A stretch of 45,736 bases of DNA from Bacillota bacterium (lineage in GTDB: Bacteria > Bacillota > SHA-98 > UBA4971), in assembly GCA_012842395.1 (NCBI GenBank), contig DUSX01000034.1, forward strand, positions 452,650 through 498,385, in the 5' to 3' direction. Shown here one piece after another: positions 1 through 45,736 of the stretch; position 1 is the first letter of the stretch, and every line of letters begins with the position of its first letter. Position numbers and translations under genes: made by a program. The notes under the pieces are model-generated. The model did not search any database. It saw nothing but the letters and a program-made list of their open reading frames with translations, and had not been told where the DNA came from.

Positions 1-721
1 GGCTCGCGAGCGCATCGAGGTTTGCAAGCACGATGTCCTCGCTTATCCTGGTGTAGTAATTGTACCAGCTCGTCCACCCTGAGCAGGGGCGGGGACGGGG
101 GCGGGAGGGGGTTCCGAGCTGCTCGAAGTACCCTCTGAAGACGTCTTCTTCGCTTCCGGACGCCATGTAAAGCTGGAACGCCACGACAGGCGACTGCATC
201 CTGACGCCCGCGCAGTCCTTCGCGACACGCAACATCCCGGCACGCGCGTCGTACACGAAAAGGGTATAGCCAGCCGCCTCCGAGAGAGAGCCCACAAACA
301 CACATTCGCGTCCCCGTCTCACATAGGTGTAGGTCCACCCATGCGGGTTGCCCGACCGGCCGCTATACCGGTGGAACGCATAGTCTCCGTACGGCCCGAG
401 CAGCGGCCGCGCCGCAGCCCTCACCCCCTTCAGGCTTTCCGCGGGGTCGAATTCCCGGCTTTCGGTCCAGCCCTGGAAGCCGTTCACGTACACGCGGTCC
501 TCGGAGGAAAGACGCACCGGTATTTCCAGGGATAGCTCGTCCAAAACCATCTCATCCGCCGGTTCGATGGTGAGGGAAAAAACCACCTCGTTGCCGAAGC
601 CCTGAACGCGCGGCGAGATCAAGACGTCGGTTCCCTTGAAGCCAGTCAACCCATCGAAGACCGCCGTCTTGCGCGTCCCGCCCACTGAATACCTGAGGCG
701 CCCACCTGTCACCTCTATCAT
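1..721 (-). CDS. Alpha-galactosidase, GH36 family (partial, N-terminal 240 residues)
   Basis: The frame stays open from an ATG at 721 to the window edge, so the 3' part of the gene is missing. The start is well supported: AGGAGG lies 8 nt upstream. The product carries the N-terminal beta-supersandwich region of GH36/melibiase-type enzymes, with GFQGWTES near residue 85. It reaches the start of the catalytic barrel at GWTSWYNYYTRISEDIV, the W-x-SWY-x-YY-x-IS motif of this family. The family hydrolyses terminal alpha-galactosides such as melibiose and raffinose. No signal peptide is seen, so the enzyme is probably cytoplasmic and acts on imported oligosaccharides. The catalytic aspartates would lie in the missing part. 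It is separated from the upstream ABC-F gene by a terminator, so it is probably transcribed on its own or with genes to the left. Confidence 0.82.
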   Translation of the reverse strand, partial: MIEVTGGRLRYSVGGTRKTAVFDGLTGFKGTDVLISPRVQGFGNEVVFSLTIEPADEMVLDELSLEIPVRLSSEDRVYVNGFQGWTESREFDPAESLKGVRAAARPLLGPYGDYAFHRYSGRSGNPHGWTYTYVRRGRECVFVGSLSEAAGYTLFVYDARAGMLRVAKDCAGVRMQSPVVAFQLYMASGSEEDVFRGYFEQLGTPSRPRPRPCSGWTSWYNYYTRISEDIVLANLDALAS

Positions 722-1126
722 GGCACTCGCCTCCTGGAGCGAAAAGCCTGCGGGTTGTGACGGCGCAGGGCGAGGGTCGCGCCCAGGCCTTCTGCTTCAC
801 CGGAAGGATATTTCTTGCAACTATCGCGAATTCCTTCACAAGTCGCTCGTAACCCCTGTCATCCCCGCGGTCCGCACCTGCCCGCTCGGTGGCAACAATG
901 GCTGCATGAGGCGCTGCTATGGCCTAAGCATGAGGTCATTAGTTTTCTCTCGTTTTCCGAGGTCTTGAGTTGCCGGTGATTGCACGAGGGGTGTCAAAAT
1001 CCGGCCACTTGCCAGACAGGCCGGATTTTGCCAAGGTGCCCCGCTCGGGGCGCCGTCCCCGAGTGCAACACCGGCAACCTTGCACGGCGCGCGTACTCCC
1101 TGGAACCGGCGATTACTTATGACGAT
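722..1126. other. Intergenic stretch between ABC-F gene and alpha-galactosidase gene
   Basis: No convincing gene is seen in these 405 bases. They hold the strong inverted repeat at 995-1030, described separately, and the ribosome binding site of the alpha-galactosidase gene at 730-735. The galactosidase promoter should lie between about 740 and 990, but I see no good -35/-10 pair. Confidence 0.6.
995..1030. terminator. Bidirectional rho-independent terminator
   Basis: This is a perfect 12-bp inverted repeat, CAAAATCCGGCC at 995-1006 and GGCCGGATTTTG at 1019-1030, with a 12-nt loop. The A-run on one side and T-run on the other let it work in both directions. On the minus strand it lies about 100 nt after the ABC-F stop codon and would separate that gene from the alpha-galactosidase gene. 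Confidence 0.75.
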
Positions 1127-3079
1127 CTACTTCGAGTTCCTCGACGCCACCCTCTGGGCAACCGAGATGAACTCCTCAGTGAGCTTCTGGTACTCGGGGT
1201 CATCCTGGCTGACCTCGGCGAGCCTGGATGCGAGGACGCTCAAGCGGTTCTCCAACAACAACCGCTCGTCCTCAGAAAGGGCGTTGGCAGCGGCATTGTC
1301 ACTAGCGTTCCCTGGGGTGTCGCGGTCAACGGCCCAGGTCTCGGAGAAAGGCGCTTTTTTGTTCTGGCGCGCTTCGCCCCCACCGCGTTTCGCGGGTTTC
1401 ATGGAGTCCTTTCGCATATCGCGGTCCATACAGGGCGCGTTGCCCTTGAGGACCCTGAGGTAGTCCTCGTAGCTCCCAAGGTAGACTCGCACCGTGCCTC
1501 CCTCGAGCGCAAAGATCTTATTGCACACGCGGCTCAGGAGATACCTGTCATGCGACACGAGGATGAACGTGCCGTCGTAGTCCTCAAGGGCCTCCTCCAC
1601 CCGCTCCCGTGATGGAATGTCTAAATAGTTCGTTGGCTCGTCGAGAAGGAGGAGGTTCGCATTGGAAAGGAGCATCTTCAGGAGAGTGAGCCTCGCCTTC
1701 TCCCCCAAGCTTAGCAACCCGACGCGCTTATGAACGGAGTCACCTGAGAAGAGGAAGCATCCGAGCAGCAGGCGAACCCGTTGCCGTTCGCCTCCTGCTG
1801 ACAGAACCTCTTCCATGACCGTCCTCTCGTCAGCCAGACTGGCGAGCTCCTGGTCAAAGTACGCAACCCTCACGGAAGGCGAGACCCACATCTCGCCCTC
1901 TGAGACGCGTTCATAACCGGCAATGATCCTCAGGATCGTCGTCTTACCGGCACCGTTTGGCCCCACGAGGCCCACCTTGTCGCCCCGCGCCACAGCGAAG
2001 GACGCTCCCGAAAAAACACAGCGCCCGCCGTAGGACTTCCTGATGTCGCTGGCGGTCACCATGTGCCGGCCTGACTTCCCGTCCGACGTCAACTGAAGCC
2101 GGATTGACCTGCCGGCTTGCGGACGGTCGACCCGTTCCGTCTCCAGGCGCTCGAGCCTCCTGATGGTCGCCTTGGCACGTCTGGCAAGCTTCTCAGCCCG
2201 GTGGCGGTAGAACACGTCAGACGACCTGATCTCGGTGTTCTTCCCCGCGTCGCGGTGAGCGCGGCGGAACCACTCCATCTGCCTCGCTATCGCCTCCTTG
2301 AGTTTCCGGGATTGCTTCGCTTGTTCCAGGTATAGGCGCATTTGGCGCTGAAACCGCTCCTCCATGGCCTTTCTGTACGACGTGTAGTTGCCCGGAAACG
2401 ATTCAGCGCCAGCCGGACCGAGCGCGATGACCCTGGACACGGTCTGGTCCAGGAAGTACCGGTCGTGCGAGACCACCACAACGGTGCCCGGAAACGCCCG
2501 GACATACCCTTCGAGCCATCTCAACCCGTTTTCGTCCAGGTGGTTTGTGGGCTCGTCCAGAAGCAGACAATCCGCGTCCTCGAGCCAGAGCCTGGCAAGG
2601 GCAAGCCGCGTCTTCTCCCCGCCGCTCAGTGTGCTCACTGGCTGCTCCAGGCCATTTTCCACGAGCTCGAACCGCGACAGCGCCTCCATGATCCTGCCTT
2701 CTGCTTCGCAGATCTCTACGCCAGAGAAGGCTTCGACGGCCCTGCCAACGCGATTGGCATGGTCAGCGTCGTGAACCCATCCGGCATCGAGCTGCTGATA
2801 GCCGAGACCCCGGACCAGCTCGGTGCGAACAGTCGCATCGGGCGCAAAGCTCATGTCCTGGGGAAGGTACCCCACCCGCACGCCTTCGCGAAAGAAAACG
2901 ACCCTGCCCCGGTCAGGCTCGAGAGAGCCTGCGATGATCTTCAAGAGCGTGGTCTTTCCCGCGCCATTCGCACCCACAACGGCGAGCTTCTCGCCCTCAA
3001 CCACGCTGAAGGACACGTCCTTCAGGACGTCCCGGGGCCCATATGACTTTCCCACATGTTCGACGGTAAACAGAAGCAT
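1127..3079 (-). CDS. ABC-F family ATP-binding protein
   Basis: The product has 650 residues with two ABC ATPase domains and no membrane segments, the ABC-F layout. Members act on ribosomes, either as translation factors or as antibiotic-protection proteins. The first domain has Walker A GANGAGKTT (residues 36-44), signature LSGGEKTRLALA and Walker B LLLDEPTNHLD. The second has GPNGAGKTT, LSLGEKARLTLL and LLLDEPTNYLDIPS. A charged linker lies between them, and a C-terminal helical tail follows. The ATG at 3079 is chosen because AGGAGGG lies 6 nt upstream; an open frame continues to 3352 but lacks a ribosome binding site. The gene has its own promoter and a leader of about 170 nt. Whether it gives resistance or is a housekeeping factor (YdiF/Uup type) cannot be told from motifs alone. 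Confidence 0.9.
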   Translation of the reverse strand: MLLFTVEHVGKSYGPRDVLKDVSFSVVEGEKLAVVGANGAGKTTLLKIIAGSLEPDRGRVVFFREGVRVGYLPQDMSFAPDATVRTELVRGLGYQQLDAGWVHDADHANRVGRAVEAFSGVEICEAEGRIMEALSRFELVENGLEQPVSTLSGGEKTRLALARLWLEDADCLLLDEPTNHLDENGLRWLEGYVRAFPGTVVVVSHDRYFLDQTVSRVIALGPAGAESFPGNYTSYRKAMEERFQRQMRLYLEQAKQSRKLKEAIARQMEWFRRAHRDAGKNTEIRSSDVFYRHRAEKLARRAKATIRRLERLETERVDRPQAGRSIRLQLTSDGKSGRHMVTASDIRKSYGGRCVFSGASFAVARGDKVGLVGPNGAGKTTILRIIAGYERVSEGEMWVSPSVRVAYFDQELASLADERTVMEEVLSAGGERQRVRLLLGCFLFSGDSVHKRVGLLSLGEKARLTLLKMLLSNANLLLLDEPTNYLDIPSRERVEEALEDYDGTFILVSHDRYLLSRVCNKIFALEGGTVRVYLGSYEDYLRVLKGNAPCMDRDMRKDSMKPAKRGGGEARQNKKAPFSETWAVDRDTPGNASDNAAANALSEDERLLLENRLSVLASRLAEVSQDDPEYQKLTEEFISVAQRVASRNSK

Positions 3080-3172
3080 GCCCAACCCTCCTTGGAGCAA
3101 ACGCCGGGAGAGCCGGAAGGCAGGAGCCAGGTGCGCTGGCCGCACGCAACGCACGCAAGACGCCGCGCGGGA

Positions 3173-3195
3173 GCACGGCCATAGACGGGCCGTGC
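3173..3195 (-). repeat. Hairpin in ABC-F mRNA leader
   Basis: A perfect 8-bp inverted repeat, GCACGGCC and GGCCGTGC with a 7-nt loop, lies about 95 nt upstream of the ABC-F start codon, inside the predicted leader. There is no U-run after it, so it is not a simple terminator. Leaders of antibiotic-resistance ABC-F genes often carry attenuators, but here that is only a possibility. Confidence 0.4.
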
Positions 3196-3258
3196 AGCAT
3201 GAGATGCCCGGCGCGCCATAGCGTGAGAGAATGTGATAAGGGTGGAAGACAGGTATAT

Positions 3259-3286
3259 AGTATATACGTGTAGAAGGACGGATCAA
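3259..3286 (-). promoter_or_regulatory. Predicted sigma-70-type promoter for the ABC-F gene
   Basis: On the minus strand, TTGATC (3281-3286) and TATACT (3259-3264) are spaced by 16 nt. They lie about 180 nt before the ABC-F start in an AT-rich patch of otherwise GC-rich DNA. Other -10 choices in the TATATACTATATA run are possible. The interval 3080-3442 between the two genes otherwise holds only the leader hairpin. Confidence 0.5.
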
Positions 3287-3442
3287 CCTTAGAAAGACCT
3301 GCCGCGCAGGCTCCCCGACATTCGCCGTGCTTTGACCATGCACGTAAGTCATATTCCGTTGGCTGGAGGGTCTACCTGTTCCTCATGGCAGTCTTCCTGG
3401 CTGACCTCCGTCACATCGATATGGGACATGGGGTTCCGTAGG

Positions 3443-4852
3443 TCATACATGGATCGCCATGCGGTGGACGGCCTCAGCGGCCTCGCCGATGGCCTCCGCA
3501 AGCGTGGGATGCGCGTGTATGGTCCTCGCAAACTCCGCAACGGTCATCTTCATCCGCACTGCCATCGTGGGTTCGGGAATGAGCTCGGTGGCATGCGGGC
3601 CGACGATGTGGATCCCGAGGATCCTGTCAGTGCTCCCGTCGGCGATGATCTTTACAAACCCCTCGGCCTCTCCCATGGCAAGAGCCTTGCCGCTCGCCGT
3701 GAACGGGAACTTCCCAACTCTTACGTCGAAGCCCTCCTCCTTGGCCTGCCGTTCGTTCAACCCGACGCTTGCCACCTCAGGCGAGGTGAAGATGGCGCTC
3801 GGCACGGCCGCGTACGACATGCGCCTGTCGGCGCCCGCTATGTTTTGGGCGGCAACGATCCCCTGCGCCGATGCCACGTGTGCGAGCATTACCTTGCCCA
3901 CCACGTCTCCGATGGCGTAAATACCTGGGACATTCGTTGCCATCTGGTCGTTCACGACCACCTCGCCCCTCTTACCGATCTCAACCCCCGCATCCTCGAG
4001 ACCAATGCCCTCGGAATTGGCCCTTCGCCCGACGGACAAGAGCACTCGCGCCGCCGAAAGGCGCTCCCCGTTATCGAGGACGGCCACGGCCTCGTCCCCC
4101 TCAACCGCGATGCGCTCGATCTTGACGCCGGTGCGAACGACGACCTTCCGCTTTTTCAAGGAATCCGCCACGGCCGCAGCCGAATCCGGGTCCTCCATCG
4201 GCAGTATCGTTGGCATTATGTCAACCACTGTCACCCGGCTGCCCAGGCTCGAGAAGATGAACGCAAACTCGCACCCGATGACCCCGCCGCCCACGATGAG
4301 AAGGCTCTCGGGCACATCCTGGAAATCAAGGGCTTCATCGCTGGTGATCACAACGCGGCCGTCGTACCCAAAGGATGGAAAGATCACAGGCTTGGAGCCG
4401 GTCGCGATGATTATATCGCGCGCTCTTACCTCGGCCGGCCCCTCTTTCGCGTCGACTTCGATCCGCCCGGGACCCATCATCCTGCCGGTACCCGCGATGA
4501 CCGCAACCTTGTTCTTTTTCAGGAGAAAACCTATTCCAGCCCGCAGCCTCGCGACGACCCGGTCCTTGCGCGCCACCATCCTATCGAACCGCGCCCGCGC
4601 TTCACCCCCGCCGCAGTCGCCGCCTTGGCCGCCGAACTCCACGCCGAACTCGGCGAGGCGTTTAGCTGTTTCGAGCGCCTGCACGCTCGCCACGAGTGCC
4701 TTGGTGGGAATGCATCCCCTGTTCAGGCAAGTCCCACCAAGCTGGTCCTTCTCAATGAGACACACCGACCGTCCGAGTTGCGCTGCCCTGATGGCCGCGA
4801 CATACCCACCTGGGCCTCCGCCCACAACCGCCACGTCGAACTCGGCCAACAT
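3443..4852 (-). CDS. lpdA: Dihydrolipoyl dehydrogenase (E3)
   Basis: The product has 469 residues, the normal length. It reoxidises dihydrolipoyl groups with NAD+ as the E3 part of 2-oxoacid dehydrogenase or glycine cleavage complexes. Seen in order: FAD-binding GGGPGGY near residue 11; the redox disulfide GGTCLNRGC with Cys42 and Cys47; an NAD-binding GGGVIG segment; a second FAD motif AIGDVVG; and the C-terminal dimer domain with the His-Glu dyad in HAHPTLAEAIGEA. The ATG at 4852 has GAGG just upstream; a longer open frame to 4906 lacks such support. It follows alr after 63 nt in the same direction and is the last gene of the cdaA-lpdA run. No E1 or E2 gene is present, so its partner complex is unknown. 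Confidence 0.93.
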   Translation of the reverse strand: MLAEFDVAVVGGGPGGYVAAIRAAQLGRSVCLIEKDQLGGTCLNRGCIPTKALVASVQALETAKRLAEFGVEFGGQGGDCGGGEARARFDRMVARKDRVVARLRAGIGFLLKKNKVAVIAGTGRMMGPGRIEVDAKEGPAEVRARDIIIATGSKPVIFPSFGYDGRVVITSDEALDFQDVPESLLIVGGGVIGCEFAFIFSSLGSRVTVVDIMPTILPMEDPDSAAAVADSLKKRKVVVRTGVKIERIAVEGDEAVAVLDNGERLSAARVLLSVGRRANSEGIGLEDAGVEIGKRGEVVVNDQMATNVPGIYAIGDVVGKVMLAHVASAQGIVAAQNIAGADRRMSYAAVPSAIFTSPEVASVGLNERQAKEEGFDVRVGKFPFTASGKALAMGEAEGFVKIIADGSTDRILGIHIVGPHATELIPEPTMAVRMKMTVAEFARTIHAHPTLAEAIGEAAEAVHRMAIHV

Positions 4853-4915
4853 CCAACACCTCTTCCCAATGAGCGGTCTCTCGCGCGCGCCGCCCCTTCC
4901 TGTCAAGCCCCCGCC

Positions 4916-6064
4916 TTAGGGCTGCGATGTATAAACCCGCGGCACACGCTTGCTTATGGCGCACACCACTTCGTAGCTTATGGTTCCCAGTCTATCAGCC
5001 ACGTCTTCGGCGGTGATCTCCTGGTCCCCCTGCGTGCCTATGAGGACCACTTCTTCTCCTACCTCGACATCGAGGCCCCCTGTGTCCACCATGCACTGGT
5101 CCATGCACACCCGCCCCACTATAGGGAACCTCCTCCCCCTTATCAACACCTCGCCTCGGTTCGAGAGGCCGCGCGAAAGGCCGTCCGCGTACCCCACCGC
5201 GAGCGTGACGACGACCGTGTCTTCCCTCGTGACGTACGTCGCGCCATAGCCTATCGGCGTGCCGGCAGGCACTCTCTTCACGAAGCAGGCGCGTGTCTTG
5301 AGGGAAAGGGCGGGACGTATCTCCATCTCTCTCTTCAGCTTCTGAAATCTTTCGGTGCTGAATGGCGAGAGGCCGTACATGAGAATCCCCAATCTCACGA
5401 GGTCTAGCCGAGCCTCAGGCATGTCCAGACACGCTGCGCTGTTCGCGGCGTGCCGAAACTGCACATCCACTCCGGCGGCTCGAAGCGCGTCGATCACATC
5501 CATAAACCGCGACAGCTGTTCTCGCGCGAACGACTTGTCATCCGAGTCGGCCGTGGCGAAATGGGTGTATATGCCTTCGACCTCGATGTTCGGCAGCATC
5601 GCCACGCGTCTCACGAAGCTTGGGGCTTGTCGAGGCAAGACACCGATCCGGCCCATGCCGGTATCCACCTTGACGTGGCATTTGCCCTTTTTCCCTTCCT
5701 GAGTGGCAGCCACGGACAACGCCTCGGCGAACTCGTACGTGCTCACCGTGCAGGAAAGGCTGTACCGCAGAGCCCGCCGCGCCTGGCTCGGAAAGAGCTG
5801 CCCCAGGACGAGGATCGGGGCAATGATCCCGCTCTTTCGGAGCACCACACCTTCTTCTACAGAGGCCACGCCGAGCCATGTGGCACCGCTCGTGAGAGCA
5901 GTCGTCGCGACCTGGACGGCACCGTGGCCGTAGGCGTCGGCCTTCACCACAGCCATTATCTCCGGCCCAGGGCCGATCCTCTTCCGGATCGCCGTTATGT
6001 TCCGCCCGATGACAGCGAGGTTTACCTCAGCCACGGTGGGCCTGTCTTGCTGGTCCTCCCACAT
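4916..6064 (-). CDS. alr: Alanine racemase
   Basis: This is a PLP enzyme of 382 residues that converts L-alanine to D-alanine for peptidoglycan. The PLP lysine lies in VVKADAYGHG (Lys41). The C-terminal beta-domain carries GYGATYV, with the catalytic tyrosine region, and VCMDQCMVD. The ATG at 6064 is preferred, with GAGAGG upstream; a GTG at 6073 is also possible. The gene overlaps the 3' end of nnr by 38 nt, so the two are probably translationally coupled. Its place after glmM and glmS groups it with cell-wall precursor synthesis. In other Bacillota an nnr/acpS-alr neighbourhood is common. Confidence 0.94.
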   Translation of the reverse strand: MWEDQQDRPTVAEVNLAVIGRNITAIRKRIGPGPEIMAVVKADAYGHGAVQVATTALTSGATWLGVASVEEGVVLRKSGIIAPILVLGQLFPSQARRALRYSLSCTVSTYEFAEALSVAATQEGKKGKCHVKVDTGMGRIGVLPRQAPSFVRRVAMLPNIEVEGIYTHFATADSDDKSFAREQLSRFMDVIDALRAAGVDVQFRHAANSAACLDMPEARLDLVRLGILMYGLSPFSTERFQKLKREMEIRPALSLKTRACFVKRVPAGTPIGYGATYVTREDTVVVTLAVGYADGLSRGLSNRGEVLIRGRRFPIVGRVCMDQCMVDTGGLDVEVGEEVVLIGTQGDQEITAEDVADRLGTISYEVVCAISKRVPRVYTSQP

Positions 6065-7658
6065 CCATCTCACCTCTCTCGCCGGCCGAGCTCGGGCTCT
6101 TAAGGCCTGCGAGCCTGACCAGCGCCTCGGGCACAGACTCCAGGATGTCTCCGGCGATCATACCCATCTCTCCGCGCCTTGCCGCGGCGATGTCACCAGC
6201 CAACCCATGCACGTATGTACCGAGGACGGCCGCCTCGAAAGCGCCGACGCCTTGGGCGAGAAGGCCAGCGATCAACCCTGTGAGCACGTCCCCGCTTCCC
6301 GCGGTGGCCATTCCCGGGTTCCCTGTCGGGTTTATGAACACTTCTCCCGAAGGTGCGGCTATCACGGTTCGCGCGCCTTTCAAGACCACGACCTTGCCCC
6401 ACTGGCTGGCAGCCTTCACAGCAACCGCGAGCCGATCCCTCTTGATCTCCTGGACCGACAGCCCAGTCAGCCTGGACATCTCCCCTGGGTGCGGCGTGAG
6501 CACAATGGGAGCTTTCGAGGTCTTCAGAGTCCCCGGGTCCTGCGCTATCGCGTTGAGAGCGTCCGCATCGATGACCGCCGGCACGGAGCTCGTCATCACT
6601 ATGTTTCGGACGAGCTGCGCCGTCTCGCTGTGCATCGAGAGCCCAGGGCCCATCGCGAGCGCCTCGGCACCTCTCAGAATGCCATCGATGAGCGCCTGGG
6701 CTTGCAACGACACGCTCCCGGACTCGGTCTCAGGCAGCCCGCGCGTTATGACCTCGGTGAGCCGCGAGTGCATGATACCCTGCAGGCTCTTCGGCACCGC
6801 CAACGTCACCAGGCCCGCGCCGGACCGCAAAGCGGCCAAGCTGGCAAGAGCCGCCGCCCCTGCCATCCCCTGGGAGCCCGCCACCACGAGCACCCTGCCA
6901 AAGGTCCCCTTGTGGGAATCGGGGTCCCGCACGGGCAAATGGCGCCGGATCTCATCGGCTATGGAAAGGTTGAGCTTGAGCCGCTCGTCCGTGAGATAGG
7001 CCCGAGGAATACCAATGTCTGCGACTATAAGCTCGCCGGCGTAAGCTGCGCCAGGGTACAAAAGGAGGCCGGCTTTGGGAAGACCGAATGTAACGGTGTA
7101 TCCGGCCCTGACGCACGTTGTGGAAACCCTTCCGGTGCTTGCGTCGAGCCCGGAAGGCACGTCCACCGCCACCACCGGCCGCCCGGATTCATTGATCGCG
7201 TCGATCACCTGGCCCAGGTATCCGTTGATCTCGCCCTGGAACCCGGTCCCGAAGATGGCGTCCACAACCACGTCGGACACGGATACGGCGACCCGTGCCC
7301 TGTGGACGTCCTCCGGACCGATCTCCTCCGCGTCGACTCCCATGTGTCCGAGGACGTCGAGGTTGGTTCGGGCATCGCCCCTAACCTCGTCACGTTTCCC
7401 AAGAAGGAAGACCTTCACCCTGACCTGGGAGTTCACGAGGTGGCGCGCGGCCACGAACCCGTCACCGCCGTTGTTGCCTTTGCCCGCGAACACGCACACC
7501 CGACGTCCGGCCATGCCCTCGAGAAGTCGTTTGACCGCGTCGGCCACAGCCCTTCCCGCGTTCTCCATGAGGACTATGCCAGGGATGCCTGCCTCCTCTA
7601 TGGCCTTCCTGTCGATCTCGCGCATCTCGTCAGACGTGACAACCTTCAAGCTTTCCAC
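6027..7658 (-). CDS. nnr: Bifunctional NAD(P)H-hydrate repair enzyme (epimerase/dehydratase)
   Basis: The product has 543 residues with two fused domains. The N-terminal YjeF_N epimerase domain (about 1-220) has GKGNNGGDGFVAARHL. The C-terminal ADP-dependent dehydratase domain has HKGTFGRVLVVAGS, TPHPGEMSRLTG and TAGSGDVLTGLIAGLL. Together they repair damaged hydrated NADH and NADPH in the cytoplasm. The start is a GTG at 7658 with GGAG 6 nt upstream, and it overlaps the acpS end by 29 nt. Its 3' end overlaps alr. It sits in the run glmS-acpS-nnr-alr-lpdA, an arrangement in which acpS-nnr pairing is widespread. Confidence 0.94.
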   Translation of the reverse strand: MESLKVVTSDEMREIDRKAIEEAGIPGIVLMENAGRAVADAVKRLLEGMAGRRVCVFAGKGNNGGDGFVAARHLVNSQVRVKVFLLGKRDEVRGDARTNLDVLGHMGVDAEEIGPEDVHRARVAVSVSDVVVDAIFGTGFQGEINGYLGQVIDAINESGRPVVAVDVPSGLDASTGRVSTTCVRAGYTVTFGLPKAGLLLYPGAAYAGELIVADIGIPRAYLTDERLKLNLSIADEIRRHLPVRDPDSHKGTFGRVLVVAGSQGMAGAAALASLAALRSGAGLVTLAVPKSLQGIMHSRLTEVITRGLPETESGSVSLQAQALIDGILRGAEALAMGPGLSMHSETAQLVRNIVMTSSVPAVIDADALNAIAQDPGTLKTSKAPIVLTPHPGEMSRLTGLSVQEIKRDRLAVAVKAASQWGKVVVLKGARTVIAAPSGEVFINPTGNPGMATAGSGDVLTGLIAGLLAQGVGAFEAAVLGTYVHGLAGDIAAARRGEMGMIAGDILESVPEALVRLAGLKSPSSAGERGEMDVGGPARQAHRG

Positions 7659-8058
7659 CTCCGACTCCAGCTCCGAGGGCGACGGCGACAGCCACGGCCG
7701 TGTCCCGGGTGTGGGCTATGCTCACCTCGACGTGAACGACCCCGAGCCGGGCGGCTACCTCGGCCGCTCGTCCGGTCAGACGAACACGGGGCTTGCCGGA
7801 GGGTTCCTCGACGATCTGCACCTCGCTCCAACCAAAGCCGCGTACCCCCGTGCCCAAGGCCTTGGCCACCGCCTCTTTGGCCGCGAACCGGCCGGCGAGA
7901 CCATCGTAACGCCCGCCGCGCTCGCCCGCCGCGCACCCCATCTCTTCCGGGGTGAACACCCGGCCGACCAGTCTGTCGCCTTTACGTTCCATTAGTTCCC
8001 GGATGCGAGCCACCTCTACGATGTCCACGCCCAAGCCCACGACGTCCGTCGAACTCAC
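7630..8058 (-). CDS. acpS: Holo-[acyl-carrier-protein] synthase
   Basis: AcpS moves the 4'-phosphopantetheine arm from CoA to apo-ACP, switching on fatty acid synthesis. The product has 142 residues, slightly longer than usual. It shows GLGVDIVEVARI (Mg-binding Asp), FTPEE, and GRFAAKEAVAKALGTG, the KEA(V/F)xKA signature. The start is a GTG at 8058, separated by a single base from the glmS stop codon, so translation probably depends on ribosomes ending glmS. The C-terminal tail overlaps the start of nnr. Confidence 0.92.
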   Translation of the reverse strand: MSSTDVVGLGVDIVEVARIRELMERKGDRLVGRVFTPEEMGCAAGERGGRYDGLAGRFAAKEAVAKALGTGVRGFGWSEVQIVEEPSGKPRVRLTGRAAEVAARLGVVHVEVSIAHTRDTAVAVAVALGAGVGGGKLEGCHV

Positions 8059-8059
8059 C

Positions 8060-9892
8060 TCACTCGACCGTGACGCTCTTTGCGAGGTTCCTCGGTTTGT
8101 CCACGTCGCAGCCCCTGGCGACCGCCGCGTAGTATGCGAACAACTGAAGCGGGATCACTGCGAGAACTGGGGCCAGGTACGGGCTGGTCCGCGGGATATA
8201 GATGACGTGGTCCACGGACTTGCAGATCTCCTCGTCGCCATCCAGAGCCAGGGCGACCACGGTTGCGTCGCGCGCCTTCACTTCTTTGATGTTGTTGAGC
8301 ATCTTCTCGTACACGTCACGCTGGGTCGCCAGCGCGATGACAGGCACGCCCTTGACCACGAGTGCCAGCGTTCCGTGCTTCAGCTCTCCCGCTGGGTATG
8401 CCTGCGCGTTGATGTATGAGATCTCCTTGAGCTTGAGGCTCCCCTCCATGGAGACCGCGTAGTCCAGGCCCCTGCCGATGAAGAACATTTGCTCCGCCCC
8501 ATGGAGCTTCTGGGCGAGCTCCCGCACGACGCTGTCTTGGCCAAGCAGGATCTCCTCGGCGTACATGGGGAGCTTCTCCATCTCCCGCACGATCTCCTGC
8601 TCTTCTTCAAGGGTGACGGTGCCCCTGCGCCTCCCGAGCCCCACCGCGATGAGGGCAAGCGCCACGAGCTGGGTCATGTACGCCTTGGTGGATGCTACAG
8701 CGATCTCTGGGCCTGCCCAGGTATACAACACGTCGTCGGCTTCGCGAGCCACGGAGCTTCCAACCACGTTTGTGACGGCGATGACGCGCGCCCCCCGCCT
8801 TTTCGCCTCTCTGAGCGCAGCCAGGGTGTCGGCGGTCTCCCCGGACTGGCTCACAACGATCGTGAGCGTCCTCGGCGTGACCATCGGATCCCTGTAGCGA
8901 AACTCGCTCGCCACATCAACCTCCACCGGTATTCGCACCAGCCGCTCGATGAGCTTCTTGCCCACGAGACCTGCATGGTACGCCGTCCCGCACGCGACTA
9001 TGAATACCTTGTCGGTCCTCTCGAGGTCGGCGGCGGTGATAGGTATCTCGTGTAGGTTCACGGTCTTCGCGCCCTTGTCGATCCTGCCGGTCAGGGTGTC
9101 CTGAATGGCCCTAGGTTGCTCGTGGATCTCCTTGAGCATGAAATGGGCGTACCCGCCTTTCTCCGCCATCACGGGGTCCCACTTGACATGGACGACCTCC
9201 TTCTTGACCTCGCGGCCTTCGAGGTCTTGCACGGTCACGTTGTCCTTCGTGAGGATCGCCACCTCCCCGTCCTCCATGACGATGACCTCTCTCGTCGCCG
9301 CCATGACCGCGGGGATGTCGGACGCAAGGAAATTCTCTCCCTTCCCGAGGCCTATGATGAGCGGGCTGTCTTTGCGGGCCGCCACGATGCAGTGGGGGTC
9401 GCGCCGGGATATCACGGCTATGGCGAAAGAACCCTGCGCCCTGCACAAGGCCTGCCGCACCGCGCTCGCCAGATCTCCGTTATAGTACTCCTCAATGAGA
9501 TGTGGAAGCACCTCAGTGTCGGTCTCCGACCTGAACACGTGACCTCGCGCCTCGAGCCACTCCCTCAGGACAAGGTGGTTCTCGATGATCCCGTTGTGCA
9601 CCACAGCAAGCTGACCCTTGCAATCGCTATGAGGGTGAGCGTTCACATCCGACGGCCTGCCGTGCGTCGCCCAGCGCGTGTGCCCGATCCCCACCGAGCC
9701 CGAGAGGACCTCGCCTTCGAGTTGGGCTTCCAGCTTCGCCAGCCTTCCCTCGGTCTTCCTCACCTCGATCGATGTGCTTCCCATCACCGCAATGCCCGCG
9801 GAGTCGTATCCGCGGTACTCCAGTTTTTTCAAGCTCTCAATGAGAATAGGGGTCGCTTGGCGCGGCCCGATGTAGCCGACTATCCCACACAT
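8060..9892 (-). CDS. glmS: Glutamine--fructose-6-phosphate aminotransferase (isomerizing)
   Basis: GlmS makes glucosamine-6-phosphate from fructose-6-phosphate and glutamine, the first committed step towards UDP-GlcNAc. The product has 610 residues. The ATG at 9892 places Cys2 (MCGIVGYIG) as the N-terminal amidotransferase nucleophile and has AAAGGAG 7 nt upstream; an in-frame extension to 9946 would bury that cysteine and is rejected. The glutaminase domain shows GHTRWATHG and HNGIIEN. Two SIS sugar-isomerase domains follow, with SQSGETADT and the C-terminal AKSVTVE. Only 78 nt separate it from glmM, too little for a glmS ribozyme, so that control is absent here. The gene lies between glmM and acpS. 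Confidence 0.96.
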   Translation of the reverse strand: MCGIVGYIGPRQATPILIESLKKLEYRGYDSAGIAVMGSTSIEVRKTEGRLAKLEAQLEGEVLSGSVGIGHTRWATHGRPSDVNAHPHSDCKGQLAVVHNGIIENHLVLREWLEARGHVFRSETDTEVLPHLIEEYYNGDLASAVRQALCRAQGSFAIAVISRRDPHCIVAARKDSPLIIGLGKGENFLASDIPAVMAATREVIVMEDGEVAILTKDNVTVQDLEGREVKKEVVHVKWDPVMAEKGGYAHFMLKEIHEQPRAIQDTLTGRIDKGAKTVNLHEIPITAADLERTDKVFIVACGTAYHAGLVGKKLIERLVRIPVEVDVASEFRYRDPMVTPRTLTIVVSQSGETADTLAALREAKRRGARVIAVTNVVGSSVAREADDVLYTWAGPEIAVASTKAYMTQLVALALIAVGLGRRRGTVTLEEEQEIVREMEKLPMYAEEILLGQDSVVRELAQKLHGAEQMFFIGRGLDYAVSMEGSLKLKEISYINAQAYPAGELKHGTLALVVKGVPVIALATQRDVYEKMLNNIKEVKARDATVVALALDGDEEICKSVDHVIYIPRTSPYLAPVLAVIPLQLFAYYAAVARGCDVDKPRNLAKSVTVE

Positions 9893-9970
9893 GGTCTTGC
9901 TCCTTTCACACACCTGGACACTGGAGGGGAAAAGACCAGCCGCCACGTTCGGACGAGCGGCCCCTGGAAT

Positions 9971-11347
9971 TCAGCCAAGAGCCTCGCTAATCGCCCTGGC
10001 AACGTCCTCTACGACCTCTTGCACAACCTCGCGGTCAGGGCCCTCCCCGAGGATCCTGATGAGCGGCTCCGTGCCGGACGGTCGTACGAATATCCTGCCG
10101 TCGTTGCCAAGGCGCTCCGCGGCACGGGCGATCGCGCCTTCGATCGCGGCATTGCCCGTGAGCCCGCTCTTGTCGCGCACCTTCACGTTTACAAGGATCT
10201 GCGGGAAAGTCTGCATCCACGCAGCGAGCTCCGAAAGGCGTTGCCCGGTCTTACGGAGAACCGAGAGAAGCGCGAGCGCCGTGATCGCGCCGTCCCCGGT
10301 CGTGCTGCGGTCCAGGAAGATGATGTGCCCGGACTGCTCTCCTCCAAGCACAATGCCTCTGTTACGCATCTCCTCGAGCACGTAGCGGTCGCCCGCCTTG
10401 GTGAGAATCACGGTACCCCCCTCGCGCTCGAACGCTTTCACGAGACCGAGGTTGCTGTACACTGTGGCCACTATCGACTTGAACGGCAGTTTGCCCTGGC
10501 GCAGGAGATGGAGTCCGCAGATAGCCATGACGTGGTCCCCATCCACCACACGGCCGGTCTCATCCACCGCGATGAGCCTGTCAGCGTCTCCGTCGTGGGC
10601 AAGCCCGAGGTCGGCGCCGACCTCCTGAACGGCCCGGCATACAGCCTCCGGATGAGTCGAGCCGCATCCCACGTTGATGTTTGTGCCATCGGGGGTATCG
10701 TTTATCGTGATGACGTCCGCACCGAGTTCCCGAAGCAACCTCGGCGTGATGGCGAACGCCGCGCCGTTCGCGCAATCCACAACTATCCGAAGCCCCTCAA
10801 GGCTGACGTCGCACGTTCTCTTCACGAAATCCACGTATCTGTCCTGCGCGTCGATGACGTCCACGGCGCTCCCGACGCTGCAACCAGTGGGCCTGGGCAG
10901 GGAGTCTTCTATCTCAAGCCGCACGTTTCCATCCCTATCCAGGATGTAACGCTCGATCTCGTCTTCCTCATCGTCGGAAAGCTTGAAACCATCGTGTGAA
11001 AAGAACTTGATCCCGTTGTATTCGACGGGATTGTGGGAAGCCGAGATAACGGCCCCGGCGTCAGCTCCAAGGTTACGCACAAGAAAGGCCACGCCTGGCG
11101 TCGGCACCACTCCCACGCGTAGCACGCGGGCCCCCACGGACATCATGCCTGCCGTCAAAGCGGCCTCGAGCATGTCTCCGGACAGCCTGGTGTCGCGACC
11201 TACCACGATGGCCGCGGCACCATTCCCCTTTCCGCGTTTCGCCGCGACCACGGCGGCGCCAGCGCGGCCCAGCTTGAACGCCAGCTCCGGGGAAAGCGCG
11301 CCGTTTGCCACGTCGCGCACCCCATCAGTGCCGAAAAGTCTCCCCAT
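9971..11347 (-). CDS. glmM: Phosphoglucosamine mutase
   Basis: GlmM converts glucosamine-6-phosphate to glucosamine-1-phosphate, the step after GlmS. The product has 458 residues. It starts with the typical MGRLFGTDGVR and has the phosphoserine loop ISASHNP (Ser near 104), the metal site DGDADR, the sugar-binding GGEQSGHI, and a C-terminal phosphate-binding RPSGTEP segment. The ATG has GGAGG 9 nt upstream. It follows cdaR after 117 nt. In B. subtilis and relatives CdaA binds and inhibits GlmM through this same gene order, so a link between c-di-AMP and cell-wall synthesis is likely here too. Confidence 0.96.
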   Translation of the reverse strand: MGRLFGTDGVRDVANGALSPELAFKLGRAGAAVVAAKRGKGNGAAAIVVGRDTRLSGDMLEAALTAGMMSVGARVLRVGVVPTPGVAFLVRNLGADAGAVISASHNPVEYNGIKFFSHDGFKLSDDEEDEIERYILDRDGNVRLEIEDSLPRPTGCSVGSAVDVIDAQDRYVDFVKRTCDVSLEGLRIVVDCANGAAFAITPRLLRELGADVITINDTPDGTNINVGCGSTHPEAVCRAVQEVGADLGLAHDGDADRLIAVDETGRVVDGDHVMAICGLHLLRQGKLPFKSIVATVYSNLGLVKAFEREGGTVILTKAGDRYVLEEMRNRGIVLGGEQSGHIIFLDRSTTGDGAITALALLSVLRKTGQRLSELAAWMQTFPQILVNVKVRDKSGLTGNAAIEGAIARAAERLGNDGRIFVRPSGTEPLIRILGEGPDREVVQEVVEDVARAISEALG

Positions 11348-11464
11348 CCGTCCTATCCTCCCACTGTCTCATAATGTTTGGATCGAATCCCTCGGCCGGT
11401 GGAAATCCTGGAGTTCCACGAGGAGCACAGAAGAGCGGTGTTCTGTCGCCTCACTCGGTCGGCG

Positions 11465-12265
11465 TCAAGGTGCGGGCGCAGGCTTAGGTTGCAAACCCAC
11501 GCCTTCGTCGCTGCTCGCGGTGAGCCCGCCGGAGCCCTCACCAGGTAGTCCGGCGGCGCCGGCTCCTTGCCCTTGCCTCTCATCCGTCGTGGGGCTCGTC
11601 CCGCTCTTCAGTTCCACAGGCACGCTCACTCGGACCGTCGCGGGATATATGCTGACTCCCTCCACCGGCCCGCCGCTCCCATCGACTGGCACCACTGCAA
11701 CGTCCCTCGAGACGGCCGCCGATACCCCGGACACGTCTATCTGCGCCAAAGCGCTCCTGACCGTCTCGACCCTGCTCCTCGGCCCGGCTACTGTCACGGA
11801 TCGCGGCGTGGAGCTGGGCGGGAGGGGAATATAGCCTTCGGTGGGAAAACCAACGAGCGCCACGGTTACAGGCATGTCTCTGCCGACGACCGCCTCCACC
11901 GTCACGCTGGTGCTCGCGGGCATCACCTCGATGACGCTCACGCCTTCTGGAACGGAGGTCTGCACCCTTACGCCGTGCTCGCCCTCCCCACGCCCGGCCA
12001 CGGATACGAAGGCCTTGGCCTTGGAGCCGTCCAAAGGCTCCACGAGCTGCCTCGGGCCGCGAACGCGAAGCTCGACGTCCTTCGGCTTTGCGGTCACTAT
12101 GAGATTCGCGGCCACCCCCCGGACCTCGAGGCCCACGGTGACGATCTTCTCCACCGTATCCCCCTGCGTGCGTTTGATATCGGCCCCTGCCACGAACCAC
12201 ACGACGATGGCAAGCAGGAGCGCAGCTATCCTGAGGTGCAGGTCGCGCGTCACCGCCAGTCTCAC
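11465..12265 (-). CDS. cdaR: CdaR/YbbR-domain regulator of diadenylate cyclase
   Basis: The product has 266 residues. One N-terminal membrane anchor (about 9-28, LHLRIAALLLAIVVWFVAG) is followed by YbbR-type beta-rich repeats outside the membrane, with repeated VxxRGP and VTVAGPRSRVE segments. The C-terminal tail is rich in Gly, Pro and Ala and looks disordered. In the family CdaR modulates CdaA. The start is a GTG that overlaps the cdaA stop by 4 nt (GTGA), so the two are translationally coupled. Only about two full repeats are evident, fewer than in the longest family members. Confidence 0.88.
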   Translation of the reverse strand: MRLAVTRDLHLRIAALLLAIVVWFVAGADIKRTQGDTVEKIVTVGLEVRGVAANLIVTAKPKDVELRVRGPRQLVEPLDGSKAKAFVSVAGRGEGEHGVRVQTSVPEGVSVIEVMPASTSVTVEAVVGRDMPVTVALVGFPTEGYIPLPPSSTPRSVTVAGPRSRVETVRSALAQIDVSGVSAAVSRDVAVVPVDGSGGPVEGVSIYPATVRVSVPVELKSGTSPTTDERQGQGAGAAGLPGEGSGGLTASSDEGVGLQPKPAPAP

Positions 12266-13113
12266 GTCGCACGCCCCCTCAGCCAGCTCGGAATCGCCTG
12301 CCTGGCGCGGCCGGGTTCCAGCAGGTCTTCGAGCTTATCCCTCAGCGCCCCTTCGTCAAGGTAGCGAGTCAGCTTGCCGTTGAACGCCAGCGAAATCACG
12401 CCCGTTTCCTCCGACACCACCACGACGGCCGCATCGGACTGCTCCGTGAGGCCGAGAGCAGCCCTGTGCCTCGTTCCGAGCCTCTTGCTCACCGCTGGGT
12501 TTTCGGTAAGTGGCAGATAACAGCCTGCCGCCACGATCCTGTTGCCTTTGATGATAGCTGCACCGTCGTGAAGGGGGGTGTTGGGCGTGAATATGTTCAC
12601 GAGAAGCTCGGAAGAGACCACTGCGTCGATCTTCGTGCCGGTCTCCATGAGGTCTGCGACACCCGTCTCTCGCTCGATCACAATGAGCGCCCCGACCTTT
12701 TCCCGGGCCATCATGGCAGCGGCCCGCGCCACGTCCGAGATCAGCTTCGCTGCGTCCTCTTTGCCCAGGAAACCAAAGGGTCCAGCGAAAAGACTCCCAC
12801 GCCCGATCTGCTCGAGGGCCCGGCGCATCTCCGGCATGAACACGATCGGCAGAGCCACAAAGAGCATGGTGATGGTCTTTTGCAAGAGCCAGTATACGGT
12901 GCTCAGGCCGAGGAGGTTACTCAGCATCGTGGCCACAAACAGAATGGCGATGCCCTTCAACAGGGACACCGCCCTTGTTCCCCGGATGATCACGAGAATC
13001 TTGTATATGACGTACGCCACGATGAGGATGTCCGCTACCGCACTGACAGCCTGCCTGGCGTTTATCTTGGCAAGGTCCTCGACGAACCTTGCCAGGCTGA
13101 TTTCGAACGGCAT
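12262..13113 (-). CDS. cdaA: Diadenylate cyclase CdaA
   Basis: CdaA joins two ATP into cyclic di-AMP, a second messenger for potassium, osmotic and cell-wall control. The product has 283 residues. Three predicted membrane helices lie within about residues 20-95, followed by the DAC domain with both catalytic motifs, DGA at 183-185 (TPLHDGAAI) and RHR at 215-217 (GTRHRAA). Length and layout match CdaA (YbbP) rather than DisA. It is the first gene of the cdaA-cdaR-glmM-glmS run, with an AT-rich promoter-like patch about 50 nt upstream. A GGGGGAGG run sits very close to the ATG. Confidence 0.96.
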   Translation of the reverse strand: MPFEISLARFVEDLAKINARQAVSAVADILIVAYVIYKILVIIRGTRAVSLLKGIAILFVATMLSNLLGLSTVYWLLQKTITMLFVALPIVFMPEMRRALEQIGRGSLFAGPFGFLGKEDAAKLISDVARAAAMMAREKVGALIVIERETGVADLMETGTKIDAVVSSELLVNIFTPNTPLHDGAAIIKGNRIVAAGCYLPLTENPAVSKRLGTRHRAALGLTEQSDAAVVVVSEETGVISLAFNGKLTRYLDEGALRDKLEDLLEPGRARQAIPSWLRGRAT

Positions 13114-13163
13114 GGGCCTCCCCCTCGGCTCCGGTCCTGCTTCCAGCCTCCGTCACAAATATA

Positions 13164-13192
13164 ATACTATACGTTTACATTCGCTCGCGCAA
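13164..13192 (-). promoter_or_regulatory. Possible promoter of the cdaA-lpdA run
   Basis: On the minus strand TTGCGC (13187-13192) and TAGTAT (13164-13169) are spaced by 17 nt in an AT-rich patch about 50 nt before the cdaA start. The -35 is a weak match and nearby hexamers (TATAGT, TATTAT) are alternatives. Confidence 0.4.
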
Positions 13193-13540
13193 GGCTTCGC
13201 GACTGACATTGGGTGGTGTCTGGGCAGGCACCTCAGGCATCTCTAGCAATTCATGCCAAAGAGGCACAGCGTGCCCCGCGCGCCCGCGCCATAGGCAAGG
13301 AAGAGGACGCACCGTGCCGCCCACCGAATGAGTGAGGCTCGCGCCATGCGGCACGCGGCAGCCGACATGGCTCGCGGCCCGCTTGAGTGAGGGTGCGCGA
13401 AACCGGTGAGCCTCCCAGGGGCTGCCACTCCCGGCGCTCCCGGCGGCGGCGTGGTTGGCTTCAACGCGCCGAGGTGGCGCAATCCGGGGTAATCCCGACA
13501 ACCTCATGCGCGAGTGCGAGTCCTCGCCCTTTTTCGGGTA

Positions 13541-13564
13541 GTTGCCGGGTTGCCGGGTTGCCGG
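13541..13564. repeat. Tandem repeat of 8 bp (GTTGCCGG x3)
   Basis: Three exact copies of GTTGCCGG lie head to tail. A reverse-complement copy (CCGGCAAC) occurs about 100 nt to the right near 13658, so a long-range stem is possible. Function unknown. Confidence 0.6.
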
Positions 13565-13835
13565 CGTTGCGCTCGGGACCACGCCACAAGCAGGGCGTCT
13601 TGACAAAGCCCGGCCGTTTGGCTGGGAAACCGGGTCTTGACCGTCCTCGCGCAATCGCCGGCAACGCCTTCCACGCTCTGGAAGCCTTTCTACGCGGGGC
13701 TGTTGGTGCTCCCCAAATCAGGACAACACAGCGCAGGTGAACCGCGCAAAACCACCGTCATGCCCAACTGAGCCAGCAACTACCGCGGCTACCGGGGCAT
13801 CTCGGTGATCGTCTGCAGCGTCACCTTGGCCTGCG

Positions 13836-15041
13836 TCATGCGCCGAACTTCGCCAGCTTGAGGGCATGCGCCATGGCCAGCGGAAGCACCCCGAGGGACG
13901 GGAATGTGCCGAGTGTCCCGCCGGCGCAAGCCGTCTCGCCGAACCCTGAGACTCTTTCAGGCCTGACCCACTTTGAGAAGATCAGGAAGGGCACGGGGTG
14001 CCAGCTGTGAGCCTTAAGGGTCGCCGGCGTGGAGTGGTCCCCGGTCACGACCAGGACGTCGGGCCCAAGCTCCAAGATGGCCGGGAGGTTCCGGTCGAAG
14101 TCCTCGATCACCTTGACCTTGCGTGCGTAGTCGCCGTCTTCGCCAGCGCTATCCGTCTCCTTGACGTGCAGGTAGAAGAAGTCAAACTTCGCGAAGTTCT
14201 CCCGGAGCGTCCTCACCTCGTCTTCTATGGTAGCCCCCGTCTCCAAGACCTGCATGCCCACCAGACGCGCTACGCCTCGATACATCGGATAGGTGGCGAT
14301 CGCCGCGGGATTGAGCTTGAAAGCCTGGGACATGCTGGGGATGTCCGGGTGTTTCGCGAAGCCCCTCAGGAGGACCATGTTCGCGGGATGCTTGTCGCGA
14401 AGCACAGCCTTCGCCTTATCGAGCCACTGGTTAATGAGGGCGGCCGTGCGCTCAGCCTCTGGGGTGCGGGGCAGGGCAGGCTTGGGCTTCTCGCCCACGT
14501 GCTGCGGGTCGGTGTCCTCCACGTCACCAGAGAGCCCTTCGCCTCTGAACACCGCTACGAACCTGTGGAGCTTGCCGGGCTCGAGGATCACTTCGGCGCC
14601 GTCGATCCTGATCTCGCGGAGCATCTCGACAAGCTCACGGTTCTTCTCCGTGGGGATCCTGCCCGCGCGTCTATCGGTGATCACCCCGGACTCGTCCACC
14701 GTGCAGAAGTTGCCTCGGGCAGCTACGTCAGTCCGCTCGAGCTCGACGCCGACCCCGAGGGCCTCGAGCACGCCGCGGCCTATCTCGTATCTCAAGGGAT
14801 CGTATCCGAACAGCGCGAGGTGGGATGGGCCGCTCCCCGGCGTGATCCCGATCCCAACCGGCTCCACCAGGCCGCAATTCGATCTCGCCGCCAGTGCGTC
14901 GAGATTGGGGGTGCGGGCGGACTCGAGCGCAGTTTTCCCCGTGTCAGGATGAGGAAGGCCGCCAAGACCGTCGACTATCGCCATGACGATCTTGGAATCA
15001 GTCTTCTGCGCCAAGTTCTTGATGACTTCGATGTGCACCAT
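13836..15041 (-). CDS. apgM: 2,3-bisphosphoglycerate-independent phosphoglycerate mutase, archaeal (ApgM) type
   Basis: The enzyme interconverts 3- and 2-phosphoglycerate in glycolysis and gluconeogenesis. The product has 401 residues, the ApgM length rather than the roughly 510 of GpmI. Alkaline-phosphatase-superfamily metal and nucleophile sites are seen: IVDGLGGLP near residue 23, [16 protein letters not shown] near 68, [13 protein letters not shown] near 285 and VTGDHSTP near 325. The ATG has AAAGGAG 9 nt upstream. It has its own promoter and a leader of about 50 nt and is transcribed away from the penicillin-binding protein gene. Both neighbours are unrelated to glycolysis. Confidence 0.92.
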
Positions 15042-15099
15042 TCAACGTCTCTCCTTTCGAGGGGGTTCAACACCTACTACGTCTCAATCTACGCGTGAT

Positions 15100-15128
15100 T
15101 CTATACGTGATTCGGTTTTCCTCCTCAA
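15100..15128 (-). promoter_or_regulatory. Predicted sigma-70-type promoter of apgM
   Basis: On the minus strand TTGAGG (15123-15128) and TATAGA (15100-15105) are spaced by exactly 17 nt, about 50 nt before the apgM ATG. Confidence 0.55.
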
Positions 15129-15141
15129 AGCGCAAGGACAT

Positions 15142-15176
15142 ACTATGCAGGGCGAAGCGAGGCGAAGGTGCATAGT
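15142..15176. repeat. Inverted repeat in the apgM/PBP divergent region
   Basis: ACTATGCA (15142-15149) and TGCATAGT (15169-15176) form perfect 8-bp arms around 19 nt. The centre itself contains GGCGAAG twice. It lies just upstream of the apgM -35 box, where an operator could sit. Confidence 0.45.
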
Positions 15177-15373
15177 GGCGGGGGCCCGGCGCCTTTCGTT
15201 CGAACAATCGCGGCCGGTCCTTCCGCAACGCGCGAGATGGCATTGTTTCCGCACCGTCGCTCGGCGCTCGGCGCCGCGCCACCGGCTCGGGGCCGGGGCG
15301 CGGCTCGAGCTGGGGGAGATCACACCATCACCCCCGGCATGGAAGCCTATTCGGGAGGGGCAGGGCACCGAGC

Positions 15374-17503
15374 TTGGAAGAAGAGCGCGGCCAGCAGAAG
15401 CAAGGCGGGCGGCTCGGAGAGCGTTGCGCCCCGGAAGAGCGCCTAGGGCGAGGCGGCAGCCAGCCCGGGCGTCGGCCTCCTTCAGCGGGCATGGTCCGAA
15501 AGGCGGGCGTGCGATCTGGAAGCTTCAGGTGGCGGTCGGTCGTATTCACGGTGGTTTGTTCCATCCTGATAGCGTTCGCGCTCGCGCGGGTGCTCCCTGT
15601 GCCGGCGGAACAGGTCGGAAGTGTGTTCTACGACATCTGGGGCGAGGTCATCACCTCGACTGTAGCTGGGATGCGCGTCCAGGTGCCTCTCTCGGCCATC
15701 TCACCTCGTCTGCGCGAGGCGGTCATCGCCGTGGAAGACGAGCGTTTCTACAAGCACCCCGGCATCGACCCTATCGGCATCGTCCGGGCCCTGGTCCGGA
15801 ACCTCCGCGCGGGCCGAGTCGTGGAAGGCGGCAGCACCATAACCCAGCAACTTGCGAAGAACATGTTCCTGTCTCCAGAGCGAACATTGGGACGGAAGGC
15901 CGCCGAGCTCCTTCTCACGTTTTATCTCGAGCTCAAGTTCTCAAAAGACGAGATTCTCGAACGCTACCTCAACCTCGTTTACCTTGGGCACGGGGCATAC
16001 GGGGTGGAAGCCGGAGCACGCCTGTATTTCGGCAAGAGCGCTCGAGATGTGTCTCTCGGCGAGGCCGCTATCTTGGCAGGCCTCATAAGGGGGCCGTTCT
16101 ACTACTCGCCGTACCGGAACGCGCAAGCCGCTCTGGACAGGCGCGAGGTCGTGCTGGACAGGATGGTCTCAGCAGGATTCATAACCAGGGCCCAGGCGAA
16201 GGCGGCGGCGCGAGAGCCCCTCGAGCTCGCGGGGCTCGGCACCCGCGAGACCAGGGCCGCGCCTTACTTCATCGATCTCGTGATGGAAGAGGTCCTGCGC
16301 CGCCTTGGCGACGGGGGGAACCTTCTGTACTCCGGGGGGCTGAAAGTGTACACAACTCTCGACATGTCCATGCAGAGGGCCGCCGAAAAAGCGTTCGCGA
16401 AGGGCCTCGACGCCCTCACTCCCCAGCCACCCGCGCAGCCGGTCGTTCAGCCGCAGGGAGCACTCGTCGCCATCGACCCGACTTGTGGCCACGTGCGCGC
16501 GCTTATCGGCGGGAGAAGCTTCCGTGAGACCCAGTTTAACCGCGCAACTCAGGCCAAGAGACAGCCCGGATCCGCATTCAAGCCGTTCTTTTACGCGGCC
16601 GCCCTGGACAGCGGCTTCACGGCCGCGACCACGCTCACTTGCGAGCCCCTGACCTTCTGGTCAGACGGGACGCCGTACACGCCCACGGATTACGGCGAGT
16701 TCGAGTACCACTACCGCGGGCTCACGTTGCGTGAAGCCCTCGTCGTCTCGTGCAACGTGGTCTCCGTCCAGCTCGCAAACATCATCGGGCCTGAAAAGGG
16801 AGCCGAGTACGCAAGGCGACTCGGTATCACAAGCCCTCTGCGACCACACCTTTCTCTGGTCCTCGGCACGTCCGAGGTCTCACCGCTCGAGATGGCCGCG
16901 GCATTCGCGCCCTTTGCCAACGGGGGAAAGCGGGTCGAGCCCATGTTCGTTGTGTCGGTCAAGGACCGGCACGGGCGCGAGCTCTTACGGAATCAGCCGC
17001 GCGTAACGCAGGCGCTCGACCCGAGGACTGCGTTCATCATAACCGACATCTTGAGACAGGTCATAAGCAAATGGGGGACAGCCGCGAGCATCGCGGACAA
17101 GGTCACGAGACCCGCCGCGGGCAAAACCGGCTCCACTCAGGACTACGCAGACGCGTGGTTCGTGGGATACACCCCGGACCTAGTATGCTCCGTCTATGTC
17201 GGGTACGACGACCCTGCCACCCCTCTCGGAAAGTCGGGCGGGGCAGCCGCCGCGCCGATCTGGGCCGATTTCATCAACGACGCGCTGGCGGGCAGGCCTC
17301 CCACAGCGTTTCAGCGGCCCGCCGGGGTGGTCTCCCGGGAGATCTGCAACGACACCGGCTACCTCGCAACGCCCTTCTGCCCGAACACCCGATGGGAGGT
17401 ATTCAAAGCCGAGGCGGTGCCCACGGAGACCTGCCCATGGCATGGCGGCACTGCGCCGGTCACGACCGGGCAAGCCCGGCACCGATCGCGAACCGGAGTA
17501 TAG
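15374..17503 (+). CDS. Class A penicillin-binding protein (PBP1A family)
   Basis: This bifunctional enzyme polymerises and crosslinks peptidoglycan at the outer face of the membrane. A basic cytoplasmic tail and one membrane anchor (VVFTVVCSILIAFALARVL) are followed by the GT51 glycosyltransferase, with catalytic Glu121 in VEDERFYKHPG and GGSTITQQLAKN. The transpeptidase follows with SxxK at Ser400 (GSAFKPF), SCN and KTG at about 584. The C-terminal region has paired cysteines (EICNDTGYLATPFCPN), as in several Bacillota PBPs. The TTG at 15374 follows a GGGAGGGG run; an ATG at 15491, giving a protein 39 residues shorter, is equally possible. Its 3' end overlaps the converging HAD gene by 44 nt. 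Confidence 0.92.
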   Translation: MEEERGQQKQGGRLGERCAPEERLGRGGSQPGRRPPSAGMVRKAGVRSGSFRWRSVVFTVVCSILIAFALARVLPVPAEQVGSVFYDIWGEVITSTVAGMRVQVPLSAISPRLREAVIAVEDERFYKHPGIDPIGIVRALVRNLRAGRVVEGGSTITQQLAKNMFLSPERTLGRKAAELLLTFYLELKFSKDEILERYLNLVYLGHGAYGVEAGARLYFGKSARDVSLGEAAILAGLIRGPFYYSPYRNAQAALDRREVVLDRMVSAGFITRAQAKAAAREPLELAGLGTRETRAAPYFIDLVMEEVLRRLGDGGNLLYSGGLKVYTTLDMSMQRAAEKAFAKGLDALTPQPPAQPVVQPQGALVAIDPTCGHVRALIGGRSFRETQFNRATQAKRQPGSAFKPFFYAAALDSGFTAATTLTCEPLTFWSDGTPYTPTDYGEFEYHYRGLTLREALVVSCNVVSVQLANIIGPEKGAEYARRLGITSPLRPHLSLVLGTSEVSPLEMAAAFAPFANGGKRVEPMFVVSVKDRHGRELLRNQPRVTQALDPRTAFIITDILRQVISKWGTAASIADKVTRPAAGKTGSTQDYADAWFVGYTPDLVCSVYVGYDDPATPLGKSGGAAAAPIWADFINDALAGRPPTAFQRPAGVVSREICNDTGYLATPFCPNTRWEVFKAEAVPTETCPWHGGTAPVTTGQARHRSRTGV

Positions 17504-18284
17504 CCTCTGCCACACCGTTCCCGCTCTCACCGTCTGTGATGTAATCCGCCGCGTTCTTGACATCCTCGGTGGCGTTGCTCACCGCAACCCCCACGCCCGC
17601 AAACTCCAGCATCGATATGTCGTTCTCACTGTCTCCGACCGCCATCACCTCTTCGCGGGAGAGGCCGAGACGTTGAGAGAGGATCGCCAGGGCCGTCCCC
17701 TTCGATACGCCGGCGGCCGTAAACTCAATGTAACGAGGCAGCGAACGAACCACTTGAAGGCGGCCCCCGAAATACGCCTTGAGCTCGGGGAGTCGCCGGT
17801 CCACCCCCTCCTCTGACGCAATAACCAGGAGCTTCGTGGGAGGATGGTCCACGAACGCGCCTAGATCTCCCACGGCCACCGCCTCCACCTTGCAATGCGT
17901 CATGTACGCCAGCGCCTCGTCGTCGTAACGCTCGACGTAGAGGGTATCATCCATGTAAACATTGAGGTGCAGGCCCTGCCCCCTGGCGTAAGCTATGACC
18001 TCTCTTGCATGTTCCAGCGGGACAGGTCTATGGCTGATGATTTCGTGCGTCTTGGCTGTCTTTATGAGCGCGCCGTTGTACGCAACAAGCGGCGCGTCCA
18101 GCCCCAGTTCTTCCGCGAACGGGAGCGTAGCCCGGAACATTCGGCCGCTCGCGAGAGTAACCACGCAACCCGCTTCGACGGCGGCACGTATGGCGGCACG
18201 GGCGCGTTCCCCGATCTTAAGGTCGCTTCCGATGAGGGTGAGGTCTACGTCGATTGCAATGAGCTTGATCCCGATCTGAATCAC
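17460..18284 (-). CDS. Cof-type HAD-superfamily phosphatase
   Basis: The product has about 274 residues with a type IIB cap, as in Cof/YidA proteins that dephosphorylate small sugar phosphates or cofactors in the cytoplasm. Motif I is AIDVDLTLIGSDL: both aspartates are kept, but the usual DGT glycine is replaced by Leu. Motif II is TLASGRMF, and motifs III and IV lie in KGTALAIL and MAVGDSENDISML. The GTG at 18284 is chosen because the longer form from 18305 would begin inside a strong hairpin; neither start has a clear ribosome binding site. It follows the YvlD-like gene and overlaps the 3' end of the converging penicillin-binding protein gene. The substrate cannot be told from sequence. Confidence 0.85.
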   Translation of the reverse strand: MIQIGIKLIAIDVDLTLIGSDLKIGERARAAIRAAVEAGCVVTLASGRMFRATLPFAEELGLDAPLVAYNGALIKTAKTHEIISHRPVPLEHAREVIAYARGQGLHLNVYMDDTLYVERYDDEALAYMTHCKVEAVAVGDLGAFVDHPPTKLLVIASEEGVDRRLPELKAYFGGRLQVVRSLPRYIEFTAAGVSKGTALAILSQRLGLSREEVMAVGDSENDISMLEFAGVGVAVSNATEDVKNAADYITDGESGNGVAEAILRFAIGAGLARS

Positions 18285-18289
18285 CCCGC

Positions 18290-18324
18290 CCAAGGCGGGC
18301 CGCACGTCGGCGGCCCGCCCTTGG
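18290..18324. repeat. Strong GC-rich hairpin upstream of the HAD gene
   Basis: GGCGGGCCGC (18294-18303) and GCGGCCCGCC (18310-18319) form a perfect 10-bp stem with a 6-nt loop. It is extended by CCAA/TTGG with one bulged C. It lies between the YvlD-like and HAD genes on the minus strand. There is no U-run, so it is more likely an mRNA processing, stability or start-masking structure than a terminator. Confidence 0.55.
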
Positions 18325-18401
18325 TTAGCGTCACAGGACTCGTGTTGCGTCCGTTTTCTATTCTCTATTCGCTTCCTCCGGGTTCCCTTGCCCGCACACG
18401 G

Positions 18402-18761
18402 CTAGTGGGCCCTGTCACGCACGAGAAAGCTCAGCACGCTGCTGCCGATGGAAAGGAGAATTGAAGCCAACACTGCGGGCCAGAAACCGGCGATGTAAAA
18501 CCCGCCCACCAGCCTGGCAACGACCCAGAGCATGAACCCGTTGATGACGAACGTGAACAGGCCCAGCGTGAGCAGCTGGATCGGCAGGGACAAGATGATA
18601 AGGATCGGCCGGATCAGGGCGTTGACGATGCCGAGCACGAACGCCCCGAGGAGCGCAGGCAGCACGCCGCTCACCTGGACGGCCGGGCCCATGACATATG
18701 GGATAAGGAGCAGTATGATCGCGTTTATAAGGCATCTCGTAAGAAAACCCCTTGCACGCAT
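18402..18761 (-). CDS. YvlD-like membrane protein (phage holin family 4, PF04020 type)
   Basis: This is a small 119-residue protein with four predicted hydrophobic segments: INAIILLLIPYVMG, LPALLGAFVLGIVNALI, LLTLGLFTFVINGFMLWVVA and FWPAVLASILLSIGSSVLSF. The motif NALIRPILIILSLPI is typical of the PF04020 family, which includes B. subtilis YvlD. Despite the family name, chromosomal members are not known to act as phage holins and YvlD belongs to a SigW envelope-stress operon. The ATG at 18761 has AAGGGG 9 nt upstream; an ATG at 18770 and an open frame to 18896 are less likely. The neighbouring SHOCT gene strengthens the yvl comparison. Confidence 0.85.
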   Translation of the reverse strand: MRARGFLTRCLINAIILLLIPYVMGPAVQVSGVLPALLGAFVLGIVNALIRPILIILSLPIQLLTLGLFTFVINGFMLWVVARLVGGFYIAGFWPAVLASILLSIGSSVLSFLVRDRAH

Positions 18762-18907
18762 GGTTTTCATCCCCTTTCCGGCACGCGCCGTGACCGACTC
18801 GCCCGACAGCTCGACCGCGTTCACCCAGCGTGATAGGATCGGGAGCGGCACCAGTCTTGGCTCGCCGGCGCACGCCAGGCTTCGCGGCGGGACCATACGA
18901 CTCCCCG

Positions 18908-19471
18908 CTACACTAGGCGGATCGCGATCTCGGTTCCGCTGGCCCCTTCGACCACGTGGACCAGCGTGAACCTTCCCTCAAGCCTCAATGCCCTGACGAT
19001 CTTCGCAAGAAAGAACAACAACGGGGCTGCGTCTCTTATGGAGAATTCGATGGAAAACCGCCCTTCCCTCTCTTGGTTGCGTCTCTGCCCGAGCGTCCGC
19101 CCGCCAGGCCACCGCGCCGGCGAGTCCGGATGCCCGCAACTTCCCGTCCCACCGTCACCCGAGAAACCGCCGTCCTTTCCCAAGTGCGCCCGCGTTTCCG
19201 CAGAAGAAATGGGGGACAAGCGAGAGACCACCGACATGAGCCATCCTGCCGATTCCAGGAGATCTTCGACCACAAACAGCGGGAAGATGATGGGGAGCGT
19301 CCATCTCCAACCCGGGAGCTTCAGTGTCGCAAGCAGGAAGAAAGACGGAAAGCGAAGCCCAGCAGCCCTCTCCCAGACCCGGCCAAGCTGCGTTTCCTTC
19401 CGCCGCGAAGAGAAACCGCTGTCGAAGGTCACCTCGCTCCTTTTGACTTGCCGCCCGAACTCACTCGACAT
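18908..19471 (-). CDS. Uncharacterised membrane-associated protein in the DUF2089/SHOCT/YvlD cluster
   Basis: I do not recognise a family for this 187-residue product. It has a basic N-terminus, then one or two hydrophobic stretches (RFPSFFLLATLKLPG and WTLPIIFPLFVVEDLLESAGW), and a hydrophilic Gly/Arg-rich middle. The C-terminal part (PLLFFLAKIVRALRLEGR, then TLVHVVEGASGTEIAIRLV) could be a small alpha-beta domain. The ATG has AAGGTGG 6 nt upstream and overlaps the SHOCT gene by 11 nt, which argues for a real, coupled gene. Its position matches that of yvlC in B. subtilis, but no PspC motif is seen. It probably acts at the membrane with its neighbours; this is inference from context. Confidence 0.7.
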   Translation of the reverse strand: MSSEFGRQVKRSEVTFDSGFSSRRKETQLGRVWERAAGLRFPSFFLLATLKLPGWRWTLPIIFPLFVVEDLLESAGWLMSVVSRLSPISSAETRAHLGKDGGFSGDGGTGSCGHPDSPARWPGGRTLGQRRNQEREGRFSIEFSIRDAAPLLFFLAKIVRALRLEGRFTLVHVVEGASGTEIAIRLV

Positions 19472-19838
19472 AGACTTCCACCTTCGCCGTATCGCTGTCC
19501 ACGTCCACGATCTTGCCGACCGTGGCGTCGGTGATGCTGGCGAGGATCTCCTCGAGGTCGATGTCCTGATCCTTGATCTCGTCGGCCACGTGCTTCGGGA
19601 TGAATTTCATCGCCACTTTCACGAGACTGAGCGGGAGATTCACGTTCACCCTGGTGTTGTCCTCCGTGTCGAGCACGCGCACGCGTAGCATCTTGGCAGG
19701 CCTTCCCGCAGCTTGCCCGCCGGGCTGCCCTGGCGCCGAGCTCTCGAGGGCTTCGAGGAGCCTGAGCCCTTCATCTACGGAGATCTTGCCTTCCTGAACC
19801 ATCGTCAGTATCTGCCTCTTCTCGTCAATCACCCTCAT
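19461..19838 (-). CDS. SHOCT-like domain protein (YvlB N-terminal type)
   Basis: The product has 125 residues. The N-terminal helical domain (about 1-35, EKRQILTMVQEGKISVDEGL, then RLLEAL) is the SHOCT-like oligomerisation domain that also begins B. subtilis YvlB. After a Gly/Pro/Ala linker, the rest (MLRVRVLD, RVNVNLPLSLVKVAMKFIP, ILASITDATVGKIVDVDS) is a small conserved module often found in short SHOCT proteins. No membrane segment is present. The ATG at 19838 follows AGGAGG closely (3 nt), so a GTG at 19832 with 9-nt spacing may be the true start. The gene lies between DUF2089 and the unknown membrane protein. Confidence 0.8.
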   Translation of the reverse strand: MRVIDEKRQILTMVQEGKISVDEGLRLLEALESSAPGQPGGQAAGRPAKMLRVRVLDTEDNTRVNVNLPLSLVKVAMKFIPKHVADEIKDQDIDLEEILASITDATVGKIVDVDSDTAKVEVYVE

Positions 19839-19967
19839 CGCCCTCCTCAAACTCGGAAATGCGTCCGGCAGGCGCGTTCCTTCTCTTCATCGCCATCTGG
19901 TTCTGGTCTTCACGCACTCCTCTCCCTCCCCGTCTCTGGGCTGCCAAGCGGCGGAACGTCATCGTTG

Positions 19968-20351
19968 TCATCGCTGTTTGAGGAGCTTGATCGCCTCGTC
20001 GGCGCGGATCTCGCCCTTGGCGAGCGATTCCAGGACCGCCTTGCGCCTCGTCTCGAGTTGCGCCTCATCATCTTTGTCGCGTTCCACGGGGTAGCCTAGC
20101 GCCTGGATGACCGCGTCAAGCCTACCGCGCACGGTCGGATAAGACACCCCGAGCTCTCTCTCCACTTCCTTGATGTTGCCGCGAGATTTGATGAAGATCT
20201 CCACGAAGTCCCTCTGCTCGTTGGAGAGCTGGCAGAACTTGCATGTCTCGAACCGACCCTCAATGGACGTGTCGCACCTAGGACACGACAGCCTCGTCAC
20301 GTCGAGGGCTTCGCCGCACACGGGGCATCTGCCCAGAGCCCTTCGTCTCAT
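19968..20351 (-). CDS. DUF2089 family protein, probable DNA-binding regulator
   Basis: The product has 127 residues. The N-terminus has two zinc-binding CxxC pairs (CPVCGE and CPRCD), with a further CKFC segment. The middle has a sigma-70 region 4-like helix-turn-helix (IKEVERELGVSYPTVRGRLD). The C-terminus has a short helical module (ETRRKAVLESLAKGEIRADEA) that resembles the SHOCT domain of the next gene, suggesting the two proteins may pair. The ATG follows GAGGGG with 9-nt spacing. It leads the cluster with SHOCT, an unknown membrane protein, YvlD-like protein and HAD. A near-consensus promoter and a pair of direct repeats lie just upstream, so autoregulation is plausible. Confidence 0.85.
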   Translation of the reverse strand: MRRRALGRCPVCGEALDVTRLSCPRCDTSIEGRFETCKFCQLSNEQRDFVEIFIKSRGNIKEVERELGVSYPTVRGRLDAVIQALGYPVERDKDDEAQLETRRKAVLESLAKGEIRADEAIKLLKQR

Positions 20352-20355
20352 CGTC

Positions 20356-20390
20356 TCACACCCCTCAATATCGTCAAGTCACACCTCAAT
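20356..20390 (-). promoter_or_regulatory. Direct repeats in the DUF2089 leader (possible operator)
   Basis: Read on the minus strand, ATTGAGGTGTGA (20379-20390) and ATTGAGGGGTGTGA (20356-20369) form a direct repeat, differing by two inserted G. The pair lies between the predicted transcription start and the DUF2089 start codon, overlapping its ribosome binding site. It could be an operator for the DUF2089 helix-turn-helix protein. Confidence 0.4.
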
Positions 20391-20411
20391 CTCATTAAGT
20401 TGGGCATTAAC

Positions 20412-20440
20412 ATCATAAATCCGGCAGGCTCGGCTGTCAA
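20412..20440 (-). promoter_or_regulatory. Strong sigma-70-type promoter of the DUF2089 cluster
   Basis: On the minus strand a consensus TTGACA (20435-20440) and TATGAT (20412-20417) are spaced by exactly 17 nt, about 60 nt before the DUF2089 start codon. This is one of the best promoter matches in the window. Confidence 0.7.
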
Positions 20441-20518
20441 CGAGTCTCCAAGATCTTTTTTGCTGCGCCGCACGCGCAGAAATCACAATTCGTTCGGCAG
20501 GAAACCTGGGTGACATAT

Positions 20519-20532
20519 CGAATGTATGTTCG
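20519..20532 (+). promoter_or_regulatory. Probable LexA (SOS) box upstream of uvrB
   Basis: CGAATGTATGTTCG matches the Bacillus-type SOS box CGAACRNRYGTTYG with one mismatch (T for C at position 5). It lies about 180 nt upstream of uvrB in the divergent region with DUF2089, whose 346 bases hold no other gene. SOS control of uvrBA is well known in Bacillota. Confidence 0.55.
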
Positions 20533-20594
20533 TGCTGCAAACCGAAAACAACTATATGCTGGGCAAACTCATTTGGCACGAAACTCGAGCGGCG

Positions 20595-20623
20595 TTGCAC
20601 TTGCGGCACGGGTGTCTTAGAAT
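20595..20623 (+). promoter_or_regulatory. Predicted sigma-70-type promoter of uvrB-uvrA-uvrC
   Basis: TTGCAC (20595-20600) and TAGAAT (20618-20623) are spaced by exactly 17 nt, about 75 nt before the uvrB ATG. The SOS box lies about 60 nt further upstream, so LexA would have to act by upstream binding or on a second promoter near the box. Confidence 0.55.
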
Positions 20624-20697
20624 TGTACGGTGGGATGGGCGGCGGCACGGAACAGCCTGCGCAGTACGAGCCGCCATCAGGAGGCGGCGCGCTGCTA

Positions 20698-22755
20698 ATG
20701 AAGGAATTCAAGCTCAGAACGGATCTAGAGCCTAAGGGAGATCAGCCGAGAGCCGCGCGCGAGCTCGCGGAGGGCATCAGGGCGGGCTATCGTTGCCAGA
20801 CGCTCCTTGGGGCGACTGGCACCGGCAAGACGTTCACCGATGCCCTGGTGATCCAGGAAGTCCAAAAGCCAACGCTGGTGATCGCCCACAACAAGACGCT
20901 CGCAGCTCAGCTTTGCAGCGAGTTTCGAGCGCTTTTCCCGGAGAACGCCGTCGAGTATTTTGTCAGCTACTACGATTATTATCAACCAGAGGCGTACATC
21001 CCGCAGACCGACACATACATCGAGAAGGATTCGTCCATAAACGACGAGATAGACCGGCTCCGGCACGCTGCGACCAGCGCTCTCCTTGAACGGCGCGACG
21101 TCATTATCGTGGCGAGCGTCTCGTGTATTTACGGCCTCGGGTCCCCCGAGGACTACAAAAACCTCACCTTGACGCTTCGGCAGGGTGACGAGGTCGACAG
21201 GGATGCCGTGTTGAGGAAGCTCGTGAGCATTCAGTACGCGCGTAACGACGTCGGGTTCACGCGGGGCACTTTCAGGGTCCGTGGCGACGTGGTGGAGGTG
21301 ATCCCCGCCTACGGAGAGAACGCGATGAGAATCGAGTTCTTCGGCGACGAGGTCGACCGCATCCTCGAGGTGGACGTGCTCACCGGCGAGGTGGTCCGGG
21401 ACACGACCTCGGTAACGATATTCCCAGCGACCCATTTCATCACCAGCGACGAGAAGCTGAAAAGGGCCCTCGTCAGCATAGAGAGGGAGCTCGAAGACCG
21501 TCTTGCCGAGCTCCGCGCGGCCGGCAAGCTGCTCGAGGCTCAGAGGCTTGAGCAGCGCACCCGTTATGACTTGGAGATGCTGGCCGAGGTGGGCTATTGT
21601 CAGGGCATCGAGAATTACTCCCGCCACCTCACGGGAAGGCAGCCGGGTGAGCCGCCGGCCACGTTGTTGGATTACTTCCCCGACGACTTCCTCGTCATAA
21701 TCGACGAGTCGCACGTGACCTTGCCACAGTTGCATGCGATGTACGCCGGTGACAGGTCGCGGAAGGAGAACCTGGTCGAGTACGGGTTCAGGCTGCCGTC
21801 GGCGTTCGACAACCGGCCGCTGACGTTCGAGGAGTTCGAACAGCGCGTGAACCAGGTGATCTTCGCGTCCGCAACACCGGGGCCGTACGAGCTCCGCGTG
21901 AGCAGCCAGGTTGTGGAGCAGATCATACGGCCGACCGGGCTTGTCGACCCCGAGGTCGAGGTTCGTCCGGTGAGGAATCAGATAGACGACTTGCTCTCTG
22001 AGATCCGCTCCCGGGTGGACGCGGGCGAGCGGGTGCTCGTGACAACCCTCACGAAGAAAATGGCGGAGGATCTCACGGACTACCTGGTGGACATGGGAGT
22101 GAAGGCGCGATACCTGCATTCAGAGATCGACACCCTGGAGCGCGTGGAGATCCTGCGGGACCTTCGGCTCGGCGACTTCGACGTCCTCGTGGGCATAAAC
22201 CTCCTGCGCGAGGGCCTGGACCTCCCCGAGGTGTCGTTGGTGGCGATCCTTGACGCCGACAAAGAGGGGTACTTGCGCTCCGAGACCTCCCTCATCCAAA
22301 CGATCGGGCGCGCAGCACGGAACGTCCACGGCAAGGTCATCATGTACGCTGACGTTATCACCGAGTCCATGAAACGCGCCATTGACGAAACGAACCGGCG
22401 ACGCCGGATACAGCTCGAGTACAACAGGCGTCACGGCATAACCCCCGAGACTGTTAAGAAAGCGGTCCATCATATCGCGGAGTTCGCGAGGGCCGCTGAG
22501 GATAGACCCACGTATGGAGCTGCGGCGACGGTCGGAGCCAAGGGCCGCCGAGCGAGCCCGACGGGGGCCTTGTCCGCTGAGGGTCGGCCCCTGGATGAGT
22601 TCGAGGCGGCAGAGAGAATGTCCGATAAGGAGCTTGCAGCGCTCATCCGCGCCTTGGAGGACGAGATGCGAAAGGCCGCGCAGGCACTTGAATTCGAGCG
22701 CGCAGCCGAGCTACGCGACAGGATTCGCGCCCTTCGCCGCCGGTTTGCGTCTTGA
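20698..22755 (+). CDS. uvrB: UvrABC excinuclease subunit B
   Basis: UvrB is the damage-verifying helicase-like subunit of nucleotide excision repair, loaded by UvrA and then joined by UvrC. The product has 685 residues. It shows Walker A GATGTGKT (38-45), the beta-hairpin segment [20 protein letters not shown], further helicase motifs including DESH, and TIGRAARN. The C-terminal UVR domain ([20 protein letters not shown], then [10 protein letters not shown]) binds UvrC. The ATG at 20698 is the conserved start ([17 protein letters not shown]); its AGGAGG is 13 nt away, farther than usual. An open frame continues to 20623. It leads a uvrB-uvrA-uvrC operon. Confidence 0.97.
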
Positions 22756-22817
22756 ACTACAGAGGCACGTGGGGTGCTCGTGCGCAGCGAGGGTGTCTTT
22801 TTCGGAGGAAGCCAGAA

Positions 22818-25658
22818 GTGGGAAAGCAGCAGATAGTCGTGAGAGGTGCGCGCCAGCACAACCTCAAAAACATAGATCTCGAAATCCCCAGAGACAGACT
22901 AGTCGTCATCACGGGTTTGTCGGGCTCGGGCAAGTCCTCTCTGGCGTTCGACACTATCTACGCTGAAGGCCAGCGTCGCTATGTAGAGTCGCTCTCGGCG
23001 TACGCCAGGCAGTTCCTGGGACAGATGGACAAGCCGGACGTGGACTACATCGAGGGGCTGTCACCGGCCATCGCCATAGACCAGAAGAGCGGAAGTCGGA
23101 ACCCCAGGTCCACCGTGGGAACGGTCACCGAGATCTACGACTATCTGCGGCTTCTTTTCGCGAGAATAGGAAAGCCGCATTGTCCGAAATGCGGTAAGCC
23201 TATCACCCAGCAGACGGTTCAGCAAATCGTTGACCAGGTCATGGCGCTTGGCGAGGGCACGAGGGTGCAAGTCCTCGCCCCGGTCATCCGGGGAAAGAAG
23301 GGGGAGCACAGGAAGGTCATCGAGGACATCCGCAAGGAAGGTTTCGTGCGTGTGCGGGTCAACGGAGAAGTACGCGGGGTGGACGAGGACATAGCCCTCG
23401 AGCGCTACAAGATCCACAGCATCGAGATAGTTGTGGACCGCCTCATCATTCGTCCCGGCGTCGAGACGCGCCTCGCAGACTCGCTTGAGCTCGCCATGAA
23501 ACGTGGCGAGGGGATAGCCGTGGTCAACGTGTTGGGAAGCGAAAGCAGCCGAGACCTCGTATTCAGTGAGAAGTTCGCTTGCCCGGACTGCGGGGTTAGC
23601 TTCGAGGAGCTTGCGCCGAGGATGTTCTCGTTCAACAGCCCTTACGGCGCGTGCCCAGAGTGCGCGGGCCTGGGCACCAAGGAGGAGATCGACCCAGAGC
23701 TTGTCCTCGACCTTGATAGGAGCATAATGGAGGGCGGCATTGTGCCCTGGGAGAGATCCTGGCAGGGCACTCGCAGCGATTACTTCGCTCGCCGGGTGAT
23801 GGCCGTGTGTGAGCGGTTCGGGATAGACCCGTCCGTGCCGATAGGGCGCCTTCCCGGTGAACACCAGCGGCTCCTGTTGTACGGCGCAGGCAGGGAGAGG
23901 TTTCGGTATCAATACCACAATTTCGCGGGCGAGCTCGTGTGGCATGAGAGTTATTACGAAGGCGTTGTGCCGTACCTTGAGCGCCGGTACAGGGAGGCCC
24001 ACTCGGAGGCTGCACGGGAGGAAATAGAGCAGTTCATCACGGCAAGGCCATGTCCGGCATGCCACGGTGCACGCCTCAAGCCCGAGAGCCTCGCGGTCAA
24101 GGTGGCCGGCAAGTCCATAGTGGAAGTAACCGCCATGTCGTGCTCGGAGGCGAGGGAGTTCTTCGACGGGCTCGTCCTGACCGAGCGTGAGGCGACCATA
24201 GCGAGGCAGATCCTGAAGGAGATCCGAGAAAGGCTGGGGTTCCTCGTGGACGTCGGGCTCGACTACCTCACCCTCGACAGAGCGGCAGGCACGCTCGCAG
24301 GCGGAGAGGCCCAGCGCATCCGGCTAGCGACGCAGATCGGGTCCAGCCTCGTCGGCGTCCTCTATATACTGGACGAGCCGAGCATCGGCCTTCACCAGCG
24401 CGACAACAAGCGACTCATCGACACCCTCAAGCGCCTTCGCGACCTCGGGAACACCGTGCTCGTCGTGGAGCACGACGAAGAAACCATTCGGGCGGCGGAC
24501 CACATCATAGACATAGGCCCGGGGGCTGGCGCAGAGGGTGGGTACGTCGTGGCCTCGGGAACCATCGACGACATCATGGCCTGCGAGAGATCCATCACAG
24601 GGCAGTATCTCGCAGGCAAGCGGAGCATCGTGGTGCCGACACGGCGCCGTTCGCCGAACGGAAAGGCCCTCTTAATCAAGGGCGCGCGCGAACATAACCT
24701 GAAGAACATCGACGTCGAGATCCCGCTAGGAGTATTCGTCTGCGTCACGGGCGTCTCAGGATCCGGCAAGAGCACGCTCATAAACGAGATCCTCCATCGG
24801 AGGCTCGTCCATGAGCTTAACCGCGCCGCCGTCAAGCCCGGCGCCCATGACGCCATCCTCGGCATCGAACACCTAGACCGCGTTATCGAGGTGGACCAAT
24901 CCCCGATCGGACGCACGCCCAGGTCGAACCCTGCTACGTACACCGGGACTTTCGACCTCATACGCGAGACCTTCGCGCTCACCCCTGAGGCGAAGGTGCG
25001 AGGCTACGGCCCGGGCAGGTTCAGCTTCAATGTCAAGGGCGGGCGGTGTGAGGCATGCAAGGGGGACGGCATCATCAAGATAGAGATGCACTTCCTGCCC
25101 GACGTGTACGTCCCGTGCGAGGTGTGCAGGGGCAGGCGCTACAACCGGGAGACGTTGGACATCAAGTACAGGGGCAAGAGCATCGCCGATGTGCTTGACA
25201 TGCGCGTTGATGAGGCGCTGGAGTTCTTCAAGAACCTCCCAAGGATCCGCCGCAAACTCGAGACGCTCAACGACGTCGGGCTCGGCTATATCAAGCTAGG
25301 CCAGCCCGCCACGACGCTCTCAGGTGGAGAGGCACAGAGGGTGAAGCTCGCCACCGAGCTCGCGAGACGGAGTAACGGCCGCACCCTGTACATCCTAGAC
25401 GAGCCCACCACGGGGCTTCACTTCGCCGACATCGAAAAGCTCCTGAACGTGCTGGGTCGCCTCGTGGACGCCGGAGATACGGTGATAGTGATCGAGCACA
25501 ACCTTGACGTCATCAAAACGGCGGACTACATCATAGATCTCGGTCCGGAGGGCGGAGAGCGCGGCGGCACGGTCGTAGCATGCGGCACCCCGGAAGAGGT
25601 CGCGAGGTGTGAGCGGTCCTACACTGGGCAGTTTCTTAAGAAGGTGCTTGGGATATGA
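22818..25658 (+). CDS. uvrA: UvrABC excinuclease subunit A
   Basis: UvrA is the DNA-damage-sensing ABC ATPase of nucleotide excision repair. The product has 946 residues. The first Walker A is GLSGSGKSS (33-41) and the second GVSGSGKST. It has two LSGGEAQR-type signatures ([13 protein letters not shown] and [13 protein letters not shown]) and zinc fingers with [46 protein letters not shown] and [10 protein letters not shown]. The start is a GTG at 22818 with GGAGG 9 nt upstream; the longer open frame from 22752 is not supported. It lies 62 nt after uvrB and overlaps uvrC by 4 nt. Confidence 0.97.
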
Positions 25659-27583
25659 GCGCCCACGGGCTAGAGATAGGGTCCGGCACAGGGAACTTGA
25701 GGGAACGCCTCTACGAGAGGGTTAAGAACCTGCCTGACAGGCCTGGCGTTTACATCATGAAAGATGCTGCGGGCCGCGTCATATACATCGGGAAGGCGTC
25801 TTCCCTCAAGAACAGGGTACGCTCCTATTTTCAGTCCCCCGAGAGCCTTCCCAGGCGAACGCAGGTTCTTGTCGAACACATCGCCGACTTCGAGTACGTC
25901 GTCACCGACTCCGAGGTCGAGGCGTTGATCCTCGAGAACACGCTCATCAAGCGGCACCGCCCCCGGTACAACGTCCGGCTCAGAGACGACAAGACATACC
26001 CGTACATCAAGGTGACGCTGGCTGAACCATTTCCAAGGGTCATCGTCACGCGCAAGCTCGAAGAGGACGGCTCGCGCTACTTCGGACCATACCCTGATGT
26101 CGGTGGGATGCGGAGCACCCTGGCCTTTCTCAGGCGGCTGTTCCCGGTACGAGGGTGCTCGAAGAAGGTGTCCGAGGGCTCGCACGACCGGCCGTGCCTC
26201 AATCACCACATTGGAAGATGCCTTGCCCCGTGTGCCGGGGCCATAACTCGCGAGGCTTATGCGGAGCTCGTGAGGCAGATCGTCCTCTTCCTAGAAGGAC
26301 GGCAGGACCAGCTTGTCCGCGAGATGAAGCGGCAGATGCAAGCAGCGTCGGACCTACTTGATTTCGAGACCGCTGCCGCTTTGCGCGACCGCATACGCGC
26401 GATGGAACGCGTCATGGAAAGGCAGAAAGTGGTCTTGGGATCCCGCAGAGACCTCGACGTTATCGGCTTCGCGCGAGACGAAAGCGAGGCCGAGACGTGC
26501 GTAGAGATATTCTTCGTCCGTGGCGGCAAGCTCGTGGGCCGAAAGCGATTCTTCATGACCAATTCCGATGAAACGCCAGACGCAGAGATGCTTGCGGCTT
26601 TCGTCAAGCAGTACTACCCGACGGCCACGTTCGTGCCGGGGGAGATCGTGGTGCAGTCGGAACTCGGCGACGACGCAGGTTCCATCGCTTCTTGGCTCGG
26701 CTGTCTCCGCGGCTCCAAGGTGGAGATCACCGTGCCGCGCCGCGGGGAGAAAAAGCATCTCGTGGACATGGTCCACGACAACGCGGTGCTAGGGCTGGAG
26801 GAGGCTCGCGCGCGAGCCGCACGCGCCGCGGACATGGAGGATGGTGCTCTCGCCGAACTCCAAAGCGCGCTCGGGCTTCCGAGGCTGCCGCGCAGGATAG
26901 AGGCGTTTGATATCTCCACGATCCAGGGCACTGATGCCGTCGGATCGATGGTGGTTTTCGAGGGCGGGCGACCGCTCAAGTCTGGCTACAAGCGCTTCAA
27001 GATCAAGACCGTGGGAGGACAGGACGACTTTGCAATGATGCGCGAGGTGGTTTCAAGGCGTTGCCGGAGGGCGCTGCGCCAACAGCAACAGGCGGAGCGG
27101 CACGGGGACCACGAGATGCGCGACCACCTCCCCGACCTCATGTTGATCGACGGAGGGAAAGGCCAGCTCAACGCGGCTCTTGAGGCGCTGCGCGAGTGTG
27201 GCTTGGCAGAGAGGATTCCGGCCGTGGGGCTCGCAAAAGAGCACGAGCTCGTGTTCATGGAGGGTAAGCCCGACCCCATCGCCTTGCCCAGAGACTCGAA
27301 GGCCCTTTTCCTCCTACAACGGGTGCGGGACGAAGCCCATAGGTTCGCCGTGTCATATCACCGCCAACTTCGCGCAAGACGCGCCACCCTCTCGATGTTG
27401 GAGGAGATCCCAGGAATAGGCAGGAAGCGTCTCAGATCCCTCGTCACAGCGTTCCGATCGGTCCAAGCCATGCGTGAGGCGAGCGTCGAAGAGCTGGCGA
27501 AGGTCCCGGGCATGACTCGCAAAGCCGCCCAGCGGGTCAAGGACGCGTTGGATTCGCTGTCGCAGCCATCATCGAACTCATAG
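25655..27583 (+). CDS. uvrC: UvrABC excinuclease subunit C
   Basis: UvrC makes both incisions beside the lesion. The product has 642 residues. The N-terminal GIY-YIG nuclease domain has PGVYIMKD and [15 protein letters not shown] Cys-rich segment (VRGCSKK and [13 protein letters not shown]) follows, then the UVR domain ([14 protein letters not shown]), the RNase H-like nuclease domain with [18 protein letters not shown], and two helix-hairpin-helix motifs ([12 protein letters not shown] and [12 protein letters not shown]) at the C-terminus. Its ATG overlaps the uvrA stop (ATGA), a sign of translational coupling. It ends the plus-strand repair operon and converges on the MinJ-like gene after 55 nt with no clear terminator. 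Confidence 0.97.
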
Positions 27584-27638
27584 GGGGATTCGCGCTCGTG
27601 CCCGCCTGACGTCCTCTCCGAGCTGCGAACCCGCGCAC

Positions 27639-28934
27639 TCATCTCCGCCTGAAGAGCCTTGCAAGGGGCCCGTCGACGCCAGCCACAGGCACGCTGACGT
27701 GAGCTGGGTCCCCCGGACCTGGCACGGGGATGATGCCCAACCTCTCCACCTGGCCCGAGATGGACCTAGTGAACCTCACCGTCTTCCGGTCGCCAAGCCC
27801 GCCGCCGTGCCCAGCGTGATCCGCCGCATTGGTGAGGTCCCGCTCGGCTTCTATGTAGAACCACGGGGGCGACCCGCTCATGGCGTCGAGAAGGTCTGCC
27901 GCGGTCCTGATCGGCTGCCCGTTCACGGATATGATGATGTCACCGCTTCGAAGCCCCACCCGCGCAGCCGGGGAACGCGGCACCACATCGAGCACCTTGA
28001 GCCCCCGCGGGTCAGCCACATAGATGGCGTTCGACCTCGTCTCGGCACGTCTCCCCGCGGCTATGACCATCTCGTGTCCCAATGGCGAGAAGAGCGCGGC
28101 AAGCCACCTCATCCATGGATACACCGACGCGGCAAGCGCAAGGGCCAGGAGCACCACGCTGAAGACCATGAGACTCGCGGCGGTGCGGGCGCTCCTCTGC
28201 TTGGGCGCCCTCGCGACGGCGAAATCACCGTAGCCGAGCGCGGCGGGCAGCGCGAACATCGCGAAGAGCATCTCTCGTCCTTCGGGCACGGTTATGTCTG
28301 GCTTGATGAGCGGCCACCAATCCGGCATGTTTATGAGACCGTGCGTCAGGCTCTGTATCTCGCTCAAGTACGGCGTGAGCAGCATCATACCCACAAGCGG
28401 TATGGGCCAGAACTTCTGAAGGAGAAAACCTCCGACCACGCTGCCATCCCGCGTCTTCATGTAAAGAGGCAGCGCGCCCTGGTCGCCCGTGGTCCAGATG
28501 AGAAGGCTCTCCATCAAATGCAGCACGGCCACGAGGATCATGGTCTCTGGTATTCCTATTTTCGGAACACCAAAAACCAGGTTTGAGAGAGCAAGGATCC
28601 CCCCTGCGTACGAAAAGCAGAGAAACCTCGGGTCGATGAGCATCAATACAAGGGCCACGGGGAGCAGGAAGGCGACCCCCGCGCCCGTGACGGTGACCCC
28701 CACAAATACGAAAATGAAGCTCGCGACGAAACCCGCGGCCGCCCCGAGCAGGAGCGAAGTGAGAACCGATGAAGCAGGTGACTCCATCGGCTGGCCGAAC
28801 ACGCGCTGTTCCATCCTGGCTATGCGCGAGTACTGCAGCGCGACCAGCACCACCACCATCCAGAAGGCGGGGTGGAGCAACACCTGTGGGATCAACATGA
28901 GAATCGTCAAGATGACCTTACCGAAGGGAAACAT
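27639..28934 (-). CDS. MinJ-like polytopic membrane protein with C-terminal PDZ domain
   Basis: The product has 431 residues. About seven or more hydrophobic segments span residues 5-295 (for example ILTILMLIPQVLL, LLLGAAAGFVASFIFVFVGV and LMVFSVVLLALALAASV). A PDZ domain at about 315-375 follows (LKVLDVVPRSPAARVGLRSG, then DIIISVNGQPI). This layout matches B. subtilis MinJ (YvjD), which links DivIVA to MinD at the division site and sits near ctpB and ftsEX. Here too it follows an S41 protease and ftsEX. It carries no protease catalytic motif. The ATG at 28934 has AGGGAG 8 nt upstream. Assignment as MinJ rests on architecture and neighbours rather than close sequence recall. Confidence 0.75.
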   Translation of the reverse strand: MFPFGKVILTILMLIPQVLLHPAFWMVVVLVALQYSRIARMEQRVFGQPMESPASSVLTSLLLGAAAGFVASFIFVFVGVTVTGAGVAFLLPVALVLMLIDPRFLCFSYAGGILALSNLVFGVPKIGIPETMILVAVLHLMESLLIWTTGDQGALPLYMKTRDGSVVGGFLLQKFWPIPLVGMMLLTPYLSEIQSLTHGLINMPDWWPLIKPDITVPEGREMLFAMFALPAALGYGDFAVARAPKQRSARTAASLMVFSVVLLALALAASVYPWMRWLAALFSPLGHEMVIAAGRRAETRSNAIYVADPRGLKVLDVVPRSPAARVGLRSGDIIISVNGQPIRTAADLLDAMSGSPPWFYIEAERDLTNAADHAGHGGGLGDRKTVRFTRSISGQVERLGIIPVPGPGDPAHVSVPVAGVDGPLARLFRRR

Positions 28935-29055
28935 CCGGGCCACTCCCTGCGCGCGCACGGCACGAGTCGCACGCCCCGAGATCGTCTCGAGACCATTATA
29001 CGCCGCCCTGTACGCCATCCTGCAAGTCCCGCAAACTCCGTCGTCTCACGTTGCC

Positions 29056-30411
29056 TCACGCTGCCTTGCGCGCTGCGAGCTTGGCCTCAAGGATCTCGAC
29101 GGCCTTGTCGAGCTGCAGATCCTGTGTGGCCTCCTGATCAGACTTCGCCTGGGCACCCCCGGAGCTGGTCAGGCTCACCACGACGTCCGGCACTATCCCC
29201 TTCTTGTCGATGGAATTGCCGCCAGCCGTGAGGTACCTGGAGGTCGTGATAGACACCGCTGACCCATCGGACAGCGGGTATATCGTCTGGACAAGACCTT
29301 TCCCGAACGTGGTCACGCCGACGATGGTCGCCACCTTCATGTCTTGCAGGGCGCCAGCCACGATCTCCGACGCGCTCGCGCTCGCCTCGTTGACGAGCAC
29401 CACAACCGGGACGGTGACCTTCGGGCCCTGGCTCGAGTAGTATGTTACCTTCCTGCCATCTCTCCCGACCACATGCACTACCGGGGATCCGGCCGGAAGG
29501 AACCTGCTGGCCACCTCGATCGCAAGCGGGAACGAGCCGCCCGGGTTGTAGCGCAGGTCAAGGATGAGTCCTCGCATCCCCTGCCGCGCGAGCGAGTCCA
29601 GTTCGTGATTGAGGGAATCCATAGTGTCGTCGCCGAAGAACGATGAGATCTGCACGTAGCCGATGCCGTCTTTCAATATCTCGGAGGCCACATGTGGGAC
29701 CCTTATGGTGTCCCTGATGACCTTCACGTCGAAGGACCTCCTTTTGCCGCCCTCGTCTCGTTCGATGCCGAGCACGACCTCCGTGCCCCTCTTGCCCTTC
29801 ATGAGGGACACCGCGTAATCAAGGGCCATGTCCTTTGTGGGCTTGCCGTCGATGAACATTATCCGGTCCATGGACCGAAGGCCCGCCCGTTCGCCGGGAG
29901 TCCCTTTCAGAGGCGCCACCACGATTAGCTGCCCGTCCCGGATGCCCACGGTGATCCCGATCCCGTCAAACGTGCCCCTCATATCATCTTGCATCGTGCG
30001 ATACTGCTCAGCATCCATGTAGCGCGTGTACGGGTCGTTTAGGACGGCAAGCATGTCGGGTATGCTGTGTCTCTCGTCGTACGCCTTCAGAAGGGCTTCA
30101 ACGTCGATCGGGGAAACATAAACGTTTTTGAGAAGGTTGATCACCTCGAGGGCTACCAGAGCGCTCGGTTCACCAGAGCCTGACGTGCTCCCGCTTGGGC
30201 TCGCAGCCTCTGGCCCGGCCTGGACCCGGACGTCTGTCTCTGACTGAGTTCGTACCTGCGCCCCCTGCGTCTGCGCGACTTCTCGTTCCGACACGCCTGA
30301 GAGAGGGCCGGCGCAGTCGGCGGGCGCGTGAAGCCATCCGGAAAGGCCAAGCACAGCGATGACCGCCAGCGCTGCCAAGAGACCATATACCGCCCGCGCG
30401 TATCTTCTCAT
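29056..30411 (-). CDS. S41 family C-terminal processing peptidase (CtpA/CtpB type)
   Basis: The product has 451 residues and is a membrane-anchored serine protease facing outwards. A signal anchor (VYGLLAALAVIAVLGLSGW) is followed by a low-complexity linker, then a PDZ domain (APLKGTPGERAGLRSMDRIM) and the S41 catalytic domain. Its catalytic Ser is in NEASASASEIVAGAL, its Lys is in FGKGLVQT, and DLRYNPGG is conserved. The C-terminal extension is short. Family members trim or switch on envelope proteins; CtpB of B. subtilis acts in sporulation signalling. It lies between the M23 hydrolase and the MinJ-like gene. The ribosome binding site is weak (GGTGATG). Confidence 0.93.
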   Translation of the reverse strand: MRRYARAVYGLLAALAVIAVLGLSGWLHAPADCAGPLSGVSEREVAQTQGAQVRTQSETDVRVQAGPEAASPSGSTSGSGEPSALVALEVINLLKNVYVSPIDVEALLKAYDERHSIPDMLAVLNDPYTRYMDAEQYRTMQDDMRGTFDGIGITVGIRDGQLIVVAPLKGTPGERAGLRSMDRIMFIDGKPTKDMALDYAVSLMKGKRGTEVVLGIERDEGGKRRSFDVKVIRDTIRVPHVASEILKDGIGYVQISSFFGDDTMDSLNHELDSLARQGMRGLILDLRYNPGGSFPLAIEVASRFLPAGSPVVHVVGRDGRKVTYYSSQGPKVTVPVVVLVNEASASASEIVAGALQDMKVATIVGVTTFGKGLVQTIYPLSDGSAVSITTSRYLTAGGNSIDKKGIVPDVVVSLTSSGGAQAKSDQEATQDLQLDKAVEILEAKLAARKAA

Positions 30412-30566
30412 AATGCATCATCACCAGTTTCCGTGCGCCGTGGAGCAGCCTCGTGTCGCCAGAGCGCCAGGCACCCGGCCCCGGCGAGCTTGCATCGCCT
30501 ACGGCACGCACCGCCCGCCGTCCGCGTGGCCGTTCGCAGCACGCCATGATTTAAAGCTAGTAACCG

Positions 30567-31772
30567 TCATTTCAACCACTGCCAGGGGTTAACCGGGGTA
30601 CCGTTGTCCCTGACCTCGAAATGGACATGGGGACCGGTTGAGAGCCCCGTGCTGCCCGATCTTGCTATCCTGTCCCCTTGAATGACCGATTGGCCACTCT
30701 TCACGAGAAGCGCAGAATTGTGCCCGTAGAGCGTCGACAGCCCTCCGCCGTGATCGATTATCACGGTGTAACCGTACCCGCTTACCCATCCGCTATATAT
30801 CACAACACCGTCCGCCGCCGCAAGCACCGGCGTACCGGATGGCACAGCTATATCTATGCCGGAATGAAACCTAGAAGTCCCGAGTATGGGATGAAACCGC
30901 ATACCGAAATCCGAGGAAATCCGCCCCCTGACTGGCATGAGGAATTTCCCGGTCCATCTCGGCAAGGATTTACCCGACCTTGCCTCGCGCGCCTGCAGCT
31001 CGCGGATGGCTCGCTCGAGTTCGCGGCTCATCTCCTCGAGCTCGTTGAGGGCCTGTTCGTACTGGGCCCGCTCCTTCTGCACCCTCGCCAGGATGGCTTC
31101 CCTTTCCCGCACCTTCGCCGCAAGCTGGCTCTCCTGAGCCTTGACCTGAGCCTGAACACGCGCGAGATCCTCGCGTTCTTTCTGCAGATTTGCCTTTCTG
31201 TCGGCGACCCGGGCCATCTTGGCCTCGATCGTCGCAACGTCTGCCTTGACCTCGTCGAGGCATTCGGCGTCGTGCTCGGCTAGCATCTCCACGTACTCGA
31301 ACCTCGTCACGAAGTCGGCGAAGTCGGTAGCCGAGAAGAGAATCTCCAGATAATCGACAGGCCCGGACATGTACATCGCCCTGAGCCTCGTTCTCAACGC
31401 GGAAAGCGTCTCGTCCAGCCGCTTCCTGGCCACGGCGAGGTCATCCTCCGCCGCGGCGAGTTCCTGCTCCGCTTGAGCCACAGCTTGGGCAAGACGCTTC
31501 GCTTGACTTTCAAGAGAGCTCAGTCGCGCCCTCGTCTTTTCCAGCTCCATCTCGGCCTTCTGGATCTCGGCCAGGATTCCCTTCTCTTTTTGTTTGACGG
31601 TGAGAAGCTGTCGCTTCGTTTCCTGAAGCTGATCGTTTACGTCACCCAGCTGGTCGCGTTTGCGGGACAACTCAGAGGAGGGCGCGCCGGACACGACAAG
31701 AGACGACATGATGAAGAGGGCAGCCATCAGCGCTGGTATCAAGACATGAGCCAACCTTGCCGGGGTTCTCAC
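30567..31772 (-). CDS. Murein hydrolase activator/M23 endopeptidase with long coiled coil
   Basis: The product has 401 residues. A signal peptide ([20 protein letters not shown]) is followed by a coiled coil of about 230 residues ([20 protein letters not shown] onward). The C-terminal M23 LytM domain keeps metal-binding His/Asp sites (FHSGIDIA and HVHFEV), so it may be an active endopeptidase. This is the architecture of EnvC, CwlO and PcsB, which the FtsEX complex switches on outside the membrane. Its position after ftsE-ftsX fits that role. The GTG at 31772 has GGAGGT 6 nt upstream; an open frame to 32018 enters ftsX and is not supported. Confidence 0.92.
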
Positions 31773-31878
31773 GGCTGCACCTCCAACAGAACTTGCCACC
31801 TCAGTTACACTTCGGCCAACCACGCCGCGACAGGCCGGGCCGGCCGAGAGCGGGACGAGCGGCGCTTTTGGATGTGGC

Positions 31879-32757
31879 TCAGACCCGCAGGTATCTCTTG
31901 ACAAACACGCCTCCGGCCACAGCCCCCATGATGACACCCATAACCAGGAGTGCGACGCACAGGGCAGCAACAGGTTCGGGCGCGGTGACGACTGGGATGA
32001 ACGGCGCGAGTCCGGCAAGGTACCTGACCGCGAACTTATAGCCCACGAACAGGAGCAGCCCCGACACTGAAGCGCCCACCAGCCCCACGACCATCCCTTC
32101 CACGAGGAACGGCCATCTGATGAACCAGTCCGTGGCGCCCACCAGCTTCATGACTTCTATCTCGCGTGCCCGCGAGATTATCGTAAGCCTAACGGTGTTT
32201 CCGACTATGAAAACGACCGCGGCCACGAACAAGAGGGCGACCAGCGCCCCTGCCACGCCCACGAGCCTCATCGTGGCAAGAAGCTTCTCCGTGAAGCCTT
32301 GCCCGTAGTTAACGCTTGCCACACCGGAGATTCGCGAGACCCGTGCGGCCACTTCGACGGTGTGGTCGGGTTCCTCTACCTTCACGTCGAACGCGTCCGG
32401 CAGCGGGTTCTCTCCCACGACATCGAGGATGCTGGCCCGCTCGCCGAGCTGGGCCCGGAGTGTGCGCAGCGCCTCATCCTTGCTGACGAACGTCACCTGT
32501 TTCACACCGTCGGTCGCCTGGATCTGAGCTTTGATGGCCGCAATGCGGTCAGCTGACAACCCGTCCTCGAGGAAGGCCCTGATCTCGATCCTCGACCGCA
32601 GCAACTGGGACACGTGGTTCAGATTCAGGAGGACGAGCCCGACCGCTCCCAGCACAAACAAAGACGCCGCGATAGTCCCCAGGGATATGAGGCTGACGTT
32701 GCGCCTGGCCGAGCGCCAGCCCTCAGCCAGGAAGTACCATATAGTGGTCAGCCTCAC
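31879..32757 (-). CDS. ftsX: Cell division ABC transporter permease-like protein FtsX
   Basis: FtsX partners the ATPase FtsE and passes its conformational change to extracellular wall hydrolases. The product has 292 residues: a first membrane segment ([19 protein letters not shown]), an outward domain of about 120 residues that binds the hydrolase, and three C-terminal membrane segments. The conserved [16 protein letters not shown] segment contacts FtsE. The GTG start has GGGGAG 9 nt upstream and overlaps ftsE by 35 nt. The next gene is the coiled-coil M23 hydrolase, its likely target. Confidence 0.95.
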
Positions 32758-33499
32758 GCCTGTAAGCTCCCCTCTCGTCGTCCCTCACGATCTTGCCGCC
32801 GTCCAGTTCGATCACTCTGCGCATCATGCCGTTCACGATGGAGCTGTTGTGCGTCGCCATGATGACCGTGGTGCCCGTCTTATTGATCCTGAGGAGCAAC
32901 TCCATGATGCCCCATGACGTGTCAAGGTCGAGATTCCCCGTGGGCTCGTCCGCAAGCAAGATGGTCGGCGCGCCCACGATGGCCCGGGCAATGGACACGC
33001 GCTGCTGCTCCCCGCCGGACAGCTCGCCGGGGTACGCGCGCGCCTTCCCCGCAAGGCCCACCAGCTCCAGCGACTCCATCACTCGCGGACGAACCTGTCT
33101 CGGATTCGCCTCGGTGACGCGGAGCGCAAAGGCCACGTTTTCGTACACGGTCTTATTGGGAAGCAGCTTGTAGTCTTGAAATACCATCCTCACGGTACGA
33201 CGAAGGTAGGGGACTTCGGAGGGCTTCATACGTACGACATTGCGACCGTCCACGATCACCTGGCCCTGAGTCGGGAGAACCTGTCTCGTGAGAATCCTCA
33301 TGAACGTGGTCTTGCCCGCCCCGCTCGGCCCCACCAGAAACACGAACTCGCCCTGTCGGATGTGCGTGTCGACGTTGAGAAGCCCCACCGCCCCGTTGGG
33401 ATAGACCTTCGACACGCTGTAAAGGCGAACCAACGTCATCACTTCCCGCATGCTCCGGAAAATCGGGTTTACTTGGTATACTTCGATGGACCTCGGCAA
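32723..33499 (-). CDS. ftsE: Cell division ATP-binding protein FtsE
   Basis: FtsE is the cytoplasmic ABC ATPase of FtsEX. The product shows Walker A GPSGAGKTTF, Q-loop VFQDYKLL, signature LSGGEQQRVSIARA and Walker B ILLADEPTGNLD, followed by the FtsE-typical RINKTGTTVIMATHN. A TTG at 33499 with AAAGGAGG 6 nt upstream gives 258 residues. The core family start would be at MTLVRLYSVSKVY (ATG at 33439), so there may be a 20-residue N-terminal extension. The strong Shine-Dalgarno makes the TTG the better choice. It precedes ftsX with overlap. Confidence 0.94.
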   Translation of the reverse strand: MPRSIEVYQVNPIFRSMREVMTLVRLYSVSKVYPNGAVGLLNVDTHIRQGEFVFLVGPSGAGKTTFMRILTRQVLPTQGQVIVDGRNVVRMKPSEVPYLRRTVRMVFQDYKLLPNKTVYENVAFALRVTEANPRQVRPRVMESLELVGLAGKARAYPGELSGGEQQRVSIARAIVGAPTILLADEPTGNLDLDTSWGIMELLLRINKTGTTVIMATHNSSIVNGMMRRVIELDGGKIVRDDERGAYRREADHYMVLPG

Positions 33500-33607
33500 A
33501 AACCTCCTCCTTTCCCCAAGAAGTATCTTCCATAGCCACTCAGGCGCCCCTCAAACTGACCTTCGCGAAGCGCGGGCGCACGACGCCGCGTCCGGACTGT
33601 TCGGACT

Positions 33608-34177
33608 CTATCTGGCGCCGGTGGCAACCCTCAGGAGAAGCCCCCAGGCTTCATCTGGATGCTTCGTTTGCACGCTGATCGCGCAGACGGTCGTCCTGTC
33701 CTTGGCAAGACCGTATATCCCACTTCCGACGCGCATTCCGTTCACTAAGTCTGCCGGAATCTTATCTATCCCGCCGCTTTTCTCGATGAATGGACCAAGG
33801 TCCACCAGTGCGCCTTTCTCCGCGTAGAACTCATATCTGTCTCGAGGAAGGTACATGACGTCGGGGGCATCCTGGGCCGCCATGAGCACGATGAGCTTCT
33901 GCTCGTATGCGGTGATCCCGCCTGCGATCTGCGTTGCCGGTGCGGCCTCGACCTCCACCTTGACCCCAGGATTGGAGACCTCGTACGCCTTCACGATGTC
34001 CTCGACCGTCCGCTGCTCCTGGATGTCCCCCCATATCGACAGTCTCAGAGTCGTTCCCTCGTCTTTCGCCCCACCGCAACCCGCGGCAGAGACCGCCAAC
34101 ACGACGCAGGCTGCTGCGATCATGAAAACCCGGCTGCCGGTTACGGTCGTCACGTGCAGCATCCTGCCCACTATCAT
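33608..34177 (-). CDS. Shortened extracellular solute-binding lipoprotein (family 1 type)
   Basis: The product has about 189 residues, less than half the usual roughly 420 of sugar-binding lipoproteins. A lipoprotein signal ends at a lipobox (AVSAAGCGG). The N-lobe then appears normal (LRLSIWGDIQEQ, IVKAYEVSNPGVKVEV, AAQDAPDVMYL, ALVDLGPFIEKSGG and GSGIYGLAKDRTT). It then jumps to a segment that resembles the far C-terminal lobe (AISVQTKHPDEAWGLLLRVA) and stops. This looks like an in-frame internal deletion of about 200 residues. The frame and signal are intact, so it may be a functional mini-lipoprotein or a decaying gene. No transporter permease genes are nearby. It lies 108 nt upstream of ftsE in the same direction. 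Confidence 0.7.
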   Translation of the reverse strand: MIVGRMLHVTTVTGSRVFMIAAACVVLAVSAAGCGGAKDEGTTLRLSIWGDIQEQRTVEDIVKAYEVSNPGVKVEVEAAPATQIAGGITAYEQKLIVLMAAQDAPDVMYLPRDRYEFYAEKGALVDLGPFIEKSGGIDKIPADLVNGMRVGSGIYGLAKDRTTVCAISVQTKHPDEAWGLLLRVATGAR

Positions 34178-34309
34178 CACCCCCCACCAACGGCGCCTCT
34201 GCCTATGTTGGCACCCTCACCAACCCGGGACCCTGCCTTCCTGTCCGTGGCCTCACTCGGAACCGACAAGACGTCTCGGACGGCAGCTGGTCCGCGACAA
34301 GCCCCGGGG

Positions 34310-35290
34310 TCATCCACACGCCGCCGCCCGCGGCCCGTTGCGTTTCCTTTCGATCGCTTTCAGCGCGGCCTCGACGATATTCTCGGGAAGAAGGCCGTAC
34401 GCTTTGAGAAGCTCCTCCGACGTCCCCGATTGGCCGAACACGTCCTTGACGCCAACACGTTCCACCGGCACCGGGAAGCGTTCAGCGGTTATCTCACACA
34501 CCGCGCTCCCCAATCCCCCTATAACGCTATGCTCCTCAGCCGTCACTATGGCGCCGGTCTCGCGCGCAGCTGCCACCACCGCCTCAGCGTCAGCAGGCTT
34601 GACCGTCGCCATGTTGAGCACCCTGACCGACAGACCTTTGCTCTCAGCGAGCCTCGACGCCGCCTCAAGCGCAAACGACACCATGACCCCGCACGCGATG
34701 ATCGTGGCATCACTGCCGTCCCGGAGGAGAGCGGCCTTGCCGATCTCGAATTCATAGTCCTCGCCGAACACCACGGGGACCCCGCTCCTCCCCAACCTTA
34801 TGTACACCGGCCCTTTGTGCCGCGCTGCCGCGAATACAGCTTTCTCCGTCTCGACCGCATCCGCCGGCACAACGACCGTCATACCTGGAATCGCCCTCAT
34901 GAGGGCCACGTCCTCGACCGACTGGTGAGAGGCACCGTCCTCGCCCACGGTGATCCCGCCGTGGGTCGCGCCTATCTTCACGTTGAGCCCCGGGTATCCT
35001 ATGACCTGGCGGACTTGGTCAAATGCACGACCAGCGGCGAACACCGCGAACGTGCTGGCAAACGGAATCTTGCCAGATGCCGCGAAGCCGGCCGCTGTGC
35101 CCATCATGTCCGCCTCGGCGATACCCATGTCGAAGAACCTTTCCGGAAACCTCGCTGCAAACTCGTCCGTTTTGGTGGATTTCGCGAGATCCGCATCGAG
35201 GACCACAACGTCAGGGTTCATCTCGCCCAGCTTGACAAGGGCTTTGCCGTACGCAGCACGCGTCGCTATCTTTTTCGGTACATCTGCCAT
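34310..35290 (-). CDS. Transketolase, C-terminal subunit
   Basis: This is the pyrimidine-binding and C-terminal half of a split transketolase, with 326 residues. It shows the typical RAAYGKALVKLGEMNPDVVV start, DADLAKSTKT, FDMGIAEADMMGTAAGFA and the pyrimidine-domain Glu in that segment. TVGEDGASHQSVEDVALMR and the C-terminal AEEHSVIGGLGSA follow. The enzyme moves two-carbon units in the pentose phosphate pathway and must pair with the N-terminal subunit encoded just upstream. The ATG at 35290 has GGAGG 11 nt upstream; the open frame to 35374 is not supported. Related split enzymes also serve sugar-acid or secondary metabolism, so the exact substrate is open. Confidence 0.93.
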   Translation of the reverse strand: MADVPKKIATRAAYGKALVKLGEMNPDVVVLDADLAKSTKTDEFAARFPERFFDMGIAEADMMGTAAGFAASGKIPFASTFAVFAAGRAFDQVRQVIGYPGLNVKIGATHGGITVGEDGASHQSVEDVALMRAIPGMTVVVPADAVETEKAVFAAARHKGPVYIRLGRSGVPVVFGEDYEFEIGKAALLRDGSDATIIACGVMVSFALEAASRLAESKGLSVRVLNMATVKPADAEAVVAAARETGAIVTAEEHSVIGGLGSAVCEITAERFPVPVERVGVKDVFGQSGTSEELLKAYGLLPENIVEAALKAIERKRNGPRAAACG

Positions 35291-35370
35291 AACGCTTCGA
35301 GCCTCCGTTCGTTTCAGAGTCGGCGAGTCGAGTCCGGTGACGTGCGGCGGCGGGCAGCCACGGGTCCATC

Positions 35371-36237
35371 TCACCTAGCTTCTATGGACCTGATGGCTTG
35401 CTCCGCCTCCTCGCGGGAAGGAGCTTTCCCGTGCCAGTCCACGGCGTTCTCCATGAATGGCACCCCCCTGCCCTTCACCGTGCGAGCGACGATGACCGTG
35501 GGCCGGCCCTTGGTGGCCTTGGCCTCCTCGCACGCTGCGAATATGGCGCGAACATCGTGTCCGTCTATCTCCAGCACATGCCATCCGAACGCGCGCCACC
35601 TTGCGGCGATGTTGTCAAGGGATTTCACATCTGTCACCGGCCCGTCGATTTGAAGCCCGTTGTAGTCAACGAAGGCTGTGAGGTTGTCAAGTTTCCGGTG
35701 AACCGAAGTCATTGCGGCCTCCCACACCTGACCTTCTTCAAGCTCTCCGTCGCCGAGGAGGACGTAAACCCGCGTCGGCCGTCCGTCGAGCCTGGCGGCT
35801 AGCGCCATGCCGTTGGCCGTGGAAAGCCCTTGTCCGAGCGAACCCGTGGACATCTCGACCCCTGGGGTATGCTTCATGCTGGGGTGCCCTTGAAGCCTGC
35901 TTCCGAACTTGCGCAACGTCAGAAGCTCCTCCAGGGGGAAGAAACCAGCTTCGGCCAACACCGCGTACAGCGCGGGCGCGGCGTGTCCCTTCGATAGCAC
36001 GAACCTGTCCCTGTCGGGCCACAGCGGGTCCTGCGGGTTGACCCTCATCACCTTGAAGTAGAGCGTAGTCAGGATCTCCGCGGACGACAGGGAACCCCCG
36101 GGATGGCCGGAGCCGGCCTCCGCCGTCGCCCTTACCACGTGCACCCTCACCCGCCTCGCCTTCTCTTGCAGCATCCGGACCTCGTCCTCCGCGAGGACGG
36201 GCGTCTCACAACAGCGCCTATCACCACTACCGAGCAT
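35371..36237 (-). CDS. Transketolase, N-terminal (thiamine diphosphate-binding) subunit
   Basis: This is the ThDP pyrophosphate-binding half of a split transketolase, with 288 residues. It shows AGSGHPGGSLSSAEIL, LSKGHAAPALYAVL, GSLGQGLSTANGMALA and the ThDP/Mg motif GDGELEEGQVWEA ending at DYNGLQIDG. The ATG at 36237 has GGAG 8 nt upstream. Its partner subunit follows after 80 nt. Split transketolases are usual in archaea and many Bacillota. Confidence 0.94.
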   Translation of the reverse strand: MLGSGDRRCCETPVLAEDEVRMLQEKARRVRVHVVRATAEAGSGHPGGSLSSAEILTTLYFKVMRVNPQDPLWPDRDRFVLSKGHAAPALYAVLAEAGFFPLEELLTLRKFGSRLQGHPSMKHTPGVEMSTGSLGQGLSTANGMALAARLDGRPTRVYVLLGDGELEEGQVWEAAMTSVHRKLDNLTAFVDYNGLQIDGPVTDVKSLDNIAARWRAFGWHVLEIDGHDVRAIFAACEEAKATKGRPTVIVARTVKGRGVPFMENAVDWHGKAPSREEAEQAIRSIEAR

Positions 36238-36247
36238 GTCCGTCACT

Positions 36248-36284
36248 CCTTACCTTGCCTTACCTTGGCCTTGCCTTGCTTGCC
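36248..36284. repeat. Low-complexity CCTT(A/G)-rich repeat
   Basis: The plus strand has repeated CCTTA, CCTTG and CTTGC units across the 3' end of the TagA gene and the gap before the transketolase gene. It is a candidate for replication slippage. It encodes the basic tail SKARPR. Confidence 0.4.
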
Positions 36285-37045
36285 GCGTTGTGAACTCCCC
36301 GCGAAAGCCTTTCCCCGAGGACTCGAATCACGAACCTGGGGAGAGCCAGCACTCTCACAAACCTCCTGGGCTGCTGTAACAAGCGGTACAGCCACTCCAG
36401 GCCCATTCTCCCCATCCAATCGGGTGCCCGCGAGACACGACCCGCGAGCACATCGAGGCTCCCACCCACTCCGAGGCACACCGAGGGACCCAGCCGGGCC
36501 CTGTTGCGGGCGATCCACTTGTCCTGGCGCGGGGCGCCCATGGCGACGAATACGAGCTTGGCCCGGCTCTGCCGAACGCGTTCAGCTACCCAGTCCTCGT
36601 CCCGGTCCCCAAAGAACCCGTGGTGGGTCCCGGCGATCCTCAGGCCGGGCAGACGCGCCGAGAGTCGCGCGGCGGCCTCCTCCGCCACGCCAGGCGAGGC
36701 GCCGAGAAGAAAGACAGGCCATCCTTCTTCGGCCGCGCACTTGACGAGCTCCTGCATGAGGTCGAACCCTGCGACTCTCGCTGGAAGCGCGGAGCCCAGA
36801 ATGCGTGATGCCCAGACCACCCCAGCGCCGTCAGGCACCACAAGGTCCGCGCTGTTCACGATGGCAGCAAGCTCCGCGTCGCGCTGCGCCATCATGGCCA
36901 TCTCGGAATTCAAGGTCACGACTTGGTACACGCGGTCGCCCGCGGTCACCATATCGCGCACCCGCTGCACCGCCCCGGCCATGTCCACCCTGTGAATCCG
37001 GAGCCCCAAGACGTTCACGGTTTCCGCAGATTCAGCTACGTCCAC
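36260..37045 (-). CDS. WecG/TagA/CpsF family glycosyltransferase
   Basis: The product has 261 residues of the GT26 family. Members add ManNAc (TagA) or a related sugar to the undecaprenyl-linked GlcNAc, the second step of wall teichoic acid or secondary polymer synthesis at the inner membrane face. Seen are VVTLNSEMAMMAQ, DLVVPDGAGVVWAS, LLGASPGVAEEAA, FVAMGAPRQDKWI and GVGGSLDVLAGRVSRAP. The basic C-terminus fits membrane association. It begins 4 nt after the csaB stop codon, so the two are co-translated. A CCTTR-type repeat covers its last codons and the gap that follows. Confidence 0.92.
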   Translation of the reverse strand: MDVAESAETVNVLGLRIHRVDMAGAVQRVRDMVTAGDRVYQVVTLNSEMAMMAQRDAELAAIVNSADLVVPDGAGVVWASRILGSALPARVAGFDLMQELVKCAAEEGWPVFLLGASPGVAEEAAARLSARLPGLRIAGTHHGFFGDRDEDWVAERVRQSRAKLVFVAMGAPRQDKWIARNRARLGPSVCLGVGGSLDVLAGRVSRAPDWMGRMGLEWLYRLLQQPRRFVRVLALPRFVIRVLGERLSRGVHNAASKARPR

Positions 37046-37049
37046 GACA

Positions 37050-38180
37050 TCACCCCGTCAAAGCCCTGCTCCGACGGCCGGTTTCTACGGCCAGGCGCGC
37101 CGCCTGCCTCGCGGCCTCCGCCAAGGCGGGCTTCGCTGCGGCAAGAGCAGCTTTCATGCTCTCGCGTCTCGCCCATACATCCATGACCTTTCGAGCAAGG
37201 GCCTCCCCATCCCCCACCGCGCGCCCCGCCGGGGTCACCGAGAGACCGGCCTCTTCGCCTACCATTCTGAGCAGGCCGTCGATCTTTGGATCGTAGGACA
37301 CGGCCACGAATGGCGTGGCGCTCGCGACCGCGAACACGAGCGCGTGATACCTCATGCCGATCACAAGGTCCGCGCACTCCACCAGGGACATTATCTCCTG
37401 CGGCGCATAGTCTCTCTCGAGCACGTACGAACCGTGGTGCATGAGCTCGGCGGCCGCTCGGCTCGCAGCCACGTCACCCGGCTTATGAAAAGGCACGTAC
37501 ACGACCACCGCTCCCAACGAGCGTTGCGCCTCATCAGCGGCGCGCGCGACAGCCTCAAGATAGCCCGACCCATCCGCCCAAGGGCGCACCGAGACCAGTA
37601 CAAGCGGCGTGCCGGCGGCTATCCGCACGCCCTCGGACGCGAGGATGTCGACGCCACGTCGGACAGACGGGCCCAGTTCAAGGCCAAAGGCCGGATCCGC
37701 GGTCACCACGATGGGCGGGCGTTTCACGCCGACCTTCTCAAGGAGCCGGCGCGACGGCTCATCTCTCACCGTGATGGCGTTCACCGTGTTCGCGACGAAC
37801 CTCACGAGCCAACGGCTCCAGGCTCGCTTGAGTGGGCCCACGCCCTGAGAATAGAAGAAAACGGGCTTGCCCATGAGCCTGGCCAAAGCGGCAAGGCCCA
37901 GGTAGTACGCGAGGGACCGAAAGCTCGTGACGTCTTGCAGGAGACTGCCGCTCCCGCTGATGAAGAGATCCGCTGCGGCGATCTCCCGCAAGATCTTGGG
38001 TAGACTGGTCCTTTCCACTGCGTCGATCCCGTGCGTCCGCCGCGTCGCCTCGGGCTCACGCGAAAGGGCCACTATAGACGCGTCGGGGACGGCTTCCCTG
38101 AGATGCTGGACCATTGCGGCCAGCATGGCTTCGTCCCCGGCGTTTCCGAAGCCGAAGTAGCCCGAGAGCACGAACCTCAT
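37050..38180 (-). CDS. csaB: Polysaccharide pyruvyl transferase CsaB
   Basis: CsaB adds a ketal-linked pyruvate to cell-wall polymers, creating the ligand for SLH domains of S-layer and surface proteins. The product has 376 residues. It shows SGYFGFGNAGDEAMLAA at the N-terminus, LFISGSGSLLQDVTS, FYSQGVGPL, SVRPWADG and the C-terminal VIGMRYHALVFA. The ATG at 38180 overlaps the DUF5693 stop (ATGA). An open frame extending to 38414 is a shadow of DUF5693. Together with TagA it points to a pyruvylated secondary cell-wall polymer, so SLH-domain proteins are expected elsewhere in the genome. Confidence 0.93.
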   Translation of the reverse strand: MRFVLSGYFGFGNAGDEAMLAAMVQHLREAVPDASIVALSREPEATRRTHGIDAVERTSLPKILREIAAADLFISGSGSLLQDVTSFRSLAYYLGLAALARLMGKPVFFYSQGVGPLKRAWSRWLVRFVANTVNAITVRDEPSRRLLEKVGVKRPPIVVTADPAFGLELGPSVRRGVDILASEGVRIAAGTPLVLVSVRPWADGSGYLEAVARAADEAQRSLGAVVVYVPFHKPGDVAASRAAAELMHHGSYVLERDYAPQEIMSLVECADLVIGMRYHALVFAVASATPFVAVSYDPKIDGLLRMVGEEAGLSVTPAGRAVGDGEALARKVMDVWARRESMKAALAAAKPALAEAARQAARLAVETGRRSRALTG

Positions 38181-40267
38181 CCCTCGATTCTCTCCCCCTC
38201 CGCCGCACCGGCATCCGCAGTCACACCCGTCGTCGCCTGCCCGGCGGGGCCGGATGGCCGCACTGTCAGCCGCACATACAGGCAGACGGCGCCGAACATC
38301 ACCATAGCTACGATGGCGCCGATGACAAGACCATACGCGGTCCGAAGCACCGTGGCTAGGAGCGGGGTATGCAGATGCGAGAACGTGTTCACCATCGAGA
38401 TCTGACCTATACACCCGATGAGCGTAAGCGGGAGGGCCAGCCGCTTGTCGGCTCGCAGCAGTGCCAACGCCCCGAGTATGAGCGCAGGATGACCGATAAG
38501 GAACTCCTTGGTTCTCGGCCGATAAATGAGCATCTTCTCTAAGAATATCCTCATCCCCGCGTCGAGCGACGGGATCGGGAGGCCGAGGTAAACATTACCG
38601 GTGCGCATGATGTACACGAGCCCGATTACCCCTGCCACGCCAAGCACCACCACATGCCAGACACGGATCGGCTCCGAGAGCACCTCGGCAGCGGCCGCCA
38701 TGAAGTCCCCAGCAGTCCTCCGCTGCGCGACCTGGTACCTCCAGTAGAGCACCACCACGAGCATGAGCGGCAGGATGTGCGCGACCTTCACGCCCATGAA
38801 TTGGTCAAGATGCAACATGAATCTGGTGCTGGAAAGCGTCGCCGCGAGCAACAAGCCCCCCACTACTGACACCCCGGAAGCCTCGAGCCAAAGGAGACAC
38901 GCGTCCCGGAGGCCTGTCCCGTCGCCCAACCGCGGGCTACGGCTGCGACGCGCCCTCGCCCTTGCCAGGACGAGTCCCACCGCGAGCGTGGGGAACACGA
39001 TAGCTGAGCCCAGAGCCGCCACTTGCCGGAAGAACGTGGCGAACCCGGTGCTGATCAGGCCGGCGTACACGAGAAGCCCGAGGACGAACATCCCGAGCTC
39101 CGCGATGGGCGGAATGAACGCTATCATGTCGAGGAGCATGAACCCTCCGGCTAGAATGCCGGCGGCCACAATCACGAGCAAGGGCCTGCTCGGGCTGTAC
39201 CATTCGAACGGCCGGGCCTCGCCGAGCGTAAATCCAGGCTCTGTCATTCCGCGTGCTATCGCCCCGACGTAATCGAGGTTCTGGCTCACCGCCGCGGCCT
39301 CTTCTCCGATTTTCGCGGGGAATGGACGAATGTACATGACCCTGATGTTTCGCTCGCGCGCAGCCCTGACAAACCGGTCTACGGCAGTTTGAACGTCAAT
39401 CTTGTTCATCTCGCCCGCAGTTATGCTGTGAACCCGCACGACGGCGGCGCCCATGAGCCCAGCGAAAGCCTTGTCGCCCTGCTGGACCGCGAATTCCACA
39501 TGGCCGAAGCTTAGCCCGTGAGACTTGAGAACGTCCGCCGCCTCGCGAATGTAGTCTGGGTAGCCGAGCACTTCCTGCCCTTCGAAAACGACGAGGCTGA
39601 CCCCACTAAACTGAGCCAAGCGACCTACGAAGAATGTCATCTTTTCCGGTGTGATCCCCGGATAGTTCCTGAACCTCGCAACCACGCGAAGACCGGCGGC
39701 GTTCACCTGGCTTACCTCCGCGGGGTCAAGGCCGATGTTGACCTCCTCTATCTGCCTCAGGCTCCTCGCTGTCTCTATGAACGGCCCGAAACGCCTCGAG
39801 TCAATCACCGAGATCCGCTCCCCCGCGAGCCTCGCGGCGAGCAGCGGCGCGATCTCGTTGTATGTCGATGCGTCCCGGGGGAACAGGTACGTGTTGCTGC
39901 CGAGAAGGCGCCCCTGGTCTATCATTTGCCTGAGGACCGGGTCGGTGACAGGCGAGAGCTTGTCATAGTCAAGTATCTGCCTACCGGTGAAAGCGCGGAC
40001 TTTGCCCTGTTCTATTAGGTCGCCGACAGTGCGCTCGTTCAGGGCGACGGAGGTCAGCCCTGCCTCCCTTGCCCTGCGCAGGAACGCGTCGACAGGATAT
40101 CCTGATGCGCGGCACATCTCAACCGCCGCGTCGTAATCCATCACGAGCTCAACCTGGCGGTTGGACCGCTCCACCGCGACGCGCCCAACAGCGATGTACA
40201 CCGACGCCAGTACCGACGCTATCAGCGTCCACACCCACAGCTTCCTCGCCCGCCAGGGTCCTGCCAT
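38177..40267 (-). CDS. DUF5693 family polytopic membrane protein
   Basis: The product has 696 residues. An N-terminal anchor (LWVWTLIASVLASVYIAVGR) is followed by an outward domain of about 320 residues with barrel-like character (VALNERTVGDLIEQGKVRAF, RVVARFRNYPGITPEK, HSITAGEMN and NIRVMYIRPFP). About ten membrane segments follow from near residue 345 to 680. The function of the family is not established. It overlaps csaB by 4 nt, and the fixed neighbourhood suggests a step in export, polymerisation or attachment of the CsaB-modified polymer. This is inference. The ATG at 40267 has GGTGGAG 5 nt upstream and is preferred to the ATG at 40285. Confidence 0.85.
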   Translation of the reverse strand: MAGPWRARKLWVWTLIASVLASVYIAVGRVAVERSNRQVELVMDYDAAVEMCRASGYPVDAFLRRAREAGLTSVALNERTVGDLIEQGKVRAFTGRQILDYDKLSPVTDPVLRQMIDQGRLLGSNTYLFPRDASTYNEIAPLLAARLAGERISVIDSRRFGPFIETARSLRQIEEVNIGLDPAEVSQVNAAGLRVVARFRNYPGITPEKMTFFVGRLAQFSGVSLVVFEGQEVLGYPDYIREAADVLKSHGLSFGHVEFAVQQGDKAFAGLMGAAVVRVHSITAGEMNKIDVQTAVDRFVRAARERNIRVMYIRPFPAKIGEEAAAVSQNLDYVGAIARGMTEPGFTLGEARPFEWYSPSRPLLVIVAAGILAGGFMLLDMIAFIPPIAELGMFVLGLLVYAGLISTGFATFFRQVAALGSAIVFPTLAVGLVLARARARRSRSPRLGDGTGLRDACLLWLEASGVSVVGGLLLAATLSSTRFMLHLDQFMGVKVAHILPLMLVVVLYWRYQVAQRRTAGDFMAAAAEVLSEPIRVWHVVVLGVAGVIGLVYIMRTGNVYLGLPIPSLDAGMRIFLEKMLIYRPRTKEFLIGHPALILGALALLRADKRLALPLTLIGCIGQISMVNTFSHLHTPLLATVLRTAYGLVIGAIVAMVMFGAVCLYVRLTVRPSGPAGQATTGVTADAGAAEGERIEG

Positions 40268-40286
40268 GCCATCTCCACCCCACATT

Positions 40287-40303
40287 CCCGCCTGCGCGGC
40301 GGG
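40287..40303. repeat. Short GC hairpin upstream of the DUF5693 gene
   Basis: CCCGCC and GGCGGG form a 6-bp stem around a 5-nt loop in the 118-nt gap between the DUF2993 and DUF5693 genes. It has no U-run, so it is not a clear terminator. Confidence 0.3.
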
Positions 40304-40385
40304 CCGTCTCCTGCGATCTCCACGAGCCCCCCGGCGCCTGGACCGCCTCGAGGGCTAGATATGCTTCAGGGGCAAGAGCCGGGCC

Positions 40386-41096
40386 TCACTTGCCCGTGCC
40401 CGCAGACGTGCCACCGAAAAGGTATACGACCCCGTCCTGCACGCTCACCCCTCGCAGGACGACGGGGATCGGAAGCTTCGACACGTCAACCGACAGGTCC
40501 ACGTTCTTCAGGAGCCCGTTCTTCACAGCCTCCGGTATCACGGCGTTCCCGACCCTGATGCGGTCCACGACATATGCAAGGTGAGTGTCTCCCCGCACCA
40601 CGAATCTGCCGTCGAGGGCTAGATCCACCTTCATGCCGAGGATGCTCGCGCTGCCGGAGACGGTCGCGACGCCAGGCCGAAGCCTCACCGTGAGGAGCTT
40701 CAGAATGCCGTCGCGCGAACGAAAGTACGCGTTCAGGTCGTCCTGTGCAAGTACGACCGTGACGTCGCCTCTGCCGACGTGCCTTACGCCGAGCTTGCCT
40801 TGGTGAAGCACAGAACGGACATCTATGTCGGCCCGGCGTGCGTCCACAAACAAGCGCTGGACGCGGAGCCCGTCCACCATGACGTTGCGCGCGTCGATCG
40901 TGAGGACGTCTATCCTGCCCAGCGCGACTGCAAGCGCGGGGAAGGTCCTGACGTACACACGAACCGACTCGGCCTCATCGAGGCTCGCGGCTATCGCATT
41001 TTCGAGTCGAGCGCTCACAACCCCCGGGATCGTCGCCTCCCCCACCAGGAAGAGGCAGACGACCGCGAGAGCCACGAGCGCGACCGCGTATTTCAT
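40386..41096 (-). CDS. DUF2993 (LmeA-like) exported protein
   Basis: The product has 236 residues. An N-terminal signal or anchor (AVALVALAVVCLFLVGEATI) is followed by a beta-rich DUF2993 domain that seems complete (SVRVYVRTFPALAVALGRID, VDGLRVQRLFVDARRADIDV, VVLAQDDLNAYFRSR and LPIPVVLRGVSVQDGVVYLF). DUF2993 proteins are lipid-binding envelope proteins; LmeA of mycobacteria acts in lipomannan synthesis. The ATG has GAGG 6 nt upstream. It follows prfB after 109 nt and precedes DUF5693, so an envelope role is likely. Confidence 0.88.
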   Translation of the reverse strand: MKYAVALVALAVVCLFLVGEATIPGVVSARLENAIAASLDEAESVRVYVRTFPALAVALGRIDVLTIDARNVMVDGLRVQRLFVDARRADIDVRSVLHQGKLGVRHVGRGDVTVVLAQDDLNAYFRSRDGILKLLTVRLRPGVATVSGSASILGMKVDLALDGRFVVRGDTHLAYVVDRIRVGNAVIPEAVKNGLLKNVDLSVDVSKLPIPVVLRGVSVQDGVVYLFGGTSAGTGK

Positions 41097-41205
41097 GGCA
41101 TCCCTCTATTACGTTGCATCCCTCTATGCGTTACGTGGACACGTGGACCGCGCCCTTCGAGATGGGATGGCGTGGGATGGCCGGCCAACGCCACCGCGCC
41201 GGCGC

Positions 41206-42313
41206 TTACGCCGACGCCCTGGCCGCCGCCCTCAGGTAAGCCTCGATGAACTCATCGATCTCACCATCCATGACGGCCTGGACGTTCCCGGTTTCGAGCC
41301 CGGTCCGGTGATCCTTCACCATGGTGTATGGCTGGAACACGTAGGACCGAATCTGGTTGCCCCAGGCGATTTCCTTCTGCTCGCCCCGTAGTTCGCCGAG
41401 CTTCTTTTCCTGCTCGGCCTTGTAGTGCTCGAACAGGCGCGCCTTGAGGATCCGCATGGCAACCTCGCGGTTTTGATACTGCGATCGCTCATTCTGACAA
41501 GCCACTATGATGCCGGTCGGAATGTGCGTTATCCTCACGGCGGACTCGGTCTTGTTGACATACTGGCCGCCCGCACCACCGGAGCGGTAAGTGTCGATCT
41601 TGATGTCCTCGGGTCTTATCTCTATGTCCACATCCTCCGGCACCTCGGGGATGACGTCCACTGACGCGAACGATGTATGACGTCTCGCGTTGGCATCGAA
41701 CGGAGATATCCTCACGAGACGGTGGATGCCCTTCTCTGCCTTGAGGTAGCCGTAAGCGTTCTCACCGCTTATCAGGACGGTAACGCTCTTCAGCCCCGCC
41801 TCTTCGCCCGGCAAGAAGTCGGTTATCTCTGCCTTGTACCCGCGCCTTTCCGCCCACCGAAGGTACATCCGGAGGAGCATCTCCGCCCAGTCCTGAGACT
41901 CGGTACCGCCTGCGCCCGGATGAATCGAGAGGATGGCGTTGGCGCGATCGTACTCGCCACCCAGTAGGTGCGCGAGCTCAAGTCCGGAGACCACCTTGGC
42001 GAGGGACTTGAGGCCCTGCCGGACCTCCTTTTCGACTGACTCATCGTCCTCCTCGAGGCCCAGCTCAAGGAGCACAGCAAGGTCCTCGGCCTCGGCCCGG
42101 GCTCTCTCCCATCGCTCCACATCGGCTTTGATCTGGCTCACTTGTTGGAGCACCTTCTGGGCGGCCTCGCGGTCATCCCAGAAGCCCGGCGCGCTAACCT
42201 GCTGCTCGAGCTCGGACAACTTTGATTTCTTCGCCTCAATGTCAAAGATACACCCTCATCTCTTCGACCCTGGAAACAAGGTCGTCTAGGACGGGTTTCA
42301 GCTCACTCAACAT
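41206..42313 (-). CDS. prfB: Peptide chain release factor 2, with programmed +1 frameshift
   Basis: RF2 ends translation at UGA and UAA. Translation begins at the ATG at 42313, runs 23 codons to an in-frame TGA (42244-42242) and must shift +1 there to continue to 41206, giving 368 residues. Domains: the helical N-terminal part (SELEQQVSAPGFWDDREAAQ), the anticodon-like SPF motif in VRISPFDANARRHTSF, and the catalytic GGQ in RSGGAGGQYVNKTESAV. The start lies 4 nt after the secA stop codon, a conserved secA-prfB pairing in Bacillota. A caller without frameshift handling would begin the gene near 42219 and lose the N-terminus. Confidence 0.96.
42241..42256 (-). promoter_or_regulatory. prfB programmed +1 frameshift site
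   Basis: The minus strand reads AGGGTGTATCTTTGAC: an internal Shine-Dalgarno (AGGGTG), 3 nt, then the slippery CTT, the stop TGA and C. This copies the E. coli prfB site (AGGGGGTATCTTTGAC) with one change. When RF2 is scarce, the ribosome slips on CTT and reads GAC, restoring RF2. It is autoregulatory. Confidence 0.95.
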
Positions 42314-42317
42314 CCGC

Positions 42318-45008
42318 CTACGCACCCCTTCCGCAGCACTTCTTGTATTTCTTCCCGCTCCCGCAAGGACACGGATCGTTTCTCCCAACCTTCTTCACAC
42401 GTCGCTGCTCCACACGAGGGCGCTCCTCGTCCTGCCCGCCGCCGCTCATGGTTATGCGATAACGACGCGCCTTTGGCTGTCTCTCGCCGGTGTCCACGCC
42501 GACCCGGAACATCCAGGTCACAACGTCCTCCTGGATGCTGGCCTTGAGAGCCTCGAACATCTGCCAGCCTTCGATCTGATATTCCTGGACCGGGTTGTGC
42601 TGCCCGTAGGCCCGAAGCCCGATGCCCTCGCGCAGGTCGTCCATGGCCTGTAGGTGGTCCATCCACTTAGCGTCTATGATTCTGAGCATAACGAGCTTCT
42701 CAAGGGCCCTCATGCGTTCAGGCCCGATGAGAGCCTCCCGCGCCTCATAAGCCTTCTGAGCCGCTTGCACGATATGCTCCTCGAGCTCGGCTCGACGCAA
42801 GCCGACGAGGTCCTCTTTCGTAACCAGCGACGAGCCCGGCGCGAAGGTCTTGTTCACCCGGTCGGCAAGCCCATCGAGGTCCCATTCCTCCTGGAACACC
42901 TTTTCGTTGGCGTAGGTGTCCAGCATTCCCCGCACAACCTGGGCAATCATCTCCATGATTCGGTCCTTGAGGTTCTCGCCGCGCAGGACCATGCGTCTGT
43001 CGCGGTAGATAACCTCGCGTTGCTTGTTCATGACATCATCGTACTCGAGCACCTGTTTGCGAATGTCGAAGTTGCGCGCCTCCACACGTTTCTGCGCGGT
43101 CTCGATAGCTCGCGAGAGTCGCGGATGCTCGATCGGCACGTTTTCTTCCCAGCCGAGCCTGTTCATGATATTCGTAATGAACTCCCCGCCGAACAGACGC
43201 ATCAAATCGTCCTCAAGCGAAACGTAGAAGCGCGATGCCCCCGGGTCGCCCTGGCGCCCGGACCGGCCGCGAAGCTGGTTGTCAATGCGCCTGCTTTCGT
43301 GACGCTCGGTGCCGATAATGAAAAGCCCGCCGAGCTCGACGACCTTCTCATGTTCCCCGGCGCACGCAGCCTTCGCCTCTTCAAGATAGGCCTGGAACTC
43401 CTGCCTCGCCTTGAGGACTTGCGGATCCTTCGTAGGGAACCTCTCGGCGGCCTCGGCCACGACCTCGCTTGGGTAGCCTTGAGCGCGTAGCTTCTGCTTG
43501 GCGATGTACTCCGGGTTGCCGCCCAGCACGATGTCGGTTCCGCGACCGGCCATGTTTGTGGCTATGGTCACTGTCCCGAGGCGGCCGGCCTGTGCGACTA
43601 TCTCAGCCTCGCGCTCGTGGTGCTTTGCGTTGAGCACCTGGTGAGGAATGCCGCGGCGACGCAGCATCTCGCTGAGCCTTTCGGATTTTTCGATGGAGAT
43701 CGTGCCCACAAGGACCGGCTGCCCCTTTTTGTGCAGCCTCTCGATCTCGTCTACGACGGCGTTGAACTTGGCGCGCTCCGTCTTGTAAACGACGTCCGGG
43801 TGATCAATCCGGATCATCGGGAGATGCGTCGGGATCACGACAACGTCGAGCCCGTATATCTTGCGGAACTCCTCTTCCTCCGTGGCAGCGGTGCCGGTCA
43901 TGCCTGCCAGTTTCTTGTACATCCTGAAGTAGTTCTGGAACGTGATCGTCGCAAGCGTCTGGCTTTCCCGCTCGACCTTCACGCCCTCCTTGGCCTCGAT
44001 AGCCTGATGCAAGCCGTCACTGTAGCGTCTCCCGAACATGAGCCGCCCGGTGAACTCATCCACGATGATGACCTCGCCGTCCTTGACGACGTAGTCTCTA
44101 TCGCGCCGCATGAGCGCGTGGGCCCGCAGAGCCTGGTTCAGATGGTGGGCGAGCTCCATGTTGGCGTCATCATACAAGTTGTCTATGCCCAACATCTTCT
44201 CGACCCTGGCCACGCCGTCCTCGGTCAGCGCGACGGTCCGGGCCTTTTCGTCTACCGTGTAGTCCACCTCAGGCTTAAGCCTCGGCACGAGCCGGGCGAA
44301 GTGGTAATACAAGTCCGTCGACTCCTCCGCCTGGCCGGAGATGATGAGCGGAGTCCGCGCCTCATCTATGAGGATGCTATCCACCTCGTCGACGATAGCG
44401 TAATTCAGCTCGCGCTGAACCATCTCGTCTTCAGACGTGACCATGTTGTCGCGGAGATAGTCGAACCCGAACTCGTTGTTCGTGCCGTACGTTATATCTG
44501 CCGCATAAGCGGCCTTTCTCTGGGTGTAATCCAACCCATGGACGATCACGCCCACCGTAAGCCCGAGGAACTTGTAAATCGTCCCCATCCATTCGGCGTC
44601 GCGCCGCGCCAGGTAATCGTTGACAGTGACGACGTGAACGCCTTTCCCTGGGAGGGCGTTGAGGTATGCAGGCAGCGTCGCCGCAAGCGTCTTGCCTTCA
44701 CCGGTCTTCATCTCGGCGATCCTGCCCTCGTGGAGCACGATACCGCCCATGACCTGCTCGTCGAAGTGGCGCTGTCCCAGCACCCTGGCAGACGCCTCCC
44801 GGACAACCGCGAACGCTTCCAAGAGCATGTCATCCAAAGACTCGCCGTTAGCAAGTCGCGACCTGAACTCGGCCGTCTTCGCGGCGAGCTCGTCGTCAGA
44901 CAGCTTGGAAACCTCCGGTTCGAGGGCGGTTATGGCCGCTGCCATGTCCCGCAATCTGCGGAGCTCTCTCTCATTGAAATCAAACGCTTTCTTCAGAAAG
45001 CCAAGCAC
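42318..45008 (-). CDS. secA: Preprotein translocase motor SecA
   Basis: SecA is the ATPase that drives proteins through SecYEG. The product has 896 residues. It shows NBD1 with [20 protein letters not shown] and the DEAD-type [14 protein letters not shown], the preprotein-binding and scaffold regions, and NBD2 with [14 protein letters not shown] and [15 protein letters not shown]-terminal zinc-binding tail ([14 protein letters not shown]) binds SecB or phospholipid. The GTG at 45008 ([16 protein letters not shown]) matches the usual SecA start and has AAGGG about 9 nt upstream; an open frame to 45272 is part of the leader. It is followed at once by prfB. Confidence 0.97.
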
Positions 45009-45375
45009 CCTGCTTTCCCTTCTTTCAACCCGGGCATTGCGCCCATAGCTCGCGCGGACGCGGTGAGCTGAAAATGAAAAGCCAACCGCCAACCCCCTCT
45101 TACTGATGAGCGGTCCGCGCGCGCCCTGTCGGCTCCTGGCGACCCCGGAGACGGGATCGAAGAGACGAGTTCGTACGGAACCGCCGCGACGCACCCCATT
45201 CAGCGAAAACCGAAAACCATCCCTGCGAAGACCATCCGTACCGAACGGACGCGCCCACAAGGCGCACGCCACGTCCCTGTCTCAGAGCGGGACTGTGTCA
45301 GCGCCAGCACGCGCCCGCACAAGCTAGCGCCAGAGGCTCAGCCCTTTTGTTGGCTCCGCCCCTTGGCGCGAGATA
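45009..45375 (-). other. Long secA leader region
   Basis: If the promoter at 45376-45404 is the main one, the secA message has about 360 nt before its GTG. No recognisable riboswitch is seen. A minus-strand open frame of 68 codons (44993-45199) ends just inside secA. It lacks a good ribosome binding site and a clear signal peptide, so I do not call it a gene. To the right, 45405-45500 holds nothing that I can name. Confidence 0.4.
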
Positions 45376-45404
45376 ATTATACCATTCACCCAACGGTCCA
45401 GCAA
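45376..45404 (-). promoter_or_regulatory. Predicted sigma-70-type promoter of secA-prfB
   Basis: On the minus strand TTGCTG (45399-45404) and a consensus TATAAT (45376-45381) are spaced by exactly 17 nt. Confidence 0.65.
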
Positions 45405-45600
45405 CCTCGCGCCCGGCCAGACGCCAGCCAGCCCGGCCAGCGGTCCACCCGCTCTGCGCCAGCGACCCGCCGCTCGGTCAGACTCATCTTTGACAGCAAA
45501 ACGGGGTTTTGATGTGCCACGGATCCGGAAACCCGCATGAAATGGACACCGGCATCCGCAAGATCGGAAAATGTTGTGCCACGTATACGCGGTTATACTG

Positions 45601-45628
45601 TTGACATGGCTGGCATATATGGTATGAT
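45601..45628 (+). promoter_or_regulatory. Strong transposase promoter, possibly giving a leaderless mRNA
   Basis: TTGACA (45601-45606) and TATGAT (45623-45628) are spaced by 16 nt. The ATG of the transposase is at 45638, so transcription would begin only a few bases before the start codon. No Shine-Dalgarno is present. A CATGGC/GCCATG inverted repeat (45605-45610 and 45635-45640) flanks the -10. Confidence 0.6.
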
Positions 45629-45637
45629 ATAGCTGCC

Positions 45638-45736
45638 ATGTATGTTAGAAGCAAGTCCTTCCGAAACAAAGACGGCTCAACACGCACATACCTCCAGCTT
45701 GTCAAGGGTGAGCGGGTCGGCGGGAAGATCCGTCAG
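45638..45736 (+). CDS. IS1634 family transposase (partial, N-terminal 33 residues)
   Basis: The frame starts at ATG 45638 and is open to the window edge. The 33 residues (MYVRSKSFRNKDGS, then TRTYLQLVKGERVGGKIRQ) match the typical start of IS1634-type DDE transposases, with the YLQLV...GKxRQ pattern. The catalytic domain lies outside the window. It is the only mobile-element gene seen. The lack of a ribosome binding site fits low or leaderless translation, common for transposases. Confidence 0.72.
   Translation, partial: MYVRSKSFRNKDGSTRTYLQLVKGERVGGKIRQ

Follow-up and report, generated by a model that had tools for sequence, protein, structure and literature searches.

In P. alvei, TagA adds ManNAc to GlcNAc-PP-lipid in vitro, and CsaB pyruvylates the lipid-linked ManNAc-GlcNAc disaccharide (PMC6030368). 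The review PMC6801904 describes the steps that follow CsaB in P. alvei as elusive, states that neither a Wzx/Wzy nor an ABC route has data in its favour, and reports that tagO, tagA and csaB could not be deleted in P. alvei CCM 2051. Every repeat of the P. alvei polymer is pyruvylated (PMC6801904), and in B. anthracis pyruvylation was reported for the terminal unit only (PMC7831098). WpaA/WpaB of B. anthracis were proposed as polymerase/ligase of its polymer, an activity described as unproven by experiment (PMC6030368). The family of these two proteins, PF13425, belongs to the same clan as Wzy_C (PF04932). In Bacillus the gene order is csaA-csaB-sap-eag (PMC3297441), and the csaA/csaB pair was described as encoding a pyruvyl transferase together with a carbohydrate transport protein associated with it (PMC9277125). 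As CsaB is the transferase, CsaA was read as the transporter, although the word order of that paper would swap them. The secondary cell wall polymer (SCWP) locus of P. alvei is arranged orf1-csaB-tagA-tagO, with orf1 (PAV_RS07430) preceding csaB by locus-tag order (PMC6030368), and we infer that orf1 encodes a DUF5693 protein. A Thermus paper on DrpA/DrpB surfaced via its csaB mutant, in which the loss of csaB loosens the outer envelope; it was otherwise unrelated and was set aside. Many bacteria anchor their outer coat or their outer membrane on this kind of sugar polymer, and the joining of its exported units outside the membrane is a step without a clear gene so far.

The locus described here lies in a window of 45,736 nt, meaning the whole stretch of DNA that was analysed, within which no Rfam RNA family was found. 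The earlier note had placed DUF2993, DUF5693, csaB and tagA on one strand as a surface-polymer cluster. All four genes were confirmed on the minus strand at the coordinates given there, and the cluster character is supported by CsaB and TagA. The cluster exceeds the extent first reported, as transketolase N- and C-terminal genes follow tagA, and prfB and secA precede lmeA. Along the minus strand the order is secA-prfB-lmeA-DUF5693-csaB-tagA-split transketolase (Table 1). In contrast to the P. alvei locus no tagO is found beside tagA; lmeA and transketolase genes are present instead. As previously noted, the sequence shows DUF5693 and csaB overlapping by ATGA and the GTG of tagA following the csaB stop after 4 nt; 118 nt separate the end of lmeA from the ATG of DUF5693. 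A second in-frame ATG of the DUF5693 frame is located at 40285. The PF18949 match is full-length, covering residues 37-661 of the protein and positions 1-605 of the 609 of the profile. The tagA product stayed below the cut-off of the narrower TarA equivalog NF041710 (194.4 bits versus 350), and judged by sequence its membership reaches only the wider WecB/TagA/CpsF superfamily.

Table 1. Genes of the cluster and its flanks, with profile matches
Feature	Position	Strand	Profile matches
secA (start approximate)	42318-45272	-	SecA domains, among them PF07517 at E 3.1e-133
prfB, peptide chain release factor, part after likely frameshift site	41206-42219	-	PF03462, E 2.5e-58; PF00472, E 5.7e-44
lmeA (DUF2993), LmeA-like lipid-binding protein, 236 aa	40386-41096	-	PF11209, 87.1 bits, E 2.4e-24, above curated cut-off 27.3
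DUF5693 membrane protein, 696 aa from ATG at 40267	38177-40267	-	PF18949, 565.7 bits, E 1.7e-169, above cut-off 29
csaB, polysaccharide pyruvyl transferase, 376 aa	37050-38180	-	TIGR03609, 309.7 bits, above equivalog cut-off 213.1
tagA, WecG/TagA/CpsF-family glycosyltransferase, 261 aa, GTG start	36260-37045	-	PF03808, 232.8 bits, E 2.6e-69; TIGR00696, 189.8 bits, above cut-off 69
Transketolase N-terminal half	35371-36246	-	PF00456, E 4.4e-68
Transketolase C-terminal half	34310-35374	-	PF02779/PF02780

A search of papers accessible without subscription yielded none that named DUF5693 or PF18949. We compared the locus in a phylum sample of 199 genomes, 120 with DUF5693 and 172 with a CsaB match at an E-value of at most 0.001; the curated cut-off is reached by 147 of these 172. 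DUF5693 was found directly before csaB in 104 of the 120 genomes, counting one DUF5693 piece per genome and dropping extra pieces and one genome below the cut-off (G159). Among the 16 genomes counted as non-adjacent, csaB was located on the same contig at a distance of approximately 4.8 kb in 3 and on another contig in 4; 6 had csaB matches without listed positions and 3 had no csaB. Among 80 related loci, drawn from several phyla, 71 likewise showed direct adjacency. The co-occurrence with CsaB and SLH proteins proposed in the earlier note was borne out, with a CsaB match in 117/120 and likewise an SLH match in 117/120 DUF5693 genomes, so that DUF5693 is not common where either is missing. 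Conversely, 117 of the 172 CsaB genomes contained DUF5693 and 55 did not. In another phylum DUF5693 was present in 97 of 101 genomes, and the DUF5693-csaB pair was also detected in Armatimonadota, Margulisbacteria and Selenomonas. Matches among 14 control genomes came from Thermus, Deinobacterium, Thermotoga and Bacteroides ihuae, three of these four being above the cut-off.

The order secA-prfB-lmeA-DUF5693-csaB was seen in relatives, and this repeated gene order shows that the cluster is not due to chance. Using custom HMMs for the tagA, lmeA, tkt, prfB, secA, Wzy_C and MurJ labels and a rough hydropathy count for helices in the compared loci, lmeA was found just upstream of DUF5693 in 30, prfB at most 4 kb upstream in 38, and the N-terminal transketolase gene behind csaB, at a distance of up to 3.5 kb, in 23 of the 80 related loci. 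lmeA is a conserved neighbour of the DUF5693-csaB pair, and we infer only that it may play a part there. The three genomes with DUF5693 and no CsaB match (G048, G087, G122) belong to one genus. At L061, the one locus examined of these, DUF5693 and tagA are kept in a teichoic-acid-like operon, which makes the partner of DUF5693 look like a lipid-linked glycan rather than pyruvate. A dependence of DUF5693 on pyruvylation was considered and dropped in view of this genus.

An AlphaFold2 model of DUF5693 based on an alignment of 83 sequences reached a pLDDT of 92.0 and a pTM of 0.89; the single-sequence model (pLDDT 40) was useless. According to the model, combined with the positive-inside rule for the topology, the protein would consist of a first membrane helix, an outward (beta/alpha)-barrel of approximately residues 36-354 and nine more membrane helices between residues 361 and 668. 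The predicted total of ten agrees with the outward domain and about ten helices expected beforehand. The strictest conservation among the 83 sequences was observed in the membrane part and not in the barrel. Residues of the membrane part taken as active-site geometry are K494, R555, R573, R583, R585, T586, K587, E588, S624, N627, T628, H631, T634 and R642, and position 569 is E in 72/83 sequences. In the model the strongly conserved polar residues of this part are placed at the outer face, and none mid-membrane or inside.

The closest folds to the barrel were LamB/YcsF (1v6t, Z 13.9), BH1492/DUF610 (2nly, Z 13.4) and ATU2773 (2qv5, Z 12.9), with an rmsd of 3.8-4.5 A over 193-200 residues and 9-12% identity. 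In VIA-align the five best rows reached Z values of 12.5-13.9, ahead of the next barrels with 11.6 and less. We take these three structures to belong to the NodB-like deacetylase superfamily, whose members bind metal by an Asp/His set. The resemblance, together with the conserved barrel residues E78, E258, Q262, R278, E286, R306 and R309, would fit a protein that mainly modifies or senses the polymer, with a deacetylase- or glycosidase-like barrel and the membrane part as an anchor. We consider this distinctly unlikely. Unlike deacetylase-like barrels, the DUF5693 barrel is fused to a nine-helix membrane part and lacks strongly conserved His or Asp: none was conserved at 85% in the 83 sequences (best D44 in 65/83 and H280 in 60/83), so that no metal site of the deacetylase type can be seen. 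The stricter conservation of the membrane part also stands against this role, as does Foldseek, which gave no match to the model at an E-value of 0.001 or better (2nly 0.027, 2qv5 0.14). The best 50 rows of each fold search were all barrels and included no Wzy, WaaL, MurJ or GT-C, a result that informs on the barrel only.

DUF5693 had no Pfam match besides PF18949, and hence none to Wzy_C or MurJ. Using hhalign, the membrane part scored E 0.043 (probability 1.2) against 32 Wzy_C homologues, with 0.1 for the reversed and 0.42 for the shuffled control, and E 0.23 (probability 0.3) against 18 MurJ homologues, with controls of 0.19 and 0.54. As these values lie near the controls, no signal for either family was obtained. 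Profile searches against solved structures (best E 1.6) and PHROGs (best E 0.1) yielded nothing.

MurJ/Wzx (MOP) flippases are, like DUF5693, multi-helix membrane proteins of envelope glycan operons, and in Bacillus it is CsaA that is encoded at the corresponding place before csaB (PMC3297441, PMC9277125). DUF5693 might accordingly export the lipid-linked repeat, as CsaA is thought to do, and among the matches listed no MurJ was found beside csaB in 98 of 111 DUF5693 genomes. We nevertheless regard an exporter as unlikely. DUF5693 lacks profile similarity to MurJ, and its conserved polar residues are predicted on one face only. Moreover, some genomes contain a separate MurJ paralogue beside DUF5693: in at least 11 DUF5693 genomes a MurJ gene follows 266-597 bp behind csaB, with another MurJ elsewhere. 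In a MurJ tree 19 proteins from csaB loci grouped in one clade (100/98), and 24 others were separated from it (100/100). The tree held 47 rows representing 45 different sequences, owing to the duplicated genomes L202/L139 and L208/L156; 22 rows were labelled csaB-linked, including L153 at approximately 3.5 kb from csaB. The MurJ of L064, encoded between csaB and DUF5693, had a very long branch outside the main clade. Also outside were the MurJs of L209 and L210, encoded directly upstream of csaB at loci without DUF5693, and the MurJ of L214, labelled other, grouped with the csaB-linked clade (97/83).

Neighbourhoods of csaB were counted in the 150 of the 172 CsaB genomes with listed csaB positions, the Wzy_C and MurJ counts resting on 150 matches listed for each. 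Among these matches, a Wzy_C gene no more than 8 kb from csaB was present in 20 of the 39 genomes without DUF5693 versus 8 of the 111 with it (Fisher p 1.7e-8). Counted by taxonomic family, f16 and f24 falling in both groups, the contrast was 11/23 versus 4/58 (p 7.6e-5). For MurJ the same matches gave 5/39 versus 13/111, i.e. no replacement pattern, which again speaks against an exporter. At three loci (L045, L048, L055) Wzy_C filled the exact slot of DUF5693 before csaB, and tagA and tkt genes still followed. Of the three functions offered by the earlier note, exporter, polymerase or ligase, the first is therefore disfavoured, because of the separate MurJ clade behind csaB in a minority of clusters and the outer-face residues, and polymerase or ligase is favoured, because Wzy_C near csaB is far commoner where DUF5693 is missing. 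Wzy/WaaL proteins resemble DUF5693 in being polytopic and in the proposed outer-face chemistry on undecaprenyl-PP glycans; they differ by the absence of sequence or profile similarity and of the outward barrel of approximately 320 residues. The remaining 19 of the 39 genomes without DUF5693 had no Wzy_C within 8 kb among the matches listed.

In at least eight DUF5693 genomes from four families a Wzy_C gene is located upstream of csaB and on its strand, so that in these genomes neither protein simply substitutes for the other. This coexistence would be explained if DUF5693 were a ligase or capping transferase, handing the pyruvylated unit, or else the completed chain, to its acceptor, with Wzy_C or another enzyme as polymerase. 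Such a role would also account for the retention of DUF5693 at L061, in a genus where a repeat polymerase may not be needed and which may thus count against a polymerase, and for the terminal pyruvylation in B. anthracis. We judge it unlikely, as pyruvylation of each repeat in P. alvei stands against it, and as LCP, the established class linking such polymers to peptidoglycan, was found in 192 of the 199 genomes and in 117 of the 120 with DUF5693. The near-universal LCP is a ligation family separate from DUF5693.

Most likely, though with confidence only about even, DUF5693 is an outside-facing enzyme joining exported units into the secondary cell wall polymer. Its donor would be undecaprenyl-PP-linked, CsaB-pyruvylated ManNAc-GlcNAc units, turned over by a MurJ-type or other flippase. 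DUF5693 would then join the units outside the membrane, either acting as a Wzy polymerase does or transferring the pyruvylated unit to the chain end; the outward barrel may, speculatively, bind or trim the growing glycan. LCP enzymes would attach the chain to peptidoglycan, and SLH domains would grip the polymer, in a diderm host those of OmpM-like outer-membrane proteins. Presumably the flippase is supplied in part by the csaB-linked MurJ and the ligase by LCP. With slightly less than even confidence, we propose that DUF5693, as a membrane transferase with a fused barrel, defines a new class of glycan polymerases that face outwards and make the polymer bound by SLH domains in monoderms and diderms (Bacillota, Armatimonadota, Margulisbacteria and others). 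If so, DUF5693 would be an ancient component of the link between the wall and the outer membrane or S-layer, acting in some lineages after a dedicated MurJ-type flippase. The family would gain a function, the pathway of TagO, TagA, CsaB, flippase, DUF5693 and LCP would be complete on paper, and the way in which S-layers, and the outer membranes of diderm Terrabacteria, are anchored would become testable in model strains.

The host itself is diderm, with BamA and OmpM-like SLH proteins. Outside the window its genome encodes three proteins that carry a single SLH domain at the N terminus. An OmpM-type protein would also have an outer-membrane barrel at the C terminus, and a barrel match (PF13505) was found in two of the three, below the curated cut-off. 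In two large genomes of the sample DUF5693-csaB-tagA is followed by a multi-helix protein and then a long protein; at the L073 locus these are a PF00953 protein and a protein with SLH.

The cluster is transcribed from the minus strand in the order secA, prfB, lmeA, DUF5693, csaB, tagA and a split transketolase. Rereading the window sequence bore out the earlier note on positions, on the ATGA overlap and on the gap of 4 nt. The motif CTTTGAC at window 42241-42247 (minus strand), immediately 5' of the prfB reading frame, resembles the site at which RF2 genes undergo programmed +1 frameshifting.

Genes of the DUF5693 cluster in the window
Gene	Position	Strand	Profile match
lmeA	40386-41096	minus	
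DUF5693	38177-40267	minus	Pfam family matched over full length, 565.7 bits
csaB	37050-38180	minus	CsaB equivalog cut-off passed
tagA	36260-37045	minus	only the wider superfamily model passed
transketolase (two genes)	35371-36246 and 34310-35374	minus	

Profile matches for DUF5693, CsaB (E 0.001 or better) and SLH were collected for a phylum sample of 199 genomes. DUF5693 was found over the cut-off in 120 genomes, a CsaB match in 172 (147 over the cut-off) and SLH in 177. In the co-occurrence check proposed in the earlier note, CsaB matched in 117 of the 120 DUF5693 genomes (not in G048, G087 and G122) and SLH likewise in 117 (not in G048, G087 and G091). DUF5693 was located immediately 5' of csaB on the same strand in 104/120 genomes, with 21-223 bp between match edges. 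A genome scan yielded 553 relatives, of which the best 80 were examined; their hosts were Bacillota, Selenomonas, Anaerovibrio, Armatimonadota, Saganbacteria/Margulisbacteria, one Atribacterium and others. Among these best 80 of 553 loci, csaB was found directly 3' of DUF5693 in 71, lmeA just before DUF5693 in 30, prfB upstream in 38, tagA directly after csaB in 27 and tktN downstream in 23. For 101 genomes from the phylum of an Armatimonadota genome, DUF5693 was detected in 97 and a CsaB match in 99 (89 over the cut-off); two genomes (G256, G268) carried DUF5693 without a CsaB match, and four CsaB genomes lacked DUF5693. CsaB matched in all 15 genomes picked for odd neighbourhoods or named hosts, in 14 of them over the cut-off, even where csaB does not adjoin DUF5693. 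DUF5693 goes together with CsaB. As 55 of 172 CsaB genomes in the phylum sample lack it, CsaB does not depend on it. Tandem DUF5693 genes with a 4-nt overlap were observed at loci L092 and L095, and two diverged copies at L069 (22% and 26% identity to the window's DUF5693). A match, possibly under the cut-off, was also seen in the control genome Bacteroides ihuae, outside the expected lineages.

In order to see what stands in for DUF5693, 20 csaB loci were taken from 39 genomes without it. At three (L045, L048, L055) a Wzy_C/O-antigen-ligase protein (PF04932, E 4e-26 to 4e-22) was encoded directly 5' of csaB, with tagA and transketolase still downstream, and at L044 Wzy_C preceded csaB-tagA. 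Among the matches listed, Wzy_C was found within 8 kb of csaB in 20/39 genomes without versus 8/111 with DUF5693 (p 1.7e-8) or, counted by taxonomic family, in 11/23 versus 4/58 (p 7.6e-5), and within 3 kb in 12/39 versus 2/111. The available part of PMC6030368 gives WpaA/WpaB, which belong to the Wzy/WaaL clan, as the proteins proposed for polymerisation and ligation in B. anthracis. The earlier note had named DUF5693 as exporter, polymerase or ligase of the polymer; the replacement pattern favours the polymerase or ligase. On the best reading, DUF5693 could well polymerise the SLH-binding polymer on the outer side of the membrane, or act on it there as a related transferase. The order of the genes, their co-occurrence, the replacement by Wzy_C, the clade of MurJs, the pattern of conserved residues and the barrel model are observed; the activity, substrate and transfer direction of DUF5693 we infer, as we do the roles of the barrel and of LmeA. 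In the 8 DUF5693 genomes with Wzy_C within 8 kb of csaB among the matches listed, Wzy_C shares the strand of csaB and lies 2.9-3.3 kb upstream of it, and L075 reads Wzy_C, glycosyltransferase, DUF5693, csaB, tagA, tkt. This joint presence speaks against a simple swap; there DUF5693 must have another job or act on a different unit. Moreover, 19 of the 39 genomes without DUF5693 also had no Wzy_C within 8 kb of csaB among the matches listed. At L052, L056, L057 and L060 the reading frame of CsaB spans 612-742 aa, well above the usual length, which suggests fusions with another enzyme domain.

A flippase role of DUF5693 appears improbable, as its seat is already filled, at least in part, by MurJ. 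Among the matches listed, MurJ was found 266-597 bp 3' of csaB in 11 DUF5693 genomes (G106, G126, G116, G002, G080, G031, G110, G038, G170, G182, G156), each with a second strong MurJ elsewhere. In a tree of 47 MurJs (45 different sequences, with loci L187-L210 among them), 19 from csaB loci grouped in a clade (support 100/98) apart from that of 24 others (100/100); exceptions were L209, L210 and L064 among the csaB-linked and L214 among the others. The clade, found directly behind csaB in some DUF5693 operons, is likely a dedicated flippase for the pyruvylated unit; no mention of such a paralogue was found in the accessible part of the literature. The frequency of MurJ within 8 kb of csaB did not differ between genomes without (5/39) and with DUF5693 (13/111) among the matches listed; of the loci lacking DUF5693, L051 and L052 had it 5' of csaB, L059 elsewhere. 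LCP enzymes, which attach such polymers to peptidoglycan, were encoded in 192/199 genomes of the phylum sample and 117/120 DUF5693 genomes. That DUF5693 is a capping enzyme or ligase is unlikely, if somewhat less so than a flippase.

The AlphaFold2 model of DUF5693, built from 83 sequences (pLDDT 92, pTM 0.89), predicts a helix at 5-35, a mixed barrel until about residue 354 and nine membrane helices, in agreement with the outward domain and about ten membrane helices proposed earlier. Using VIA-align, the barrel ranked closest to LamB/YcsF proteins (1v6t, Z 13.9, rmsd 4.5, 195 residues; 2dfa, Z 13.3; 1xw8, Z 12.5), BH1492 (2nly, Z 13.4, rmsd 3.9, 193 residues) and ATU2773 (2qv5, Z 12.9, rmsd 3.8, 200 residues), presumably all relatives of NodB-type deacetylases; the remaining barrels scored Z 11.6 and less, and Foldseek gave no match at E 0.001. 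Barrel residues E78, E258, Q262, E286, R306 and R309 were conserved in 76-83 of the 83 sequences. Since no barrel His or Asp reached 85%, a NodB-type metal site is unlikely judging from the sequences, and a modifier role of DUF5693 is the least probable reading. In the membrane part, K494, R555, R573, R583, R585, K587 and E588 were found in 83/83 and H631 and R642 in 82/83 sequences. Given an N-in topology, suggested by a mean of 2.1 Lys/Arg ahead of TM1, all membrane-part polar positions conserved to at least 85% lie either in an outer loop or no deeper than the outer fifth of their helix. This pattern, mapped for DUF5693 alone, would fit an enzyme acting on lipid-PP-glycans at the outer leaflet, as WaaL and Wzy do, rather than a flippase with a charged cavity like MurJ; together with the MurJ clade, it disfavours the exporter of the earlier note.

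The three DUF5693 genomes without CsaB (G048, G087, G122) belong to one genus, two without SLH match and one with two weak matches. At the G048 locus L061, DUF5693 overlaps tagA, and the neighbourhood also encodes a TagO-like enzyme (PF00953), a TagB-like glycerophosphotransferase (PF04464), a nucleotidyltransferase and a protein of the Fe-ADH_2 family, which includes glycerol-1-phosphate dehydrogenases. We read this one operon as making a teichoic-acid-like polymer. DUF5693 goes with tagA there, which points to the ManNAc-GlcNAc lipid, and not to pyruvate, as what it acts on.

The P. alvei locus reads orf1, csaB, tagA, tagO (available part of PMC6030368), with two ORFs of unknown function and elusive later polymer steps (available part of PMC6801904). 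Two large sampled genomes (L071, L073) carry DUF5693-csaB-tagA and, downstream, genes for a multi-helix protein and for a long one, which in L073 match PF00953 and SLH, respectively. Given these two loci, orf1 is most likely DUF5693.

The window's genome (3.14 Mb, 61 contigs) yielded nine SLH matches and encodes BamA (TIGR03303, 302.8 bits versus cut-off 297.15). On the BamA contig, three OmpM-like SLH proteins stand in a row (L184, G000:C10:44500-55500), each with a single N-terminal SLH domain and a C-terminal F, two with a weak outer-membrane-barrel match under the Pfam cut-off. On this basis, the host, a Bacillota-type bacterium, is most likely diderm, with the pyruvylated polymer tethering OmpM-like proteins; such binding by SLH domains was shown for Deinococcus-Thermus and Cyanobacteria (available part of PMC10628300). 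Further SLH proteins carried three SLH domains (one) or a solute-binding domain (one). Negativicutes OmpM was reported to bind polyaminated peptidoglycan and not a pyruvylated polymer (same part of PMC10628300). Selenomonads may also make a pyruvylated polymer. The order secA-prfB-lmeA-DUF5693-csaB is kept in Selenomonas and Anaerovibrio (L106, L110, L112, L114-L118, L122).
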